Source: Thioalkalivibrio sp. HK1
GTDB taxonomy: Bacteria > Pseudomonadota > Gammaproteobacteria > HK1
Length of the DNA stretch: 64,000 nt
Assembly: GCA_000583135.1 (NCBI GenBank)
Contig: JFBG01000012.1
Span: 1 to 64,000 of the forward strand
Reading direction: 5' to 3'
The position numbers were made by a program, and so were the translations under genes. Below, piece by piece: positions 1 to 64,000 of the stretch (position 1 is its first letter; each line of letters starts with the position of its first letter). Below the pieces are notes generated by a model. That model ran no database searches. It was not told the origin of the DNA and saw only the letters and a list, made by a program, of their open reading frames with translations.

Positions 1-1
1 G

Positions 2-130
2 GCCGAGATGGAAGCGAAGATGGAGGCAAAGATGGAAGCGAAGATGGATGTCATGGCAACCGGAATGAACACCATGAAGACCGAGTTGCTCGACGCCATC
101 AAGAATGTGAATGGCAACGCCCATCGATGA
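2..130 (+). CDS. C-terminal tail of a coiled-coil protein (5' end outside window)
   Basis: An open frame runs in from the left edge and stops at a TGA. It encodes about 42 residues that begin with a Met-Glu-Ala-Lys repeat (three near-perfect copies from a 12-base tandem repeat) and continue into an amphipathic stretch ending in KTELLDAIKNVNGNAHR. The periodic charged and hydrophobic pattern fits the end of a coiled coil. The family cannot be named from this fragment. It may resemble the short coiled-coil proteins common in proteobacteria, but that is a guess. Confidence 0.5.
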   Translation, partial: AEMEAKMEAKMEAKMDVMATGMNTMKTELLDAIKNVNGNAHR

Positions 131-562
131 CTCTTCGGGGCACGGAGAACCCGAAAGGCTAGCCTAAGGGTCGCCTGCCCGGCCATCGTCCCGCCTCCGT
201 GGCCTTCGTCGTCTACGGGGATATCGAGACGGTCGGGCAGGCGATTCGAGAATTAGCCCTCTTCCGCCCCATCCCCTCGGATTTATTCTTCCCTCAATTT
301 GTTTTTTCAGCCACCGATATCGAATTTTCTCGGGCTTGGAGGAAAATCCAAGGCTCGTATAGCAATCTCTCGAAGGATGCATAACGATGCGTTCGCTCGC
401 CAAGCCTGTTCTCAGGAGTGTTCTCAATAACCCCGATACGCCTAAGCCAAGCCTCGCCCTCGAAGGACTGCCTTCGAAGACGACGGCTTGGCTATTTGGT
501 TTGTCCTTATAACTAAGAATCGACGGTCGGCTCGTTATCTTGGATATGCCGAACCGAAAGCC
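131..562. other. Intergenic, no gene recognised
   Basis: About 430 bases between the coiled-coil fragment and the end of the Spy-like gene. Short open frames exist on both strands, but their products are basic, proline/arginine-rich or featureless and lack a ribosome-binding site. I see no RNA gene and no convincing terminator. Confidence 0.5.
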
Positions 563-1321
563 TCAGTACCGGTCATCGCGATCATGGTCACGATCATGGT
601 CATGGTCGTCATCCCCATCATGGTGGCGATCGTGCCATTTATCGTGCCATCTCATCAGGCGACCGAAAAAACCGCGCTTGCCGGAAAACTTGGAGATGAC
701 CATGCGCCGCTGATCCGGGGTGAGCACCTCGGATATCTCGATCACTGCGCCCAAGATGCGGGCGTTGATTTCATTGTCGAGATGCAGCATTTCGCTGCGC
801 ACCTCATCCAAGTCCGCCCCATCCGGCGATTCTTGGGCCAACAACGCAAGAAAGGCGCGGCGGCTCTTTTGGAACTCGGATCGCAGGGAATGGATATCGT
901 CCAAAGACCGGTCGACGATCGCATCGATGCGCTCTTTTTGCTCCGGGCTCGCATCGATCCTCCTGAGCATCTTGCGAACGGTGCGCTTCGTTCGCTTGGT
1001 GAAGCGATCGGATTGACCCTTTTTTCCCTCGGCGTCGTCGTATCCCCCATGAGTTTCGATGAGGAAGTTCGAAGCGGCGAAGAAGTGAGCGGGATCCGGC
1101 GACATCGGATCGATGACGGCGTCTTCGATGTTCTCGACTGTCTTCGTCGAAGCGGCGGCAGCAGGGATCGCCGACAGGCTCGCCATCGAAACGCTCAAAG
1201 CGATCAACACCGCAAAGCGGGCGGCGATCTCGATCTTGCGGGCGAAAGCGATTGCAGCGGCTTGCAAGAGCGAAGGTGGGCGCTCGCTCTTGGCGGAGTT
1301 CTCGTTCGGTATGGATTGCAT
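563..1321 (-). CDS. Periplasmic Spy/CpxP-like protein with His/Asp-rich tail
   Basis: This 252-residue protein probably acts in the envelope. Its N-terminus has a hydrophobic signal segment (FAVLIALSVSMASLSAIPAAAA) after a long charged leader. The mature part is helical and ends its core with VLTPDQRRMVISKF, which fits the LTxxQ-type motif of the Spy/CpxP/ZraP (heavy-metal-resistance) superfamily. Members are ATP-independent chaperones or metal-sensing periplasmic proteins. The last 30 residues are almost all His, Asp and Arg, a likely metal-binding tail. The ATG at 1321 is chosen because AAGAGGG lies about 10 bases upstream; a TTG at 1369 would lengthen it by 16 residues. No CpxR/ZraS partner is nearby. 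Family assignment is by motif only. Confidence 0.7.
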   Translation of the reverse strand: MQSIPNENSAKSERPPSLLQAAAIAFARKIEIAARFAVLIALSVSMASLSAIPAAAASTKTVENIEDAVIDPMSPDPAHFFAASNFLIETHGGYDDAEGKKGQSDRFTKRTKRTVRKMLRRIDASPEQKERIDAIVDRSLDDIHSLRSEFQKSRRAFLALLAQESPDGADLDEVRSEMLHLDNEINARILGAVIEISEVLTPDQRRMVISKFSGKRGFFGRLMRWHDKWHDRHHDGDDDHDHDRDHDRDDRY

Positions 1322-1622
1322 GGAGACAAACCCTCTTGGATCGGCTGAAATTTCATGAGCGATCGACAACGACGGGGCTATGAGAAACCGAATCGATCGG
1401 GCCTTCGCCTGCCTCTCGCTTGCTCTGGGTCAAAGGTCTGATATCGGTGCGAGGGTGCGGATTATCAAGGGGGAATGAATCGATCGGGCACCGAAATGGG
1501 CGGTGAGGGATGCGTTTTTTCGAAGCACACTTTCGGGGCGGGCGATCGATCGATTCATCCCGCGCTCCTCCCGGGTGCGCTCTTACCGCCCGCGCTCTTC
1601 TCACCCGCGATCTTCTCGCTAA
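1322..1622. other. Intergenic, no gene recognised
   Basis: About 300 bases between the Spy-like gene and the end of the peptide importer operon, both on the minus strand. It presumably carries the Spy-like promoter and the importer's transcription end. I find no clear hairpin plus T-run. Confidence 0.4.
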
Positions 1623-2593
1623 TCAGGACACCGGAAAATGACAAGCGACCCGTCCCCCGGCTCGAGGCTCGAGGGCGGGATCGATCGACAAGCAGATATC
1701 CTTTGCATGGGGGCAGCGGCGAGCGAAAGCGCAGCCCTTGGGGGGATTGATGGGGCTCGGGGGATCGCCCTCGATGGCGGCCGGGCGCTTGAAGCCGGAG
1801 GATTTTCGCCGCTTCAACGAAGGCACGGCGGCGAGCAGGGTCCGGGTATAGGGATGCCGGGGGGATTCGAAAACTTGGGCGCGCGGTCCGATCTCGACGA
1901 TCCGACCGAGATACATCACCGCCACCTCGTCGCAAAGGTATCGCACCACCCCCAAATCATGGCTGATGAAAAGATATCCCAGATCCAACTCTTCTTTGAG
2001 CCGTAAAAGCAGATTGAGGATCTGAGCCTGAATCGCGACATCGAGAGCGCTGACCGGCTCATCGCAAACCAGCAGTTTCGGAGCGGTGGCCAAAGCCCGG
2101 GCGATGGATATCCGCTGGCGCTGCCCTCCGGAAAACTGATGGGGGAAAAGCGGCAGTTGATCGACGCGCAACCCCACCAGATCGATCAGTTCGCGTACCC
2201 GCTCTTCGCGCGAAGCCCGAGTGCCGACCTCCATCAGATCGAGGGGCTCTCGCAAAATATCGCGCACCCTGGAGCGCGGATTGAGCGATGAATAGGGGTC
2301 TTGAAAGATCAGCTGCACATCCTTGCGACGGGCGCGCATCGCCGCCTCGTCGAGGGTCAAAAGATCCTCGCCTTCGAGCAGCACCCGACCCGCTGCGGCC
2401 TGCGTCAGCCTGATGGCGGCCATCGCCGTGGTGGTCTTTCCCGAACCGCTTTCTCCGACGATTCCAAGCGCCTTCCCGCGATCGATCCCGAAGGACACCC
2501 CGCGCACCGCTTCGAGCCAACGCCTGGGAGCGAAGAGCGATGCGCGCCCGGCATCGAAGCGGACGCTCAAATCCCGCACCTCGAGGAGATCGC

Positions 2594-2597
<4 letters not shown>
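1623..2597 (-). CDS. dppF: Dipeptide/oligopeptide ABC transporter ATP-binding protein (DppF/OppF type)
   Basis: The second ATPase of a peptide importer energises the DppBC-like permease at the inner membrane. The sequence has Walker A GESGSGKTT, Q-loop FQDPYSSLNPR, signature LSGGQ-type FSGGQRQRISIARAL, Walker B LLVCDEPVSALD and the H-loop FISHD. The C-terminal extension with CAFARRCPHAKDIC is the cysteine cluster typical of OppF/DppF, which often carries a 4Fe-4S site. Translation most likely starts at GTG 2597, which overlaps the stop of the preceding ATPase in a GTGA junction; a longer ATG start at 2624 is possible. Length about 324 residues is normal. It is the last gene of the five-gene operon starting at 7430. 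Confidence 0.9.
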
Positions 2598-3561
<964 letters not shown>

Positions 3562-3565
<4 letters not shown>

Positions 3566-4449
3566 CGCTCCCGCAACCTCGGATTGAAGGCGTCGTTGAT
3601 CCCGTCTCCCAACAGACTGACCGAGAAGACGGTGAGGAAGATCGCAAGCCCGGGAAAAGTCACCGGCCACCAAGCATCGAGGATGTATTCCCGATTCATC
3701 CCGATCATCAACCCCCAGCTCATGGTATTGGGATCGCCCAATCCCAAAAACGAGATCCCGGCTTCGAAGAGGATGGCGACCCCGACCGTCAAGGTCGCAG
3801 AGACGATCAACGGCGGGGCGGCGTTGGGGAGGATCACCTTCCAGATGATGCGCCGATCGCGGGTACCGATGGCGCGAGCGGCGGTGACATATTCGAGTTC
3901 CTTGATTTTGAGGAACTCGGCTCGGGTCAAACGCGCGGTCTGCGGCCAGCTGACGACCCCGATGGCGATGGCGATGGTAACGAGGCTCGGCGAGAATAAA
4001 GTGACCAAAACCATCGCGAAAAGCAATGCCGGCAACACTTGAAAAAACTCGGTGATCCGCATCAACACAATATCGACCCATCCGCCGTAATAGCCCGCCA
4101 GCGCCCCGAAAGCGATGCCGATCACCATCGTCAGCAGGGCCGCGCACAGGCCCACGGCAAGGGTCGGGCCACCGCCGGCGATCAATCCGGCGACGATATC
4201 GCGCCCCAAATAGTCGGTTCCCAAGGGAAAGTCGGATTCGGTCAGCGGCTTCTCGTGAGGCGCCCAGACGATTTCATAAGCATCGCCGGCATAGAACAAA
4301 GTGCCGTAGAGGGTCAAGGCGACGATCCCCAAAAGGATCAAGAGCCCGGCCAGCGCCGGGATGTTGTGGCAAAAGGCGATCCAAGCCTCCGCCGCCGGGC
4401 TTTGCGCCGATTCATCCATGGACTGCGAATCGACAGAGCGAGCGCTCAC
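3562..4449 (-). CDS. dppC: Peptide ABC transporter permease (DppC/OppC type)
   Basis: Inner-membrane permease of 295 residues with six predicted membrane segments. The first, LAGLLILLGIVALTLYGTLF, follows a cytoplasmic leader. The periplasmic loop motif FPLGTDYLGRDI is highly characteristic of DppC/OppC. The EAA-like cytoplasmic loop is around YVTAARAIGTRDRRIIWKVILPN. Translation starts at GTG 4449, with GGAGATGAG upstream as a good ribosome-binding site. It overlaps the next ATPase gene by four bases. A 186-base gap separates it from the DppB-type gene, unusual in an otherwise tight operon. Confidence 0.9.
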
Positions 4450-4635
4450 TTTTTTCTCATCTCCATCTTCTTGCCCTCTTCCTCTCGCCGTCTACCTTGC
4501 CGGTACGGGCCGACTTATGCCTGCCGATGTGCGTCGATACGCGCCGATGGATCGGGGATCGATCGAATGGCTTTTTCATCGCATCGAGATGCGTCGCCGG
4601 GATCGGTGGTTGGCCGTCTTTCATGTCTTGGCCAC

Positions 4636-5613
4636 TCATGTCCTGCCGCGCAAGCGCGGGTCGGCGAAGCGATAGGCAAGGTCCGTCAGCAGGTTCGCCA
4701 CCACGACCATCGCCGCCGAGAAAAAGAGCACGCCGAGGATGGTCGGGTGATCCCGACGCAATATGCTGTCGAAAGCCAAGCGGCCCATGCCCGGCCAATT
4801 GAAGACGGTCTCGACCAGCAGGGCTCCGGAGATCAGGTTGCCGAATTGCAATCCGGCCACCGTCAGGATCGGCAAGGCGGCGTTGCGCAAGGCATGTTTG
4901 AAGAGCACCGAGGCTTCCGATGCGCCCTTGGCGCGAGCGGTGCGGATGTAATCGGAGCCCAACACCTCGAGCATCGATGCTCGCGAGAGTCGGGCGTATT
5001 GGGCAAGATAGATCACCGCCAAGGTGAAAGCGGGCAGCACCAGATGGTGCAGGATATCCAGCGATTTGACGATGATTCCGGCCTCGCGCAGCTTGACCGA
5101 CTGCATTCCCTCCACCGGAAAGATCGGCAGCACCGAGGCGAAGAGGATGATCAGCATGATCCCGGTCCAAAAGACCGGAACCGCATAGCCGATGGTCGCA
5201 AAGACGGAGACGAAGGCGGACATCGGGCCGCCGGGGTTTCTCGCCGCCAACACCCCGAGGACGACCCCGATAAAGATCGCCAGCAACTGGGCCACGATCA
5301 CCAACAGGATCGTGGCCCCGACCCGCTGCGCGATCAGCCCCGTCACCGGCTGGTTGAAATAGAAGCTCTGCCCGAAATCGAGCCTCGCCATATCGGCGAG
5401 ATAAAGACCGAGCTGCACCATCAAGGGGCGATCGAGGCCGTATTCCTTGCGAATCGAGGCCAACATCTCCTCGCTCGCCCCCCCCATTTCCCCGGCGATC
5501 ACCAGTGCTGCATCCCCGGGCGCAAGCCGGATCAACAAGAAGTTGAGAACCACCACCCCGGCCATCAACAACACCCCCCAAAGGAGGCGCTTGATCAGAT
5601 AGCTACCGGACAT
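4636..5613 (-). CDS. dppB: Peptide ABC transporter permease (DppB/OppB type)
   Basis: Inner-membrane permease of 325 residues. The N-terminal segment YLIKRLLWGVLLMAGVVVLNFLL, then RLAPGDAA and a periplasmic loop with KEYGLDRPLMVQLGLYLADM, matches the DppB/OppB family; later segments include the EAA loop YIRTARAKGASEASVLFKHALRN. It forms the translocation channel with the DppC-type subunit. The upstream neighbour is the binding protein, 251 bases away, with an inverted repeat between. No strong ribosome-binding site is visible before ATG 5613. Confidence 0.9.
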   Translation of the reverse strand: MSGSYLIKRLLWGVLLMAGVVVLNFLLIRLAPGDAALVIAGEMGGASEEMLASIRKEYGLDRPLMVQLGLYLADMARLDFGQSFYFNQPVTGLIAQRVGATILLVIVAQLLAIFIGVVLGVLAARNPGGPMSAFVSVFATIGYAVPVFWTGIMLIILFASVLPIFPVEGMQSVKLREAGIIVKSLDILHHLVLPAFTLAVIYLAQYARLSRASMLEVLGSDYIRTARAKGASEASVLFKHALRNAALPILTVAGLQFGNLISGALLVETVFNWPGMGRLAFDSILRRDHPTILGVLFFSAAMVVVANLLTDLAYRFADPRLRGRT

Positions 5614-5713
5614 CGAAAGGGATCACCGCCGAAAAACGCAGCCGCCAAGCGCCAAGCGCAGCATACCGAGAACGCACGCGCGAGAACGAAACAGGATATC
5701 TCCGAAGCCGATA

Positions 5714-5756
5714 TCGGAAGGCCGAAAGCGAAGGCGGCTTCGCTTCGGCCTTCCGA
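5714..5756 (-). terminator. Stem-loop between peptide-binding-protein gene and its permeases
   Basis: The arms TCGGAAGGCCGAA and TTCGGCCTTCCGA pair, and the inner part AGCGAAG/CTTCGCT extends the stem with one bulged base around a GCGG loop. No T-run follows on the minus strand. It could be an attenuator or RNA-stabilising hairpin that makes binding-protein mRNA more abundant than permease mRNA. Function is inferred. Confidence 0.35.
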
Positions 5757-5768
5757 CTTCGAAGATCG

Positions 5769-5828
5769 TCGGCTCGATTCTCGGCCCGATTCTCGGCCCG
5801 ATCATCGGCTCGATCGTCCGCTCGTTCG
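5769..5828. repeat. Five-copy degenerate 12-base tandem repeat
   Basis: Five consecutive 12-mers of the form TCGGCTCGATTC / TCGGCCCGATTC / TCGGCCCGATCA / TCGGCTCGATCG / TCCGCTCGTTCG. They lie in the gap between the binding-protein gene and the DppB-type gene. No function is evident; it looks like slippage expansion. Confidence 0.7.
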
Positions 5829-5864
5829 AAGGGCTCATCGGCCTTGCCCCTCGCTCGGCAAGCC

Positions 5865-7430
5865 TTATCCTTCGGGCCACTCCAGCCGATCCAGCGGATG
5901 CATCGCCCCCCAGATGCCGACCGGAGGATTGACCAAACGCTTGTCGTAAGCGGTGTGATAGGGCATCGCGTTGATCCAGTAGATCGGAAGATCTCCGGCC
6001 ACGATCCGCTGGAACTCGGCGTAAAGCCGCTTGCGCTTTGCCGGATCGGTTTCGACCGCCGCTTGGTTGAGCAGTTCGTCGACCCGCTCGTTGGCGTACT
6101 GCTGGGTATTGGACCAGATCACCCCCTTGACGATATTCGTGGAGAGATAGGTCCGGTGCACCCCGATCACCGGATCTCCCCAGTTGAATACCACGTCCAT
6201 GGTCAGCTCGAAGTCATGGTTGCTGATGCGCTTGGACCACGTGGGGAAATCGGGGGCGGCGCGAACGGTGATATCGATGCCGACCTTCTTGAGTTGGGAT
6301 TTGAGGTATTCGGCCACCGTCTGCTGCTGCTCCTTGGGGCCGGGGATATAGTCGACGGTCAACGCCATACCATCGGCGAAACCGGCATCGGCCAACAGGG
6401 ATCTCGCACGATCGAGATCGACATCATAGGCGGGGATCGAGGGATCGAAGAAGGGCGAACTCTCGATGATGGGGCCGCGCTGGGCTTTGGAGACCCCGCG
6501 GTGCAAGGCTTTGACGATGAAATCCCGATCCACCGCATAGGCGATCGCCTGACGTACCCGCACATCGCTCAGTTTCGGCGAGCGCGTATTGAAGGCAAGC
6601 CAGCTGATGGGACCCACCGCGGCATAGCCCTGATCGGTTACCGCCAGACGTTCCACCTTCTCCAAGCGCCGGATCTCCTGACTGCCGGCCATGAAGGGAT
6701 ACATGTCGGCCTCGCCCTTTTCCATCGCGATCAGCAAGGCCGAGGGATCCTTGATGATGCGGATGATGATCTCGTCGAGTCGCGGCCGATCCTCGATGAA
6801 GAAATTCGGATTCTTCTTGAGTACCACCGCCTCGCCCGGCGTGAACTCTTCGAGCATGAAAGGACCCGAACCGATCGGGGCGGAGTTCGCCGGATGGGTC
6901 TTCGGATCATCGCCGTCCCCGAAGACATGCTCGGGGAGCACCGGGGCCAACGCGGGAGAGAGCGCCAACAACAAGGCCGGGTGGGGTCGGTCGAGGTTGA
7001 TCACCACGGTGTGATCGTCCGGGGTATCGATCGATGCGACCGGCTCGAACATCGTCTTGAAGGGATGGTTATCCCGTACGGTCCGGATCGAAAAGGCGAC
7101 ATCCGCAGCCCGCACCGGCTTGCCGTCATGGAAAAGGGCGTTGCGCACGAGGTTCAAGGTCACTTTCATGCCATCGCCCGAAACCTCCCAGCTTTTCGCA
7201 AGGTAAGGCTGCGGATCCCAGTTTTCGTCATAACGAAGCGGGGAGGCGAAAATCTGGGTGCTCGGCATCGCGGTGGCGATACCCGACTGCACGGCCCCGT
7301 TGAGGTGGCGGGGGACTTGGGTGGAGGCGATCACCAACCGCCCGCCATCGGCCGACACTCCGCTCGAAAATGCGCCCAACGCCAAGGCGATGGCAACCAA
7401 GCCGCCGACGGCTCTCATCGATCTTGTCAT
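5865..7430 (-). CDS. dppA: Peptide ABC transporter substrate-binding protein (SBP family 5)
   Basis: Periplasmic solute-binding protein of 521 residues. The signal peptide is MTRSMRAVGGLVAIALALGA followed by FSSGVSADG. Family-5 hallmarks are the early AKSWEVSGDGMKVTLNL block (residues about 65-80), HDGKPVRAADVAFSI, and the later VRQAIAYAVDRDFIVKAL. The ATG at 7430 is chosen because AAGGAGG lies nine bases upstream; a longer start at 7535 would spoil the signal peptide. It is first in a five-gene importer operon and divergent from the amidohydrolase at 7599. Substrate may be peptides, but family-5 proteins also bind opines, nickel or antibiotics, so the gene symbol is by analogy. Confidence 0.85.
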   Translation of the reverse strand: MTRSMRAVGGLVAIALALGAFSSGVSADGGRLVIASTQVPRHLNGAVQSGIATAMPSTQIFASPLRYDENWDPQPYLAKSWEVSGDGMKVTLNLVRNALFHDGKPVRAADVAFSIRTVRDNHPFKTMFEPVASIDTPDDHTVVINLDRPHPALLLALSPALAPVLPEHVFGDGDDPKTHPANSAPIGSGPFMLEEFTPGEAVVLKKNPNFFIEDRPRLDEIIIRIIKDPSALLIAMEKGEADMYPFMAGSQEIRRLEKVERLAVTDQGYAAVGPISWLAFNTRSPKLSDVRVRQAIAYAVDRDFIVKALHRGVSKAQRGPIIESSPFFDPSIPAYDVDLDRARSLLADAGFADGMALTVDYIPGPKEQQQTVAEYLKSQLKKVGIDITVRAAPDFPTWSKRISNHDFELTMDVVFNWGDPVIGVHRTYLSTNIVKGVIWSNTQQYANERVDELLNQAAVETDPAKRKRLYAEFQRIVAGDLPIYWINAMPYHTAYDKRLVNPPVGIWGAMHPLDRLEWPEG

Positions 7431-7598
7431 CTTGAAAAACCTCCTTGAATATCTTGAACCCATCTTTGATCGGGGAATCGTTCTGCGAAGGGTGATTTTG
7501 AAACAGAATCGAACGGGCCGTATTTCTTTTTTCACTTTCGGCGGCGGGCCATTCTCGCCGCCACCTTTGATACGAGCGAGCCTCGAAAGGAAGATCTC

Positions 7599-9254
7599 AT
7601 GTCCCGCCCAAAGGTATTTTCAGCGAAGAAGATCATAACGATGGATCCGAATCGACCGCAGGCGACCCATGTCGCGGTAAGAGACGGATGCATTTTGGCG
7701 GTGGGCGACGAGCGATGCGCCGATGCCTGGGGCCATGCCGGCGAAGATCCCGTCCATGATTCCTCTTTGGAGGAATTCGTGCTGATGCCCGGGCTCGTCG
7801 AGGGTCATGCCCATGCGATCGCCGGCGGGATATGGGATTATCCCTACGCTGGCTATCACGATCGCATCGATCCTGCGGGAAAACCGTGGCGGGGGAAGCG
7901 GGATCTGGCCTCGGTCATCGCCGACCTGCAAGCGATCGAGAGAACGCTGCCTGCGGATCGGCCCTTGGTCGGTTGGGGTTTCGATCCGATCTTCTTGCGC
8001 GATGAACGGCTCGGCCGCCGGCATCTGGATCGGATCGGCGGCGAACGGCCGGTTGCGGTGATGTTTTCCAACTTCCACTTGATGTGCGTGAACTCCAAAG
8101 CCTTGGAGATGGCCGGCTACGATCGCGAGACCGACGCCGAGGGGGTGGTCAAGGACGCCAACGGCGAGCCGACCGGCGAGCTGCAGGAAATGGCCGCGAT
8201 GTTCCCCGTCATGCGGCGGTTAGGGATCGATTTTCGCGGTCTTTCCTTGACCGAGCCTGCGATGCGCACCTACGGGGAGGTCTGCAAACGCGCCGGGGTC
8301 ACCACCGCCACCGATCTCTTCTCGACCATGACCGAGGCGGATGCCGACCGCCTGCTCGATATCACCGCGGACGAGCGCTTCCCCGCTCGCATCGTCCCCG
8401 CGCTGGGCGCGATGGGGGCATCCCCCGAAGAGATCGCCGAGCGGGCGAGAGCCTTGCGCGAGCGTTCGAGCGACAAACTGCGCTTGGGCGCGGTCAAGTT
8501 GATGACCGACGGTTCGATTCAAGGCTGGACCGCCCGCGTCAAATGGCCGCATTATGTCGGCGGCCAACCCAACGGTATCTGGAACACCCCGCCGCAGTCG
8601 ATCTTCGATCTGGCGTTGCAGATGCAGCGATCGGGTTTGCAGATGCACATCCATGTCAACGGCGACGAGGCATCGGAGGTCGCGATCGATGCCCTCGAAG
8701 CCGCGGCCCGCCAATATCCTTGGCCGGATGCGCGTCATGTACTGCAACATTGTCAGATGATGGGGAGGGATCAGTTCGTGCGCTGCGCCGCTTTGGGCGT
8801 CCACGTCAATCTCTTTTCCAACCATCTGTGGTATTTCGGGGATCAGCATGCGGCATTGACCATCGGCGAGGATCGCGCGCGGCGTATGAATGCGGCGCGC
8901 TCCGCCCTCGATGCCGGAGTCGAGATCGCCCTTCATTCGGATGCACCGATCACCCCGATGGGGCCGCTCTTCACCGCTTGGTGCGCGGTCAATCGTCAGA
9001 CCATGAGCGGGCGCATATTGGGGCGGGCGCAGCGCATCTCGGTGGACGAGGCTCTGCATGCCATTACCCTGGGCGCCGCCCGCACCCTCAAACTCGATCG
9101 CGAAATCGGCAGCATCGAAACCGGCAAGCGGGCGGATTTCGCGATTCTCGCCACCGACCCCACGGCCTGCGATGCGAGCGCGTTGAAGGATATTTCCGTT
9201 CTCGGCACCGTCTTGGGCGGCAAGGTCTACCCGGCAAAGGAACCCTTGGCATGA
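7599..9254 (+). CDS. YtcJ-like metal-dependent amidohydrolase (Amidohydro_3)
   Basis: Cytoplasmic hydrolase of 551 residues, of the amidohydrolase superfamily that cleaves amides or related C-N bonds with a metal centre. It has the HxH metal ligand pair in EGHAHA (residues 70-72), the YtcJ-type MTDGSIQGWTA block, HVNGDEASEVAI and HCQM in the barrel, and the end signature LHSDAPITP with GSIETGKRADFAIL. The ribosome-binding site AAGGAAG precedes ATG 7599. Its stop overlaps the CobW-type gene (ATGA). It is divergent from a peptide-type importer, which may bring in its substrate (inference). The substrate is unknown. Confidence 0.85.
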   Translation: MSRPKVFSAKKIITMDPNRPQATHVAVRDGCILAVGDERCADAWGHAGEDPVHDSSLEEFVLMPGLVEGHAHAIAGGIWDYPYAGYHDRIDPAGKPWRGKRDLASVIADLQAIERTLPADRPLVGWGFDPIFLRDERLGRRHLDRIGGERPVAVMFSNFHLMCVNSKALEMAGYDRETDAEGVVKDANGEPTGELQEMAAMFPVMRRLGIDFRGLSLTEPAMRTYGEVCKRAGVTTATDLFSTMTEADADRLLDITADERFPARIVPALGAMGASPEEIAERARALRERSSDKLRLGAVKLMTDGSIQGWTARVKWPHYVGGQPNGIWNTPPQSIFDLALQMQRSGLQMHIHVNGDEASEVAIDALEAAARQYPWPDARHVLQHCQMMGRDQFVRCAALGVHVNLFSNHLWYFGDQHAALTIGEDRARRMNAARSALDAGVEIALHSDAPITPMGPLFTAWCAVNRQTMSGRILGRAQRISVDEALHAITLGAARTLKLDREIGSIETGKRADFAILATDPTACDASALKDISVLGTVLGGKVYPAKEPLA

Positions 9255-10246
9255 GCCCCCGCCTGCCCTTGACCGTGATCGGCGGCTACTTGGGGGCCGG
9301 CAAGACCACCTTGATCAATCGCATCTTGCACGCGCCGCGCGGACAGCGAATCATGGTGCTGGTCAACGATTTCGGGGCCATCAATATCGACGCTTCGCTC
9401 TTGATGTGCGCCGACGAGGACACCATCGCCCTGACCAACGGCTGCGTGTGCTGCACGATGGGAGCCGATCTTTTCCTCGCCATCGGCGACGTTCTCGACC
9501 GCCGGCAGCGGCCGGATCATCTGATCGTGGAAGCAAGCGGGATTGCGGACCCGGCGAAGATCGCCGCCGTGGCCGCCTGCGAGCCCGAACTCGTCCATGC
9601 CGGGATCGTCGCCGTCTTCGATGGTGCCAACGGTCTTTCGCTGCTGGACGATCCCTTGATCGCCGACCAAGTCCGATCCCAAGTCGAAGTTGCGGATCTG
9701 ATCATGATCTCGAAAGAGCCTTCGGCCAAAGTCATCGACCGCATCCGTCTTTTGGCACCTGCAGGGGAGATCGTCGAAAGCGAGAGGATCGGGGCGCTGA
9801 TTCTGGATCGGCTCGCTCTCGATCCATCCACCCTCGATCGACCGGATCCCGATCGCCCCGCCCCCGAAAGCGCCGGACCGATACCTGAATCCCCGGCATC
9901 GAAAGAGGCATCCGAGCGCTCTTCATCGGCGCATCCCGACTATGTCAGCTGGCATGCATCCGGGGATATCGCCTTCGGACGCACCGTTCTCGAAGATCGA
10001 CTGAAAAGGCGCCCTTCGGGGCTTTATCGGATCAAGGGCTTCGTGCGCCAATTGCACGCCACTGGGGAGTCGAGGGCCTTCGAGGTGCAAGTCACCGGGC
10101 GCCGGATATCGATCAAGAGCGCTCCTTCCAATGCGCAAAGCGGGATCGTCGCCATCGGCATCGAAGGGCGCATCACGGCAAAGGAAATCGAGCGCTGGTG
10201 GAATGATGGTTCTTCGGACAATGCCGCCCTCGCCGCATCGAAATAG
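9251..10246 (+). CDS. CobW/G3E-family GTPase, probable metallochaperone
   Basis: A 331-residue G3E GTPase. Walker A is GGYLGAGKTT (residues 11-20), the metal-binding CxCC motif is GCVCC (64-68), and the switch-like motif is EASGIADP (94-101). The usual guanine-specificity NKxD is replaced by ISKEP (153-157), so nucleotide preference may be altered. A proline/serine/acid-rich linker (about 190-235) joins the GTPase to a CobW C-terminal domain ending in EIERWWND. Family members load zinc or cobalt into client enzymes. ATG 9251 overlaps the amidohydrolase stop, so the two are translationally coupled; the client is probably that enzyme (inference). Confidence 0.85.
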   Translation: MSPRLPLTVIGGYLGAGKTTLINRILHAPRGQRIMVLVNDFGAINIDASLLMCADEDTIALTNGCVCCTMGADLFLAIGDVLDRRQRPDHLIVEASGIADPAKIAAVAACEPELVHAGIVAVFDGANGLSLLDDPLIADQVRSQVEVADLIMISKEPSAKVIDRIRLLAPAGEIVESERIGALILDRLALDPSTLDRPDPDRPAPESAGPIPESPASKEASERSSSAHPDYVSWHASGDIAFGRTVLEDRLKRRPSGLYRIKGFVRQLHATGESRAFEVQVTGRRISIKSAPSNAQSGIVAIGIEGRITAKEIERWWNDGSSDNAALAASK

Positions 10247-10282
10247 CACCCCCCTTTTGCAATCAATCTCCCTTTGAACCAT

Positions 10283-10310
10283 CGATGATGATCATTCGAT
10301 GATGATCATT
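10283..10310. repeat. 14-base direct repeat, two copies
   Basis: CGATGATGATCATT occurs twice in tandem, immediately downstream of the CobW-type gene and touching the 3' end of the small secreted-protein gene. Each copy contains the palindrome ATGATCAT. Confidence 0.7.
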
Positions 10311-10719
10311 CAAGGAAAGCCTGCTGCGTATTTCTCAGCCCTGCGGGAAGGGTCTGGTCTTTGTCGACCAAGTAGAAGCAGGAGTAGGGATCGGTGTCGC
10401 AAAGCGGCTGCGGCGGATCGATGGATAGCCCGGCAAACATCGTCGTGCGCTCACCGCCCGATGCCTGACGGCAATTGCCTTGGTGGTCGCATTTCAAGCC
10501 ACCGCTTCCGTGCGGGGAGGCAAGTTGGTTATCGTGTTCGATCCAACCCCCTTCCGCCAACTGACTATCGTGCTCGATCCAGCCTCCGATATCCGCAGGC
10601 TGCGGGGTCAAGGCATCGTCGGCGCCGCTTTGGGCCTGCAGCGGGGACGTGAATACCACCAAGATGCCCAACGCCATCGCCGCCACGAGTCCGCCCAATC
10701 GATGATGTCTCTTTTTCAT
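10306..10719 (-). CDS. Small secreted protein with a duplicated WIEHD motif
   Basis: A 137-residue protein with a clear signal peptide (basic start MKKRHHR, hydrophobic LVAAMALGILVVF, cleavage near LQAQS). The mature part carries a tandem duplication, GGWIEHDSQLAE then GGWIEHDNQLAS, followed by a region with four cysteines (KCDHQGNC, LCDTDPYSC). GAGGAG lies upstream of ATG 10719. I do not recognise the family. It lies about 500 bases beyond the 3' end of the large repeat protein on the same strand, and both are secreted, so they may be functionally linked, but this is only proximity. Confidence 0.6.
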   Translation of the reverse strand: MKKRHHRLGGLVAAMALGILVVFTSPLQAQSGADDALTPQPADIGGWIEHDSQLAEGGWIEHDNQLASPHGSGGLKCDHQGNCRQASGGERTTMFAGLSIDPPQPLCDTDPYSCFYLVDKDQTLPAGLRNTQQAFLE

Positions 10720-11245
10720 ATCATTTCTCCTCGCCGACCAAGGAAGGAACGATCGATACTACAAATGCCATAAATTTCAAAATTCGTCAACCCCTTTTTT
10801 TCGCCGACCGAGACGACTTCGCCTTCCGAGCGATGCGCTCTTTCAAGGGATTCGGCTTGTCGATGCGGCGGGTAGCCGATGTCCGATCAGCGAAGCGAAA
10901 GCATCGCAGCGAAGATTCTTTGCGCCAAAGAACTTTGGCAAGAACACAACCGCTTCAAGCGCAAGCCCGCTTTATGCAAGCGATCGATGATCGATTCGAT
11001 GCGACCGAGATAATCGGAAAAATCGGGAGGCTTTCCGATATAAAAAGGGCGAAAGCGCCCATCGTTCGAAGTATCGATTGAAATAAGCAAAGAGCGCCCG
11101 ATATCGATGTGCACAAGAATATTCGCAAGACTTTTCCGTATGCACCCGCAAAGGGCGGGCCGCTTTTATCTACCGAAGCGAGCGGGCCGGTGGCGCCAAC
11201 ACCACCGGCCCTGCTTCGAACGAAGTTGGGGCTTCTAAAAACCGA
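10720..11245. other. Intergenic between two secreted-protein genes
   Basis: About 525 bases with a short T-run near 10793 and the hairpin listed at 11175-11218. It presumably holds the promoter of the small secreted gene. No open frame here has a plausible start or composition. Confidence 0.4.
11175..11218 (-). terminator. Strong GC hairpin after the large repeat-protein gene
   Basis: GGGCCGGTGG (11184-11193) pairs with CCACCGGCCC (11202-11211), and the flanks CGAAGC/GCTTCG extend the stem. It lies 28 bases past the stop of the minus-strand gene, the right place for a transcription end, but lacks a T-run. Confidence 0.45.
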
Positions 11246-14200
11246 TCAGTTGCAGCCGGAGTTGTTGACGAGCACACCGCTACCGGTGCGGGTCAACACC
11301 TGAACACTGAAGGGTTGCTCGCTCGTGGCATCGCATGAAAGACCCAAGCCCCTCCAGACATAGGAGATCAGATCGGAAAGTTCGCTGCTTTGCAAATGCC
11401 GCACCGAGTAGCGATCGATCGTCCCCAGATCGACTTGCCTAAGAACACCCATATCGTCATAGCAATAAAGCTTGGTATCGGTGCAGTGCTCACCGCTCGG
11501 GGCATTGCATCGGATGCGGACATTCGTGATCTCGTTGGTCAACGGCGAGGAGATGGACTCGATCGACGCCACGTGGAGACCCTCGAACGGCCGGCTCACG
11601 ATAACCGGCGAGTTATTGACGAGCACCCCGTCCCCCGAGCGCGTCCACACTTGCGCTTCGAGGCTGCCGTCGCCTCGTATTTCGCAGTTCAAACGCCCTT
11701 TCCCGGCCCATGACCCGCTCGTAATCTCCTCGATTTCCGCCGCCGTGAGGGTCAAGGTGCCGTTGGCGGGGATCGGATCCAATACACCCTCGAAAACCTC
11801 ACCGTCTTGCGAGGTACAAAACAGGTAGGCATCGCAGTCGGTATCCTGCTTGCAGCGCACGCGCAAGGTGGCGTGGTCCAACGAGTTCGAAGGCGGAATG
11901 GCCGGGGCTTGCGCTTGCTGCGCCCATTCAGCGCCGGTGGTGTCCTTGACCACGATGAGCATGGAGGCGCTTTCCTCTTGGCCCCCAGCGGTGGATGTGG
12001 CGTTGACCCGAACATCGACATTTAGCGCATCGTCATCGGCAGCGGCGCTGACATTGAATACGTGGGGAGTTTGCCAATCATCCCGAGGGATCGATATCGT
12101 GTTCGTATTCAAGGTGATGATTTCCGGGCTGTCGGTGGAAAGAGCGACCTGCACATCCGTTTCCGGCTGGTAGCCCAAAAGGATATGGAACTGTTCGGTC
12201 TCGCCTTCGTTGACCGATGGGCGGGAGCCATCGACGGCCTCCAACGAGAGAAAGGGGCCTTCGGGCTCGGGTTCGGTTCTATCCAAGACCCTGATCTCCC
12301 TCCTGACGATCTCGGCGTAGACATCCGGTCCCAACTGGGCCTTGAACTCGTAGTTGTTATGTATCAGATCATCATCGACCAAGGCCCTGACCGTCATGGT
12401 CTGCTTTTGGGAGAAGTTCTCCGGGGTGAATGTCAGGAAATAGGGGTTCACCGTGATTTTCGATGAACTGGGAGAGAAGGTGACGATCGACGATGACCCG
12501 GGGGAAACGCTCAACGAAACGCGATAATCGAAAGAATCACCCTCGTTGATGTCAACCGTCTGATCCGGACCCGGCTCGATGAGTATTTCGAGATAATCGG
12601 GGTCCGCCTCGTCATCGGTGACTTCCACCAAAATCCTGGCGTTCGCTGCGGGATAGCCATCGGAAGCGGACAGGATCATCTCCGCTGCGTATGATTGATC
12701 GTCGTCATCTTGCGCCGCGCTGACCGTGACGTCCTGATACACCCCCCAATTTCCGCTCGTGAATGTGAGCGACGACGGCGAAATCGTGAGCCCTTGCGGA
12801 CCGACGATGGACGAGAACGAAAAGGATATGACGACATCCGCACTCGGTTCGGATTCGAGCCTGACGCTGAATCTCCCGGACCTTCCCTCTCGGATCCTCA
12901 AACTCGGAATGTTTATATCGATCCCTTCGGCAGCCCCGTCGTCATCCTCCATCAGAACCGTCATGGTTTCGTTCGGAGCGACGATGCCTCCGCTTGCCGT
13001 CAATGTGATCAAAGCCTCATCATCGGTCGCATCGTCATCGTGCCCAATGGCGACGGTGACGGTCTGGGCTTGGTCGTGGTTATCGGAGGTGAAGGTCAGC
13101 GATGCCGGGGTCAGCGTGATATCGGCATCGGGGCTCGAAAGGACTACCGAGACGTCCGCGTTCGGGGCGACATTCAAAGCGACCGTCAATGTGCCCGACT
13201 CGCCCTCCTTGACAAGGATCTCCGTGGCCGGAACCAAGACCATGAGGCCCGAGGGCGGCTTGTCGTTATCATCGACACTGATCGATCTATTCACATTATC
13301 CGCATCGATACCCCCGCTGGCCGACAAGGTGATGGTGTCTTGATCGTCGACGTCATCGTCATCTTCCGCAGCGCTGACGGTGACGGTTTGGGCTTGGTTA
13401 TAGTTATCGACGGTGAAGGTCAACGATGCCGAGGATAGCGTGATATCCGAATTCGACTTCGTGATCGCCACCGTGACATCGGCATTCGGAGCGTCGCTGA
13501 GAACGACCGTCATATCGACCGAACCGCCCTCGTCGATGGTCAACGCATGGAAGGGACCGGTGACGATCTTGCCCAAAGGAGCCGCCGGCGCATCGTCATC
13601 ATCGACGATGACCAGTTTGCTCGCATCATCGGCATCGATACCCCCGCCGGCCGACAGGGTGATCGTGTCTCGATCGTCGGCGGCATCGTCGTCATTCGCG
13701 GCGCTGACGGAGACGGTCTGGGCTTGGTCGTAGTTATCGGAGGTGAAGGTCAGCGATGTCGGGGATAGGGTGATATCCGCATTCGTCTTCGAAAGCGTCA
13801 CCTGAGTATCGTCATCGGGGGAGACGCTCAAAGAGACCGACAGCACCGCCGAGCCGCCCTCTTCGACCGATAGCGCTCCGGCCGGGGTGATGAGGATCTC
13901 GCCGGGCGGCGGCTCGTCATCATCGACGCTGACCGATTTGGTCACATTGGCGGCCACGATGCCTCCGCCGGCCGAGAGGGTGATGGTGTCTTGATCGTCG
14001 ACGGCATCGCCATCTTGGGCTGCGCTGACGGCGACGATCTGGGCTTGGTCGTAGTTGCCGGGGGTGAAGGTCAGCGATGTCGGGGATAGGGTGATATCCG
14101 AATTCGTCTTCGAAAGCGCCACTGTCACGTTCGCACTCGGGGCGACGCTCAAAGCGATCCGCAGATTGGCCGAAGTGCCCTCGTCGATGAGCAGCGTTCC

Positions 14201-14947
14201 GAGCGGGCTCACGATGACGATATTGCCCGCAGGCTTGCTATCCCCCACAGCGACGGATTTGGTGGCATTCGCCGCCGAGATGCCTCCGGTGGCCGAAAGG
14301 GTGATCGTATCTTGATCGTCGACGGCATCGCCATCTTGGGCGGCACTGACGGTAACGGTCTGGGCTTGGTTGTAGTTCCCCAAGGTGAAGGTCAACGATG
14401 TCGGGGAAAGGGTGATATCCGAATTCGTCTTCGAAAGCGTCACCACAGCGCTCCCGATCGGCGCTGCACTAAGAGCGACGGTGAACGTACCCGAAGAGCC
14501 CTCGTCGATGTCGAGAGTCCCGGCGGGGGATATAGCGATCGTGGCCGTCGGTTTCGTAGGATGGGTTTGGGTGATCGTATTGCCTCCCGTGCCGCAATCC
14601 GATAGGGTGCCGCAACCCGGATAGCCGGATGCGGTTTGGGTTGCGCTATCTGCATACTCAACGCATATCTGCGCCGGGGCGGCGATATTGAAAGTGCCGC
14701 TGCTTGCAATCTCGTCCTCCCCGTCTTGACTGTCGAATGCTTGGCAAAGACCGTTACTTTCATCTCGCCCCGAAATCCTGATGGTCGCGCTACATTCATT
14801 CGTCAATCGATAGGCGGTTTCGGTTTGACCTTGCTGCGAAAGGTCGATGCATTCGTGGGCGGGAGTGGTGGTTTGGGCGATCGCCGATCCGGACATGATC
14901 GATATCGCGAGGATGGCCATGAAGGTGGCGATTGCCTTGGATTTCAT
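11246..14947 (-). CDS. Large secreted Calx-beta-like repeat protein
   Basis: A 1233-residue exported protein. Signal peptide MKSKAIATFMAILAISIM to residue about 25. Residues about 26-120 form a cysteine-containing N-terminal part. Residues about 122-1003 hold eight repeats of roughly 105 residues, each with an IDEG/VNEG start, DITLSPTSLTFT-like centre, NYDQAQTVTVSAA and an Asp-rich turn (DDDAVDDQDTITL). This matches Calx-beta/cadherin-like calcium-binding beta-sandwiches in surface proteins. Residues 1021-1233 hold two copies of another unit, each with conserved cysteines and ending in VQVLTRTGSGVLVNNS or a close variant. No LPXTG, autotransporter barrel or membrane anchor is visible. GGGGAG precedes ATG 14947. 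Role in adhesion or surface structure is inferred. Confidence 0.75.
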   Translation of the reverse strand: MKSKAIATFMAILAISIMSGSAIAQTTTPAHECIDLSQQGQTETAYRLTNECSATIRISGRDESNGLCQAFDSQDGEDEIASSGTFNIAAPAQICVEYADSATQTASGYPGCGTLSDCGTGGNTITQTHPTKPTATIAISPAGTLDIDEGSSGTFTVALSAAPIGSAVVTLSKTNSDITLSPTSLTFTLGNYNQAQTVTVSAAQDGDAVDDQDTITLSATGGISAANATKSVAVGDSKPAGNIVIVSPLGTLLIDEGTSANLRIALSVAPSANVTVALSKTNSDITLSPTSLTFTPGNYDQAQIVAVSAAQDGDAVDDQDTITLSAGGGIVAANVTKSVSVDDDEPPPGEILITPAGALSVEEGGSAVLSVSLSVSPDDDTQVTLSKTNADITLSPTSLTFTSDNYDQAQTVSVSAANDDDAADDRDTITLSAGGGIDADDASKLVIVDDDDAPAAPLGKIVTGPFHALTIDEGGSVDMTVVLSDAPNADVTVAITKSNSDITLSSASLTFTVDNYNQAQTVTVSAAEDDDDVDDQDTITLSASGGIDADNVNRSISVDDNDKPPSGLMVLVPATEILVKEGESGTLTVALNVAPNADVSVVLSSPDADITLTPASLTFTSDNHDQAQTVTVAIGHDDDATDDEALITLTASGGIVAPNETMTVLMEDDDGAAEGIDINIPSLRIREGRSGRFSVRLESEPSADVVISFSFSSIVGPQGLTISPSSLTFTSGNWGVYQDVTVSAAQDDDDQSYAAEMILSASDGYPAANARILVEVTDDEADPDYLEILIEPGPDQTVDINEGDSFDYRVSLSVSPGSSSIVTFSPSSSKITVNPYFLTFTPENFSQKQTMTVRALVDDDLIHNNYEFKAQLGPDVYAEIVRREIRVLDRTEPEPEGPFLSLEAVDGSRPSVNEGETEQFHILLGYQPETDVQVALSTDSPEIITLNTNTISIPRDDWQTPHVFNVSAAADDDALNVDVRVNATSTAGGQEESASMLIVVKDTTGAEWAQQAQAPAIPPSNSLDHATLRVRCKQDTDCDAYLFCTSQDGEVFEGVLDPIPANGTLTLTAAEIEEITSGSWAGKGRLNCEIRGDGSLEAQVWTRSGDGVLVNNSPVIVSRPFEGLHVASIESISSPLTNEITNVRIRCNAPSGEHCTDTKLYCYDDMGVLRQVDLGTIDRYSVRHLQSSELSDLISYVWRGLGLSCDATSEQPFSVQVLTRTGSGVLVNNSGCN
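11935..14575 (-). repeat. Eight in-frame Calx-beta-type repeats, about 310-330 bases each
   Basis: The coding repeats of the large secreted protein. The first five (upstream end, 13.0-14.6 kb) are most alike at DNA level, for instance repeated runs encoding SLTFT and DDQDTITLSA, suggesting recent duplication. Units six to eight are diverged. Confidence 0.75.
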
Positions 14948-15697
14948 CTTTGCATCTCCCCAAGAGGGCTATTTCGGTTGATGGATGGTTTGAAAGCCGC
15001 ATTACCACACAAGGATAATTCTCCGCCTCGACCCGAGAAGCGAGGACGGGCAATCACCTCCGCTTACGATCGATGACAACTATCTATCATTACCACTTTA
15101 TCGTGAGATTTTCAATAGCTATGCTTATCGCCGGTATCGCCCTTCCAAAGATATCATCGACTCTCGACGTCCCGACTCTGCCGACTCTCGATACCACGAT
15201 TATTTTGCGCCGAACCGATTGACCGAATATCCGATTGATCGAATAAAAGACTCTTTCCTGGCGATCCGCCATGGGCATTTCGATCAAGCCGAGGACTTCG
15301 ATGGCTTGATCGATCTTCGAGCGGTCATTGCGCCCTCTTCGATGCACTGCAAAGGCGAAGGCCTTCGATCTTCGAGCGAATCTTGGAAGATCGAATCCCC
15401 TGAGGCATCCGGCTCTTTGGCCATTCGTCTTGGGTCGAAGACCGTATCATCTTCGCATTACAAGGCAACGAATCTCGAGGATCGAAAGCCGACTCCTATC
15501 GAGTTGGAAGCCGAAGGAGCGAAAAACGATGGATAATCCTTGATTGTCCCTCGTTGTCCCTCGAGCGAAAGTCGATATCGTTGCCGGGCTTCGAAAGGTC
15601 CACCGCACGAGCGATCCTTATCGATGCATCCGGCCGAAGCGAGATTTTTTGCACGATATCGGGGGCGATCATGTAACCTTCCACGGATAGCCTTCAC
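14948..15697. other. Intergenic before tRNA-Ser, no gene recognised
   Basis: About 750 bases, with an AT-richer patch near 15075-15260. The short open frames on either strand have no ribosome-binding site and no recognisable product. It presumably holds the promoters for the large secreted gene (minus) and for the tRNA (plus). Confidence 0.45.
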
Positions 15698-15788
15698 GGA
15701 GAGGTGGCCGAGTGGCTGAAGGCGCTCCCCTGCTAAGGGAGTATGGGCTAATCCCCCATCGAGGGTTCGAATCCCTCCCTCTCCGCCA
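15698..15788 (+). tRNA. tRNA-Ser (anticodon GCT)
   Basis: A 91-base class II tRNA with encoded CCA. Acceptor arms GGAGAGG and CCTCTCC pair, with discriminator G. The anticodon stem CTCCC/GGGAG (15725-15729, 15737-15741) encloses CTGCTAA, anticodon GCT at 15732-15734, reading AGC/AGU serine codons. A long variable arm and the T-loop GTTCGAATC are present. It flanks the NurA-HerA-methyltransferase-DprA block, so it may be that block's insertion point. Confidence 0.97.
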
Positions 15789-16334
15789 ATCAAACGCTCG
15801 ATCGCCCTCATCTTCACCTTCCGATACCCGTGACCGGCACCGGATCCGATTGACGTTCATCGTGCCGTAGACCGTCTCCTTGCCCTCGGACTCGAAACGA
15901 ACCGCAGCATCCACCCCGCAGCCGGGGGCTGGATCCGAGCGAGGATCGGCCGCATCGATGATTGATCCTCGTCTCTTATCGATCCGGTCTCATCGCGAAC
16001 GACCTACCCGAAAAATCACCATCCGATCGGTATCGACAGGGGATCGAGGCGCTCTTTTTCGATCACGAGACCGCTGCGACCGCAGACGGCGAGCCTTCCT
16101 TGACCACGATCAAGATCGGCTCGGAACCTGCGCCATCGATCATCGAATATCCCTTCATTCATCGCCGAACCGAACGCTTCGGAAAAAGCACGAGTCGTCC
16201 CCCCGAACAACCGAGCCGGCGCTCTTCCTTCGCCCCGCATCCGAATTTTGTCGTGCCCCCAACCACGGCGAGGGCGTTCTTTCAAACACTCACCGTCATG
16301 CCTTCGATAAACACCCGAAGCCCGCAAAGCCGGC
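15789..16334. other. Gap between tRNA-Ser and the DprA-like gene
   Basis: About 545 bases just downstream of the tRNA and beyond the 3' end of the defence-type operon. Open frames of 120-165 codons exist on both strands but are low-complexity, overlap the DprA-like gene in antisense, and lack start signals. I see no integrase remnant and no copy of the tRNA 3' end. Confidence 0.45.
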
Positions 16335-17738
16335 TCAGTTGCCGAACAAAGAAGCCTGCCGCGCATCGATCCACTCGTAGCGCACGGGATTCGCAAGACA
16401 CCGAACCCTCCTTTCCGCCTGCGCCCGCCTCAGCCAAGCATTGACCTGCGCCTTGTTCACATCGAGCAACTCGGCGATCTCATCCGGGGTCTTGGCCGAC
16501 TCGGCGCAAGTCCTTGAAATCATCCGAAGAAAGAGGTCATAGAACGCAAGGCTTTCATCCGATGGCAAGCGACCCATCGACAAGGCCTTGCGCTCGATCC
16601 CGGAATGCGTCGCCATCGACTCGGACTCGCTCCCCGACTCCACCGACGCACTTGCCCGAACCTCCGGGGTGAGCGAAGATGCCTCGGATTCTTCCGATGC
16701 AACCTCGAGCCCGGCACTTCGCTCGCCGCGCTCCCCTTCCGGCGACGATTGGATTTCCGGGCTCGGTTTCATCGGGCTAAAAAGATCCGCTTTCTTCGCT
16801 ATGAAACCCTCCGAATCACCCCATAAATCCTTGACCTGCAAGCGATCGACATCCTCGCAAACCCACCTCGCCCCCCGCTTTACGAGGGCATCGTTGCCCG
16901 CGAAAGAGTCGTTGGTCGGCTTTATCCAAAGGGGAACCCAGCGCTTTTCGATATTCTCCGAAGCCCCGTTCCATGTTCCACCTTCGATGCCCGAACGAAC
17001 CACCAAGGCCGCATCGCCGAGGCAGTAGATATATTTATTGCGCCCCATGGCATTGCCTGCGCTGAAACCGGCTTCGGGATGGACCGCCGATACAAGAACG
17101 AGCCTCTTTTCCCTCAAGTAAACGCGGTACTTAGAAGCCGAACTCGCCCGCAACAACCCATCGGACAGCACCCCGACGACGGTGCCTTCGTTTTCAAGCG
17201 CAGCGTGCATCGATGCTTGGTCCACCCCTTTCGCCCCGCCGGAAACGATACCGTGCCCTTGCCTTGCAGCCGCAGCCCCGATCCTTCGCGCATAGCCCAA
17301 ATCATCCTCGCCCGCTTTGCGAGAACCGACAACGGCAAGTCCACCGCGATCGAGCAGCGTGCGATCACCGCAACCGTAGAGCACCGCCGGAGAGTCCGCC
17401 CCCAACCGCCGCTTCAACCGAATCGGGTAATCCCCATCCGATCGCGTCATCACCCACAGCCCGGCCCGCAACCACCTCTCGACGGCGATAGCCAGCGCCG
17501 CACCCCGATTCAACAACGCCTCGATGCGATCCAATGTAATCCGCCGATCCGACCACCCCTCGAGGATATCCCGAGGTCGATCCCCCAGCAGCGCCTCGGG
17601 AGTGAGCGATCGCTCTTTGAGCCAAATCGCAAACCGCCCCCACTCGCCCGGCGTCAAGGGCTTCGCCAAGCCACCATCGGCCCTCGAAAAATGCGAGGTC
17701 AACAGCAAAACCGCCTGCGTCTTCGGTGAAACGAACAT
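16335..17738 (-). CDS. DprA-like (SLOG Rossmann) protein with C-terminal winged helix
   Basis: A 467-residue DprA/Smf relative. An N-terminal helical region (about 30-110) precedes the Rossmann core with VGSRKAG (137-143), SGGAKGVD (166-173), GRNKYIY (232-238) and GGTWNGA (253-259), matching the DprA nucleotide/ssDNA-binding core in a variant form. A Ser/Glu-rich linker (about 325-390) leads to a DNA-binding winged helix (395-467) containing TPDEIAELLDVNKAQVNAWLRRA. Canonical DprA loads RecA on ssDNA in transformation. This longer variant lies downstream of a nuclease, translocase and methyltransferase with a 118-base gap on the same strand, so a defence role is more likely. Both roles remain possible. 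Confidence 0.75.
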   Translation of the reverse strand: MFVSPKTQAVLLLTSHFSRADGGLAKPLTPGEWGRFAIWLKERSLTPEALLGDRPRDILEGWSDRRITLDRIEALLNRGAALAIAVERWLRAGLWVMTRSDGDYPIRLKRRLGADSPAVLYGCGDRTLLDRGGLAVVGSRKAGEDDLGYARRIGAAAARQGHGIVSGGAKGVDQASMHAALENEGTVVGVLSDGLLRASSASKYRVYLREKRLVLVSAVHPEAGFSAGNAMGRNKYIYCLGDAALVVRSGIEGGTWNGASENIEKRWVPLWIKPTNDSFAGNDALVKRGARWVCEDVDRLQVKDLWGDSEGFIAKKADLFSPMKPSPEIQSSPEGERGERSAGLEVASEESEASSLTPEVRASASVESGSESESMATHSGIERKALSMGRLPSDESLAFYDLFLRMISRTCAESAKTPDEIAELLDVNKAQVNAWLRRAQAERRVRCLANPVRYEWIDARQASLFGN

Positions 17739-17856
17739 TCAACCCCCAAAACCGGCCGAAGCCAACGCAACGGGATAGACCTTCGCTCCCGGAACGCCGC
17801 AGCAGAGCTGCGAGCACCGTACGACAAGTACTTGCGATCAAAGGAAATTCGTTTGG

Positions 17857-18957
17857 CTATGCTAGATCAGCCCAAATATCATATTCAACGATAGCCTCGC
17901 TATGGCTTCGGAGGAAGGCATCGGCCTGTCTCTTGCCTTCGAGCGAGGTGCCTGCATCTTTTATGGTGGATAGGCGCCAACGACTGTTTCGAAATGAATT
18001 TTTTATGATATCCAAAGGGTCGTCGGGTCTGCTCGATATTCCGCCGAAGCGGACGACCATCTTGGCATCCGGCTTGCAACAATCGGCAACGTTATTCCAA
18101 ATCCTGCGAATATCGCTGACATAGTCTTGGGGATTCGAGTGTAGGATCTGATGCTTATTCTTGTAGTCGACATCGGCCGCACCGCCCAAGAACCAATAAC
18201 GAAGCCACTGATCGGTGATATAGGTACGCATACCGTAATAGGGTGGTGAAGTGATCACCCAAGAAAATTTTGGCTTACCTGATACGGGCTTTAGCGAATC
18301 GATCTCGCGGCTGTCGCGAAGACGGACCTCGCCATCGCTTTTCGGAAGAGAACCGTAGTAGCGTTTCGCTCGGCGTTCCATGATGCCGAGAACATCCACT
18401 TGCAAGGGCTGCAAATCACGATTTTTCCAATACCTGACGGCGTATGCAGGCTTCGGGGCATAGGTTCTGGGGCTCTGATTGGAAAAATAACTTTGGAAGG
18501 TCTTCTGTCTCGGACCGTGCAATGCCCCGAGGATGATTCCCCGCAAAGCGATGCGAGCCGGTGTCGAGCAGTCTTGGAGAAAAGCGGATCTGAAGCGACA
18601 AAGATCGACGAGGACTTCGGCATGATACGCCCATTCCCAAAATGGACCCGACGGGATATCGTAAGGCTTGATGGCCGACAGAATATCTCGAGCCTCGGAC
18701 AATATCTCAGGTATGCCGACCTGGGCCAACTTGGCTTCGGTGATTGCGGCCGCGACCGGACTCGAATCCACCCCCAGCGAGGATAGGCCTTCCAATCGAG
18801 CGGCGAAGTTCGTTGTTCCTCGCCCACAAAAAGGATCGAGAACGGTTTGGTTCCTCTTGGCGTATCTTCGCAAAATCCGTAGCGGAAATGCGAGAGGGAA
18901 CATGGTGAAATACGGGCATATCGCGTTCAATGATGTATTTATCAAGCGCCCAGTCAT
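17857..18957 (-). CDS. DNA methyltransferase (N4-cytosine/N6-adenine type)
   Basis: A 366-residue SAM-dependent amino-group DNA methyltransferase. The SAM-binding motif I is DPFCGRGTT (residues 41-49), followed by an acidic strand end in SLGVDSSP. The catalytic motif IV is SPPY (237-240) in ITSPPYYGMRTY. Motif I precedes motif IV with about 190 residues between, room for a target-recognition region, an alpha-like order; SPPY is more usual in N4-cytosine enzymes. ATG 18957 overlaps the HerA stop (ATGA). No separate type II endonuclease adjoins it; the NurA nuclease of the same operon is the only candidate nuclease. Target sequence unknown. Confidence 0.85.
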   Translation of the reverse strand: MTGRLINTSLNAICPYFTMFPLAFPLRILRRYAKRNQTVLDPFCGRGTTNFAARLEGLSSLGVDSSPVAAAITEAKLAQVGIPEILSEARDILSAIKPYDIPSGPFWEWAYHAEVLVDLCRFRSAFLQDCSTPARIALRGIILGALHGPRQKTFQSYFSNQSPRTYAPKPAYAVRYWKNRDLQPLQVDVLGIMERRAKRYYGSLPKSDGEVRLRDSREIDSLKPVSGKPKFSWVITSPPYYGMRTYITDQWLRYWFLGGAADVDYKNKHQILHSNPQDYVSDIRRIWNNVADCCKPDAKMVVRFGGISSRPDDPLDIIKNSFRNSRWRLSTIKDAGTSLEGKRQADAFLRSHSEAIVEYDIWADLA

Positions 18958-21083
18958 TGTGTATCACGCCTTATCTTCCGGATATAGGTTTTATTGAATG
19001 GATTCTTGAATGATTCCCATATCTTATTTTGCTCACCGAAGATTTCATCCATCGCCTTCTTGACCAGTCGATAAGCCAAGTCATCCCTGTTATCGAGGTG
19101 AGCGGGAAGTCGATCAAGGAAAAATGCTCTTACGGTACCCCATGCGGCACCCTCTTCCGATTCAAGTTTATTCATCAATTCGGTATCCTCTCGAAGTGCT
19201 TCGATCATCCCCGCTTCGATTTCCGCCATGATATCGATCGTTTCCGGTCTTTCTTCTAAAGATTCCGACGGCGCCATCTTGACCGGATCGCCCTTGGATC
19301 TCACGAAATCCAACCGAGCATCGACTTCGAAGATATCATGAAGCACCTTCGCATAGGTCTTGCCTTCGGGCAGATCGTAGCCCGGATCGCGCATCGAAAA
19401 CATCCCTTCGAAGGAAAGCGCGCGGATACTCACCGGATAGGGTTTGCCGCCGACCGAGCTCCAAAAGACACCCTGACCCGGTATCGGTTCGTTGAGTAGC
19501 GAACTTAGGAGATCGTCGCTGAAATGCGCGTTCGCTCGTTTCAGGGATGTCAAATCGGCCGATGAGAGCAAATGAAAAATGAACCAATTATCGCCTTGGC
19601 TTAGTATCTCGACCGGAATGCTGCCGGGTTGTTGGGTGATCAACAGCGCGCCGAGATCGTACTTTCGTCCCTCCTTGACCCATGCAATATAAGGCTCCGC
19701 CGCCGAGGCCCCTTCTTTGAGGACCGACTGGGCTTCCTCGACCACGGCGATGGTGGGAATGGTCTTCGGTTCGGCGGCCGTAAACTCTTGCTGGTTTCGA
19801 TCGAAGATTCGACGAAGGATCAAGCCGGAGAGGATCAACGACTGGCCGCTACGCATCTGGGATACGTCGATCACGCATATCTTGCCCTCGGAAAGAGCAT
19901 GGACGAGCATATCCATGAGCTGACTGCTCTTGTCGTGCAGCATGCGTACGATCACGGTCATATTGCTGCGAGCGGCGATCGCCTCCACTTCCTGTCGTTG
20001 AGGATCGAGTTCCAATATCTTGCATAATTCATCGATCGGAGTGGCGTTCCCGTTGACGTCGATCAGGTTGACCAAAGACTCCCAGCGTTCTTGCGACAGC
20101 CCCCTTAGCTTTCTTACGTTTTGTTGTTCCTGCCGATCGGGATCAAGAGCGATGGCGATGACATCGCTCGGACGCAGGCGTCGAATATCAAGACGAATAC
20201 CCCCGGCGACGAATGATTGATAGAAAGGACTAAGATTGCGGCGCTCGGTGAAGACGACGAGACTGTCTTCGAGAGCGGGCACATCGCATAAACCGGGACG
20301 TCCTTTGTCGTCAGGCCAAAAGTATTCTCCGTCGGGATCGAAGATGACGGTGCCTACCGGAACCCTTCGCCCGCCACGCTTCTCTACATAGGGGGTTGTC
20401 TTGTAGAGCTGGCTGAACAAGAGTTTGTTCAGGTTGGATTTACCGAAGCCCGCCCGGGCAAATACGAAACTGCGGCGTGATACCAGCGATTCGACCGGAA
20501 ATTTGACGAGGATCTCGGGATCTAAGATCTGCATCCATTCTTGGATTTTGAAATCGGATCTGCCGGAAGAATAGATATACTCGCCGAATGCAAGGTGTCC
20601 GATGGGTGCACCTTCGATATTGTGCCCGGCTATCTCGCGATGCACCTCACCTGACGGAAAAGCGACTTGGCTGCCGACATGCGGCAACCGCCGATGTGAG
20701 GCTACGAAGGTAAGTCTCATACCGTTCTTGCGCAATACACCAAGCACGCGAATATTGACACGATATCTGAGATATTGCTCCCTGAGATCCTCCGGAATGG
20801 CACGGTCTTCGCGAACGGCTCGAATATTGAATTCCTCGCCGGAGCCGAAGGAAAGCTTCCCCTCCGATGAAAACGAGGCGATTCGTCCGAGTACGGCTTC
20901 ACCCGACGTCTCGAGTTGTACGAGGAGAAACTGGCCATGCATCGGGATGTTTTGAAATTCGTTTCGATAAGGCAATACGAGATCGGCATGAAATTCCAAG
21001 CCTCCTTGTTGGAAGCCGCGAAATATTCCTACGATCTCTTTTTTCGGAAATAGCTGTATCTCTGCGGACATGGCGGATCTCAT
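18954..21083 (-). CDS. HerA-like hexameric DNA translocase ATPase
   Basis: A 709-residue HerA/FtsK-superfamily ATPase. An N-terminal beta-barrel-like HAS domain (about 10-180) precedes Walker A AGFGKSN (211-217), an early strand VIFDPDGEYFW, Walker B TIAVVEEAQ (443-451) and the sensor region TQQPGSIP (about 483-490). HerA proteins pump DNA and drive the NurA nuclease; in bacteria they also power defence effectors. ATG 21083 overlaps the NurA stop and its own TGA overlaps the methyltransferase start, so the three are translationally coupled. A charged C-terminal tail (about 610-709) is extra and could bind a partner. Confidence 0.85.
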   Translation of the reverse strand: MRSAMSAEIQLFPKKEIVGIFRGFQQGGLEFHADLVLPYRNEFQNIPMHGQFLLVQLETSGEAVLGRIASFSSEGKLSFGSGEEFNIRAVREDRAIPEDLREQYLRYRVNIRVLGVLRKNGMRLTFVASHRRLPHVGSQVAFPSGEVHREIAGHNIEGAPIGHLAFGEYIYSSGRSDFKIQEWMQILDPEILVKFPVESLVSRRSFVFARAGFGKSNLNKLLFSQLYKTTPYVEKRGGRRVPVGTVIFDPDGEYFWPDDKGRPGLCDVPALEDSLVVFTERRNLSPFYQSFVAGGIRLDIRRLRPSDVIAIALDPDRQEQQNVRKLRGLSQERWESLVNLIDVNGNATPIDELCKILELDPQRQEVEAIAARSNMTVIVRMLHDKSSQLMDMLVHALSEGKICVIDVSQMRSGQSLILSGLILRRIFDRNQQEFTAAEPKTIPTIAVVEEAQSVLKEGASAAEPYIAWVKEGRKYDLGALLITQQPGSIPVEILSQGDNWFIFHLLSSADLTSLKRANAHFSDDLLSSLLNEPIPGQGVFWSSVGGKPYPVSIRALSFEGMFSMRDPGYDLPEGKTYAKVLHDIFEVDARLDFVRSKGDPVKMAPSESLEERPETIDIMAEIEAGMIEALREDTELMNKLESEEGAAWGTVRAFFLDRLPAHLDNRDDLAYRLVKKAMDEIFGEQNKIWESFKNPFNKTYIRKIRRDTQ

Positions 21084-22222
21084 CCATAGCGTCGTTGAGC
21101 GGGGTCGGCGTCTTGAAGCTGAAATACATCGAGTACCGATGCTTCGCCTTCGAGGCTTTTACGTACGCCGTCGTAAATAAAGTCTTGCAAGATGTCGAAA
21201 TCAAAACCCACCAGCGCTGCGTTCTCATGCGCCCTTTGGAGGCAGCGTGGATAGTGAGCGACCGGAAATCCGTTGATCGCATCTGCCAGCAACGAGCCCA
21301 ATATTTTTTGTACTTCGGATACTTGCGGTACGAAGATATCGACGGGCCAGATGGGATCGCGGCTGTGCGCCCCAAATTTCACGAGAAACATCTTTCCCCC
21401 GACGAATTTATTGATTTCGCCTCCTTCTTCGGCACGATCGTCTCCTCGCGCAAACTCGGACCAAATATAGGCCCGCTCTTCGACTTCGCGTGGCACTTCC
21501 ACATAGGCCGGATAATCGGTTTGCAATATCTCCTCCAACGCCATCGCGAGGCGATATCGAGAGAGAACCTTGCTGTGCTTCGCCACCCCGACCAAATAAA
21601 TACGACGGCGACTCCTTTGCCGCTGTTCTTCGATTCGATCGTGCATGCCCTGAAGAAGGCGATTAAAGAGATCCCCTGCAAATACCTTGCTGCGAAGCAA
21701 GCCGTCGCAAACGATGAGGGTGTCCGTACCGAAGTCTTTCTTCAAGATTGCAAACAAGATAGCCCACTCGACGAGCTCTCGATAGACCTGAACCCAACTC
21801 GGAGAAACAGGCTTGTCTTTGTCGGTGGGACGAATCATGTGGGAGAGCATCGGCAGCGTTTCGACGCCGAGAAATCGCATCATTTCGCCGAGTGCGGTTT
21901 GCGGCGTTCCATCGCCGGATAGCTGCCGATGATTCAGTTTCGAGATCGGCGTGGTCGGGGAAACGGCCTCGAGACAATATTCGTTGTCACTGCTATCGAC
22001 GACCCTTACGATCTGAATCAAGAAGGGATCGAAGTGTAACTGATTATTTCCACCATCCGTTCCGACGATCGATATTGACGTGGTTGATCGAGGCTGTATC
22101 GGTCTCGTCTTTCCCTGCAAAGGACGTATTTCGTTTCGGAGATTTTCAAGAATTCCTTGATCGGTATCGATGCAGTCGATAATGGCCTCTTTCAGCTGGG
22201 CTTGAGTCGCAGGATCAATCAT
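21080..22222 (-). CDS. NurA-domain nuclease
   Basis: A 380-residue NurA-family nuclease. Acidic catalytic motifs are seen as VGTDGG (residues 53-58) and LIVCDGLLRSK (169-179), followed by the VAKHSK segment (213-218) and a C-terminal HYPRCLQRAHENAAL helix that in the family supports HerA docking. Family members are 5'-3' exonucleases/endonucleases that work inside the HerA hexamer. The ATG at 22222 (MIDPATQAQ) is preferred because GGAG lies about ten bases upstream; an upstream ATG at 22300 would add a cysteine-rich leader of 26 residues. It leads a four-gene block. Composition is more AT-rich than the flanking metabolic genes. Confidence 0.8.
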   Translation of the reverse strand: MIDPATQAQLKEAIIDCIDTDQGILENLRNEIRPLQGKTRPIQPRSTTSISIVGTDGGNNQLHFDPFLIQIVRVVDSSDNEYCLEAVSPTTPISKLNHRQLSGDGTPQTALGEMMRFLGVETLPMLSHMIRPTDKDKPVSPSWVQVYRELVEWAILFAILKKDFGTDTLIVCDGLLRSKVFAGDLFNRLLQGMHDRIEEQRQRSRRRIYLVGVAKHSKVLSRYRLAMALEEILQTDYPAYVEVPREVEERAYIWSEFARGDDRAEEGGEINKFVGGKMFLVKFGAHSRDPIWPVDIFVPQVSEVQKILGSLLADAINGFPVAHYPRCLQRAHENAALVGFDFDILQDFIYDGVRKSLEGEASVLDVFQLQDADPAQRRYG

Positions 22223-22339
22223 GATCAATGTCTCCGATTTGCATGGCTTGGATCTGTCGTACGGCATATTTTCTCGGCAAGAACATACGATGTCGACCAA
22301 GCGTTTTTGTCGTGTATCACCTCGTTGGTTGTTCTCGAT

Positions 22340-22389
22340 ATTTTAGTGACGATACTAATCATACTTCAACATATCGATCTTTATGTCAA
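22340..22389 (-). promoter_or_regulatory. Candidate promoter of the NurA-HerA operon
   Basis: On the minus strand TTGAAG (22364-22369) and TAAAAT (22340-22345) are 18 bases apart, a good sigma-70 spacing. An alternative is TTGACA (22384-22389) with TATGAT (22358-22363), which has a 20-base spacer. The region is clearly AT-rich and 118 bases upstream of the chosen start. Confidence 0.4.
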
Positions 22390-22867
22390 CCAAGCGACAG
22401 GATCGCCGTGATCGAAGAGGTCGACGATTGCCTTGGCGATGCCGCGGGATACATCACGGAATTCTCTTCCAAAGCGGCCCATCGAAAAACGCCCCTGTCC
22501 AACGGTCGACAGCGACTACCGTCATGTCGAAACTCCGGATGGCCGGCTCCATGGACTCACCTTAAGTCACCCGCACACCAGCCCTTACCTTATGCGCCAC
22601 CGTCATTCTCGGTTTCTTGGGAGCATCCGCCCTTTTGGCCTTTTGACCTCTCTTGCCATTTGCCATGAGGCATATCCGCTATCCCCTGCGATCAGATCTC
22701 GATCGGTGTCTCAAATCACTCCGAAAAGGGGAAAACGGTCGGTCCGCATAAACCACTTGGTACGAATATCTTTGACTATGGATGTCCGCCTACCCGATCC
22801 ATCGTTGTCGCTTATCCGGATTCGAGCACTTTCCGGCGACTCGGTAGGAAGCGCAATATTTCAGGGA
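22390..22867. other. Gap upstream of NurA with two short basic or remnant open frames
   Basis: No full gene. On the minus strand a 34-codon frame (22562-22666) encodes a strongly basic peptide starting MANGKRGQKAKRADAPKK, and a 33-codon frame (22381-22482) encodes MGRFGREFRDVSRG and ends in DLFDHGDPVAWLT. The second has gene-like codon use and could be the remnant of a truncated gene. Neither has a recognisable family or a strong ribosome-binding site. Confidence 0.3.
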
Positions 22868-23563
22868 TCAATCCTCGAAGTACTCGGCATGCTCTTCCCG
22901 GATTTCTCGAATGGTCTCATCGAGCCGACTCAGGTGAGTCCTCACGGCCCTTTCAGCAACCTTGACCTTGGCTGCCGAGATCGCATCGAATATTCGCCGA
23001 TGATCCTGCAAGAGATCGGAAGCCTCGCTTGCCTGACCAAGGCTCAGCATACATAAGCGGTCGACTTTGGCTTTGTAGAACTGAATCGTCTCGAACATCA
23101 TGCCTTGGCCGCTCAGCTCGCAGATCTGCTTGTGAAAATCGTAGTCCAGCTCATGAAATCTCTCGATATCATCGGCATCGACCGCGCGACGCTGCCTTTC
23201 CAAGTTTTTTCCCATTGCATCGGTACGGCGACTATCTTGAACCCCACAGGCAATTCGAACCACTTCCAGCTCGACCGCTAGCCTTATGAAGCGAGCCTGT
23301 CTTATCTTGGACAAAGAGAATTTTCTTACCTCGGTCGGCTTTTGCGGCCGGATCAACAGCAGATCTTGATTTGCAAGGCGGTTGAAGGCGTCCCGGACGG
23401 GCTGACGCGAGACCCCGAACTTTTCGGCGATATCAACCTCGGAGATTTTCGCGCCCGGTGGCAATCTATTCGATCCGATTTCGCCTCGCAGATGGTCGAA
23501 TATGACATCCGCCGACGTCCTGCGTTCAAAAACGTCGATTTGCAGATTCATTGAGTCCCTCAT
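22868..23563 (-). CDS. GntR-family transcriptional regulator (FCD domain)
   Basis: A 231-residue FadR/VanR-type regulator. The winged-helix N-terminus (about 15-80) has the GntR signature LPPGAKISEVDIAEKFGVSR and then QPVRDAFNRLANQDLL. The C-terminal FCD ligand domain (about 90-225) has the metal-binding pattern FHELDYDFHKQICELSG with later histidines in DHRRIFDAI and RTHLSRL. It is divergent from the short-chain dehydrogenase and TRAP importer genes and probably represses them until the imported acid binds; ligand unknown. The start may be 23563 or the ATG at 23551, both with acceptable ribosome-binding sites. Confidence 0.85.
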   Translation of the reverse strand: MRDSMNLQIDVFERRTSADVIFDHLRGEIGSNRLPPGAKISEVDIAEKFGVSRQPVRDAFNRLANQDLLLIRPQKPTEVRKFSLSKIRQARFIRLAVELEVVRIACGVQDSRRTDAMGKNLERQRRAVDADDIERFHELDYDFHKQICELSGQGMMFETIQFYKAKVDRLCMLSLGQASEASDLLQDHRRIFDAISAAKVKVAERAVRTHLSRLDETIREIREEHAEYFED

Positions 23564-23654
23564 CCAGCTCCATGCCTCCGAAGGGCAAATCCGAATCGTG
23601 AAACGCTCGGCGGTACACCAAGAAATTTCATCGCCGCATATCCAGCCTTGTATG

Positions 23655-23672
23655 ATACTAGTATGCTAGTAT
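23655..23672. promoter_or_regulatory. Inverted-repeat candidate operator for the GntR regulator
   Basis: ATACTAG-TATG-CTAGTAT is a perfect 7-base inverted repeat with a 4-base spacer, in the 186-base divergent gap between the regulator and the dehydrogenase gene. The right arm also starts a GTATAC palindrome. Size and place fit a GntR/FCD operator. The assignment is inferred. Confidence 0.55.
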
Positions 23673-23749
23673 ACTTCCATGGGATCTGGTTTTCAAAGAA
23701 GAGACCATCTCCGATCGCGCACTGAAATTCCACAATATCCGGGGAGAAC

Positions 23750-24538
23750 ATGATGTCGGAAATACCTGTCGCCGATTCGATGCCCAAAAATTCACTCGAT
23801 GGGCGCATCGCTGTCGTTACCGGTGGCGGCCGGGATATCGGGCGTGCCTGTGCACTGCGCCTCGCCTTGAACGGGGCGGCCGTGGCCATCAACTACCATC
23901 GCTCCGAGGAAGGCGCAAAAAGCGCCGTCGCCGAAATCGAAGGCTTGGGCGGACGGGCACTGGCCACTCCCGGCGATATGACCTCGGATAGCGACGTCCA
24001 CGCCTTCGTCGCAAAAACCCAAGCCACCTTCGGGGATCGGATCGATATTTTGGTCCATGTCACCGGCGGGCTGATCGCCCGCAAGACGCTGGCGGACATG
24101 AACGTGGATCACTGGAACAAGGTCATGGATCTGAATGCCACTTCGTTCCTGCGCATAGCCAAGGCCGTCGTCCCTTGCATGACCGAGGGCGGCTCGATCA
24201 TCGCATTGGGGAGCCAAGCGGGACGCGATGGCGGCGGACCCGGTGCGGTCGCCTATGCCGCTTCGAAGGGCGCGGTGATGACCATGGCCCGAGGATTGGC
24301 AAAAGAGCTGGGACCTGATATCAGGGTGAACTCGGTCTGCCCGGGGATGATCGATACCGATTTCCATAATCTTTTCACCAAACCCGAAGTTCGCGCCCAT
24401 GTTGCCAATATCACGCCGCTCAAGCGCGAAGGCACATCCGATGATGTCGCCGGATTGGTCGCCTACTTGGCCTCGGATGGTGCTGCATTCATCACCGGTG
24501 CCAATATCGATATCAACGGGGGCTTGCTTTTTTCGTAA
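23750..24538 (+). CDS. Short-chain dehydrogenase/reductase
   Basis: A 262-residue classical SDR. The cofactor motif is [10 protein letters not shown] (residues 24-33), then the NAG-like region is replaced by VTGG, and the active site has Ser in [11 protein letters not shown] and the Y-x-x-x-K pair in YAASKGA. The C-terminus GANIDINGG is typical of 3-oxoacyl-ACP-reductase-like SDRs, but genome context suggests a catabolic alcohol or sugar acid. Two adjacent ATGs (23750, 23753) follow a GGGGAG site. It is first in an SDR-dctP-dctQ-dctM unit controlled by the divergent GntR gene. Confidence 0.85.
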
Positions 24539-24599
24539 AAGCCATGGCCGTCGAAACGACGAAGTCAACTGCAAAAACAACCCGAGGAGGGAAGATATC

Positions 24600-25586
24600 A
24601 TGCATAGTCGCATCATCGAGATCGTTCGAACCACAACGGTCGGCATCGTTGCGGCCGCTCTCGCAACGGCTGCAGGCGCTGCCGACTGGCGGGCGTGGAA
24701 TATCCACCATGATGGCCACCCGAATACCGCGGCAATGGATCGCTTCGCGGATCTCGTCGACGAGGCCACCGAAGGTGAAATCAAAGTGGAGGTGTTCCAC
24801 GGCGGGGTACTCGGTTCTCAGCCGGATGCGTTGGAGCAGGTTCGCATCGGCGCGATCGAGTTCGGCAACTTCAACTTGGGTCCGATCGGCCCGATAGTCA
24901 AGGAAGCCAACCTCGTCTCGCTGCCCTTCATCTTCAAAAGCGTCCCACATATGTTCCGCGTTCTCGAAGGCGAGGCCGGGGATATCATCGCAAAGGCGAT
25001 GGCCGAAGCCGGCATCTTGCCGCTGGCGTGGATCGATGCCGGAGCCCGATCTTTCTACAGCCAAAAACCCATCAATACCCCTGCCGATGTCGAGGGTCTG
25101 AAAATCCGGGTCATGAACAACGATTTGTATACGGCCATGATCTCGGCCATGGGCGGCAACCCCTCACCGATGGCATTCTCGGAAGTACAACAGGCACTCA
25201 AGACCGGTGTCGTCGACGGCGCGGAGAACAACTTCCCCTCGTTCAAAAATGTAGGCCACTATGAAGTGACCACTCACTACTCGCTCAGCGAGCACCTGAT
25301 CATCCCCGAATGCATCTGCGTGAATACCGGAAAGTTCGAAGCGCTGTCGCCGAAACTACAAACCGCTATCAAGGGGGCGGCCGAACAAGCCGCCTTGTAT
25401 CAGCGCGAACTCTGGGCGGTTCAGTCGGATCAAGCTCGCAAGGATGTCGAAGCCGCCGGTATCATGGTCAATGAGATCACCGACAAGACACCCTTCCAAA
25501 ATGCGATGAATTCGGTCTACGATGAGTACTTGGCCGCCAATCCCGATATGCGCAGGCTGGTGGAAATCGCTCGGACAACCGATTGA
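24600..25586 (+). CDS. dctP: TRAP transporter substrate-binding protein (DctP family)
   Basis: Periplasmic TRAP receptor of 328 residues that captures an organic acid for the QM membrane subunits. The signal peptide ends near AAGAADW. Family features include GEIKVEVFHGGVLGSQPDALEQVRIGAIEF, the ligand-contact block LKIRVMNN with a conserved Arg, and GGNPSPMAFSEVQQALKTGVVDGAEN. GGAGGGAAG precedes ATG 24600. A hairpin lies between this gene and the membrane subunits, probably giving more receptor than transporter. Ligand cannot be told from sequence. Confidence 0.9.
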   Translation: MHSRIIEIVRTTTVGIVAAALATAAGAADWRAWNIHHDGHPNTAAMDRFADLVDEATEGEIKVEVFHGGVLGSQPDALEQVRIGAIEFGNFNLGPIGPIVKEANLVSLPFIFKSVPHMFRVLEGEAGDIIAKAMAEAGILPLAWIDAGARSFYSQKPINTPADVEGLKIRVMNNDLYTAMISAMGGNPSPMAFSEVQQALKTGVVDGAENNFPSFKNVGHYEVTTHYSLSEHLIIPECICVNTGKFEALSPKLQTAIKGAAEQAALYQRELWAVQSDQARKDVEAAGIMVNEITDKTPFQNAMNSVYDEYLAANPDMRRLVEIARTTD

Positions 25587-25611
25587 TATCGAATGCATCG
25601 GGAGGAAGATA

Positions 25612-25646
25612 AAACGCCCGACTCCACACTTGGATGTCGGGCGTTT
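25612..25646 (+). terminator. Intra-operon stem-loop between dctP and dctQ
   Basis: AAACGCCCGAC (25612-25622) pairs perfectly with GTCGGGCGTTT (25636-25646), 11 base pairs around a 13-base loop. The right arm ends in TTT, like a weak intrinsic terminator. It would let only part of transcription reach the membrane subunits or would protect the dctP message. Confidence 0.65.
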
Positions 25647-25664
25647 ATCAAGCGAGAATATCCG

Positions 25665-26198
25665 ATGGACAAGCCCGGCCCCGACACCCCACCCACATTT
25701 CTGCGAATCATGGATCGAGCGTACGACTTGAGCGCTCGGATCAGCCTCTTACTCGCCGGGACGGCCCTCGTGGTGATGACGGCGATTTTCGCTTGGCTGG
25801 TTTTCGGCCGCTATGTTTTGAACGACACACCGACTTGGGTGGAACAGGTTTCATTGTTGCTTGTGATGGTCATCGCCTTTCTCGGCGCAGCTGTCGGCGT
25901 ACACCGGAACACACATCTATCTGTGGTGATATTTCGCGGCATCGTGCCTTCTTGGCTGCGTATCGGATTCACCTTGCTGACGGATGTCCTCATGGCCCTT
26001 TTCGGAGGACTGATGTTCTGGCACGGTCTTGAACTGACGATGTTCAAGTGGAATACGCTCATCCCGTTGATCCAATGGTCGGAGGGCCTGCGTTCGTTGC
26101 CGTTGACCATCTGCGGGGGGCTGCTTTTTCTTTACTCGACCGGTCATTCGATTCGCGTAATGCTTGGGCGGGACTCCCGCAAGGACAGTATCGAGTGA
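25665..26198 (+). CDS. dctQ: TRAP transporter small membrane subunit (DctQ family)
   Basis: A 177-residue membrane protein with four predicted segments: LLLAGTALVVMTAIFAWLVF, VSLLLVMVIAFLGAAV, IGFTLLTDVLMALFGGLMF and LPLTICGGLLFLY. The loop GRYVLNDTPTWVEQ with its conserved Trp-Val-Glu is diagnostic of DctQ. It pairs with DctM. The ATG at 25665 is preferred; an earlier ATG at 25593 would read through the hairpin and give an unnatural leader. The ribosome-binding site is weak, consistent with lower expression than dctP. Confidence 0.85.
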   Translation: MDKPGPDTPPTFLRIMDRAYDLSARISLLLAGTALVVMTAIFAWLVFGRYVLNDTPTWVEQVSLLLVMVIAFLGAAVGVHRNTHLSVVIFRGIVPSWLRIGFTLLTDVLMALFGGLMFWHGLELTMFKWNTLIPLIQWSEGLRSLPLTICGGLLFLYSTGHSIRVMLGRDSRKDSIE

Positions 26199-26207
26199 GG
26201 AGCGAAA

Positions 26208-27488
26208 TTGGGACTATCTCTTCTTCTGGCTTCTTTTGCCCTTTGTGTCGTCATCGGAATGCCCGTTGCCTTCGCGCTGGGAGTCGCCTCGCTGGCTGCG
26301 TTCTGGTACGAAGGGTTGCCGCTTTTGGTGGGGTTTCAGCGCATCATCTCGGGAATCAATGTCTTTTCCTTGATGGCGATCCCCTTCTTTATTTTCGCGG
26401 GCGAACTGATGTTCCACGGCGGCATCGCGATGCGGTTGGTGCGTTTCGCCCAAGCCGCGGTCGGGGCGGTGCGCGGCGGTCTCGGAATCGTGAACGTCTT
26501 CTCTTCGATGCTGTTCGGAGGGATTTCCGGATCGGCCATCGCCGATATCTCGGCGCTGGGATCCATCCTCGTTCCGGTGATGAAAGATAAAGGCTACGAT
26601 GCCGATTACGCGGTGAACGTCACTGTGACCTCTTCGATCGCCGGAATCATCATTCCACCTAGCCATAACATGATTATTTTCGCCCTCGCAACGGGCGGCG
26701 CGGTATCGATATCCAAACTCTTTCTTGCCGGGGTCGTGCCCGGTATCTTGATGTGCATTTGCCTTGCTGTCGCCGCTTATCTGGTGGCAGTGAAACGGGG
26801 CTACGGTGCCGAAAAATTTCCCGGGTGGATGGCACTTGCATTGGGGTTTGCCGGGGCCATTCCGGGCCTTCTGACGGCGATCATCATTGTCGGGGGCGTT
26901 CTTTCCGGTGTGTTCACGGTAACCGAATCCGGCGCCTTCGGGGCTCTTTATGCCTTCGTAGTAACCCTTTTGGTCTACCGCACCATCACTTGGGAAAAAT
27001 TCAAAACCGCCGTCGTCCAATCGGTGCGCACGACCTCGATGGTGATGATCCTGATCGCCTGCGCCGCCGCTTTCGCCTATATGCTGACTTTCTACCGGGT
27101 TCCGAGCAAGACCGTGGAACTGCTGACCGGGCTAAGCGATAACCCCATCCTGATCCTCTTGATGATCAATGCCGTTTTGCTCTTGCTAGGTATGATCATG
27201 GATATGGCCGCGCTGATCCTGATCTGCACGCCCATCTTCCTGCCCGTCGCCGGCGCTCTGGGTATGGATCCCCTGCAATTCGGCATGATGCTGCTGGTAA
27301 ACCTCGGGCTCGGTCTTTGCACACCACCGGTCGGGTCTTGCCTCTTTGTCGGATGTGCCGTTGGAAAGTTACCGATGGAAAAGGCGGTAAGAACGATTTG
27401 GCCCTTCTATCTGGCCATCCTCGTCGCCCTTATGCTGATCACATTCATGCCGGCTCTTTCATTGACCCTTCCGGGCTTGATCGAATAA
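26208..27488 (+). CDS. dctM: TRAP transporter large membrane subunit (DctM family)
   Basis: A 426-residue transporter subunit with about twelve membrane segments, catalysing Na+-coupled uptake of the DctP ligand. Characteristic features are FFIFAGELMFHGGIAMRLV, MLFGGISGSAIADISALGSI, IIPPSHNMII and the second inverted-repeat copy near LCTPPVGSCLFVG. The start is TTG 26208, preceded by GAGGAG in the end of dctQ. Its 3' end overlaps the 3' end of the convergent dehydrogenase gene by 30 bases. Confidence 0.9.
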   Translation: MGLSLLLASFALCVVIGMPVAFALGVASLAAFWYEGLPLLVGFQRIISGINVFSLMAIPFFIFAGELMFHGGIAMRLVRFAQAAVGAVRGGLGIVNVFSSMLFGGISGSAIADISALGSILVPVMKDKGYDADYAVNVTVTSSIAGIIIPPSHNMIIFALATGGAVSISKLFLAGVVPGILMCICLAVAAYLVAVKRGYGAEKFPGWMALALGFAGAIPGLLTAIIIVGGVLSGVFTVTESGAFGALYAFVVTLLVYRTITWEKFKTAVVQSVRTTSMVMILIACAAAFAYMLTFYRVPSKTVELLTGLSDNPILILLMINAVLLLLGMIMDMAALILICTPIFLPVAGALGMDPLQFGMMLLVNLGLGLCTPPVGSCLFVGCAVGKLPMEKAVRTIWPFYLAILVALMLITFMPALSLTLPGLIE

Positions 27489-28607
27489 GGATCTCGGGCC
27501 GATCTCCTGCCATTGGCCGGCGGCGGACGAGGCCTCGATGGCCTCGATCAGCATTTGGATTTCGAAGCCCTTGGTAAATCCGAAGGGTTCGGGTCGGTCG
27601 TCGACGATGGCGGTGGCGAAGGCGGCGACCTCGATGGCCTTGAGATCGTTGAAGCCGATGTGATGGCCGGCGGCGAGGCAAAAGCGATCGTAGGGTGGAT
27701 GCTTCGGGCCGGTCAGGATGCGCCTAAAGCCCGATCGATTCGCAGCGCAGCGGTTATCGTAGAAATGCAGCTCGTTCATGGTCTCGAAATCGCATACGAG
27801 GGCACCCTTGGAGCCGTAGATCTCGAAGACATGCTGCAGTTTTCTGCCGGTGGCCACCCAATTGGCCTCGATCGAACCGGTGGCGCCGTTGGCGAATCGC
27901 ACGAAGGCGCGGGCGATATCGTCGACCTCCACCGCTTTGGGGCCATCGGGGCTCGGTCGTTCGTCGACGACCGTCACGCAATCGCCCAAGACGCTCGAAA
28001 TCGGACCGAGCAGATATTCGGCGCTCGCCAAGGCATGGCTGCCGAGATCGGAAAGGGCGCCGCCGCCTCGGGAATCGTGCCGAAAGGTCCAAGGCGCGCT
28101 CTTGTCGACCATGTAATCCTCGGCGTGGATGCCGCGATAACTACGGATTTCACCCAGGTCTCCTTGCTCGATCATCTCCAAGGCCAAGGAAAAGACCGGG
28201 TTGCAAAGATAGTTGAAGCCCACTTGGGTTTTGACCCCCTTGCCGGCGGCGGCAAGGGCCATCTCGCGGGCATCGGATGCGCTCGGGGCCAGCGGCTTTT
28301 CGCAATAGACGTGCTTGCCGGCGGCGATGGCCGCCAAAGCCATTTCCTTGTGCAGCGTGTTGGGAGTGGCGATGGAAACGATATCGATCGCCGGATCGTC
28401 GATGATCTCGCGCCAATCCGAAACCGCCTCGGCATAGCCGAATTGCCTTGCCGCGCGCTTGGCGTTTTCCTCGTCCACATCGGCGACGGTCTTGAGATCG
28501 AAGCGCACGCTCAGATCGAAAACCTTCTCGGCCACCGCATATCCGAAGGTATGGGTCCGCCCCATGAAACCCGCACCGATAAGACCTACCCCAAGCGCCG
28601 GTTTCAT
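27459..28607 (-). CDS. Gfo/Idh/MocA-family oxidoreductase
   Basis: A 382-residue NAD(P)-dependent dehydrogenase, probably acting on an inositol or sugar acid. Rossmann motif GLIGAGFMGRTH (residues about 8-19), then the family EKPLAPS (catalytic Lys in CEKP), and DLGSHAL with the conserved His/Asp segment. GGGGAG lies before ATG 28607. It lies in the same direction as iolG 200 bases upstream and close to inositol genes, so an inositol-isomer or inosose dehydrogenase role is likely (inference). Substrate is unproven. Confidence 0.85.
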   Translation of the reverse strand: MKPALGVGLIGAGFMGRTHTFGYAVAEKVFDLSVRFDLKTVADVDEENAKRAARQFGYAEAVSDWREIIDDPAIDIVSIATPNTLHKEMALAAIAAGKHVYCEKPLAPSASDAREMALAAAGKGVKTQVGFNYLCNPVFSLALEMIEQGDLGEIRSYRGIHAEDYMVDKSAPWTFRHDSRGGGALSDLGSHALASAEYLLGPISSVLGDCVTVVDERPSPDGPKAVEVDDIARAFVRFANGATGSIEANWVATGRKLQHVFEIYGSKGALVCDFETMNELHFYDNRCAANRSGFRRILTGPKHPPYDRFCLAAGHHIGFNDLKAIEVAAFATAIVDDRPEPFGFTKGFEIQMLIEAIEASSAAGQWQEIGPRSLFDQARKGQ

Positions 28608-28806
28608 GGACGAACTCCCCGTCGAATGCCAAGTCGGGGTCGATATCGACGCTCAGGTAAAGACGAAGCCTTCCGGCTCGATTGGTTAGCCATGTGCCCG
28701 AACTCTCCTTTGGTGCGTGCGGTGGGTTTATCGATGCGTCGATTCGTCGTCGCTCATCGGTGGTTTATCGATGGACGACGAGGCAAAGAGCGAGGCGGGC
28801 GAGCGG

Positions 28807-29814
28807 TCACAGCACTTCGTCCACGCCGATCGAGCGGCCCTCGGCAACGGATTGCATCGCCGCTTCGGCGAGTATCAATGCCCGCCGACCGTCCTCGAAA
28901 TCGGCTTCGACCGGCGTGCCGTTCTCGATGGCGTCGATGAACGAGTCGATCTCGGCATCGAAGGCTTCCCTGTAGCGCTCGATGAAAAAGTTCAAATAAG
29001 GCTCGGCGGCCTCGACCTGCTCGGCTTTGAATTTGCGAACCTCGACCGGCTTGCGATTCAGACTTTGAACCATGCCCTTGGTTCCCAACAGCTCCACCCG
29101 CTGGTCGTAGCCGAAGGTCGAGGTGCGAGAGGTGTTGATATGGCACTGCTTGCCCGATGCGGTGCTCATGATCACCATCGATGTATCGTAATCGTTCAGT
29201 TCCCCCATCAAAACGGGGTCGATCAGCCGGCCGCCGATGGCGAAAACCTCGACCGGCTCCTCGGCGAGCATGAAACGCGCCAAGTCGAAATCGTGGATCA
29301 CCATGTCGCGGAAGAGGCCGCCCGCTTGCTCGTAATAGGAGCGGGGGGGCATTTCGGGATCGCGCGAGGTGATGATGACTTGATGGAGTTCTCCGATCTC
29401 ACCTGCGGCCACCGCAGCGCGCGCCGCCCGATGGCCCGGATCGAAGCGGCGATTGAGGCCGATCTGAATGGGCACGCCTTTGTCCCTCACCCTCTCGGCG
29501 CAGGCGTTGACGCGGGCCAACGACAGGTCGATGGGCTTTTCGCACAGCACCGGCTTGCCGGCGGCGACCGCCGCTTCGATGTAATCGGCGTGGGTGGGAG
29601 TCGCACTGGCGATCAGCACCGCATCCACATCGGCGGCGGAAAATATCTCTTCGGGGGTCTTGGCGAGATGCACCCCTTGGGCGGCTGCGACCTCCTCGGC
29701 GAAAGGGGTATGCGTGTCATAGACCGCCACCAATCGCGCCCGGGGATGCGCTACGATATTGGATGCGTGCATTCTTCCGATGCGGCCGCAGCCGAGCACC
29801 GCGATTTTGAGCAT
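28807..29814 (-). CDS. iolG: Inositol 2-dehydrogenase (IolG-type Gfo/Idh/MocA)
   Basis: A 335-residue dehydrogenase that oxidises myo-inositol to 2-keto-myo-inositol with NAD+. Rossmann GCGRIGRMHASN (8-19), catalytic CEKPIDLS (about 92-99), substrate segment GLNRRFDP and MVIHDFDLARFML fit IolG closely. AAGGAG precedes ATG 29814. It is divergent from iolD. The pair iolG-iolD plus iolE at 36.6 kb covers three of the steps of the inositol pathway; iolB, iolC and iolA are not in the window. Confidence 0.85.
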   Translation of the reverse strand: MLKIAVLGCGRIGRMHASNIVAHPRARLVAVYDTHTPFAEEVAAAQGVHLAKTPEEIFSAADVDAVLIASATPTHADYIEAAVAAGKPVLCEKPIDLSLARVNACAERVRDKGVPIQIGLNRRFDPGHRAARAAVAAGEIGELHQVIITSRDPEMPPRSYYEQAGGLFRDMVIHDFDLARFMLAEEPVEVFAIGGRLIDPVLMGELNDYDTSMVIMSTASGKQCHINTSRTSTFGYDQRVELLGTKGMVQSLNRKPVEVRKFKAEQVEAAEPYLNFFIERYREAFDAEIDSFIDAIENGTPVEADFEDGRRALILAEAAMQSVAEGRSIGVDEVL

Positions 29815-29979
29815 CGAGATCGCTCCTTGAGTGGTCTTTTCGATAGTCGATTCGGATCCGTCGGTCGATCGAGCGCTTGGGTGCCAACCGCTCGAATACT
29901 AGCCGCTCGGATACTTCGGGCGTTTTTGCACTTCGAAAGGATATCTTAAAAGATCATCGAATTCCGAGGGGGATATCGT

Positions 29980-31839
29980 ATGGCCGGTCCTGTGATTCGG
30001 TTGACCATGGCCCAAGCCGTGGTACGCCATCTCATCAATCAATACACGACTATCGATGGCGACAAGGTACCGCTTTTCGCCGGCGTCTTCGGGATCTTCG
30101 GACACGGAAACGTGACCTGTCTATCCGAGGCCCTCGAAGGGGTGCAAGATCGACTCCCCACTTGGCGGGGTCAGAACGAGCAGAGCATGGCATTGGCGGC
30201 CATCGGCTATGCCAAGGCGAAGCGGCGGCGACAGTGGATGATCGCCACCTCCTCCATCGGGCCCGGTGCCACCAATATGGTCACCGCCGCCGGTGTCGCC
30301 ATGGCCAACAGACTCCCGGTGCTGCTGATCGCAGGGGATACCTTCTCCAATCGCCTTCCGGATCCGGTTTTGCAGCAAGTCGAGCATTTTCACACCCCCT
30401 CGATCACGGTCAACGACGCTTTCAAGCCGGTCACCCGCTACTGGGATCGGATCACCCATCCCGCCCAGATCATTTCGAGTCTTCCGCAGGCGATCGCCAC
30501 CATGATGGACCCCGGCGATTGCGGGCCTGCCTTCCTCGCCCTGCCGCAGGATACGCAGGAGATCGCCTTCGACTATCCGCAAGCCTTCTTCGATGAAAGG
30601 GTCTGGACCGTCCCGAGGCCGCGCCCCGATCGATGCCAGGTGATCGCAGCGGCGGATCTGCTGAAAAGCGCGCAACGGCCCTTGATCATCTCCGGCGGCG
30701 GCGTTCGTTATTCGAATGCGGAAGATCGCTTGGCCGAGTTCGCAAGTGCGCGCGGGATCCCCATCGTCGAGACCATCGCGGGCAAAGGTAGCCTCACCCA
30801 TTACCACCCGCTCCACGCCGGGCCGATCGGCATCATCGGTTCGACCTCGGCCAATACCCTGGCCGAAGAGGCCGATGTGATCCTCGCCGTCGGAACGCGG
30901 CTTCAAGACTTCACCACCGGATCGTGGACGGCCTTCGCCCCCGATGCGCAATTCATATCGATCAACGCCGCCCGCTTCGATGCGATGAAGCATCGAGCGC
31001 TGGCGGTGGTCGGGGATGCAAGGGAAAGCGTCGACGAACTCGATGCCGCCCTCGGACAATGGCGGGCGGATCCGAGCCATCTGGAACGGGCGGCGACGCT
31101 CTTCGGGCAGTGGGATGCGCTGCTGCAAGCGCATCAAGCGCCCACCAACGCGCCGATCCCGACCTACGCCCAAGTCGTCGATGCCGTCAACAAGAGCGCC
31201 GGGGATGACGATACGATGGTAACCGCCGCCGGCGGCCTTCCGGGCGAGACCGCCAAGGGCTGGCGCGTGAAGAATCCGCATACCTTCGATCTGGAGTTCG
31301 GCTTTTCCTGCATGGGCTACGAGGTGGCTGCCGGCTGGGGGGTCGCCATGGCGATCAAGGGCAAGGGGGTGCCGATCGTGCTGGTCGGCGACGGCAGTTA
31401 TTTGATGATGAACTCCGATATTTATTCCACCGTGCTCACCGGCCACAAGATGATCGTCATCGTTTGCGATAACGGCGGCTATGCGGTCATCAATCGACTC
31501 CAAGAATTCAAGGGTACGCCCGGATTCAACAACCTGCTCAAGGATTGTCGGGTGCTGAATCCGAACGACCCCGAGCGCGTGGATTTCGCAGCGCATGCCC
31601 GTTCGATGGGGGCGCAGGCCCGCCATTGCGAAAGCCTCGCCGAACTGACGAGCGCACTGGAGTGGGCGAAAACGACCGACAAGACCACCGTGCTGTCGAT
31701 CGCAACCGATGCCTATTCGTGGGTCCCGGGCGATGCCGAGTGGGATGTGGGGGTCCCGGAAGTTTCCGAGAGAGAAACGGTGCGATGCGCGCGCAAGGAT
31801 CAAGAGCGCATCCGGGCTCGGCAACGAGTGGGGGTATGA
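29980..31839 (+). CDS. iolD: 3D-(3,5/4)-trihydroxycyclohexane-1,2-dione hydrolase (IolD)
   Basis: A 619-residue thiamine-diphosphate enzyme that opens the ring of the diketo intermediate in inositol breakdown. The three acetolactate-synthase-like domains are visible: N-terminal GVFGIFGHGNVTCL with the catalytic Glu in RGQNEQSMA, the central domain around GGGVRYSNAEDRLAEFA, and the C-terminal diphosphate motif VGDGSYLMMNSDIYS. GAGGGGG lies before ATG 29980. It overlaps the acetyltransferase gene by ATGA. Confidence 0.92.
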   Translation: MAGPVIRLTMAQAVVRHLINQYTTIDGDKVPLFAGVFGIFGHGNVTCLSEALEGVQDRLPTWRGQNEQSMALAAIGYAKAKRRRQWMIATSSIGPGATNMVTAAGVAMANRLPVLLIAGDTFSNRLPDPVLQQVEHFHTPSITVNDAFKPVTRYWDRITHPAQIISSLPQAIATMMDPGDCGPAFLALPQDTQEIAFDYPQAFFDERVWTVPRPRPDRCQVIAAADLLKSAQRPLIISGGGVRYSNAEDRLAEFASARGIPIVETIAGKGSLTHYHPLHAGPIGIIGSTSANTLAEEADVILAVGTRLQDFTTGSWTAFAPDAQFISINAARFDAMKHRALAVVGDARESVDELDAALGQWRADPSHLERAATLFGQWDALLQAHQAPTNAPIPTYAQVVDAVNKSAGDDDTMVTAAGGLPGETAKGWRVKNPHTFDLEFGFSCMGYEVAAGWGVAMAIKGKGVPIVLVGDGSYLMMNSDIYSTVLTGHKMIVIVCDNGGYAVINRLQEFKGTPGFNNLLKDCRVLNPNDPERVDFAAHARSMGAQARHCESLAELTSALEWAKTTDKTTVLSIATDAYSWVPGDAEWDVGVPEVSERETVRCARKDQERIRARQRVGV

Positions 31840-32342
31840 ATATCCGGGATTGGTGCGAGGCCGATTTGGGCGAGATGCACGCGATCAACGAGGCCTGCGT
31901 CCCCGGTGTCGGCACGCTTTCGAGATCCGATTTCGATCGCCTCGTGCAAGATGTAGGTGTGGCGACACCACTCGCCGAGATCGCCGGCGAGGTGGCCGGC
32001 TTCGTGCTGTGCATGCAAGAAGGGCTCGACTACGCAAGCCTCAACTATCGGTGGATTTCCGAACGTTTCGAACGCTTCGCATACATCGATCGCGTGGCCG
32101 TGGCCGAAAAATACCGAGGTCGAGGGATCGGCGGAGCGCTCTACCAAGCGACCTTCGCCCGCTTTCAAGACCGGCGGCCGGTTCTTTTGGCCGAGGTCAA
32201 TCTGGCACCGCCCAATCCGGGTTCGCTGCGCTTCCACAAACGCCACGGCTTCGAGGAGATCGGCGAGCGTTGGGAGCCCGATGGCGAAAAGGGCGTCGTT
32301 TATCTGGCGCGCGCCCCGCTCCGCTCCCGGATCGATGGATAG
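31836..32342 (+). CDS. GNAT-family N-acetyltransferase
   Basis: A 168-residue acetyl-CoA-dependent acyltransferase of the GNAT fold. The coenzyme A motif is VAEKYRGRGIGGALYQ, followed by strand LLAEVNLAPPNPGSLRFHKRHGF, the usual asparagine-and-phenylalanine end of the family. ATG 31836 overlaps the iolD stop. Coupling to iolD is notable, since a GNAT is not part of the standard inositol pathway; an amino-inositol substrate would be one explanation (speculation). Confidence 0.8.
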   Translation: MNIRDWCEADLGEMHAINEACVPGVGTLSRSDFDRLVQDVGVATPLAEIAGEVAGFVLCMQEGLDYASLNYRWISERFERFAYIDRVAVAEKYRGRGIGGALYQATFARFQDRRPVLLAEVNLAPPNPGSLRFHKRHGFEEIGERWEPDGEKGVVYLARAPLRSRIDG

Positions 32343-32369
32343 AGGTTGCAAGGAAGCGGACCGTCATCT

Positions 32370-33968
32370 TCAATCCGAGCGATGCCCGATATCCGCCGAT
32401 CGAAGATCTTTCGAAGATAAATGGATATCGAAGCGATCGCGGATACGGCGATCGACTTCGGCGCTTAGATAGTGCGGATGGTGATTCGCCAAAATCTCGC
32501 GGGCGATCGATCGGGCGCGAGAGGCGATATCGAGCGCCCCCTTTTCGGCCCAAACCGAGGGCGTATCGCGATCGGCGAGCGCAGGGTAGTAATAGTCACG
32601 CTGCATGGCCGCCATGGTATGGGCGGCGCCGAGGAAATGTCCCTCGCCCGTTGCCGCCTCCAAGATCGCATCGAAGCCCAAAGTCTCCTCGCTGACCTCG
32701 ATGCCGCGGATCAGTCGATAGACATGGCCGAGCATTTCGTTATCGGCGACGAAGGCCTCGAAGGAGGCGCCGAGCAAGCCCGCCATCATCCCCGAGGATT
32801 CATAGACCATATTGCCCCCGGCAAGACCGGCGGCGACCGCGGCGATGGCTTTTTCCGCCCCCATCTGGGCATCGACGACCTTGGCATCGGACATCGAGCA
32901 AGCGATGCCGCTGGGCAAACCCAAGTGGTTGGAAACTTGCGCGGCGGCGGCGTTCATCGCCGATATCTCGCCCCCGCCGCCGGCAAAAGCCCCGGTTCGA
33001 AGATCGACCACCAGCGGCCAATTCGAGAAGATGACGGGATAGCCCGGCTCGAATAGATTGACCAGGGTCAGCGCGGCCAAGGTCTCGGCCGTGGATTGCG
33101 CCAGCATGCCCGCCGGAGTCGCCGGGGCCGTGGCCCCCGATTGGGCGGCGATGATGGCGTTGATCGGCACCCGGCGGCGGATGCAGGCGAGGGTTACGTC
33201 GACCGCATCCTCTCCGAAACGCAGCGGCGAGATCACGGGCGAGATATGCGCCTTGCAAAAGGGTCTGGATTTGAACGCGCCTTCGCCCCCCAGCGCCCAA
33301 TCGAATAGATCGACGATCGGATCGACATTGGCCCCGACCGTGAACGACATTCCGATCGGCTTGGTGGTTCCCGCCAAGAGCGCGTAGGCGGTGTTGATAT
33401 CGAGGTCGAAGGGGTCCGCAACATCGGTGGCGATGCAGCAACGGGTGAACCAGCTGACGTGATCGAGGGTGTCGACCAGGCGAGTGAAATCATAGAGATC
33501 GCGCAGCGTCGAGGGTCGGTATCGGCCGGTATCGATATCGAGGGTCTGGACCGCGGCCCCGCCGGTTCCGAAATAAACGCGATCGCCCCCGATCTCGAAA
33601 TCGTATCGGGGATCGCGCCCGTGATAGACGAAGGACTTCGCGGCCCCATCGATGATATTCTCGATGAGCGGGCGAGGAAAGCAAAGACGGCGGTATCGAT
33701 TCCAATGGGCGCCGCCCTCGATGGCCTTGTCGATCACCGGCGCCGGAACCCGATCCATCCCGATTTCGGCCAGGATACGCATCGCGGTATCGATGATGTC
33801 GACGACTCCACGATCGGAAAGCGGGCGGTAATGACCGCCTCGTTGCCCCGGAGGGCCGGCGACGATCTGTGGCTTGGGAGCGCTGCGAGCGGCGACTCGC
33901 ACGGCCCGCCCGCCGGGGCGCTTGGCTCCCCTTTTTCCGCCATCGGCTTTTTTTTCGCTGCCTGACAT
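32370..33968 (-). CDS. MttB-family corrinoid-dependent methyltransferase (no pyrrolysine)
   Basis: A 532-residue homologue of trimethylamine methyltransferase MttB, which moves a methyl group from a quaternary amine or related donor to a corrinoid protein. The barrel is recognisable in GTGGAAVQTLDIDTGRYR, TTKPIGMSFT, and SGIACSMSDAKVVDAQMGAEKA. The frame is uninterrupted, so there is no amber pyrrolysine codon; it belongs with MtgB-like members acting on glycine betaine and similar compounds. A basic leader (MSGSEKKADGGKRGAKR) precedes the fold. No corrinoid partner is in the window. It is divergent from the DMGDH-like gene with 92 bases between. Confidence 0.85.
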   Translation of the reverse strand: MSGSEKKADGGKRGAKRPGGRAVRVAARSAPKPQIVAGPPGQRGGHYRPLSDRGVVDIIDTAMRILAEIGMDRVPAPVIDKAIEGGAHWNRYRRLCFPRPLIENIIDGAAKSFVYHGRDPRYDFEIGGDRVYFGTGGAAVQTLDIDTGRYRPSTLRDLYDFTRLVDTLDHVSWFTRCCIATDVADPFDLDINTAYALLAGTTKPIGMSFTVGANVDPIVDLFDWALGGEGAFKSRPFCKAHISPVISPLRFGEDAVDVTLACIRRRVPINAIIAAQSGATAPATPAGMLAQSTAETLAALTLVNLFEPGYPVIFSNWPLVVDLRTGAFAGGGGEISAMNAAAAQVSNHLGLPSGIACSMSDAKVVDAQMGAEKAIAAVAAGLAGGNMVYESSGMMAGLLGASFEAFVADNEMLGHVYRLIRGIEVSEETLGFDAILEAATGEGHFLGAAHTMAAMQRDYYYPALADRDTPSVWAEKGALDIASRARSIAREILANHHPHYLSAEVDRRIRDRFDIHLSSKDLRSADIGHRSD

Positions 33969-34060
33969 TCGATCCCCCCTCGTCTTTTCGCTTCGTCTTT
34001 TCGATCCATGCAGGCCCGGGGCAAGCCGATCGATCGGCGAAATCCATCGAATCGAGCACT

Positions 34061-36481
34061 ATGAAAACACAGACCCGAGTTGTCGTGATCGGCGGGGGCA
34101 TCGGCGGTTGCTCGACGCTCTACCACCTGACCTGCGAGGGAATCACCGATTGCGTCCTGATCGAGCGCGATGAACTGACCTCGGGGACCACTTGGCATTC
34201 CGCCGCTCAGGTGACGAATTTCGGCCCGAACCAAACGATGATCGGCCTGAAGAGCCACTCGATCAAGCTCTATAAAGCGCTCGCCGAGGATCCCGACTAC
34301 CCGATCGACTATCACCACGGCACCGGCGGAATGCGGCTGGCCTCGACCGAGGATCATGTCGACGGCTACCGCCATTTCATCAGCCTCGCCAAGGGCATGG
34401 GCGTGCCCTTCGAATATATCGACGCCAAGGAGTGCAAACGCCGCCACCCGCTGGTCGACACCGACAATCTATTGGGGGCGCTTTGGGATCCCTATGACGG
34501 CGATATCGACCCCGCCCAACTCTGCCAAGCCCTCGCTCGACGAGCGCGCAAGGCCGGGGCCGAGATCCACCGCTTCAATCCGGTGATCGATCTGACGCAA
34601 AAGGGAGACGGATCATGGATCGTCCATAGCCAAAAGGGCGATATCCATTGCGAGAAAATCGTCGATGCCGGCGGCTATCGGTGCAACGAGATCGGGGCCA
34701 TGATGGGCGTCGAGTTGCCGGTGGCATCGATGGAACATCAGTACATGCTCACCGAGCGCATCCCCGAGATCGAGGCCCTCGATATCCGCCTCCCTCTGAT
34801 CCGCTGTCCCACGGACGATTTCTACTGCCGCCAAGAGAAAAAAGGACTCCTTGTCGGCTTCTACGAGCAGGACTGCCGACCCTGGGGCTTGGACGGGATC
34901 GACCCGGGTTTTTCGATGGCGCTTTGTCCGAACGATCTCGATCGGGTCATGGATGTCATGGGCGGCGCATTCCATCGCCTGCCCTGTCTGATAAAAGCGG
35001 GCATCCGCAACGTGATCAACGGACCGATCACCTACACCCCCGACGGCCTGCCGCTGGTGGGCAAGATCCCGGGCAAGCGCAACGCCTATTGCATCACCGG
35101 ATTGCGGGCGGGTTTGGGCGAAGGGGGCGGGCATGGTTGGCTGTTGGCCCAGATCATCGCTCACGGAGAGGCTTGCTACGATACTTGGTGCTTGGATCCG
35201 CGTCGTTTCTCCCCTCATGCCAATGTGGAATTCACCGCCATCAAGGCCATGGAGGATTATCGGAACGAATTCCGCTTCCACCGGCCGCACGAGCATCGCC
35301 CGGCGGGGCGCAGGCTCAAAACGACACCGCTTTACGAGACACTGCTTGGCTTGGGCGCCGAGTTTTCGGTGGTCGATGGCTGGGAGCGGGTGGATTTCTT
35401 CAAGCCCTCTTCCGATTTCGAAGAGGATCTCTCGTTTCGCATCAACAATGTCCATGAGGTCGTCGCCTTGGAAGTGGCCAATGTCCGAGATAACGTCGGG
35501 ATCATGGAGGTCAACGGCTTCAACCGGCTCGAAATCACCGGGGCCGGCGCACACGATTGGCTCGATGCGCTTTCTTGTTCGCGCATCCCGAGAAGGAAGG
35601 GCAAGATCGGTCTGGCCTATTTCCTGAACCACCAAGGCAACGTCAAGTGCGAGGCGACGATCGCCAATCTTGGATCGGGCAAGATCTGGTACGGCTCGGC
35701 GGCGGCGGCCGAGCGACACGATTTGGAGTGGCTGAGCGAGCATGCCCCCATCGACGGATCGATCCGGATAACGAGTTTGACGAGCAGCCATACGATCCTC
35801 GTCGTCGCCGGAGCGAGGGCGCGCGATCTCCTCGCCGCCGTCTCGCCGCGCACGGATTGGTCGGCGGCCGCCTTCCCTTGGCTAAGCGTACGCAAGGTTC
35901 ATATCGGATATATCGAGGCCATCGTCATGGCGGTGTCGTTCTCGGGGGAACCCGCTTGGGAGATCCACCTGAAGGTCGAGCAATCAAGGCCGTGCTTCGA
36001 TATCCTGGTCGAAGCCGGTCGGGAATTCGATCTCGGGCTTTTCGGATCCAGAGCCTTGGAATCGATGCGCATCGAGAAGGGCTATCGGCACTGGAAGAGC
36101 GATCTGATCACCGAGTTCAATCCCTTCGAAAGCGGGCTCGAACGCTTTGTCGAGATGGACAAGGAGTTCATCGGCAAGGCCGCTCTCGAGCGGATGCGCG
36201 ATGACGGTCCCCGGCGCAGATTCGCAACGATGGAAGTGGCAAGCGATATCGCGGTGGCGCATCCGGGGGATTCGATCGTCGTCGACGAAAAGGTCGTCGG
36301 GACTATCACCTCCTCGGCTTGGGGTCATCGCACGGGCAAGAATCTGGCCATGGGATTCATCGACCCCGGCCACGCCGCTATCGGCAGCGTGCTAAAGGTC
36401 GAGATCATCGGGCGCACCTTCGACGCCAAGGTCGTGGCGGGCGGCCTTTACGATCCCGCCAACGAACGATTGCGGGGCTGA
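34061..36481 (+). CDS. Dimethylglycine/sarcosine dehydrogenase-like flavoprotein with GcvT domain
   Basis: An 806-residue flavoprotein. The N-terminal FAD domain (about 1-400) begins VVVIGGGIGGCSTLYHL and contains the histidine in TTWHSAAQ that typically carries covalent FAD. The C-terminal aminomethyltransferase (GcvT) domains (about 430-806) would accept a one-carbon unit on tetrahydrofolate. Known relatives oxidise dimethylglycine or sarcosine. The ATG at 34061 begins the Rossmann fold directly; the frame is open further upstream but only as antisense to the MttB gene. The ribosome-binding site is weak. Divergence from MttB suggests a joint demethylation route (inference). Confidence 0.85.
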   Translation: MKTQTRVVVIGGGIGGCSTLYHLTCEGITDCVLIERDELTSGTTWHSAAQVTNFGPNQTMIGLKSHSIKLYKALAEDPDYPIDYHHGTGGMRLASTEDHVDGYRHFISLAKGMGVPFEYIDAKECKRRHPLVDTDNLLGALWDPYDGDIDPAQLCQALARRARKAGAEIHRFNPVIDLTQKGDGSWIVHSQKGDIHCEKIVDAGGYRCNEIGAMMGVELPVASMEHQYMLTERIPEIEALDIRLPLIRCPTDDFYCRQEKKGLLVGFYEQDCRPWGLDGIDPGFSMALCPNDLDRVMDVMGGAFHRLPCLIKAGIRNVINGPITYTPDGLPLVGKIPGKRNAYCITGLRAGLGEGGGHGWLLAQIIAHGEACYDTWCLDPRRFSPHANVEFTAIKAMEDYRNEFRFHRPHEHRPAGRRLKTTPLYETLLGLGAEFSVVDGWERVDFFKPSSDFEEDLSFRINNVHEVVALEVANVRDNVGIMEVNGFNRLEITGAGAHDWLDALSCSRIPRRKGKIGLAYFLNHQGNVKCEATIANLGSGKIWYGSAAAAERHDLEWLSEHAPIDGSIRITSLTSSHTILVVAGARARDLLAAVSPRTDWSAAAFPWLSVRKVHIGYIEAIVMAVSFSGEPAWEIHLKVEQSRPCFDILVEAGREFDLGLFGSRALESMRIEKGYRHWKSDLITEFNPFESGLERFVEMDKEFIGKAALERMRDDGPRRRFATMEVASDIAVAHPGDSIVVDEKVVGTITSSAWGHRTGKNLAMGFIDPGHAAIGSVLKVEIIGRTFDAKVVAGGLYDPANERLRG

Positions 36482-36607
36482 TCCATCGGGCGGTCGGGTA
36501 TCCGCGGTTTCGGCGAAGGCCCTTCGATCCTCGATCTCTTGAATCCGAATCGACTAGGATCACGAAGGCGTTCGCACCTTCGATAACGAATGGAGATTTG
36601 AAAAATC

Positions 36608-37507
36608 GTGCTACAGGCCAAGATCGGTATTTCGCCCATCGCTTGGTGGAACGACGACCTCGAGGAACTCTCGGACGATGTGAGCCTCGAAGAATGCCTG
36701 CGCCAAGCATCGCAAGCGGGATACTCGGGTATCGAAACCGGCCAGCGATTTCCGATGTCGATGGAAGAACTCGGACCCGTCTTGGATCGATACAAGATAT
36801 CGATCTGCGGCGGCTGGTTCTCGGGGCGGCTGCTCGAAGGGGACCTGGAGGCCGAGAAGGATCGCATTCGCAAGCAGATGGATTTCTTCATCGCCGCCGG
36901 AGCCCCTTGCATCGTCTACGGCGAAACCGCCCGCTCGATCCAAGGAGATCGCCACACACCCCTATCCGCCAAGCCGACCATCGATGACCGCCGGATGAAG
37001 GCCTACGGGGAGAGGGTGACCGCCTTCGCCGAATGGTGCGCCGATGAAGGCATGCCCATCTCCTACCACCACCATGTCGGTACCGTGATCGAGACCGAAT
37101 CGGAAATCGACGCCTTCGTCAATCGCACCGGCGAGGCGGTGAGATTGCTCTATGATACGGGGCACTTGGCCATGGCCAACGGCGATATCTCCCGTATGCT
37201 GGCCCATCACCGCCGGATCAGCCATGTCCATACCAAGGATATCCGACGAGCGGTGGTGAACGGGCTCGATCGGGAAAAGGAAAGTTTCCTGGATGCGGTT
37301 TTGAAAGGGGCCTTCACGGTGCCCGGCGACGGCGATTTGCCTTTCGAGCGTATCGTCCTCGAATTGGCGGATCGCGGCTATCAGGGCTGGTTCGTGGTCG
37401 AAGCGGAGCAAGATCCGGTCGTCAGCCCGCCGCTCGAGATGGCGATCAAGGGCCATGATGAATTGGCAAGGCTTTTGGAGGCCGCGCACTATCGGGTGAT
37501 CTCATGA
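36608..37507 (+). CDS. iolE: Inosose dehydratase-like isomerase-fold protein (IolE/MocC)
   Basis: A 299-residue TIM-barrel protein of the xylose-isomerase-like family. IolE dehydrates 2-keto-myo-inositol to the trihydroxycyclohexane dione used by IolD. The opening IGISPIAWWNDDLEELSDDVSLE, GYSGIETGQRFP, GWFSGRL, YGETARSIQG and the metal ligand region YHHHVGTVIETESEID are typical. Translation starts at GTG 36608, with GGAG about 12 bases upstream. Its stop overlaps the next gene by ATGA. MocC of rhizopine catabolism is a close family alternative. Confidence 0.85.
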   Translation: MLQAKIGISPIAWWNDDLEELSDDVSLEECLRQASQAGYSGIETGQRFPMSMEELGPVLDRYKISICGGWFSGRLLEGDLEAEKDRIRKQMDFFIAAGAPCIVYGETARSIQGDRHTPLSAKPTIDDRRMKAYGERVTAFAEWCADEGMPISYHHHVGTVIETESEIDAFVNRTGEAVRLLYDTGHLAMANGDISRMLAHHRRISHVHTKDIRRAVVNGLDREKESFLDAVLKGAFTVPGDGDLPFERIVLELADRGYQGWFVVEAEQDPVVSPPLEMAIKGHDELARLLEAAHYRVIS

Positions 37508-38319
37508 ACAGGATCGACGGAAAAATCGCCATCGTCACCGGAGCCACGCAAGGACTCGGAGCCGCCGTCGCCCGGGCCTTCGCCGAAGCCGGGGCGCAAG
37601 GGATCGTCATCGTCGGGCGAGGGTTCGAGAAAGGAATCAAGGTGGCCGAGGGCATCGAATCGGCCACCGGGGTGCCGGTCGAAACGATCAAGGCGGACTT
37701 GGGCCGGATGGAGGATGTGCAAACCATCGTGCCGAAAACCGAGTCCCGCTTCGGCAGGGTCGATATTTTGGTGAACTGCGCCGCGCTCACCGATCGGGGC
37801 AATATTCTCGATACCTCGCAAGCGCTCTTCGACACCATCTTCGCCGTCAATGTCAGGGCTCCTTTTTTCTTGATGCAAGACAGCGCCAAATCGATGATCG
37901 CCAAGGGCATCGAGGGTGCGATCGTCAATATCGGCTCGACTTCGGCTCTGGCGGGGCAACCATTCCTCTCCCCCTACTCCACTTCGAAGGGGGCGTTGGC
38001 GACGCTTACGCGAAATACCGGCTTTGCCTTGATGCGCAATCGGATCCGGGTCAACCAACTGAATATCGGATGGATGAACTCGGATCACGAACGCAAACTC
38101 CAAGCCGAGGAATCGGGGGATCCGGATTTCATCGACAAAGAAGCCGCCAAAACACCCTTCGGACGCCTTTTGGATCCCGCCGAGGTAGCCCGAGCCGTCC
38201 TTTGGGTGGCATCCGGCGATAGCGGGATGATGACCGGATCCGTGATCCAGTTCGATCAGTCGGTCTGGGGGGGTTATGACGGACAGCCTCCTGCGCCTGC
38301 CAATCCCTTGCGCGAATGA
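37504..38319 (+). CDS. Short-chain dehydrogenase/reductase in inositol cluster
   Basis: A 271-residue SDR. The cofactor site is TGATQGLGAAVA (residues 11-22), the NAG-like element is NCAALTDRG, and catalytic residues are in NIGSTSALAG and YSTSKGA. Coupled to iolE by a 4-base overlap and followed 12 bases on by a sugar ABC ATPase, so it is co-transcribed with an importer. Substrate likely a polyol or its ketone, on context only. Confidence 0.85.
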   Translation: MNRIDGKIAIVTGATQGLGAAVARAFAEAGAQGIVIVGRGFEKGIKVAEGIESATGVPVETIKADLGRMEDVQTIVPKTESRFGRVDILVNCAALTDRGNILDTSQALFDTIFAVNVRAPFFLMQDSAKSMIAKGIEGAIVNIGSTSALAGQPFLSPYSTSKGALATLTRNTGFALMRNRIRVNQLNIGWMNSDHERKLQAEESGDPDFIDKEAAKTPFGRLLDPAEVARAVLWVASGDSGMMTGSVIQFDQSVWGGYDGQPPAPANPLRE

Positions 38320-38331
38320 GGAGATGGCGGA

Positions 38332-39072
38332 TTGAGCCTGCTCGAGCTCGTCGGCATCACGAAATCCTTCGGCGCGATCCATGCGCTGGAGGGGGTCGAT
38401 CTCGAGGTCGAGGCGGGCGAGGTGGTCGGCTTGATGGGGGATAACGGCGCCGGAAAATCGACCTTGATGAAGATCGTCGCCGGGAACTTCCTTCCGACCG
38501 AGGGCACCATCCGCATCGAGGGCCGCGAGGTCGAATTTCAAAAGCCGGTCGATGCCCGCATGGCCGGGATCGAGATCGTCTACCAAGATTTGGCCTTGTG
38601 CGACAACCTCTCGGCGGCGGCCAATGTCTTTTTGGGGCGAGAGGAGAAAAAAAGGATCGGTCCCTTCGCCTTCATCGATCACAAATCGATCTTCGACCGC
38701 GCCGCGAAGATCTTCGCCGAGCTGAAATCCGAAACCCGCCCGCGAGATCTGGTGCGCCAGATGTCGGGGGGGCAGCGCCAAGCGGTGGCCATCGCCCGCA
38801 CTCGGCTCAGCGATCCCAAGTTGGTCTTGATGGACGAACCGACGGCGGCCATTTCGGTAAGACAGGTCGCGGAAGTTCTGGCGTTGATCAAGCGACTCGG
38901 GGATAGCGGACATGCCGTCATCTTGGTGAGCCACCGCATGCCGGATGTCTTCGAGGTCTGCGATCGAGTCGCGGTCTTGCGAAGAGGCCTCAAGGTGGCG
39001 GACAAATCCATCGCCGAAACCAGCCCCGAGGAAGTGACCGGTCTCATCACGGGGGCGATCGAAGCCGCATGA
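38332..39072 (+). CDS. iatA: Sugar/inositol ABC transporter ATP-binding protein
   Basis: A single-domain ATPase of 246 residues. Walker A GDNGAGKST, signature QMSGGQRQAVAIAR, Walker B LVLMDEPTAAI and H-loop VSHR are all present. It resembles one half of RbsA and the IatA ATPase of alphaproteobacterial inositol importers. Translation starts at TTG 38332, with GAGGAG upstream overlapping the SDR stop. It overlaps the permease gene by ATGA. The inositol assignment rests on the neighbouring iolE and iolD. Confidence 0.8.
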   Translation: MSLLELVGITKSFGAIHALEGVDLEVEAGEVVGLMGDNGAGKSTLMKIVAGNFLPTEGTIRIEGREVEFQKPVDARMAGIEIVYQDLALCDNLSAAANVFLGREEKKRIGPFAFIDHKSIFDRAAKIFAELKSETRPRDLVRQMSGGQRQAVAIARTRLSDPKLVLMDEPTAAISVRQVAEVLALIKRLGDSGHAVILVSHRMPDVFEVCDRVAVLRRGLKVADKSIAETSPEEVTGLITGAIEAA

Positions 39073-40091
39073 AACAACCTGCCAAAAACCCGGACTTGCA
39101 CGCCGAGATCGACGAGAGCATCGCGCTCAGGCAAGAAGTGACCGGCTTCGGCAGTCTGCTTCGGGCCCAGCCCTTTTGGGTTTTCCTGGCGATCCTCGCC
39201 ATCGGCGTGGTCATGACCTTCGTCTCCGACGCCTTCATGACCGAACGCAATCTATTCAATATCACCCGCAATTTCGCCTTCTTCGGCATCATGGCGCTGG
39301 GGATGTCGGCGGTGATCTGCACTGCGGGGATCGATCTGAGCGTCGGCTCGCTGCTCGGCCTATGCGCCATCACGCTGGGACTGACGATGCAGTCCGGCTT
39401 GGGCATCGAGATGGGCTTTCTCGTGTGCATGGCAACGGCGGCGATCGTCGGCTTCATCAACGGTTTCTTGATCGCCTACCTCAAGATGGCGCCTTTCGTG
39501 GTGACCTTGGGGATGCTCGCGATGGCGCGCTCCATCGCGATGGTGCTCTCGAACAACAAGATGATCTACGACTTCGGCCCGGATACGGATCTCTTCGAAT
39601 GGATCGGGGGCGAAAGCGTCTTGGGGGTTCCGAACGTGGTCTGGGTGTTGATCGTCATGACCGCGATCTTCTGGATCGTCTGGAGGCATACGACATGGGG
39701 CCGTTGGGTCATCGCCATCGGCGGCAACGCCGAGGCCGCGAAACTATCGGGCATCCCCGTCGAGCGGATGATCGTCTCGGTCTATATGGTCTGCTCGATG
39801 TGCACCGGACTGGCGGCCTTCATGTTCATCGGCTACACCGGCTCGGCGACCAACGGCATGGGAGTCACTTACGAACTGACGGTGATCGCAGCCTCGGTGA
39901 TCGGAGGGGCGAATCTGATGGGCGGAGTCGTCTACGCCCTCGGGGCGCCGATCGGGGCGGCCTTGATGGAGCTCATCAGAAATTCCCTGCTCTTGGCCGG
40001 CATCCCCGCGCTGTGGCAACAATTTTTCGTCGGACTGTTCCTGATCCTTGCGGTGCTTTTGGAACAGATCCGCAATCGCGGCGGGAAATGA
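39069..40091 (+). CDS. iatP: Sugar/inositol ABC transporter permease (RbsC family)
   Basis: A 340-residue inner-membrane permease with eight to ten predicted segments. The family block FGIMALGMSAVICTAGIDLSVGSLLG and the loop VIGGANLMGGVVYALGAPIGA are diagnostic of the ribose/inositol type permeases. It has a charged cytoplasmic leader of about 35 residues. It works with the ATPase that overlaps it and the binding protein 38 bases downstream. Confidence 0.87.
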   Translation: MKQPAKNPDLHAEIDESIALRQEVTGFGSLLRAQPFWVFLAILAIGVVMTFVSDAFMTERNLFNITRNFAFFGIMALGMSAVICTAGIDLSVGSLLGLCAITLGLTMQSGLGIEMGFLVCMATAAIVGFINGFLIAYLKMAPFVVTLGMLAMARSIAMVLSNNKMIYDFGPDTDLFEWIGGESVLGVPNVVWVLIVMTAIFWIVWRHTTWGRWVIAIGGNAEAAKLSGIPVERMIVSVYMVCSMCTGLAAFMFIGYTGSATNGMGVTYELTVIAASVIGGANLMGGVVYALGAPIGAALMELIRNSLLLAGIPALWQQFFVGLFLILAVLLEQIRNRGGK

Positions 40092-40129
40092 TCCGCCATA
40101 CAAACCATTGACCCGAGAGGAATTCCTCG

Positions 40130-41116
40130 ATGAAAAAACTTCTTGCATCCACCTTGGCCACCGCCTTGCTGCTCCCGGCGGCGGCATCTGCGGATTACAC
40201 CTTCGCGCTGGTCCCCAAGGCCATGAACAACCCCTTCTTCGACTTGGCCCGGGACGGTTGCTACAAAGCGCAAAAAGAGCTGGACGACGTCACTTGCGAG
40301 TACATCGGCCCCGGCGAGCATACCGAGCTCGAGCAGATCCAAATCGTCCAGGATCTCATCACCAAAGGGGTCGACGGAATCGCCGTGGCTCCTTCGAACG
40401 CCCCGGCCATGGCCAAGGCGCTCAGGGCCGCCGTCGATGCCGGGATCCCGGTCATGACTTGGGATTCCGATCTCTTGGATCGGGATAAGTCGCTTCGCAC
40501 GACTTATGTCGGCACCAACAACTACGATATCGGCGTCAACCTCGCCAAACTCGCTCAAGCCCGCCATCCGAGCGGCGGCAGCGTCTGCCTGCAGACCGGG
40601 GGAGCGGCGGCCGCCAATCACAACGAACGCCTCAAGGGGATTCGCGACACGCTGGCGGGAAAGGATACCGGGACACCTCCGGGCACCGCGCTGGCCGGTG
40701 AAAACGGTTGGACCGAGATATCGGGCTGTCCGCTGATCACCAACGACGACGGCAATGTCGCGGTTCAAGGCATGAGCGATATCCTGGCCGCCAACCCGAA
40801 TCTGACGGCCTTCATCTCCACCGGGGCTTTCACCCAGTGGTTCGACAACGCCTACCGCCAGGCGGCCAAGCCCTACAAAGCCAAACTGGACGACGGCTCG
40901 CTCTCGATCCTCGTCGCCGATACCCTGCCGATGCAGATCGAACAGACCAAAGATGGATTGGGTAATGGGCTCGTCGGTCAGCGTCCCTTCGAGATGGGCT
41001 ACAAGGCGATGTACGTTCTCAAAGAAATCGCCCAAGGCAAATCGGTGGACGATCCGATCTACACCGGCTTGGATGTTTGCGACAACGACAATATCGATAA
41101 CTGTCTCGCAAACTGA
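40130..41116 (+). CDS. ibpA: Sugar/inositol ABC transporter periplasmic binding protein
   Basis: A 328-residue ribose-binding-type periplasmic receptor. Signal peptide MKKLLASTLATALLLPAAASA. The mature protein starts YTFALVPKAMNNPFF, a pattern typical of inositol/ribose receptors, and has four cysteines or more, including the C-terminal LDVCDNDNIDNC. GAGAGGAA lies upstream of ATG 40130. It is the last gene before the strong terminator at 41161. The ligand may be myo-inositol or a derivative. Confidence 0.8.
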   Translation: MKKLLASTLATALLLPAAASADYTFALVPKAMNNPFFDLARDGCYKAQKELDDVTCEYIGPGEHTELEQIQIVQDLITKGVDGIAVAPSNAPAMAKALRAAVDAGIPVMTWDSDLLDRDKSLRTTYVGTNNYDIGVNLAKLAQARHPSGGSVCLQTGGAAAANHNERLKGIRDTLAGKDTGTPPGTALAGENGWTEISGCPLITNDDGNVAVQGMSDILAANPNLTAFISTGAFTQWFDNAYRQAAKPYKAKLDDGSLSILVADTLPMQIEQTKDGLGNGLVGQRPFEMGYKAMYVLKEIAQGKSVDDPIYTGLDVCDNDNIDNCLAN

Positions 41117-41160
41117 ACAAAAGCCGAAAAGCGATATCGCGCCGAGATATCGCGCCAATC

Positions 41161-41193
41161 GCCCGCCCTCGTATCTGCGAGGGCGGGCTTTTT
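41161..41193 (+). terminator. Rho-independent terminator of the inositol/ABC operon
   Basis: GCCCGCCCTCG (41161-41171) pairs with CGAGGGCGGGC (41178-41188) around a 6-base loop and is followed by five Ts. It lies 44 bases after the binding-protein stop. The rest of the gap to paaI (to 41437) has no recognisable gene. Confidence 0.93.
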
Positions 41194-41437
41194 CATATTC
41201 ATCTTTATGCCCCTGCCCACAATCACCCGGACTTCGCCGGCGATCGCAGGTGAAACCCTCGAGGCTCGAGGACGTCGGCCAGACCTTCGATAATCTCTCA
41301 TGAATTCCTTAAGATATCGAAAGGGCGGATCGATCCATCCACTCTCGGGGGCTCTTGGACCCAAGCCCTGCAAGAAGCGCCTTTGAAAGCAGCGTCGGAT
41401 TCGAAAGGAAGCACAATCGACAAGAGCGAGGGATTCG

Positions 41438-41884
41438 ATGACCCCGAAGGAGCGAGCCCGGCGATCGGCCGAGGCGATCTTGGAAAACGATACCGTTTGC
41501 CGCTGGTTCGGCATCGATCTGATCGAGGTCGACGAGGGACAAGCGGTGGTCGAAATGAAGATCGAGCCCCATCACTGCAACGGGCACGGTCTTTGCCACG
41601 GAGGCGTGATCTTCACCCTCGCCGACAGTGCCTTTCAGTTCGCCTGCAATAGCCGCAACGAATCGACACTGGCCCAGCATAATGTCATCAGCTATATCCA
41701 TTTTGCCCATGCAGGCGATATATTGCGGGCCACGGCGCGCGAAGTCTCGGCCAAAGGACGCAACGGGATTTTCGACGTGAACGTCAACGCCGGGTCGGGA
41801 ACGATGATCGCCCAGATGCGCGGCATGAGTTTCACGCTCGGACGGGCGCTTTTCGACGAATCGACTCCGAAGGAGGAATCGTGA
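41438..41884 (+). CDS. paaI: Phenylacetate pathway hotdog thioesterase (PaaI)
   Basis: A 148-residue hotdog-fold acyl-CoA thioesterase that removes stalled CoA esters in phenylacetate breakdown. The catalytic block is GLCHGGVIFTLADSAFQFACN, with the family His-Gly-Gly and acidic residue. GAGGG precedes ATG 41438. Its stop overlaps the ligase start (GTGA), so the two are coupled. Confidence 0.9.
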   Translation: MTPKERARRSAEAILENDTVCRWFGIDLIEVDEGQAVVEMKIEPHHCNGHGLCHGGVIFTLADSAFQFACNSRNESTLAQHNVISYIHFAHAGDILRATAREVSAKGRNGIFDVNVNAGSGTMIAQMRGMSFTLGRALFDESTPKEES

Positions 41885-43203
41885 GGGATATCGCCCCCGC
41901 AAAATCCGAACTCGAGCCTATCGAGAACGCTTCCGTCGACGAACTTCGATCGCTGCAAAGCGAGCGATTGAAGCGGGCGTTGCATTACGCATTCGAAAAC
42001 TCGCCCTTTTATAAAAAGCGCTTCGAAGAGGCGCAAGTCCACCCCGACGATCTCGTGAACTTGGACGATCTGGCGCTCTTTCCCTTTACGGTGAAGGAGG
42101 ATCTACGCCGCAGCTATCCCTTGGGGATGTTGGCGACGGATCGTTCGCGCACGGTCCGATTGCATAGTTCGTCGGGGACCACCGGCAAGCCCACGATCAT
42201 GGCCTATACCCGAGGCGATATCGATCTGTGGGCGAATCTGATCGTGCGTTGCCTGCGGGCCGCCGGTGTACGCCCCGGAGATCTGGTGCATAACAGCTAC
42301 GGCTACGGCCTGTTCACCGGGGGGCTCGGAGTCCATTACGGAATCGAGCGCCTCGGGGCCTGTGTGGTACCCATCGGCGGCGGGCAAACAGCGAAGCAGA
42401 TCACGTTGATCACGGATCTAAAGCCCAAGGCGATCATGGTCACCCCTTCCTATCTGCTCAATATCCTGGAAGTGTTGAGGGAAAACGGGCATGATCCCGA
42501 AGCGCTCTCGTTGGAAGTCGGGATCCTCGGCGCCGAGCCTTGGACCGCCAAGATGCGCCGCGAAATCGAAGGCGCCTTCGACATGCACGCCCTCGATATC
42601 TATGGTCTAAGCGAAATCATCGGCCCCGGGGTCGGCAGCGAATGCGTGGAAACCAAGGATGGATCGCATCTTTGGGAGGATCACTTCTACCCCGAAATCA
42701 TCGACCCCGAAACCGGCAAGGTCTTGCCCGACGGCCAAGAAGGGGAGCTGGTATTCACCACGCTCACCAAGGAAGCCATGCCGGTCGTGCGCTACCGGAC
42801 CCGTGATATCACCCGCCTCCTGCCCGGAACCGCTCGCCCGATGCGACGCATCGAGAGGGTCACCGGGCGCAGCGACGACATGATGATCCTGCGCGGGGTC
42901 AATGTCTATCCCTCGCAAATCGAAGAGCAGGTATTGACGGTCGAAGGCTTGGCGCCGCACTTCCAGATCGAGCGCTTCGTCGAGGGGCGTATGGATGGGA
43001 TGCGGGTCTGCGTGGAGCCCGATCCGGCCATCGGTCAAGGCGCGGTCAAGGCCTCGCCCGCCTCCGATCCGGCGACGATCTTGAAGCGCCGCATCAAGGA
43101 GATGATCGGCATCAATGTGGAAATACGGCTCGGCGAGGTCGGCTCGGTGCCGAGATCGCAAGGCAAAGCGGTTCGCGTGGTCGACTTGCGCGAAAAGAAA
43201 TGA
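41881..43203 (+). CDS. paaK: Phenylacetate-CoA ligase (PaaK)
   Basis: A 440-residue AMP-forming ligase that makes phenylacetyl-CoA. The ATP-binding signature is HSSSGTTGKPT, followed by DIYGLSEIIGPGVG and the C-terminal RITRLLPGTARPMRRIERVTGRSDDMMILRG-type hinge, here read as a conserved PaaK block. The start is GTG 41881 overlapping paaI. The gene is convergent with paaABCDE, whose last gene ends 88 bases away. Confidence 0.92.
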   Translation: MRDIAPAKSELEPIENASVDELRSLQSERLKRALHYAFENSPFYKKRFEEAQVHPDDLVNLDDLALFPFTVKEDLRRSYPLGMLATDRSRTVRLHSSSGTTGKPTIMAYTRGDIDLWANLIVRCLRAAGVRPGDLVHNSYGYGLFTGGLGVHYGIERLGACVVPIGGGQTAKQITLITDLKPKAIMVTPSYLLNILEVLRENGHDPEALSLEVGILGAEPWTAKMRREIEGAFDMHALDIYGLSEIIGPGVGSECVETKDGSHLWEDHFYPEIIDPETGKVLPDGQEGELVFTTLTKEAMPVVRYRTRDITRLLPGTARPMRRIERVTGRSDDMMILRGVNVYPSQIEEQVLTVEGLAPHFQIERFVEGRMDGMRVCVEPDPAIGQGAVKASPASDPATILKRRIKEMIGINVEIRLGEVGSVPRSQGKAVRVVDLREKK

Positions 43204-43234
43204 TCCCGCATAGGGCTACTTGGCAAAGAACGAT

Positions 43235-43268
43235 CTCGCAAAGAGAACGACCCCGCAAAGAGAACGCC
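43235..43268. repeat. 17-base tandem repeat between paaK and paaE
   Basis: CTCGCAAAGAGAACGAC is followed directly by CCCGCAAAGAGAACGCC, with a weaker copy (TTGGCAAAGAACGAT) before them. The repeat sits in the 88-base gap between the convergent paaK and paaE genes. No hairpin is formed. Confidence 0.6.
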
Positions 43269-43291
43269 GACAAGGCGCCGACCGAAAGCGA

Positions 43292-44371
43292 TCAGTTCTC
43301 GCAGATCACCGCAAGGCGTTCACCGAGCGGGATGGTCTGGCAGGCGAGCACGAAGCCCTGCTCGACCTCGTCATCCTCGAGGGCGTGATTGACCCGCATC
43401 CGTACCTCGCCTTCGACCAAGCGGCATTTACACGTCGAACACACCCCCGCCCGGCAGGCATAGGGCATATCGAGACCTCGCTCCAATGCGGCATCGAGCA
43501 GGGTCTGCCCCTTTGGAATCTCGAAACCGTGCACGACCCCGTCAAGGGTCAGGCTGACCGAGACTCCGGACCTTGCATCGTCGCTCGAGGCCGCAGGTGC
43601 TGCCCGCAAGAGTCCCAAGGGCACAGGACCGCTGCCGGCGACGAAGCGCTCTCGGCGAATACGTTGCCGATCCACGCCTCGATGGGAAAGCGCACCGGCA
43701 ACGAGATCCATCAGCGGCTCGGTGCCGCAAAGATAAATCCGCGTCATCGGCCTCGGGTCGATCAGTCGATCGAAGATGAGATCGCATTTCTCGGCGTCGA
43801 TTCGCCCCCGAGACAGCAGTGCATCCTCCTCGGCATCGCGCAGAATGTGCACGATATTCAACCGCGCCATACAGGTGTTCTTGAGATCGTCGAGCTCCTC
43901 TTTGAACATCACCGTATCGAGGTGGCGGTTGGCGTAGATCAACGTGAATTCCGAGCCCGGCTCCGCCGCCAGGCGGGTCTTGATGATCGATATCACCGGG
44001 GTGATGCCGGAACCGGCGGCGAAGGCCAAATAGCGATGCCGCCCGATGCCGGCTTCGAGCGGCGAATCGAAGCTCCCGGCAGGCTCCATCGCCTCGATGA
44101 TCGTTCCCTCGACGAGGTGCTCGAAGGCCCAAGCCGAAAACACCCCGCTTGGTACGCGCTTGATACCCACTTGCAGCACGCCCTCGTTGCGGCCTGCGCA
44201 AATCGAATAGGAGCGGCGAATCTCGATGCCGTCGAATTCGCGGCGAAAGGTCAGGTATTGGCCTTGGACGAAGGCGAAATCTCCGGGGCCGACCGGGCGC
44301 AGCGTGACCTCCACCGCTTGGCGCGTGATCTTTCTGGCGCGAACGGTCTCAAGCGGATAAAAGCGCGCCAA
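43292..44371 (-). CDS. paaE: Phenylacetyl-CoA epoxidase reductase subunit (PaaE)
   Basis: A 359-residue NADPH:ferredoxin-type reductase that feeds electrons to the PaaABC oxygenase. The FAD-binding motif is RRSYSIC, the NAD(P) domain has AAGSGITPVISII and YLCGTEPLMD, and the C-terminal plant-type 2Fe-2S domain has CRAGVCSTCKC plus a distal Cys in VLACQT. Translation most likely starts at TTG 44371, with GAGGGGG a few bases upstream. It is last in paaABCDE, 115 bases after paaD. Confidence 0.92.
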   Translation of the reverse strand: MARFYPLETVRARKITRQAVEVTLRPVGPGDFAFVQGQYLTFRREFDGIEIRRSYSICAGRNEGVLQVGIKRVPSGVFSAWAFEHLVEGTIIEAMEPAGSFDSPLEAGIGRHRYLAFAAGSGITPVISIIKTRLAAEPGSEFTLIYANRHLDTVMFKEELDDLKNTCMARLNIVHILRDAEEDALLSRGRIDAEKCDLIFDRLIDPRPMTRIYLCGTEPLMDLVAGALSHRGVDRQRIRRERFVAGSGPVPLGLLRAAPAASSDDARSGVSVSLTLDGVVHGFEIPKGQTLLDAALERGLDMPYACRAGVCSTCKCRLVEGEVRMRVNHALEDDEVEQGFVLACQTIPLGERLAVICEN

Positions 44372-44486
44372 GACGAACCCCCTCGATGGTCGATTCGATG
44401 ATCGGAAAAATGGCCGAAGATGTCGGTGGGAAAGTCGTTGAAAAGGGGCTCGATGCGCGTTCGTTCATGATGCACCTCGGATGCCC

Positions 44487-44960
44487 CTAGATGCACTTGA
44501 AATAATCGAAGGGTTCATGGCAGCGCTCGCAGCGCCACAAGGACTTGCAAGGGGTGGATCCGAATTCGCTGATCCTCGTCAATCGCTCGTCGCCGCATTG
44601 CGGGCAGCGCTGCGGGCGACCGGATCGGCTCGAGGGATGCTCCGCCGGCGGGGCGATCCCGCTCTCGGCCAGCTTGATGCGGGCCTTGTCGGAAAGCCAA
44701 TCGCTGGTCCACGGCGGAAAAAGACTGGTGCGAAAACGAATCTTTTGCAGCCCGTGAGAGCGCAGGCAATCCTCGATATCGCGGACGATGGCCCGGTTGG
44801 CGGGGCAGCCGGAATAGGTCGGGGTGATGGCGATTTCCAATCGATCGCCTCGCCACTCGATCTTGCGCACCACCCCGAGATCGATCACCGAAATCGCGGG
44901 GATCTCGGGATCCGGGACCTCCTCCAGCCAATGCCGGATCCGATCGGGATCGGGTTTCAT
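44487..44960 (-). CDS. paaD: Phenylacetyl-CoA epoxidase maturation subunit (PaaD)
   Basis: A 157-residue DUF59/MIP18-type protein with a C-terminal zinc-ribbon-like module. The N-terminal part EEVPDPEIPAISVIDLGVVRKI and TYSGCPANRAI are typical of the family implicated in Fe-S or diiron assembly. The ribbon has CPQCG and CERC near the end, with a further Cys in the last residues FKCI. Start ATG 44960 is one base after the paaC stop. Confidence 0.92.
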   Translation of the reverse strand: MKPDPDRIRHWLEEVPDPEIPAISVIDLGVVRKIEWRGDRLEIAITPTYSGCPANRAIVRDIEDCLRSHGLQKIRFRTSLFPPWTSDWLSDKARIKLAESGIAPPAEHPSSRSGRPQRCPQCGDERLTRISEFGSTPCKSLWRCERCHEPFDYFKCI

Positions 44961-44961
44961 C

Positions 44962-45798
44962 CTACCACTTCGCCTGCGGATAGGCCCGCTGCAACCACTG
45001 CATCTGCGCCAATAGATAACCCAAGGCTTCGCTGTGGCGCAAACCGGATTTACCGCCTCGCTGCCAACTGCCGACCTCGGGGAGGGTCAAGGTGGCGGCT
45101 TCGACGATGCGATCGAGATGCAAGCGATAGGCCACTTCGAGTTTTCGAAGATCGGGGCCGATCCCGGCCCGAAGCATCGCCTCGTCCACGATATCGGCCT
45201 CGAAGAGTTCGCCCGTAAAAGGCCACAGGATATCCAAGGCCCCTTGCATGCGAGCCCGACTGGTCTTCGTACCGTCCCCCAAACGAACCACCAGATCGCT
45301 CGAGCGGGCGAGGTGATACTCGACCTCCTTGATCGCCTTGGCCGCGATATCCGCCACCCGTCGATCGGAAGCGCCTCGCAGGTGATCGAGCAGATGGAAG
45401 TGGAAACCGTCGAAGAGGAATTGGCGCATGAGGGTGCAGCCGAAATCGCCGTTCGGCTGCTCGACCAACAAGGGATTTTTGAACTCGTCGACATCTCGCA
45501 GCATGGCGAGATCGTCGGCACCTCGCCCTTCGCCCTCGATCCGCCCCGCCAGATCCAACCACAGCTGCGCTTGGCCGATGAGATCGAGGGCGGTATTGGC
45601 CAAGGCGATATCCTCTTCGAGCGCCGGGGCATGGCCGCACCATTCACCGAGGCGATGACCCAAAATCAGCGCGCCATCCCCCAATCGACATAGATAATCG
45701 AAAAGCGGATCGTTCGCCGCCCTCCCATCTAAGGTCATTCTCCCAGATTGCCTTGGATCGGATTGCCTTGGATCGGATTGCCTTGGATCGGATTCCAT
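44962..45798 (-). CDS. paaC: Phenylacetyl-CoA epoxidase structural subunit (PaaC)
   Basis: Ferritin-like non-catalytic partner of PaaA in the epoxidase; about 258-278 residues. The domain runs from LFDYLCRLGDGALILGHRLGEW, with the family blocks DEFKNPLLVEQPNGDF and IKEVEYHLARSSD. The ATG at 45798 overlaps the paaB TGA in a TGATG junction and has GGGAG upstream, so it is preferred; this adds a leader with SDPRQ three times, encoded by a 15-base tandem repeat. A second ATG at 45738 would give the usual family length of about 250. The repeat's copy number would alter only the leader. Confidence 0.88.
   Translation of the reverse strand: MESDPRQSDPRQSDPRQSGRMTLDGRAANDPLFDYLCRLGDGALILGHRLGEWCGHAPALEEDIALANTALDLIGQAQLWLDLAGRIEGEGRGADDLAMLRDVDEFKNPLLVEQPNGDFGCTLMRQFLFDGFHFHLLDHLRGASDRRVADIAAKAIKEVEYHLARSSDLVVRLGDGTKTSRARMQGALDILWPFTGELFEADIVDEAMLRAGIGPDLRKLEVAYRLHLDRIVEAATLTLPEVGSWQRGGKSGLRHSEALGYLLAQMQWLQRAYPQAKW
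45750..45794. repeat. 15-base tandem repeat, three perfect copies, in the paaC leader
   Basis: GCCTTGGATCGGATT occurs three times head to tail. Read on the minus strand each copy encodes five in-frame residues (Ser-Asp-Pro-Arg-Gln). It lies between the two possible paaC start codons. Confidence 0.85.
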
Positions 45799-46193
45799 CA
45801 CATCGCTCCCGCCTCGTCGGGGATATCGTAAAAACTCGGATGGCGGTAGATCTTGGTTTCCGAGGAGTCGAAAAAGGCCTCCTTGTCGGCGGGGATCGAT
45901 GCGGTGATCGCGCGGGATTCGACCACCCAGATCGAAACCCCTTCGCGCCTGCGGGTGTAGACATCGCGGGCGTTCTTGAGCGCCATCTGCGCATCGGTGG
46001 CATGCAAGGAGCCGACATGGCGATGGCTCATCCCGTGGCGGCCACGAACGAAAACCTCCCACAGCGGCCACTCGAGACGGCCGGTATCACGGCCCGCATC
46101 GGCGCCGGTGTCGCTCTCGGATTCGGGGGGTTCTCGCACCTCATCGCCTGCGGGCGACTTGCTTTCTCCGGCGGGCAAATCATCATCGAACAC
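45798..46193 (-). CDS. paaB: Phenylacetyl-CoA epoxidase small subunit (PaaB)
   Basis: A 131-residue protein, longer than the usual PaaB of about 95 residues because of an acidic leader of about 40 residues (PESESDTGADAGRD). The core WPLWEVFVRGRHGMSHRHVGSLHA, DAQMALKNARDVYTRR, SIWVVES and KIYRHPSFYD is standard. Start is GTG 46193, with AAGGAGG about 11 bases upstream. It bridges the PaaAC complex. Its stop overlaps paaC. Confidence 0.9.
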   Translation of the reverse strand: MFDDDLPAGESKSPAGDEVREPPESESDTGADAGRDTGRLEWPLWEVFVRGRHGMSHRHVGSLHATDAQMALKNARDVYTRRREGVSIWVVESRAITASIPADKEAFFDSSETKIYRHPSFYDIPDEAGAM

Positions 46194-46292
46194 TGTTACC
46201 GACGCCTCCTTGTGATGATTTTCGTGGTGGATCTTCGGATGGACCCGTCAATGAATCGATAACGAGTGCGCCGGGGAATCACCTTTGCGAAT

Positions 46293-47273
46293 CTAAGCGG
46301 CCTTCTCCTGGCGGCGGCGAGCGGCGGATTTGCGAGCGTGGGCAAGCAGGGCATCTCGAACCCACTCGCCCTCCTCCCAAGCCTTTCGCCGAGCCGCCAA
46401 GCGTTCGCGATTGCAAGGACCGTCGCCCTTGATGACCGCGAAGAATTCCCCCCAGTCGGGATCGCTGAAATCGTAGCGATGCTCGTCCTCGTTCCAACGC
46501 AAGTGGGGATCGGGGATCTTGAGCCCGAGAAAATCGGCCTGCGGCACCGTCTGATCCACGAATTTCCGGCGCAGATCGTCATTGGTATCGAATTTGATCT
46601 TCCATGCGATCGAGCGCTTGGAATGCACGCTGTCTCGATCCGGGGGGCCGAACATCATCAGCGTGGGATACCAAAAACGATCCAGCGCATCTTGTGCCAT
46701 CCGTCTTTGCGCATCGCTGCCTTTGGCCATTTTGATCATGATATCGAAGCCTTGGCGCTGATGAAAGGATTCCTCCTTGCAGATACGAACCATGGCCCGC
46801 GCATAAGGCCCGTAGGAGCAGCGTTGGAGCGGCACCTGATTCATGATCGCCGCGCCGTCGACAAGCCATCCGATGGCGCCGATATCGGCCCAACTCAAGG
46901 TCGGATAGTTGAAGATCGAGCTGTATTTCATGCGCTCGTCGAGCAGTTGGGCGGTCAGCTCGTCTCGAGAAACCCCCAAGGTCTCGGCGGCGCAATAAAG
47001 ATAAAGACCGTGACCGGCCTCGTCTTGCACCTTGGCCAGCAAAATCGCCTTGCGCTCCAAGGTCGGCGCCCGGTTGATCCAATTGCCCTCGGGTAATTGG
47101 CCGACGATTTCGGAATGGGCATGCTGACCGATCTGACGGATCAGGGTCCGCCGATAATCCTCGGGCATCCAATCTGCGGGCTCGATCTTCTCACCGGCAT
47201 CGATACGAGCCTGAAAGGCCCGCACCCTTCGATCGTCCTCATCGCCCGAAGGCGAAACCGTTGACGTGCGCAT
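46293..47273 (-). CDS. paaA: Phenylacetyl-CoA epoxidase catalytic subunit (PaaA)
   Basis: A 326-residue diiron oxygenase subunit that forms the 1,2-epoxide of phenylacetyl-CoA. Iron-ligand motifs are visible as [13 protein letters not shown] and [13 protein letters not shown] (E-x-x-H pairs). Other family segments include [25 protein letters not shown] and FFGLKIPDP-like [26 protein letters not shown] precedes ATG 47273. It is first in the minus-strand paaABCDE operon. Downstream pathway genes paaG, paaZ, paaF and paaH are not in this window. Confidence 0.95.
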
Positions 47274-47350
47274 GATCCACCTCCCTCGTTCGAAGCATCG
47301 ACCTTGATCGATCCGCCACTGCGAGAAGCGATCGGTCAAGACACCCTTGG

Positions 47351-48331
47351 CTAGCCGGCGCCCCCCTTGACGTAGGGTACACCGCAGGCCTTGGGGGGGA
47401 TGGCCTTGCCGACGAAGCCTGCGAGTATCACCACCGTCAAGATGTAGGGTAGGGCGTCGAGCAGTTGCAGCTGCAAATGGATGGAAAAGTGGCGTTCGAA
47501 GAGATCGGGGCGCAAAGACAGAGCCTGCAAGAATCCGAACAGCAGGCATGACCACAGGGCGGCCCACGGGCGCCACTTGGCGAAAATGAGGGCGGCCAAG
47601 GCGATGAATCCGCGGCCTGCGGTCATCTCGTTGACGAAGCCGGCATGCAATCCGGTGGCCATGTAGGCCCCGGCGAGGCCGCATAGAACACCGCATAAGA
47701 TCACGGCGATATAGCGAAGACCGACGACCGAGATCCCCGCGGTCTCCACCGCATCCGGCGCCTCGCCGGCGGCCCGCAGCCGCAACCCCAAACGCGTGCG
47801 GTAGAAAATCCACCACGTCATCGGTACCAACGCCAAGGATAGATAGACCAAGATCGTATGCCCCGATATCAACTCCGCATAGAGGGGTCCGACGAGGGGG
47901 ACTTGGGCCACGATCCCCTCGAAAGGCAAGTGCAAGGCGTCGAAGCGGCTTCCTCCCTCGAGCGCCGGGGTATGCCCGCCGAGTCCGAACCAGCTTCTGG
48001 CGATCATCGCGGTCATGCCGACGGCGAGAAAATTGATGGCGATCCCGGAGATCAACTGATTGCCGCGAAAGCTGATCGAAGCCAGCCCGTGCAACAAGGC
48101 CAACACCACGGAGGCGAGGACTCCGGCGGCGAGCCCCGTCCATACCGAGTCGGTGAGAAAAGCGACGGCGGCGGAGAAAAAAGCCGCCGCCAGCATCTTG
48201 CCCTCGAGACCGAGATCGAAGACCCCGGCCCGTTCGGAAAAAAGCCCGGCAAGACAAGCCAGCAGCAAGGGAGTCGAAAGCCGCAAGGTGGAATCGAGAA
48301 CGGGGATGAGATCGGCGGCAAGTTCGCTCAC
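47351..48331 (-). CDS. Nucleoside-type ABC transporter permease (second permease)
   Basis: A 326-residue inner-membrane permease of the BmpA-associated family. It has about ten hydrophobic segments; the block [28 protein letters not shown] and the C-terminal [18 protein letters not shown] are typical of YufQ/NupQ-like subunits for nucleoside or purine uptake. Start is GTG 48331 overlapping the previous permease stop (GTGA). Last gene of a four-gene importer operon. Confidence 0.88.
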
Positions 48332-49446
48332 GCTTTGCTCCTTGCTCGCTTTGATCTCGCCAAAAGGCGCTCGATCGGCATGCGCACCATATTGTCAAGG
48401 GCTCCGGTGAAGAGGATGACGAGGGCTTGGATCACGACGATCAACTCGCGCGGGATCGACGTCCACAACGCGAGCTCCGCCCCGCCTTGATAGAGAAATC
48501 CGAACAGGATCGAGGCGAGAACGATCCCCAAGGGATGGCATCGACCCATCAGGGCGACGGCGATGCCGATGAAGCCCGCCCCCTCGGTGGGATTGAGGAT
48601 CAACCTCTCGCTCTCCCCCATCGTGGCGTTGAGCGCCATCAATCCCGCCAAGGCCCCGGACAAGCCCATCGCGATCAAGGTGATGCGAAAAGGATCGATG
48701 CCCGCATAGCGAGCGGCATTCTCGGAATGCCCGAAGGTGCGAATTTCATAGCCGGTACGGGTACGCCAGAGAAAAAACCATAGGAGGATCGCCGCCGCCA
48801 CGGATAAAAAGGCGGTGATATTGGCCGGGGTGGATTTGGAAAAGGCGAACCCCAAGGGGGAGAGGATATCGTGCAGGGTCGGCAGGTGAACCGCATCGGG
48901 GAACAATGCGCTGCCGGGGGCCACCGACCCTTCGGGGCGCAGATGATTGACCAGCAGATAGTTGAGGAGGGCGGCGGCGATGAAATTGAACATGATCGTG
49001 GTGATCACGATATGGCTGCCGCGGCGGGCCTGCATCCACGCCGGGATCAGCGCCCAAAAAGCGCCGAAAAGCGCAGCCCCGATGCCGCAGCCGAGCAGAG
49101 CCAAACTCCAATGCGGCCATGGGATATGCAGCGCGACGAGGGCCGTGCCCAGCGCCCCGAGCATGGCCTGACCCTCGCCCCCGATATTGAACAGCCGCGC
49201 ATGAAAGGCCACGGCGAAGGCCAAACCCACGAAGATGAAATTGGTCGCGTAATAGAGGGTATAGCCCCACCCGTAGGCCGATCCCAAAGCCCCGCTGACC
49301 ATCAAGGCCGCGGCCTCGAAGGGATCCTCGCCGATACCGGCGATGATCAGCGCGCTGATCGAAAAGGCTAGGAAAAGCGAGATGATGGGGATCAAAACGA
49401 TATCGACCCGATCCGACATGGTTCGCTGCATCGGGCGAATCCCCAT
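48328..49446 (-). CDS. Nucleoside-type ABC transporter permease (first permease)
   Basis: A 372-residue permease with about nine membrane segments, related to YufP/NupP. It includes [42 protein letters not shown], best seen as the family block [12 protein letters not shown], and [18 protein letters not shown] near the C-terminus. The start may be the ATG at 49446 or nearby in-frame ATGs (49431, 49419). It lies 11 bases after the ATPase gene and overlaps the second permease. Confidence 0.88.
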
Positions 49447-49457
49447 TCAAACGACTG

Positions 49458-51053
49458 CTAGACGACGCCGGCCATCAACAACCCCAGTTCGCGCTCGTCG
49501 GTTTCCTTCGCCGGACGCTCGCCCATGATGCGGCCGCCGAACATCACCATGATTCGATCCGCAAGCGACAGGATCTCTTCGAGCTCCACCGAAACCAGCA
49601 AAATCGCCTTGCCCGCATCGCGCAATGCGATGATCCGGCGGTGGATGAATTCGATGGCCCCGATATCCACCCCCCTCGTAGGCTGACCGATCAACAAAAT
49701 ATCCGGCTCGGCTCCGATCTCCCTCGCCACCACGATCTTTTGCTGATTGCCTCCGGAAAAATCCCGCGCCGCGCGGCCGGGATCGGGAGGACGGATATCG
49801 AATTGCGTGATATGCCGTTTCGCTTCGCTTCGGATCGCGGATCGGTCCATCAGCGCCCCGGTGCCGTATCCGAAAGAGCGGTGGTAGCCCAAGATAGCGT
49901 TTTCCTCCACCGAAAACCCCATCACCAGCCCCACGCCTTGGCGATCCTCGGGGATATGGGCAAGGCCTGCAGCCCGCCTCGACCCGGCATCGATGCCGCT
50001 ACCGGAAAGGGCGACCTCGCATCCTTTGATACGCACGCTTCCCTTCGCCCGCCGATAGCCTGCGAGCACTTCGAGCAGCTCCGATTGTCCGTTGCCCGCA
50101 ACCCCGGCAATTCCGAGGATCTCGCCGGCGCGCAGGGAAAAATCGATGCCCGCCAAGGGCGAAGCGGGGGTCTCGGTGCCGGTCTCGATATGCAGGTTCT
50201 CGACTTCGAGCAAGGTATCGCCCAAGCAGGCGCAGGGCTTGTCGATCTGCAACGAGACCTTGCGCCCGACCATGCGCTCGGCCAGTTCCTCGATGTCGGT
50301 GGCGGCGGTGGCGACGGTGGCCAGCATCCGGCCTTGGCGCATCACCGAAACGGTATCGGTGACCTCCATGATTTCGCGCAATTTATGGGTGATCAGGATG
50401 ATGGTCTTGCCTTCGCTGCGCAGCCGGCGCAGGATGGCGAACAGCCGGTCGGCCTCGGCGGGGGTCAGCACCCCGGTGGGCTCGTCGAGAATCAACACTC
50501 GGGCTTGTCGATAGAGGGCTTTTAAGATCTCGACCCTTTGACGCTGACCGATCGAAAGGTCTTCGATCTTGGCATCCGGAGGCGCTTCCAACTCGTATTC
50601 CCGCTCGATATCCATGAGTTCTCGACGGGCCTTGGCGAGGACCGGGCGCAGCAAAGCGCCCTTTTCCGAGCCGAGGATGATATTTTCCAAGACGGTGAAA
50701 TTCTCGACCAGCTTGAAATGCTGGAAGACCATACCGATCCCGGCGGCGATGGCGGCTTGACTGTCGTGGATATCGACCCGCCGACCGTCGATGAGAATTT
50801 CGCCCTCGTCGGCTTGATAAAAACCGTAGAGGATCGAGACCAAGGTCGATTTGCCGGCCCCGTTCTCTCCGATGATGCCGTGGATCGTCCCCGGCATGAC
50901 CGACAGGTCGATCTCCCGATTGGCCTGCACAGGGCCGAAGGCGCGCGAGATCCCCCGCAACTCGATGGCGGGTGGCGAGACCGGTGGCGAGGCATTCGGC
51001 GAGCGTTGCCCGGACGGCATCGAAGCATGCGTCGATGCGGGCGTCGACGTCAT
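49458..51053 (-). CDS. Nucleoside-type ABC transporter ATPase with two nucleotide-binding domains
   Basis: A 531-residue tandem ATPase. Domain 1 has Walker A GENGAGKST, LSIGQRQRVEIL signature, LILDEPTGVL Walker B. Domain 2 has the degenerate Walker A GVAGNGQSE, signature FSGGNQQKIVVAR and LLIGQPTRGVD, the asymmetric arrangement normal for this sugar/nucleoside ATPase family. The ATG at 51053 overlaps the binding-protein stop (ATGA) and is preferred over 51068. A Pro/Ser-rich leader of about 30 residues precedes domain 1. Confidence 0.88.
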   Translation of the reverse strand: MTSTPASTHASMPSGQRSPNASPPVSPPAIELRGISRAFGPVQANREIDLSVMPGTIHGIIGENGAGKSTLVSILYGFYQADEGEILIDGRRVDIHDSQAAIAAGIGMVFQHFKLVENFTVLENIILGSEKGALLRPVLAKARRELMDIEREYELEAPPDAKIEDLSIGQRQRVEILKALYRQARVLILDEPTGVLTPAEADRLFAILRRLRSEGKTIILITHKLREIMEVTDTVSVMRQGRMLATVATAATDIEELAERMVGRKVSLQIDKPCACLGDTLLEVENLHIETGTETPASPLAGIDFSLRAGEILGIAGVAGNGQSELLEVLAGYRRAKGSVRIKGCEVALSGSGIDAGSRRAAGLAHIPEDRQGVGLVMGFSVEENAILGYHRSFGYGTGALMDRSAIRSEAKRHITQFDIRPPDPGRAARDFSGGNQQKIVVAREIGAEPDILLIGQPTRGVDIGAIEFIHRRIIALRDAGKAILLVSVELEEILSLADRIMVMFGGRIMGERPAKETDERELGLLMAGVV

Positions 51054-52111
51054 GAATTCGCCGGACACTCGCTGTCGTCGGTGTAGTTGTGCACCACGAT
51101 CCGGCCCGAGGCGATGGCGTCGAAGGCTTCGTCCACCGCCGCTTTCATCTTCGCATCGACCAAGTCCGCATTGTGCTCGTCCAAGGCGACCCCCAATCCC
51201 CCGTTGGCAAGCCCCATCACGCTAACCCCGGCGCTCGCCGCCTCACCGCCTTTGAAAGCCTCGTAGACGATATTGTCCACTCGCTTGAGCATCGAGGTCA
51301 GCACCGAACCGGGATGGAGGTGATTCTGATTGCTGTCCGCTCCGATGGAAAGAATCCCCTCGTCGGCCGCGGCCTGCAAAATGCCCACATTGGTCCCGCC
51401 GGCCGCTGCGAAAACCACATCCGCTTTTTGCGCCGCTTGGGATCGGGTCAGTTCCGCACCCTTGATCGGATCGTTCCACGCCGCCGAGGTCGTTCCCGTC
51501 ATATTGCGAATCACCCTCGCTTCGGGGTTGGCGGCCTCGACCCCCAAGGCATAGCCGCAGGCAACCCTTCGGATCAACGGAATATCCATCCCCCCGACGA
51601 TCCCCACGGTGTCGGTGCGAGTCGCAAGACCCGCCATCACCCCGACCAAATAGCTCGCCTCATGCTCGTTGAAGACCACCGAGCGCACATTCGGCGCTTC
51701 CACCACGCTGTCGATGATGACGAAATTCGTTTCCGGATAGTCGGGGGCGACGATCTCCAAGGTCGTTGCGAAGGTGAATCCGACCATCACCACCGGATTG
51801 GCCCCTCTTTCGGCGAAGCGCCTTAGGGCCTGCTCGCGCTGGGCTTCCGATTGCAGCTCGATTTCCAAAAAGCGCCCGCCGGTCTCGTCCCCCCAGCGTT
51901 TCGCCCCGGTATAGGCCATCTCGCTGAACGATTTATCGAATTTCCCGCCGAGATCGTAGATGACCGCAGGCTGCGCCCAAACCATCGGAGCCACCAGCAT
52001 CAGCAGCAGCGATCCGACAAGACCCCTGAGCCTTGGAATTGCCGCGGATATCGATCCTCGCATCGGATCGTCTGCGGAAAAAATGCTCCTTGGCCGATGA
52101 TAAGTTTTCAT
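51050..52111 (-). CDS. BMP-family (nucleoside) substrate-binding protein
   Basis: A 353-residue periplasmic receptor of the BmpA/Med family that typically binds purine nucleosides. The signal segment is LVGSLLLMLVAPMVWA with type I cleavage, no lipobox Cys. The mature start VIYDLGGKFDKSFSEMAYTGAKRW is diagnostic, as is the later DSNQNHLHPGSVLTSMLKRVD. GGAGACGAGG lies just before ATG 52111; an inner ATG at 52063 is possible. First gene of a receptor-ATPase-permease-permease operon. Confidence 0.88.
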   Translation of the reverse strand: MKTYHRPRSIFSADDPMRGSISAAIPRLRGLVGSLLLMLVAPMVWAQPAVIYDLGGKFDKSFSEMAYTGAKRWGDETGGRFLEIELQSEAQREQALRRFAERGANPVVMVGFTFATTLEIVAPDYPETNFVIIDSVVEAPNVRSVVFNEHEASYLVGVMAGLATRTDTVGIVGGMDIPLIRRVACGYALGVEAANPEARVIRNMTGTTSAAWNDPIKGAELTRSQAAQKADVVFAAAGGTNVGILQAAADEGILSIGADSNQNHLHPGSVLTSMLKRVDNIVYEAFKGGEAASAGVSVMGLANGGLGVALDEHNADLVDAKMKAAVDEAFDAIASGRIVVHNYTDDSECPANS

Positions 52112-52595
52112 TCCTCGTCTCCTTCGTCGATGAGCCCCGCTATCATCGTCTCATTCAAGACGACCATCGAGATGTCTCATCGCATCTTGTCCTCTTCCAA
52201 AAGCCGATGGATCTCGTTTTTCGGGCTGTTGTTTCAGTACCCCTTTGCCCCGGGCCATTCCATCGAGCGATGATTCATAAGATATCCTATCAAATTCGAT
52301 AATGGAAGAAACGACTCGGATCCCGAATCGAAGGGCATCGACGATTCGCTTTTCGCGAGCGCTCGACGATCCGAAATCCCTTTATCCCTTTCAAAGCGAA
52401 CCCTTTTTATATCGGGCCATCGGCTCGATGCGATGGATCGTCATCGAGTTGCCGACGCCAAGTTGCCGACACCTACGATGCTGTCGGCTCATGGACGCAC
52501 GATTCGATCGCGCTTGATATCCTTTTAAAATCCACCGATCCGATCGATGTTCGAAGCGATACGCAAAAGGCACGACCGATAAAAGACCATAGAGG
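52112..52595. other. Divergent gap between nucleoside importer and HrpA gene
   Basis: About 480 bases with promoters expected in both directions. I see AT-rich patches near 52270-52310 and 52390-52420 but no clear riboswitch fold, hairpin terminator or open frame with a start signal. Confidence 0.4.
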
Positions 52596-55500
52596 ATGTC
52601 CTCGTCGATGGGCGGATCCACCGCAACTCCACCGCGAAATCTCGCAAGCCAAGCCAACGCCCTGCTGGCTCGTCTCGATCGATGCATGGCGGCCGATGCC
52701 GAGCGCTTTCGCCGACGCTTGCTTCGCCTTCATCTGCGAAAAGGAGCGAAGAGCGAAGGCGATCTCGATCGCAAGGCCAAGGCCATCGCCGCGATCCGAC
52801 AGGAGATCGAGAACTCGATCGCTCTTAAGCAGCGCCGTCTTTCATCCATCGAAGGCCTTCGGCCGCGACTTCATATCGACGAAGACCTGCCCATCGCCGC
52901 CCATGCCGATACCATCGCCGACGCCATCGAGAAGCATCCGTTGATCCTCGTCACCGGGGCCACCGGCTCCGGCAAGAGCACCCAACTTCCGAAGATCTGC
53001 CTTCGCGCCGGGCGTGCAAAGAGGGCGATGATCGGTCATACCCAACCCCGACGCCTTGCCGCCCGCAGCATCGCCGCTCGCATCGCCGACGAGATGGGAA
53101 GCGAGGTGGGAGGGCTTGCGGGATTGAAGGTGCGCTTCCATCAGCGGATCGATCCCTCGACCTTGGTCAAATCGATGAGCGACGGGATCTTGTTGGCGGA
53201 GACTCGAAGCGATCCGGATCTCCTCGCCTACGATACGTTGATCATCGACGAAGCGCACGAGCGCAGCCTCAATATCGATTTCCTGCTCGGCTATTTGCAG
53301 CGATTGATCCCGCGCCGCCGGGACTTGCGGGTGGTGATTGCCTCGGCCACATTGGAAGCCGATAGGTTGGCGCGTTTTTTCGGATCGGCACCGGTGATCG
53401 ATGTCCCCGGAAGAAGCTGGCCGATCGATATCCGCTATCGCCCCGGCGAGCCGGGCTTCGATATTGCGGATAAAGTGGCCGCGGGCCTCGAAGAACTGCG
53501 CCATGAACAAGGCGATGTGCTGGTCTTTCTTTCCGGCGAGCGCGAAATCCGCGATGTCGCAGGCCGGGTGGAGGATATGGCCTTGCCGGATACGCAAGTC
53601 TTCTTGCTTCATTCGCGTCTTTCGGATGCCCGGCAGCAAGCCCTCTTCGATCCCCCCTCGTCCCCCGCTCGGCGCCGGATCGTGCTGGCGACCAATATCG
53701 CCGAGACCTCCTTGACCGTACCGGGGATCCGTTTCGTGATCGATGCCGGTACCGCGCGGATCAGCCGCTACGCCCATCGCACCGGGGTGCAGCGATTACC
53801 GGTGGAGGCCATCTCCCGCGCCGCCGCCGACCAACGCGCCGGACGCTGCGGCCGCACCGCACCCGGGATATGCATCCGGCTCTATGACGAAGAGGATTTT
53901 CTCGCCCGCCCCGCCCACCTCGAGCCCGAAATCAAGCGAGCGGACTTGTCGGCGGTGCTGCTGCGGATGCTCGCCATGGGGATCGCCGAGGTCGATGATT
54001 TTCCCTTCGTCGACCCTCCGGATCATCGCTTGGTCAGTGACGGCCTTCGTCTGCTGCGCGAAGTCGGAGCCATCGACGATGCAAGAAACCTGACCCGGAT
54101 CGGCCGCAATCTCGCCCGCCTGCCCTTGGATCCCCGCATCGGGCGCATTCTGCTGGCCGCCGATAGCCTTGAATGCATCCCTGAGGCTCTGGTGATCGTC
54201 AGTTTTTTGAGCGTGCCGGATCCGCGCGATCGCTCATCCGGCAAAAAAGGAGCGGCGGGGGCGCATACACGCTTCGCCGACTCCCGCTCCGACTTCCTCG
54301 GCATCATCAATCTTTGGCATCGGGCGCGCAAGGCGGGATCGGCAAAATCCGCGCTGCTCGGATTTTGCCGTCGTCATTTCCTTTCTCCGATGCGGATGCG
54401 GGACTGGTTCGAGGTGCACGATCAACTCCGCACCCTTTGCCGCGAGATCGGGCTTTCGGTGCCCGATGCCCGACGCACCGCAAAAGGTGGATATGAAATC
54501 GCCCCGCCCGGGAAAATTCATCGCGCGCTGCTGGCCGGTCTGCTGCGCTTCGTCGGCGGACTCACCCCGGAAGGCGATTACGCCGGTTTGCGCGGGAGCC
54601 GCTTTCGCCTGGCATCGGCCTCGGTTCTGGCCAAAACCGGCGCCCCTTGGATCGTCACCGCCGCGGTGGTGAATACCGAGCGCCCCTTGGCCTTCACCGC
54701 CGGGCGGATTCGGGCACAGTGGGTGGAAGAGGCGGCGGCCGGTCTCGTGCGCCGCACCCACTTCGACGCTTTTTTCGATCCCCGGCGCGCCGAGGCCATG
54801 GTGCACGAGCAGGTAACGCTCCACGGGCTGGTGTTGATCCCCAAACGCAAGGTGCGCTACGCCCCGATCAGCCACGCCGGAGCGCGGGAGATCTTCTTGC
54901 GATCGGGGCTGGTCGAGGGCGGCTACCCTTGCCACCATCCTTTCGCCGAAGCCAACGCCCGCACCCTGGCCCGATTGCGCACCCTCGAGGATAAGTTGCG
55001 CAGCCCGGGATATTTGGTACGAGAAGATGCCATCGCCGCCTTCTTCGATGCTCGTCTTCCGGACGAGATCGTCGACGGACGCAGCTTCGAGCAATGGCTA
55101 TCCTCCCTCGACGCCGCCGGGACTTGCGCCCTCGAATTTCTCATCGAGGATATCCTGCCCGCAACGCTCGAGGAGCGGATCCCTTCGATCGATCCGAAAA
55201 GCCCTCCCTTGCCAAGAGCGCTACCCGAGATCATGCAAGGCGGATTGAACGCCCCCTTCCCCGATACCCTGCAAGTCGGCGATCACACCATCCCCCTTCG
55301 CTATCGCTTCGCCCCCGGCGAAGAGGACGACGGCGTCAATGCCACCTTGCCCTTGGACGGCCTGCCGCACTTGGATATCGCGAAATTCGAGTGGCTGGTA
55401 CCCGGGATGCTGGAGGAAAAAACGCTGGCGCTGCTGCGCGCTCTGCCCAAGGGCATCCGCCGAAGGATGATGCCGCTGGCGGATGTCGCCAAAGCCATCG

Positions 55501-56762
55501 TCAGCGCACCCCGGCCACCCGGTCTTTCGCTGCGAGGGGCGATCGCCCGCCATCTCGATCGCCTAAGGGCCATCGATATCCCGGCGCAAGCCTGGGATCC
55601 GGATCGTTTGGAGCGATTGCTTCCGGCATGGCTGTTCATGCGTTTCGAGATCGTGGATCGAAGCGGGGCGGTCATCGCCTGCGGAAGACATCTGGACCGC
55701 TTGGAACGGCAGATTGCCCAAATACCCGGATCCGCCTCTTTTTCCCGCTCCCGCAAGGCGGGGCAAAGGAGGGCAAGGGGCGAGCCTGAATCGGACCTGG
55801 CCGCGCCGGGAGCGCAGATCCATCGCCGCTGGGATTTCGGAGCGCTCCCTCGGGAGGCCGAGGAATCGGGGTCGGATGTTTTTCGAATCGTGCATCTTGC
55901 CTTGCGCGATGTCGGCAATGGCGTTGTCATCGAACATTTCCAAAGCGCCCAAGCGGCTCGGCGCGCCCACGGGCAAGGATTGATGCGCCTTGTGGCCATC
56001 GCCGTTGAAAAAGATATCCGAGGAATCCTGCCTCGAGGCGGGGAGATGGAGCGGTTTTTTCTGCTTTTCGCCCGCAGCGGTGCCACCCCGGATTGGGTGG
56101 AACCCGCCCCGGCAAGCGCCGGATATCCCGCCATCGGCAGCGCAAGACGCGCCCGCGCCGACCTTGTCGACCGTGCGATCCGGCGGGCTTTTCTGACCTC
56201 CTTGCCCGATTCGCTGTCGGATCTCGTCGATATCCGAGATGCCTCGGGCTTCGATGCGCTATTGGCCGCCGGCCGGCCCGCTTTGGAGTCCGCGCTCGAA
56301 GACCTTTTGACGCAAACGATCTCGATCCTGCAAAGCGCCCTCGATTTGCGCGAAGCGATCGAGGATCCGCCCCGGCCCTTGCCCGGCGATTCCTTGCTCG
56401 ATATCCGCCGTCAGCTCGCCGGTCTCGTCCATCCGGAGTTTCTGGCGACCACGCCGACGGCGGCCTTCGCCTCCTTGCCCCGCTACCTGAAAGGACTACG
56501 GGTGCGGCTTGACAAACTTCGGCAAGGAGGGGCGAACGACCTTCGGCGCCTTGATGGGATCGCTCCCTTGCAAGCGAAGATGGAAGCCGCCGCTTGCGAT
56601 CGACGGGATCGCCGGCGACACGATGCCGAGCTGATCCGTTATCGCTGGATGCTGGAGGAATACCGACTTTCCGTCTTCGCTCAAGAGACCGGCTTGGCGT
56701 CCGACGGGATTTCCGAAAAACGACTGGACCGGCAATGGGCGCTGATCGAAGCCGGGGGGTAG
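52596..56762 (+). CDS. hrpA: ATP-dependent DEAH-box RNA helicase HrpA
   Basis: A 1388-residue helicase matching bacterial HrpA in length. It has Walker A GATGSGKST (121-129), HTQPRRLAARSIA, DEAH in IIDEAHERS (218-221), SATLEADRLARFF (motif III region) and QRAGRCGR (motif VI, about 410). The long C-terminal half with helicase-associated, OB-like and the HrpA-specific C-terminal domains is present, ending DGISEKRLDRQWALIEAGG. HrpA unwinds RNA and rescues stalled ribosomes on mRNA. It is a monocistronic-looking gene. The first ATG has a poor ribosome-binding site, so a start at 52608 or further in cannot be excluded. Confidence 0.93.
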   Translation: MSSSMGGSTATPPRNLASQANALLARLDRCMAADAERFRRRLLRLHLRKGAKSEGDLDRKAKAIAAIRQEIENSIALKQRRLSSIEGLRPRLHIDEDLPIAAHADTIADAIEKHPLILVTGATGSGKSTQLPKICLRAGRAKRAMIGHTQPRRLAARSIAARIADEMGSEVGGLAGLKVRFHQRIDPSTLVKSMSDGILLAETRSDPDLLAYDTLIIDEAHERSLNIDFLLGYLQRLIPRRRDLRVVIASATLEADRLARFFGSAPVIDVPGRSWPIDIRYRPGEPGFDIADKVAAGLEELRHEQGDVLVFLSGEREIRDVAGRVEDMALPDTQVFLLHSRLSDARQQALFDPPSSPARRRIVLATNIAETSLTVPGIRFVIDAGTARISRYAHRTGVQRLPVEAISRAAADQRAGRCGRTAPGICIRLYDEEDFLARPAHLEPEIKRADLSAVLLRMLAMGIAEVDDFPFVDPPDHRLVSDGLRLLREVGAIDDARNLTRIGRNLARLPLDPRIGRILLAADSLECIPEALVIVSFLSVPDPRDRSSGKKGAAGAHTRFADSRSDFLGIINLWHRARKAGSAKSALLGFCRRHFLSPMRMRDWFEVHDQLRTLCREIGLSVPDARRTAKGGYEIAPPGKIHRALLAGLLRFVGGLTPEGDYAGLRGSRFRLASASVLAKTGAPWIVTAAVVNTERPLAFTAGRIRAQWVEEAAAGLVRRTHFDAFFDPRRAEAMVHEQVTLHGLVLIPKRKVRYAPISHAGAREIFLRSGLVEGGYPCHHPFAEANARTLARLRTLEDKLRSPGYLVREDAIAAFFDARLPDEIVDGRSFEQWLSSLDAAGTCALEFLIEDILPATLEERIPSIDPKSPPLPRALPEIMQGGLNAPFPDTLQVGDHTIPLRYRFAPGEEDDGVNATLPLDGLPHLDIAKFEWLVPGMLEEKTLALLRALPKGIRRRMMPLADVAKAIVSAPRPPGLSLRGAIARHLDRLRAIDIPAQAWDPDRLERLLPAWLFMRFEIVDRSGAVIACGRHLDRLERQIAQIPGSASFSRSRKAGQRRARGEPESDLAAPGAQIHRRWDFGALPREAEESGSDVFRIVHLALRDVGNGVVIEHFQSAQAARRAHGQGLMRLVAIAVEKDIRGILPRGGEMERFFLLFARSGATPDWVEPAPASAGYPAIGSARRARADLVDRAIRRAFLTSLPDSLSDLVDIRDASGFDALLAAGRPALESALEDLLTQTISILQSALDLREAIEDPPRPLPGDSLLDIRRQLAGLVHPEFLATTPTAAFASLPRYLKGLRVRLDKLRQGGANDLRRLDGIAPLQAKMEAAACDRRDRRRHDAELIRYRWMLEEYRLSVFAQETGLASDGISEKRLDRQWALIEAGG

Positions 56763-56985
56763 GCGCATTCAAAGCCAAGTGATCGATGGATCGAAAACGA
56801 TATCGATCCGGGGCATCGCTCCCCGCCTGCGATCTCGATAAAGCGTCGCATCGAGATAATTCGCATCAAGATAAAGGGTCACCTCGAAATGAGACTTATC
56901 GAAAAAGGTCTCATCGATGTCACCGAACGCTTCATATCATCGACAAGTCGGATGATATCGCTTGCACAACCGGAGCCATCAATCG

Positions 56986-57690
56986 ATGCAAGGCAGGGAG
57001 ATTTTGATCGTCGAGGACGATATCGCGATTCGAGAGATGGTCGATCTGGCCCTTTCTCGGACGGGCTTCGAAGTGCGAACGGCCGCCAATGCGGTGCTGG
57101 CGGAGCGCGAAATCGAACGTTCGCCACCGAGCCTGATCCTCTTGGATTGGATGCTCCCCGGTATCAGCGGGATCGAACTCGCCCACCGCCTACGACGGGA
57201 CAAGACGGCGCGGGATATTCCGATCATCATGCTCACGGCCAAGGGCGAGGAAGGCGATCGTCTCCGGGGTTTCGACGCCGGAGTGGACGACTTCATCGTC
57301 AAGCCCTTCTCGATCAAGGAGCTGGTCGCCCGCATCCGGGCCGTACTCAAACGCACCGCTCCCAAAAACGATCAAGAGCCCCTCGAAATCGACGGTTTGC
57401 GGCTGGATCCGATCAGCCATCGCCTGACCTATCAAGGCGAGACGATTCGAATCGGGCCGACGGAATTTCGCATATTGAGGCTCTTCATGGGCCATCCGGA
57501 TCGGGCCTTCACCCGCCGTCAGATACTCGATCGCATCTGGGGCGGGGATGTCTCCATCGAAGAGCGCACCGTCGACGTCCATATCCGGCGGCTACGAAAG
57601 GCGCTGCGCGGCCACGGGGGCCGCGGCTTCGAACGATATGTCCAAACCGTCCATGGAACAGGCTATCGTTTTTCCCACCGCAAGGATTGA
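56986..57690 (+). CDS. PhoB-like OmpR-family response regulator
   Basis: A 234-residue two-component regulator. The receiver domain has the acidic pair EDD (10-12), phosphoacceptor Asp54 in ILLDWMLPG, Thr in MLTAKGEE and Lys in VKPFSIKEL. The C-terminal winged helix (about 135-230) has GPTEFRILRLFMGHPDRAFTRRQILDRIWG and RTVDVHIRRLRKAL, typical of PhoB. The ATG at 56986 is preferred because CGGAG lies ten bases upstream; TTG 56962 would add eight residues. No histidine kinase, phoU or pst gene is adjacent, so the phosphate assignment is by resemblance. The 223 bases upstream hold no gene. Confidence 0.87.
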   Translation: MQGREILIVEDDIAIREMVDLALSRTGFEVRTAANAVLAEREIERSPPSLILLDWMLPGISGIELAHRLRRDKTARDIPIIMLTAKGEEGDRLRGFDAGVDDFIVKPFSIKELVARIRAVLKRTAPKNDQEPLEIDGLRLDPISHRLTYQGETIRIGPTEFRILRLFMGHPDRAFTRRQILDRIWGGDVSIEERTVDVHIRRLRKALRGHGGRGFERYVQTVHGTGYRFSHRKD

Positions 57691-57786
57691 TCCCGGTCGG
57701 GCGATGGGGTCGGTTATTCTAGGAACGCTCGGCAAGCCGATATCCATCGAGAGATCCCGTCGCCGATTGGCCAAAGGCTATCGAAT

Positions 57787-59598
57787 ATGAAGATCATCCA
57801 TTACCTCGAGATCGAGAATTTCAAGCATTTCGGGGAAAAACAGCGAATCGATCTCGATCACCCTTCCGTCCTCATCGGACCGAATAACTGCGGGAAAACC
57901 ACGGTGATCCAGGCGATCGCCCTTTGGTCCCAAGCGGTCAAGGCTTGGTTCGATGCCAAGGGGAAATCGCCTCCCAAGAAGAGAAATGCCGCTCCGATCA
58001 ATCGATTGAATATCGTTTCGGTACCCGTTACCGACGCCCGTTATTTTTGGCACGACACCATAATACGAACGGGACGAAAGAATATCGAATTCGAGATCGC
58101 CGCCGGGATTGCCCACGAAAACGGTACCACTCCGGTAGGGATGCGCTTCATCCATCGAGGAGGCGATCTGCTCTATTGCAACCCGACGAAAAGCGCATTG
58201 GATCATCCAGGGCTCATCGAGGCCGCGGCCAATATCGATGTCAGGCTGCTCTATCCGATGTCCGGACTTGAAACGGATGAAACAATCCTTCGGCGAGGGC
58301 GTATCGATGTCTTGCTCGGTCAGGGCCAAACCGCTCAGGTTCTGCGCAATTTATGCTTTCTCGTATTCGAGAACGACCCGGAAGATTGGAAGAAGATCAC
58401 AAGCCACATTGAGAAGCTTTTCCAAATAACCCTGCAAGAGCCGATAGCGAATTACCGGGGGAGCATCGATCTTTTCTATACTCAATCAGGTATCAAATAT
58501 CCACCGGATATTGCCTTGGCCGGAAGAGGGCTTCAGCAAATGCTGCTGCTCCTCGCTCATCTTTACTGTCACCCTAAAAGCGTATTGCTCATCGATGAGC
58601 CGGATGCTCATCTCGAGATCCTGCGGCAGAGGCAGATCTATATCCTTTTACGAGAGATCGCCGAAGAAAAGGGCTCCCAAGTGATATTGACCACCCACTC
58701 CGAAAAAGTGATGGAGGATGCGATCGACCATAATCTCACTTTGTTGTTGAACGCCAAGGCGGAGAACATAAGCAACCTCGCCGGCAAAGAAAAAGTGAAA
58801 AACGCTTTGAAGTATTTCGGGGCGGAGCGCTACTACCGTGCCCGAAAGTGTGGCTACATCCTCTATGTCGAAGGAAAGACCGATATCGATAACTTGAGGG
58901 CTTTTGCCAAGAGACTGAATCATCCGATCACCGAGCTCATCGATACCGCCAATATCTATTACACGCAAGGTAGTCATCCGGAATCGACGACCATCGATTC
59001 TGAAATGGAAAGGGTGGAAACCCGCCCCGGAGATAAACCCGGGGGAAATTTCTTCGTCCTCAAAGACTTGATACCCGATCTTCGAGGGCTGGCTATACTG
59101 GATGGCGACAATCGACAGCGAGATGATCATGCAGAGAAAAGGTCGGGTAGATCGGGCCTATCGATTTTAAGGTGGAAACGCTATGAGATCGAGAACTATT
59201 TTATCAGTCCCAAACTATTGAAGGCATTCCTGCGAAAAGTCTTGGATGATCAGAATTTACTTGAATCCAATGACATTAAGAAAGGAGAACGGATTCTCGA
59301 TCGGATGATCCTGAATGAGGTCTTCGACAAAAACGATGACGAGTTTGAAACTTGGAAGGCGATGGACGAAAAATCCTCAGGTTTTTTGTGGGAAGCCCGA
59401 ACCGAGCGTATGAAAATTAGCGATTTCGCCGAGCGTTTTTTTCAAGAGCTATCAAAAATCTCGACTCGGGAGATGCTTACAAGAAAAGGGGAGTTCTACC
59501 GTTTGATCGAATTGATGGAGGATAACGATATCCCGAAAGAGGTGGAGGAGAAATTGGATGCGATCCATGATCTCTTGAAAACCACATCTACGTCTTGA
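57787..59598 (+). CDS. OLD-like AAA ATPase with TOPRIM nuclease domain
   Basis: A 603-residue protein with an ABC/SMC-type ATPase head and a TOPRIM-like domain, as in OLD-family nucleases that protect against phage. Walker A GPNNCGKTT (31-39), signature LAGRGLQQML (244-253), Walker B LLIDEPDAHLE (267-277), H-loop TTHSE (302-306). TOPRIM elements are YVEGKTD (360-366) and LDGDN (438-442), followed by RYEIENYF (465-472). The 3' third is visibly more AT-rich than the neighbours. It stands alone between the response regulator and the livF gene, without a partner helicase, suggesting a mobile defence gene (inference). Confidence 0.85.
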   Translation: MKIIHYLEIENFKHFGEKQRIDLDHPSVLIGPNNCGKTTVIQAIALWSQAVKAWFDAKGKSPPKKRNAAPINRLNIVSVPVTDARYFWHDTIIRTGRKNIEFEIAAGIAHENGTTPVGMRFIHRGGDLLYCNPTKSALDHPGLIEAAANIDVRLLYPMSGLETDETILRRGRIDVLLGQGQTAQVLRNLCFLVFENDPEDWKKITSHIEKLFQITLQEPIANYRGSIDLFYTQSGIKYPPDIALAGRGLQQMLLLLAHLYCHPKSVLLIDEPDAHLEILRQRQIYILLREIAEEKGSQVILTTHSEKVMEDAIDHNLTLLLNAKAENISNLAGKEKVKNALKYFGAERYYRARKCGYILYVEGKTDIDNLRAFAKRLNHPITELIDTANIYYTQGSHPESTTIDSEMERVETRPGDKPGGNFFVLKDLIPDLRGLAILDGDNRQRDDHAEKRSGRSGLSILRWKRYEIENYFISPKLLKAFLRKVLDDQNLLESNDIKKGERILDRMILNEVFDKNDDEFETWKAMDEKSSGFLWEARTERMKISDFAERFFQELSKISTREMLTRKGEFYRLIELMEDNDIPKEVEEKLDAIHDLLKTTSTS

Positions 59599-59670
59599 AT
59601 CTATCTCGATAAGATTGAAAAAATAGAGATTCCCATCGACCAAAAAAGATAAAAGTCCGAACACGCATGG

Positions 59671-59702
59671 TTTTTATCGACTCGTCCTACCGACGATAAA
59701 AA
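59671..59702. terminator. Possible bidirectional terminator between OLD-like gene and livF
   Basis: TTTTTATCG (59671-59679) and CGATAAAAA (59694-59702) form an inverted repeat with a 14-base spacer between two convergent genes. The pairing is AT-rich, so it is weak. Confidence 0.35.
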
Positions 59703-59711
59703 TATCTCCTC

Positions 59712-60410
59712 TCAGATCCCCAACCAAGTAAATCGAACCTCGTCATCGGCATCGAACTCCGCCGGGGTTCCGCTCCAACGCAAGCGGCCTCTTCCGATGA
59801 TATGGATGCGATCGGCGATGCGAGCGGCGAAGGCATAGTTCTGCTCCACGATCACCATGGTCATCCCTTCGTGCTTCAAACCCTCGATGATCGTTGCGAT
59901 CTCCTCCACGATCACCGGCGCGAGTCCCTCGGTCGGCTCATCGAGGATCAACAATCGAGGTCCCATACGAAGGGCACGGGCAATCGCGAGCATCTGCTGT
60001 TCGCCGCCCGATAGTTTGGAGCCCCGATGAGAGCGTCTTTCCGCCAAGCGAGGGAAGGTGTCATAGATCCGATCCAGCGACCAGCCGCTCTTCGCACCGA
60101 CAAGAGTCAGGTGCTCATGGACGCTCAGGGAAGCGAAAATTCCGCGCGTTTCGGGGACATAGGCGATGCCGAGACCGGCGATCTTATATGTCGCCTTATC
60201 CGTGATATCGATATCCGAAAATTCGATGCGACCCGATTGCGCCCGCAAGATCCCCATGATCGTCTTCAACGCCGTGGTCTTGCCCGAACCGTTGCGTCCG
60301 AGCAGGGCAACCATCTCCCCGGGCTCGACCGAAAACGAAAGGCCCTGCAAAACGTGGCCGTGATCGTATCCGGCATCCACCGATTGCAGCGATATTCCCG
60401 CCGGATTCAT
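59712..60410 (-). CDS. livF: Branched-chain amino acid ABC transporter ATPase (LivF)
   Basis: A 232-residue ATPase of the high-affinity branched-chain amino acid importer family. Walker A GRNGSGKTT, FASLSVHEHLTL region after Q-loop, signature KLSGGEQQMLAIARAL, Walker B LLILDEPTEGLAP and H-loop IVEQNY are clear. ATG 60410 overlaps the livG stop. The family also serves amides and aromatic acids, so the substrate is not certain. Confidence 0.9.
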   Translation of the reverse strand: MNPAGISLQSVDAGYDHGHVLQGLSFSVEPGEMVALLGRNGSGKTTALKTIMGILRAQSGRIEFSDIDITDKATYKIAGLGIAYVPETRGIFASLSVHEHLTLVGAKSGWSLDRIYDTFPRLAERRSHRGSKLSGGEQQMLAIARALRMGPRLLILDEPTEGLAPVIVEEIATIIEGLKHEGMTMVIVEQNYAFAARIADRIHIIGRGRLRWSGTPAEFDADDEVRFTWLGI

Positions 60411-61252
60411 GAGGGGATCGAGACCGGGGTCGTCGGCACCGGGTCGGTACCCAAATAGCGTTGGCGCACGATATCGGAAGCGCGCACCTCCTCGGCATCG
60501 CCTTGCAGGAGCACCCTTCCATAGTCGAGAACGGTGACGCGATCCGCCAGTCCGAAAAGCACATCCATATCGTGCTCGACGATCAACAGTGCCAGATCGG
60601 GCGGGGAATCCGCGATTCTTTCTTGTATATGCACCGTCTCTTCCGGACTCATCCCCGCGGTCGGCTCATCCAACAACAGCACCTTGGGCTCCATCTCCAA
60701 CGCCAGCGCGATCTCCAACTGCCGCCGGGTACCGTAAGAAAGGGTATGGACTTCCGTATCGAGCACATCCTCGAGCCCCAATCGCATCGCCAGCATTTCC
60801 GCTTTCTCGCAAACGCTTCGCTCTCGAGCCAAGGCGCGCCATGCGACATGGCCGATACCATGGGCAACGATACCGCCGACGATCAGGTTCTCGCGCACGG
60901 TGAGCTCCGCAAAGAGATCGTTATGCTGGAAACTGCGGGCAAGCCCGAGCCGCGCTCGCCGATCCGGCGGTTCACCGGTGATCTCCTTGCCATCGAGGTG
61001 GACGCCGCCACCCAAGGGGATGATCTCGCCGGCGATGATATCGAAGAGGGTCGATTTGCCGGCTCCGTTGGGACCGATCAACCCATGGCACTCGCCGGGC
61101 GCGATGTCAAGACTCACATCGTCGCTCACCACGAGGGAGCCGAAGGCATGGTGGATCGATTCGACCCTCAACCGCGGCGCCCGCTCCAAGGCCGGGGGCC
61201 GCATCGCTTGCGCATCGACGGGATCGACAGCGCTCATGGTCGCCTCGCTCAT
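60407..61252 (-). CDS. livG: Branched-chain amino acid ABC transporter ATPase (LivG)
   Basis: A 281-residue ATPase. Walker A GPNGAGKST, the LivG segment ARSFQHNDLFAELTVRENL, signature TLSYGTRRQLEIALAL, Walker B VLLLDEPTAGMSPEE and H-loop IVEHDMD. The start is the ATG at 61252, which overlaps the livM stop (ATGA); an ATG at 61237 (MSAVDPV) is possible. A leader of about 30 residues precedes the domain. Confidence 0.9.
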   Translation of the reverse strand: MSEATMSAVDPVDAQAMRPPALERAPRLRVESIHHAFGSLVVSDDVSLDIAPGECHGLIGPNGAGKSTLFDIIAGEIIPLGGGVHLDGKEITGEPPDRRARLGLARSFQHNDLFAELTVRENLIVGGIVAHGIGHVAWRALARERSVCEKAEMLAMRLGLEDVLDTEVHTLSYGTRRQLEIALALEMEPKVLLLDEPTAGMSPEETVHIQERIADSPPDLALLIVEHDMDVLFGLADRVTVLDYGRVLLQGDAEEVRASDIVRQRYLGTDPVPTTPVSIPS

Positions 61253-62232
61253 CCTTTGATGCTCTGCCATAGCCTTCGCAGGCGACCGTGGATGCCGTCC
61301 GTCGCAAAGACCACCATGACGATGAAAAACACTCCCATCATGAATTGCCAATAGCTCGCAAGCCCGGAATCAAGCCCCAGATTCTGCCAAAAGGACGAAT
61401 CGGAGAGCGTATGGCGCAATAGAGTCAATACCGCGGCCCCCGCGATCGCCCCCGTCAACGAGCCCATACCCCCGACGATCACCATGATCAGCACCTCCCC
61501 CGAAACCGTCCAAAAGCCCAAGTCGGGGGAGACGAAAGCGGTGTGCTGAGCCGTCAGCGAGCCCGCCAGCCCCGCAATCGTCCCCGCGATCACGAACGCC
61601 AAAAGTTTGAAATGGGCGACGAAGCCCCCCAACGCCCGCAATCGATGTTCGTTATGGTGAATCGCCAGCAACATCGCCCCGTAGGGAGAGCGAACGAGTA
61701 TGCGAAGCAAAAACCATACGATGGCGGCGATGATCAGGACCGAAGCGGAAAAAACCTCGGGTTCGTTGCTATCGAGCCCTATCCAAGCGAGATCCATACG
61801 GGGGATCCCCCCCATGCCGTCATCGGCTCCGAAAGCCCGGGCTTTGAAGAGATAGGCGTGCACCATCTGACCGATGGCAAGGGTGATCATGATGAAAAAT
61901 ATGCCGCGGGTGCGGATGGCGAAAAGGCCGGTCAAGGCCGCCAAAAGCGCGGCGATCAACGTGGCGGCGAGCAATGCGGGGAGGACCTGCCATTGAAGAT
62001 GGATCGTCAATGCCGCCGTGGCATAGGCCCCGGTGGCGAAAAAAGCGGCGTGTCCCATGGAGACCATGCCGACCTGACCGACCAAAAGAGAAAGGCTCAT
62101 CGCGAAGATCGAGAGGATCGCTATTTCGCTTAGAACCTCGTGCATGAAGAAGTCGCCGCCGACCCAAGCGGCAAGGGCGACGAGAGCCACCACGAGGGCG
62201 AAGGGGCGTTCGACGGGATCGCGATCCGGCAT
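61249..62232 (-). CDS. livM: Branched-chain amino acid ABC transporter permease (LivM)
   Basis: A 327-residue permease with about ten membrane segments. The family blocks SLLVGQVGMVSMGHAAFFATGAYATA and AFVIAGTIAGLAGSLTAQH are present, with MVIVGGMGSLTGAIAGAA near the C-terminus. ATG 62232 overlaps the livH TGA in a TGATG junction; the frame upstream is only a shadow of livH. Confidence 0.9.
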   Translation of the reverse strand: MPDRDPVERPFALVVALVALAAWVGGDFFMHEVLSEIAILSIFAMSLSLLVGQVGMVSMGHAAFFATGAYATAALTIHLQWQVLPALLAATLIAALLAALTGLFAIRTRGIFFIMITLAIGQMVHAYLFKARAFGADDGMGGIPRMDLAWIGLDSNEPEVFSASVLIIAAIVWFLLRILVRSPYGAMLLAIHHNEHRLRALGGFVAHFKLLAFVIAGTIAGLAGSLTAQHTAFVSPDLGFWTVSGEVLIMVIVGGMGSLTGAIAGAAVLTLLRHTLSDSSFWQNLGLDSGLASYWQFMMGVFFIVMVVFATDGIHGRLRRLWQSIKG

Positions 62233-63113
62233 CAGTGGATCGGACGTGCAGGAAGAAGGCCATGCGGCCGCAAGAGCAAAATCGCGGCCATCAGCGCGTA
62301 GATCGTGGCCCGAGCGAACTCCGGAGCTAAGATCTGACCGTAGGTATCGACCATCCCGATCAGCAGCGAGCCGACCGCAGCCCCCCACAGACTCCCGGGG
62401 CCGCCGACCACCACCACGATCAGGGTCAATATGAGGATCGACATATCCATGCCCGGAAAAACCGAGAATACCGGGGCCGATATCACCCCCGCCACCCCCG
62501 CCAACCAGCAACCGAGGCAGAAAACGAGAAAAAAGACCCGATCGATATTGATCCCCAAAGCAGCGGTCATCGTTCGATCATCCACCCCGGCCCGTACCAT
62601 CGCCCCCAAGCGAGTTCGCTCCAATCCGAAATAGAGCCCGATCAATGCAACGATCCCGACGGCGATGATGAAAAGGCGGTAGGTCGGATAGACCTCGCCC
62701 AAAATCTCCATCCGGCCATCGAGTACATCGGGGACCGGCAAGCCATGGGGTAAGGGCCCCCAAATCATTCGCACCGCATCGATGCCCACGAAGATCAAGC
62801 CGAAGGTAACCAGCACTTGGCTCATCGGACCGCGGCTTTGCAGATGGCGAAGAAGCAAGGCATAGAGCACCGCCCCGACCATAGCCACTCCGAGGGGAGC
62901 GAGGATCAGGGCGATCCAGAAAGAATCGAACAGGCGCACGGCGGAAAGCGCAAGGTAGGCTCCGATCATATAGAGCGTTCCGTGGGCGAGGTTGATGAAA
63001 TTCATCAGCCCGAAAACCACCGAAAGGCCTATCGAAAGCAGGAAGAGCAGCATCGAGAGCTGCAGACCATTCAACGTTTGAATGATCAAAAAGCCGGGGT
63101 CCAAGAGCATCAT
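62232..63113 (-). CDS. livH: Branched-chain amino acid ABC transporter permease (LivH)
   Basis: A 293-residue permease with about eight membrane segments. Diagnostic blocks are LSVVFGLMNFINLAHGTLYMIGAYL and VVVVGGPGSLWGAAVGSLLIG. ATG 63113 or the adjacent ATG 63110 (MMLLDPGFL) is the likely start; an earlier ATG at 63209 gives an unlikely polar leader. First gene of livHMGF in view. The binding protein is absent from the window and could be elsewhere. Confidence 0.9.
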   Translation of the reverse strand: MMLLDPGFLIIQTLNGLQLSMLLFLLSIGLSVVFGLMNFINLAHGTLYMIGAYLALSAVRLFDSFWIALILAPLGVAMVGAVLYALLLRHLQSRGPMSQVLVTFGLIFVGIDAVRMIWGPLPHGLPVPDVLDGRMEILGEVYPTYRLFIIAVGIVALIGLYFGLERTRLGAMVRAGVDDRTMTAALGINIDRVFFLVFCLGCWLAGVAGVISAPVFSVFPGMDMSILILTLIVVVVGGPGSLWGAAVGSLLIGMVDTYGQILAPEFARATIYALMAAILLLRPHGLLPARPIH

Positions 63114-63570
63114 CGAACGATACGATACAAAAAACGGTGGGCGGTTTTCCGAAATACTCGAGTCGGGAGAGTATGAAAAAATCACGAAGGGGCGAGGGAT
63201 CGCCGCCATTCGAAAGGCGAGCCGATTCCGATCATCGATGAGATCGAATCGATGCGATGCCCGCCAAAGGGCAATTCTATATCATACCTTCGAAGGGTCG
63301 GGCGATTTTTCATTTCGATTCCCAAGTCTTTTTCGATCGCTCTCGAAGGCCCGCAGCATCGGAATTTCGATGCATCTATCTTTTTTCGAGCCCCTTTGCG
63401 ATCCCTTACGATACCCCCTTCTTCTTCCGCCGAGGGCAAGAGATGCGATATCATGCGAATACACTGCCATCGAAATCCCCCGGATGATCGCTTCATCGAG
63501 TCTTCCGGTATTCGATGATCGTCTCCGATGACAATGGCATCTTGGTTTTATAGCATCGATCGACGCTTTC
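63114..63570. other. Gap upstream of livH, no gene recognised
   Basis: About 455 bases that should hold the livH promoter. Several 75-100 codon frames exist on both strands, but none has start signals or a recognisable product. Local composition is AT-richer than the liv genes. Confidence 0.45.
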
Positions 63571-64000
63571 TTAAGAGGGCTTCTTTTCATCGATCCACTC
63601 CAATGTCAGCAGTAGCAACTCGATCGAATCTTGTGGTTTTTGATGATAGACCCCGGATCGCAATAGCGCCTTGGCTCTATCGTATCGATCCTCGCATCTC
63701 ATGAAACGTTCATAGTGTTCCATCGCCGGAAAATTCTTCTTCGCCACCAAATACTTCACCCTTTGCAGGGTTCGAAAGTAGAGATCGTGGTGATAGATGC
63801 CGTCATCCTCGTAGGTCTCATTGATTATTTCGACTTCTTTTCTATTTTTCAATTTTTCTTCGAGAGAGGGGAAATATTCGCATATCTTGTCTTCGAGCCA
63901 TTTTCGCCATTCCTTGGCATCCCTTGCAAAGCGAGAGCGATAGCTTTCCAATACCGTGCTCAATCCGGTCAAATTATCTCCATGCAATCGATAATCGATA
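63571..64000 (-). CDS. Unrecognised charged protein, probably continuing past the right edge
   Basis: The frame stays open to the window edge, so the 5' end may lie outside; inside the window the first usable start is TTG 63987. The visible 138-142 residues are charged and helical (EWRKWLEDKICEYFPSLEEKLKNRKEVEIINE), with no signal peptide or membrane segment, and end LLLLTLEWIDEKKPS. No family is recognised. Its AT-richer composition differs from the liv genes, and the encoded protein is Glu/Lys-rich like the product of the OLD-like gene. Confidence 0.55.
   Translation of the reverse strand, partial: IDYRLHGDNLTGLSTVLESYRSRFARDAKEWRKWLEDKICEYFPSLEEKLKNRKEVEIINETYEDDGIYHHDLYFRTLQRVKYLVAKKNFPAMEHYERFMRCEDRYDRAKALLRSGVYHQKPQDSIELLLLTLEWIDEKKPS

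Follow-up and report, generated by a model that had tools for sequence, protein, structure and literature searches.

A NurA-HerA-methyltransferase gene trio as a probable restriction-modification-like defence module beside a putative orphan PsyrA gene in Thioalkalivibrio sp. HK1

Results

Gene layout of the locus

The window, that is, the whole 64,000-nucleotide stretch of DNA that was analyzed, carries the following features on its minus strand:

21080..22222, minus strand: NurA-like nuclease (TdpB-like), 380 amino acids (aa) from the conserved MIDP start
18954..21083, minus strand: HerA-like DNA-pumping ATPase (TdpA-like), 709 aa
17857..18957, minus strand: amino-group DNA methyltransferase (MTase), 366 aa
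17739..17856, minus strand: putative frameshifted 3' remnant of psyrT (RecQ-like toxin gene), filling the gap between the MTase and PsyrA genes
16335..17738, minus strand: predicted PsyrA (RqlI family) antitoxin with a DprA/SLOG domain and a C-terminal HTH, 467 aa

A sequence-only reading of this DNA had listed four minus-strand genes and joined them into one possible defence system. Its gene layout was borne out by the open reading frames and the sequence: ATGA overlaps are seen at 21083-21080 (NurA/HerA) and 18957-18954 (HerA/MTase), and the gap between the MTase and the DprA-like gene is 118 bases. The NurA reading frame opens at a TTG at 22300, upstream of the MIDP start at 22222. Judging from homologues, the true HerA start may be the second ATG (MSAEIQLFP); the NurA/HerA overlap would then become a short gap. 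The four family assignments also held. In Pfam, HerA matches DUF87/HerA with 71.8 bits, the MTase matches N6_N4_Mtase with 58.4 bits, and the DprA-like protein matches DNA_processg_A with 127.6 bits. NurA scores 17.3 bits against Pfam NurA, under the cut-off of 21, and its assignment is upheld by the fold.

NurA, HerA and the MTase form a conserved three-gene module

We scanned a NurA alignment against 84,980 species genomes and obtained 79 loci from many phyla, with up to 85% identity. The core is carried by Proteobacteria, Chloroflexi, Acidobacteria, Verrucomicrobia, Planctomycetes, Firmicutes, Bacteroidetes, Cyanobacteria and one archaeon; cultured carriers of the trio include Methylococcus capsulatus Texas, Cupriavidus cauae and Desulfacinum infernum. 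HerA follows NurA in nearly all loci whose contigs reach that far, and both genes are present in 72 loci, three of which came from whole-genome searches. Sixty loci contain NurA and HerA with at least 1.3 kb on either side; these are not all independent, as L012 and L030 are one contig and a few contigs are near-identical. The MTase family lies within 200 bp of NurA-HerA in 43 of the 60 loci (30 downstream and co-directional, 9 downstream and convergent, 4 upstream) and within 3.1 kb in a further four. The convergent and upstream placements indicate that the linkage is maintained though gene order varies. Some loci without the usual MTase have another methylase beside NurA-HerA: a divergent HsdM pair in L028 and L043, and a D12/Dam-type methylase in L084 and L088. 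In 9 of the 60 loci, whose annotation is partial, no adjacent methylase was identified, and for this reason the MTase may be dispensable for NurA-HerA. Three of the loci without the usual MTase have a DUF3223 protein after HerA (L028, 7073-7819; L043, 12295-13041; L025, 3549-4295), and in a Phycisphaeraceae genome one MTase is flanked by two NurA-HerA copies (L080, 4139-11902).

Among 369 genomes of the class, taken as one fixed sample, three carry NurA and four carry the MTase family; all three NurA carriers also have the MTase (hypergeometric p = 5e-7). Distances correlate with r = 0.96 for NurA and HerA and r = 0.72 for NurA and the MTase (Mantel test, 0 of 999). Thus, NurA, HerA and the MTase are a conserved three-gene module, and its recurrence in dozens of genomes shows that the trio is not a chance arrangement. 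Of the four genes that the sequence-only reading had joined, it is these three that are co-located across genomes; the fourth occurs in no other core locus. None of 16 relatives from the same genus or family carries the trio, and a patchy, horizontally spread distribution is supported. A search of 72,556 plasmids gave no NurA match, so that carriage of the module by the plasmids searched was rejected; HerA gave one weak archaeal match there. Viral contigs were also rejected as a source of relatives, as none of 54 pattern matches was related. The trio of Deferribacter pDF308 was rejected as a close member, since its NurA is unrecognised by the family profile A3 and its HerA is recognised weakly; it appears to be a distant or parallel assembly. 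On the Deferribacter megaplasmid (L007, 7971-14444) the order is MTase-HerA-NurA, and an IS605/TnpB element splits HerA.

TdpA and TdpB are the nearest solved relatives of HerA and NurA

The AlphaFold (AF2) model of NurA has a pLDDT of 88, and that of HerA has a pLDDT of 75. In a Foldseek search with the NurA model the best match was TdpB (8wfd_G, E = 4.5e-12, probability 1.0). TdpB chains were the only matches at E ≤ 0.001, and Argonaute folds came next at 3e-3. The NurA profile against solved structures likewise gave TdpB (E = 3e-4) and no other credible match. For HerA, the top profile match was TdpA (8wet, E = 6.5e-26), with 94 bits for TdpA versus 61 bits for Sulfolobus HerA. With the HerA model, ranks 1-6 in Foldseek were all TdpA chains (best 1.5e-23), and Thermococcus HerA came after these. 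Both profile and predicted fold thus place TdpA and TdpB as the nearest solved relatives, with the archaeal repair HerA-NurA less near. Identity is only 16-18% for NurA and TdpB and 21-23% for HerA and TdpA. HerA is not a repair-HerA equivalog: it scores 49.6 and 43.4 bits against cut-offs of 800 and 970, and all equivalog scores are at most 58, with cut-offs of 800 or higher.

The NurA residues D56, D173, K215, E248, D295 and H332 are conserved among 45 sequences. HerA has an invariant Walker A K215, Walker B E449/E450 and Q484 among 28 sequences. In the MTase, motif I DPFCGRGT (41-48) precedes motif IV SPPY (237-240), and both are conserved in a 29-member alignment. Since catalytic residues and motifs are conserved throughout, all three proteins are expected to be active.

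The motif SPPY is most frequent among N4-cytosine methylases. The target base of the MTase could be either N4-cytosine or adenine. PADLOC classifies the enzyme as a type II MTase. The family is also found without the NurA-HerA pair in Allochromatium, Bradyrhizobium and Rhizobium plasmids, and in some loci NurA is about 80% identical to that of the window, with an MTase that is only 44% identical. The NurA-HerA pair appears to travel as a unit, with the MTase retained but exchanged. Because MTases only 44% identical are swapped beside a NurA-HerA pair that is about 80% identical, one may speculate that the MTase also sets target recognition.

The fourth gene encodes a putative orphan antitoxin

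The sequence-only reading had made the DprA/SLOG protein a fourth working part that handles or senses exposed single-stranded DNA. PADLOC gave this protein a full-length match to PsyrA (E = 1.2e-148), the antitoxin of the PsyrTA system. In the homologue loci inspected, the RecQ-family protein PsyrT directly precedes PsyrA in 8 of 8 cases (3 plasmids, 5 genomes). PsyrT is absent from the window and from the rest of the genome, where the best match is RecQ, aligned over the helicase part with 37% identity.

It turned out that the 118-base gap encodes TVLAALLRRSGS in one frame and, in another, VYPVALASAGFGG followed by a stop, directly next to the PsyrA start. Both peptides match the C-terminus of the intact PsyrT in G267/L104. 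They are the top two matches to the PsyrT C-terminus on both strands of the 64-kb window (scores 50 and 48; next 41), and no shuffled version of the gap scores above 35 for this query. At the DNA level, the remnant is identical to the intact psyrT of G267 at 60 of 82 positions (73%), versus 12 of 34 directly upstream; it covers roughly the last 27 codons of psyrT. The G+C content of psyrA is about 0.60 with a skew of about -0.2, and that of the core is 0.52-0.53 with a skew near zero.

PsyrA is missing from the other NurA-HerA-MTase loci and the gap holds a psyrT remnant; therefore, the fourth gene is most probably an orphan antitoxin left by a psyrT deletion and would not be a component of the core module. 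The proposed handling or sensing of single-stranded DNA by DprA in the trio system thus finds no support. PsyrTA is embedded in a type I restriction-modification (R-M) operon in L101 and in a BREX operon in L103. PsyrTA and the core occupy the same kinds of neighbourhood, which would account for their meeting here; PsyrA and the core presumably came together via the type I R-M and BREX neighbourhoods that they have in common.

Genomic context of the core and of the window

Annotation of the neighbours of the core, based on large reading frames picked by hand and without a matched control, revealed BrxC (L014), HEC-01A (L022), PglXI with BrxHI (L038), TmtA (L024), type I R-M genes (L008, L021, L043, L066) and, in L039, a type III restriction enzyme. 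SspB/C/D and DISARM genes lie near the core in L063. In this locus, a NurA-HerA pair without an MTase (9001-12288) is located between the Ssp phosphorothioation module and the DISARM genes, an arrangement that hints at a use of the pair with other marks. A PP-loop (phosphorothioation) gene was considered as the missing partner in the MTase-less loci and rejected; it was found only in L063, where it belongs to the Ssp system.

Elsewhere in the window, tRNA-Ser(GCT) is located at 15698-15788 on the plus strand, directly downstream of psyrA, and is a plausible candidate for an island insertion site. No integrase was noticed among the large reading frames; the repeats found are short and likely due to chance. 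The gene at 57787-59598 (plus strand) encodes an OLD-like AAA ATPase (AAA_21/AAA_15) that resembles the AriA/NsnB/GajA defence ATPases and is possibly a second defence gene. The minus-strand gene at 11246-14947 encodes a 1233-aa, probably secreted protein with Calx-beta/fibronectin-like repeats.

Discussion

Proposed function of the trio and alternative explanations

The trio shares two features with R-M systems: an MTase with catalytic motifs and a linked nuclease pair, adjacent in most of the loci, whose acidic residues are conserved. We propose that it is an R-M-like defence module, in which HerA-NurA attack unmarked DNA, methylation is the self mark, and PsyrA is no component; we put the probability of this reading at about 0.68. 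HerA as a hexameric DNA pump, with the NurA nuclease at the pump mouth, would make an ATP-driven restriction machine. The MTase would mark the cell's own DNA, and incoming DNA lacking the methyl mark would be pumped by HerA and cut by NurA. Such a scheme would resemble TdpABC, with methylation replacing phosphorothioation. Complex formation, DNA restriction, the block of the nuclease by methylation, and the methylated base with its motif are the parts of this scheme that we infer.

The alternative that survives best, itself unlikely, is abortive infection, in which lost or inhibited host methylation, for instance through a phage, releases NurA-HerA onto the host chromosome. SIR2-HerA and DUF4297-HerA reportedly abort infection; the sequence here offers no feature that separates such a response from direct restriction. 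A DNA-transfer role is rated slightly lower. Its model, Thermus ICETh1, has the same kinds of gene and is the main rival to our reading. In Thermus ICETh1, for which transjugation has been proposed, NurA (TTC1878), TdtA (TTC1879) and a pfam01555 methylase (TTC1880) lie in one operon; mutation of tdtA or nurA abolishes donation, and the effect of the methylase is minor (PMC5365140, PMC7767461). Against donation by the window module, neither an integrase nor a conjugation gene was noticed beside it, the core is flanked by defence systems elsewhere, and the closest solved relatives are TdpAB. Moreover, the Thermus operon includes a restriction enzyme, so that the operon may originally have served defence.

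The two remaining alternatives are both highly improbable. NurA and HerA were named for archaeal end resection and are reported as repair proteins in Deinococcus, which would suit housekeeping end processing of double-strand breaks with the MTase as a chance neighbour; however, the genes are rare and patchy, being present in 3 of the 369 class genomes and missing from all 16 close relatives, the MTase is adjacent in 43 of 60 loci, and HerA falls far below the equivalog cut-offs. Distribution and adjacency thus contradict the idea that the MTase and the NurA-HerA pair are independent housekeeping genes. A four-part machine with PsyrA as handler or sensor of single-stranded DNA would fit the shared strand, the close spacing and the intact PsyrA reading frame, and a functional link is conceivable from PsyrTA inside R-M and BREX operons, but PsyrA occurs in none of the other core loci, the gap is a psyrT remnant and base composition differs.

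Beyond the single locus, we consider the chances about even that the trio represents an unnamed ATP-driven R-M type, in which a TdpAB-like HerA-NurA pair with exchangeable amino-methyltransferases is a general engine coupled to phosphorothioate or methyl marks. If this is true, a single HerA-NurA restriction engine works with two self marks that differ in their chemistry, and how such pumps read DNA modification becomes directly testable. The locus also shows how a defence-island neighbour, here an orphan antitoxin, can pass for a system component, and the psyrT remnant beside an intact psyrA would be a toxin-antitoxin pair caught after the loss of its toxin gene.

Comparison with known systems

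In the literature searched we found no named NurA-HerA-methyltransferase defence system; the trio may have been mentioned earlier (Iyer 2004; Makarova 2011; An et al. 2025, Nat Chem Biol 21:1160, cited in PMC13251355). Among published gene sets, the trio comes nearest in its kinds of gene to the Thermus thermophilus ICETh1 operon (TthHB27I/Tth111II-NurA-TdtA-methylase), where all three kinds lie together; that operon differs in belonging to an integrative element, in containing a type IIG enzyme and in being studied for DNA donation. DndFGH and the HerA-FtsK capture systems (PMC10853773) and the BRC systems (PMC12839542) also use a HerA/FtsK pump in modification-linked defence, but NurA is unmentioned there and the architecture is different. 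SIR2-HerA (Nezha) and DUF4297-HerA, lower-ranked Foldseek matches of the window HerA, share a HerA-type ATPase with an effector; however, the effector is SIR2 or DUF4297 and there is no methyltransferase. PsyrTA (RqlHI) corresponds to the fourth gene, PsyrA, with the toxin gene of the window deleted to a frameshifted C-terminal remnant.

The closest comparison is with TdpABC (structures 8wet, 8wfd and 8y1k). It is reportedly a phosphorothioate defence system, in which TdpA is HerA-like, TdpB is NurA-like, and TdpC carries out the modification. Phosphorothioation is understood to control restriction by TdpAB. Both gene sets combine a HerA-type pump and a NurA-type nuclease, in the window a putative restriction pair, with a DNA-modification gene. 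In the window, however, this gene encodes a SAM-dependent amino-methyltransferase, whereas TdpC is a phosphorothioation enzyme; the window HerA is also about 120 residues longer than TdpA, and identities are 16-23%. Since the third gene is a DNA methyltransferase and PADLOC matched no phosphorothioation family among the four window proteins, the trio was rejected as a member of TdpABC. From sequence profiles and predicted folds, it is best read as an unnamed module whose putative restriction pair is kin to TdpAB and whose self mark would be methylation.
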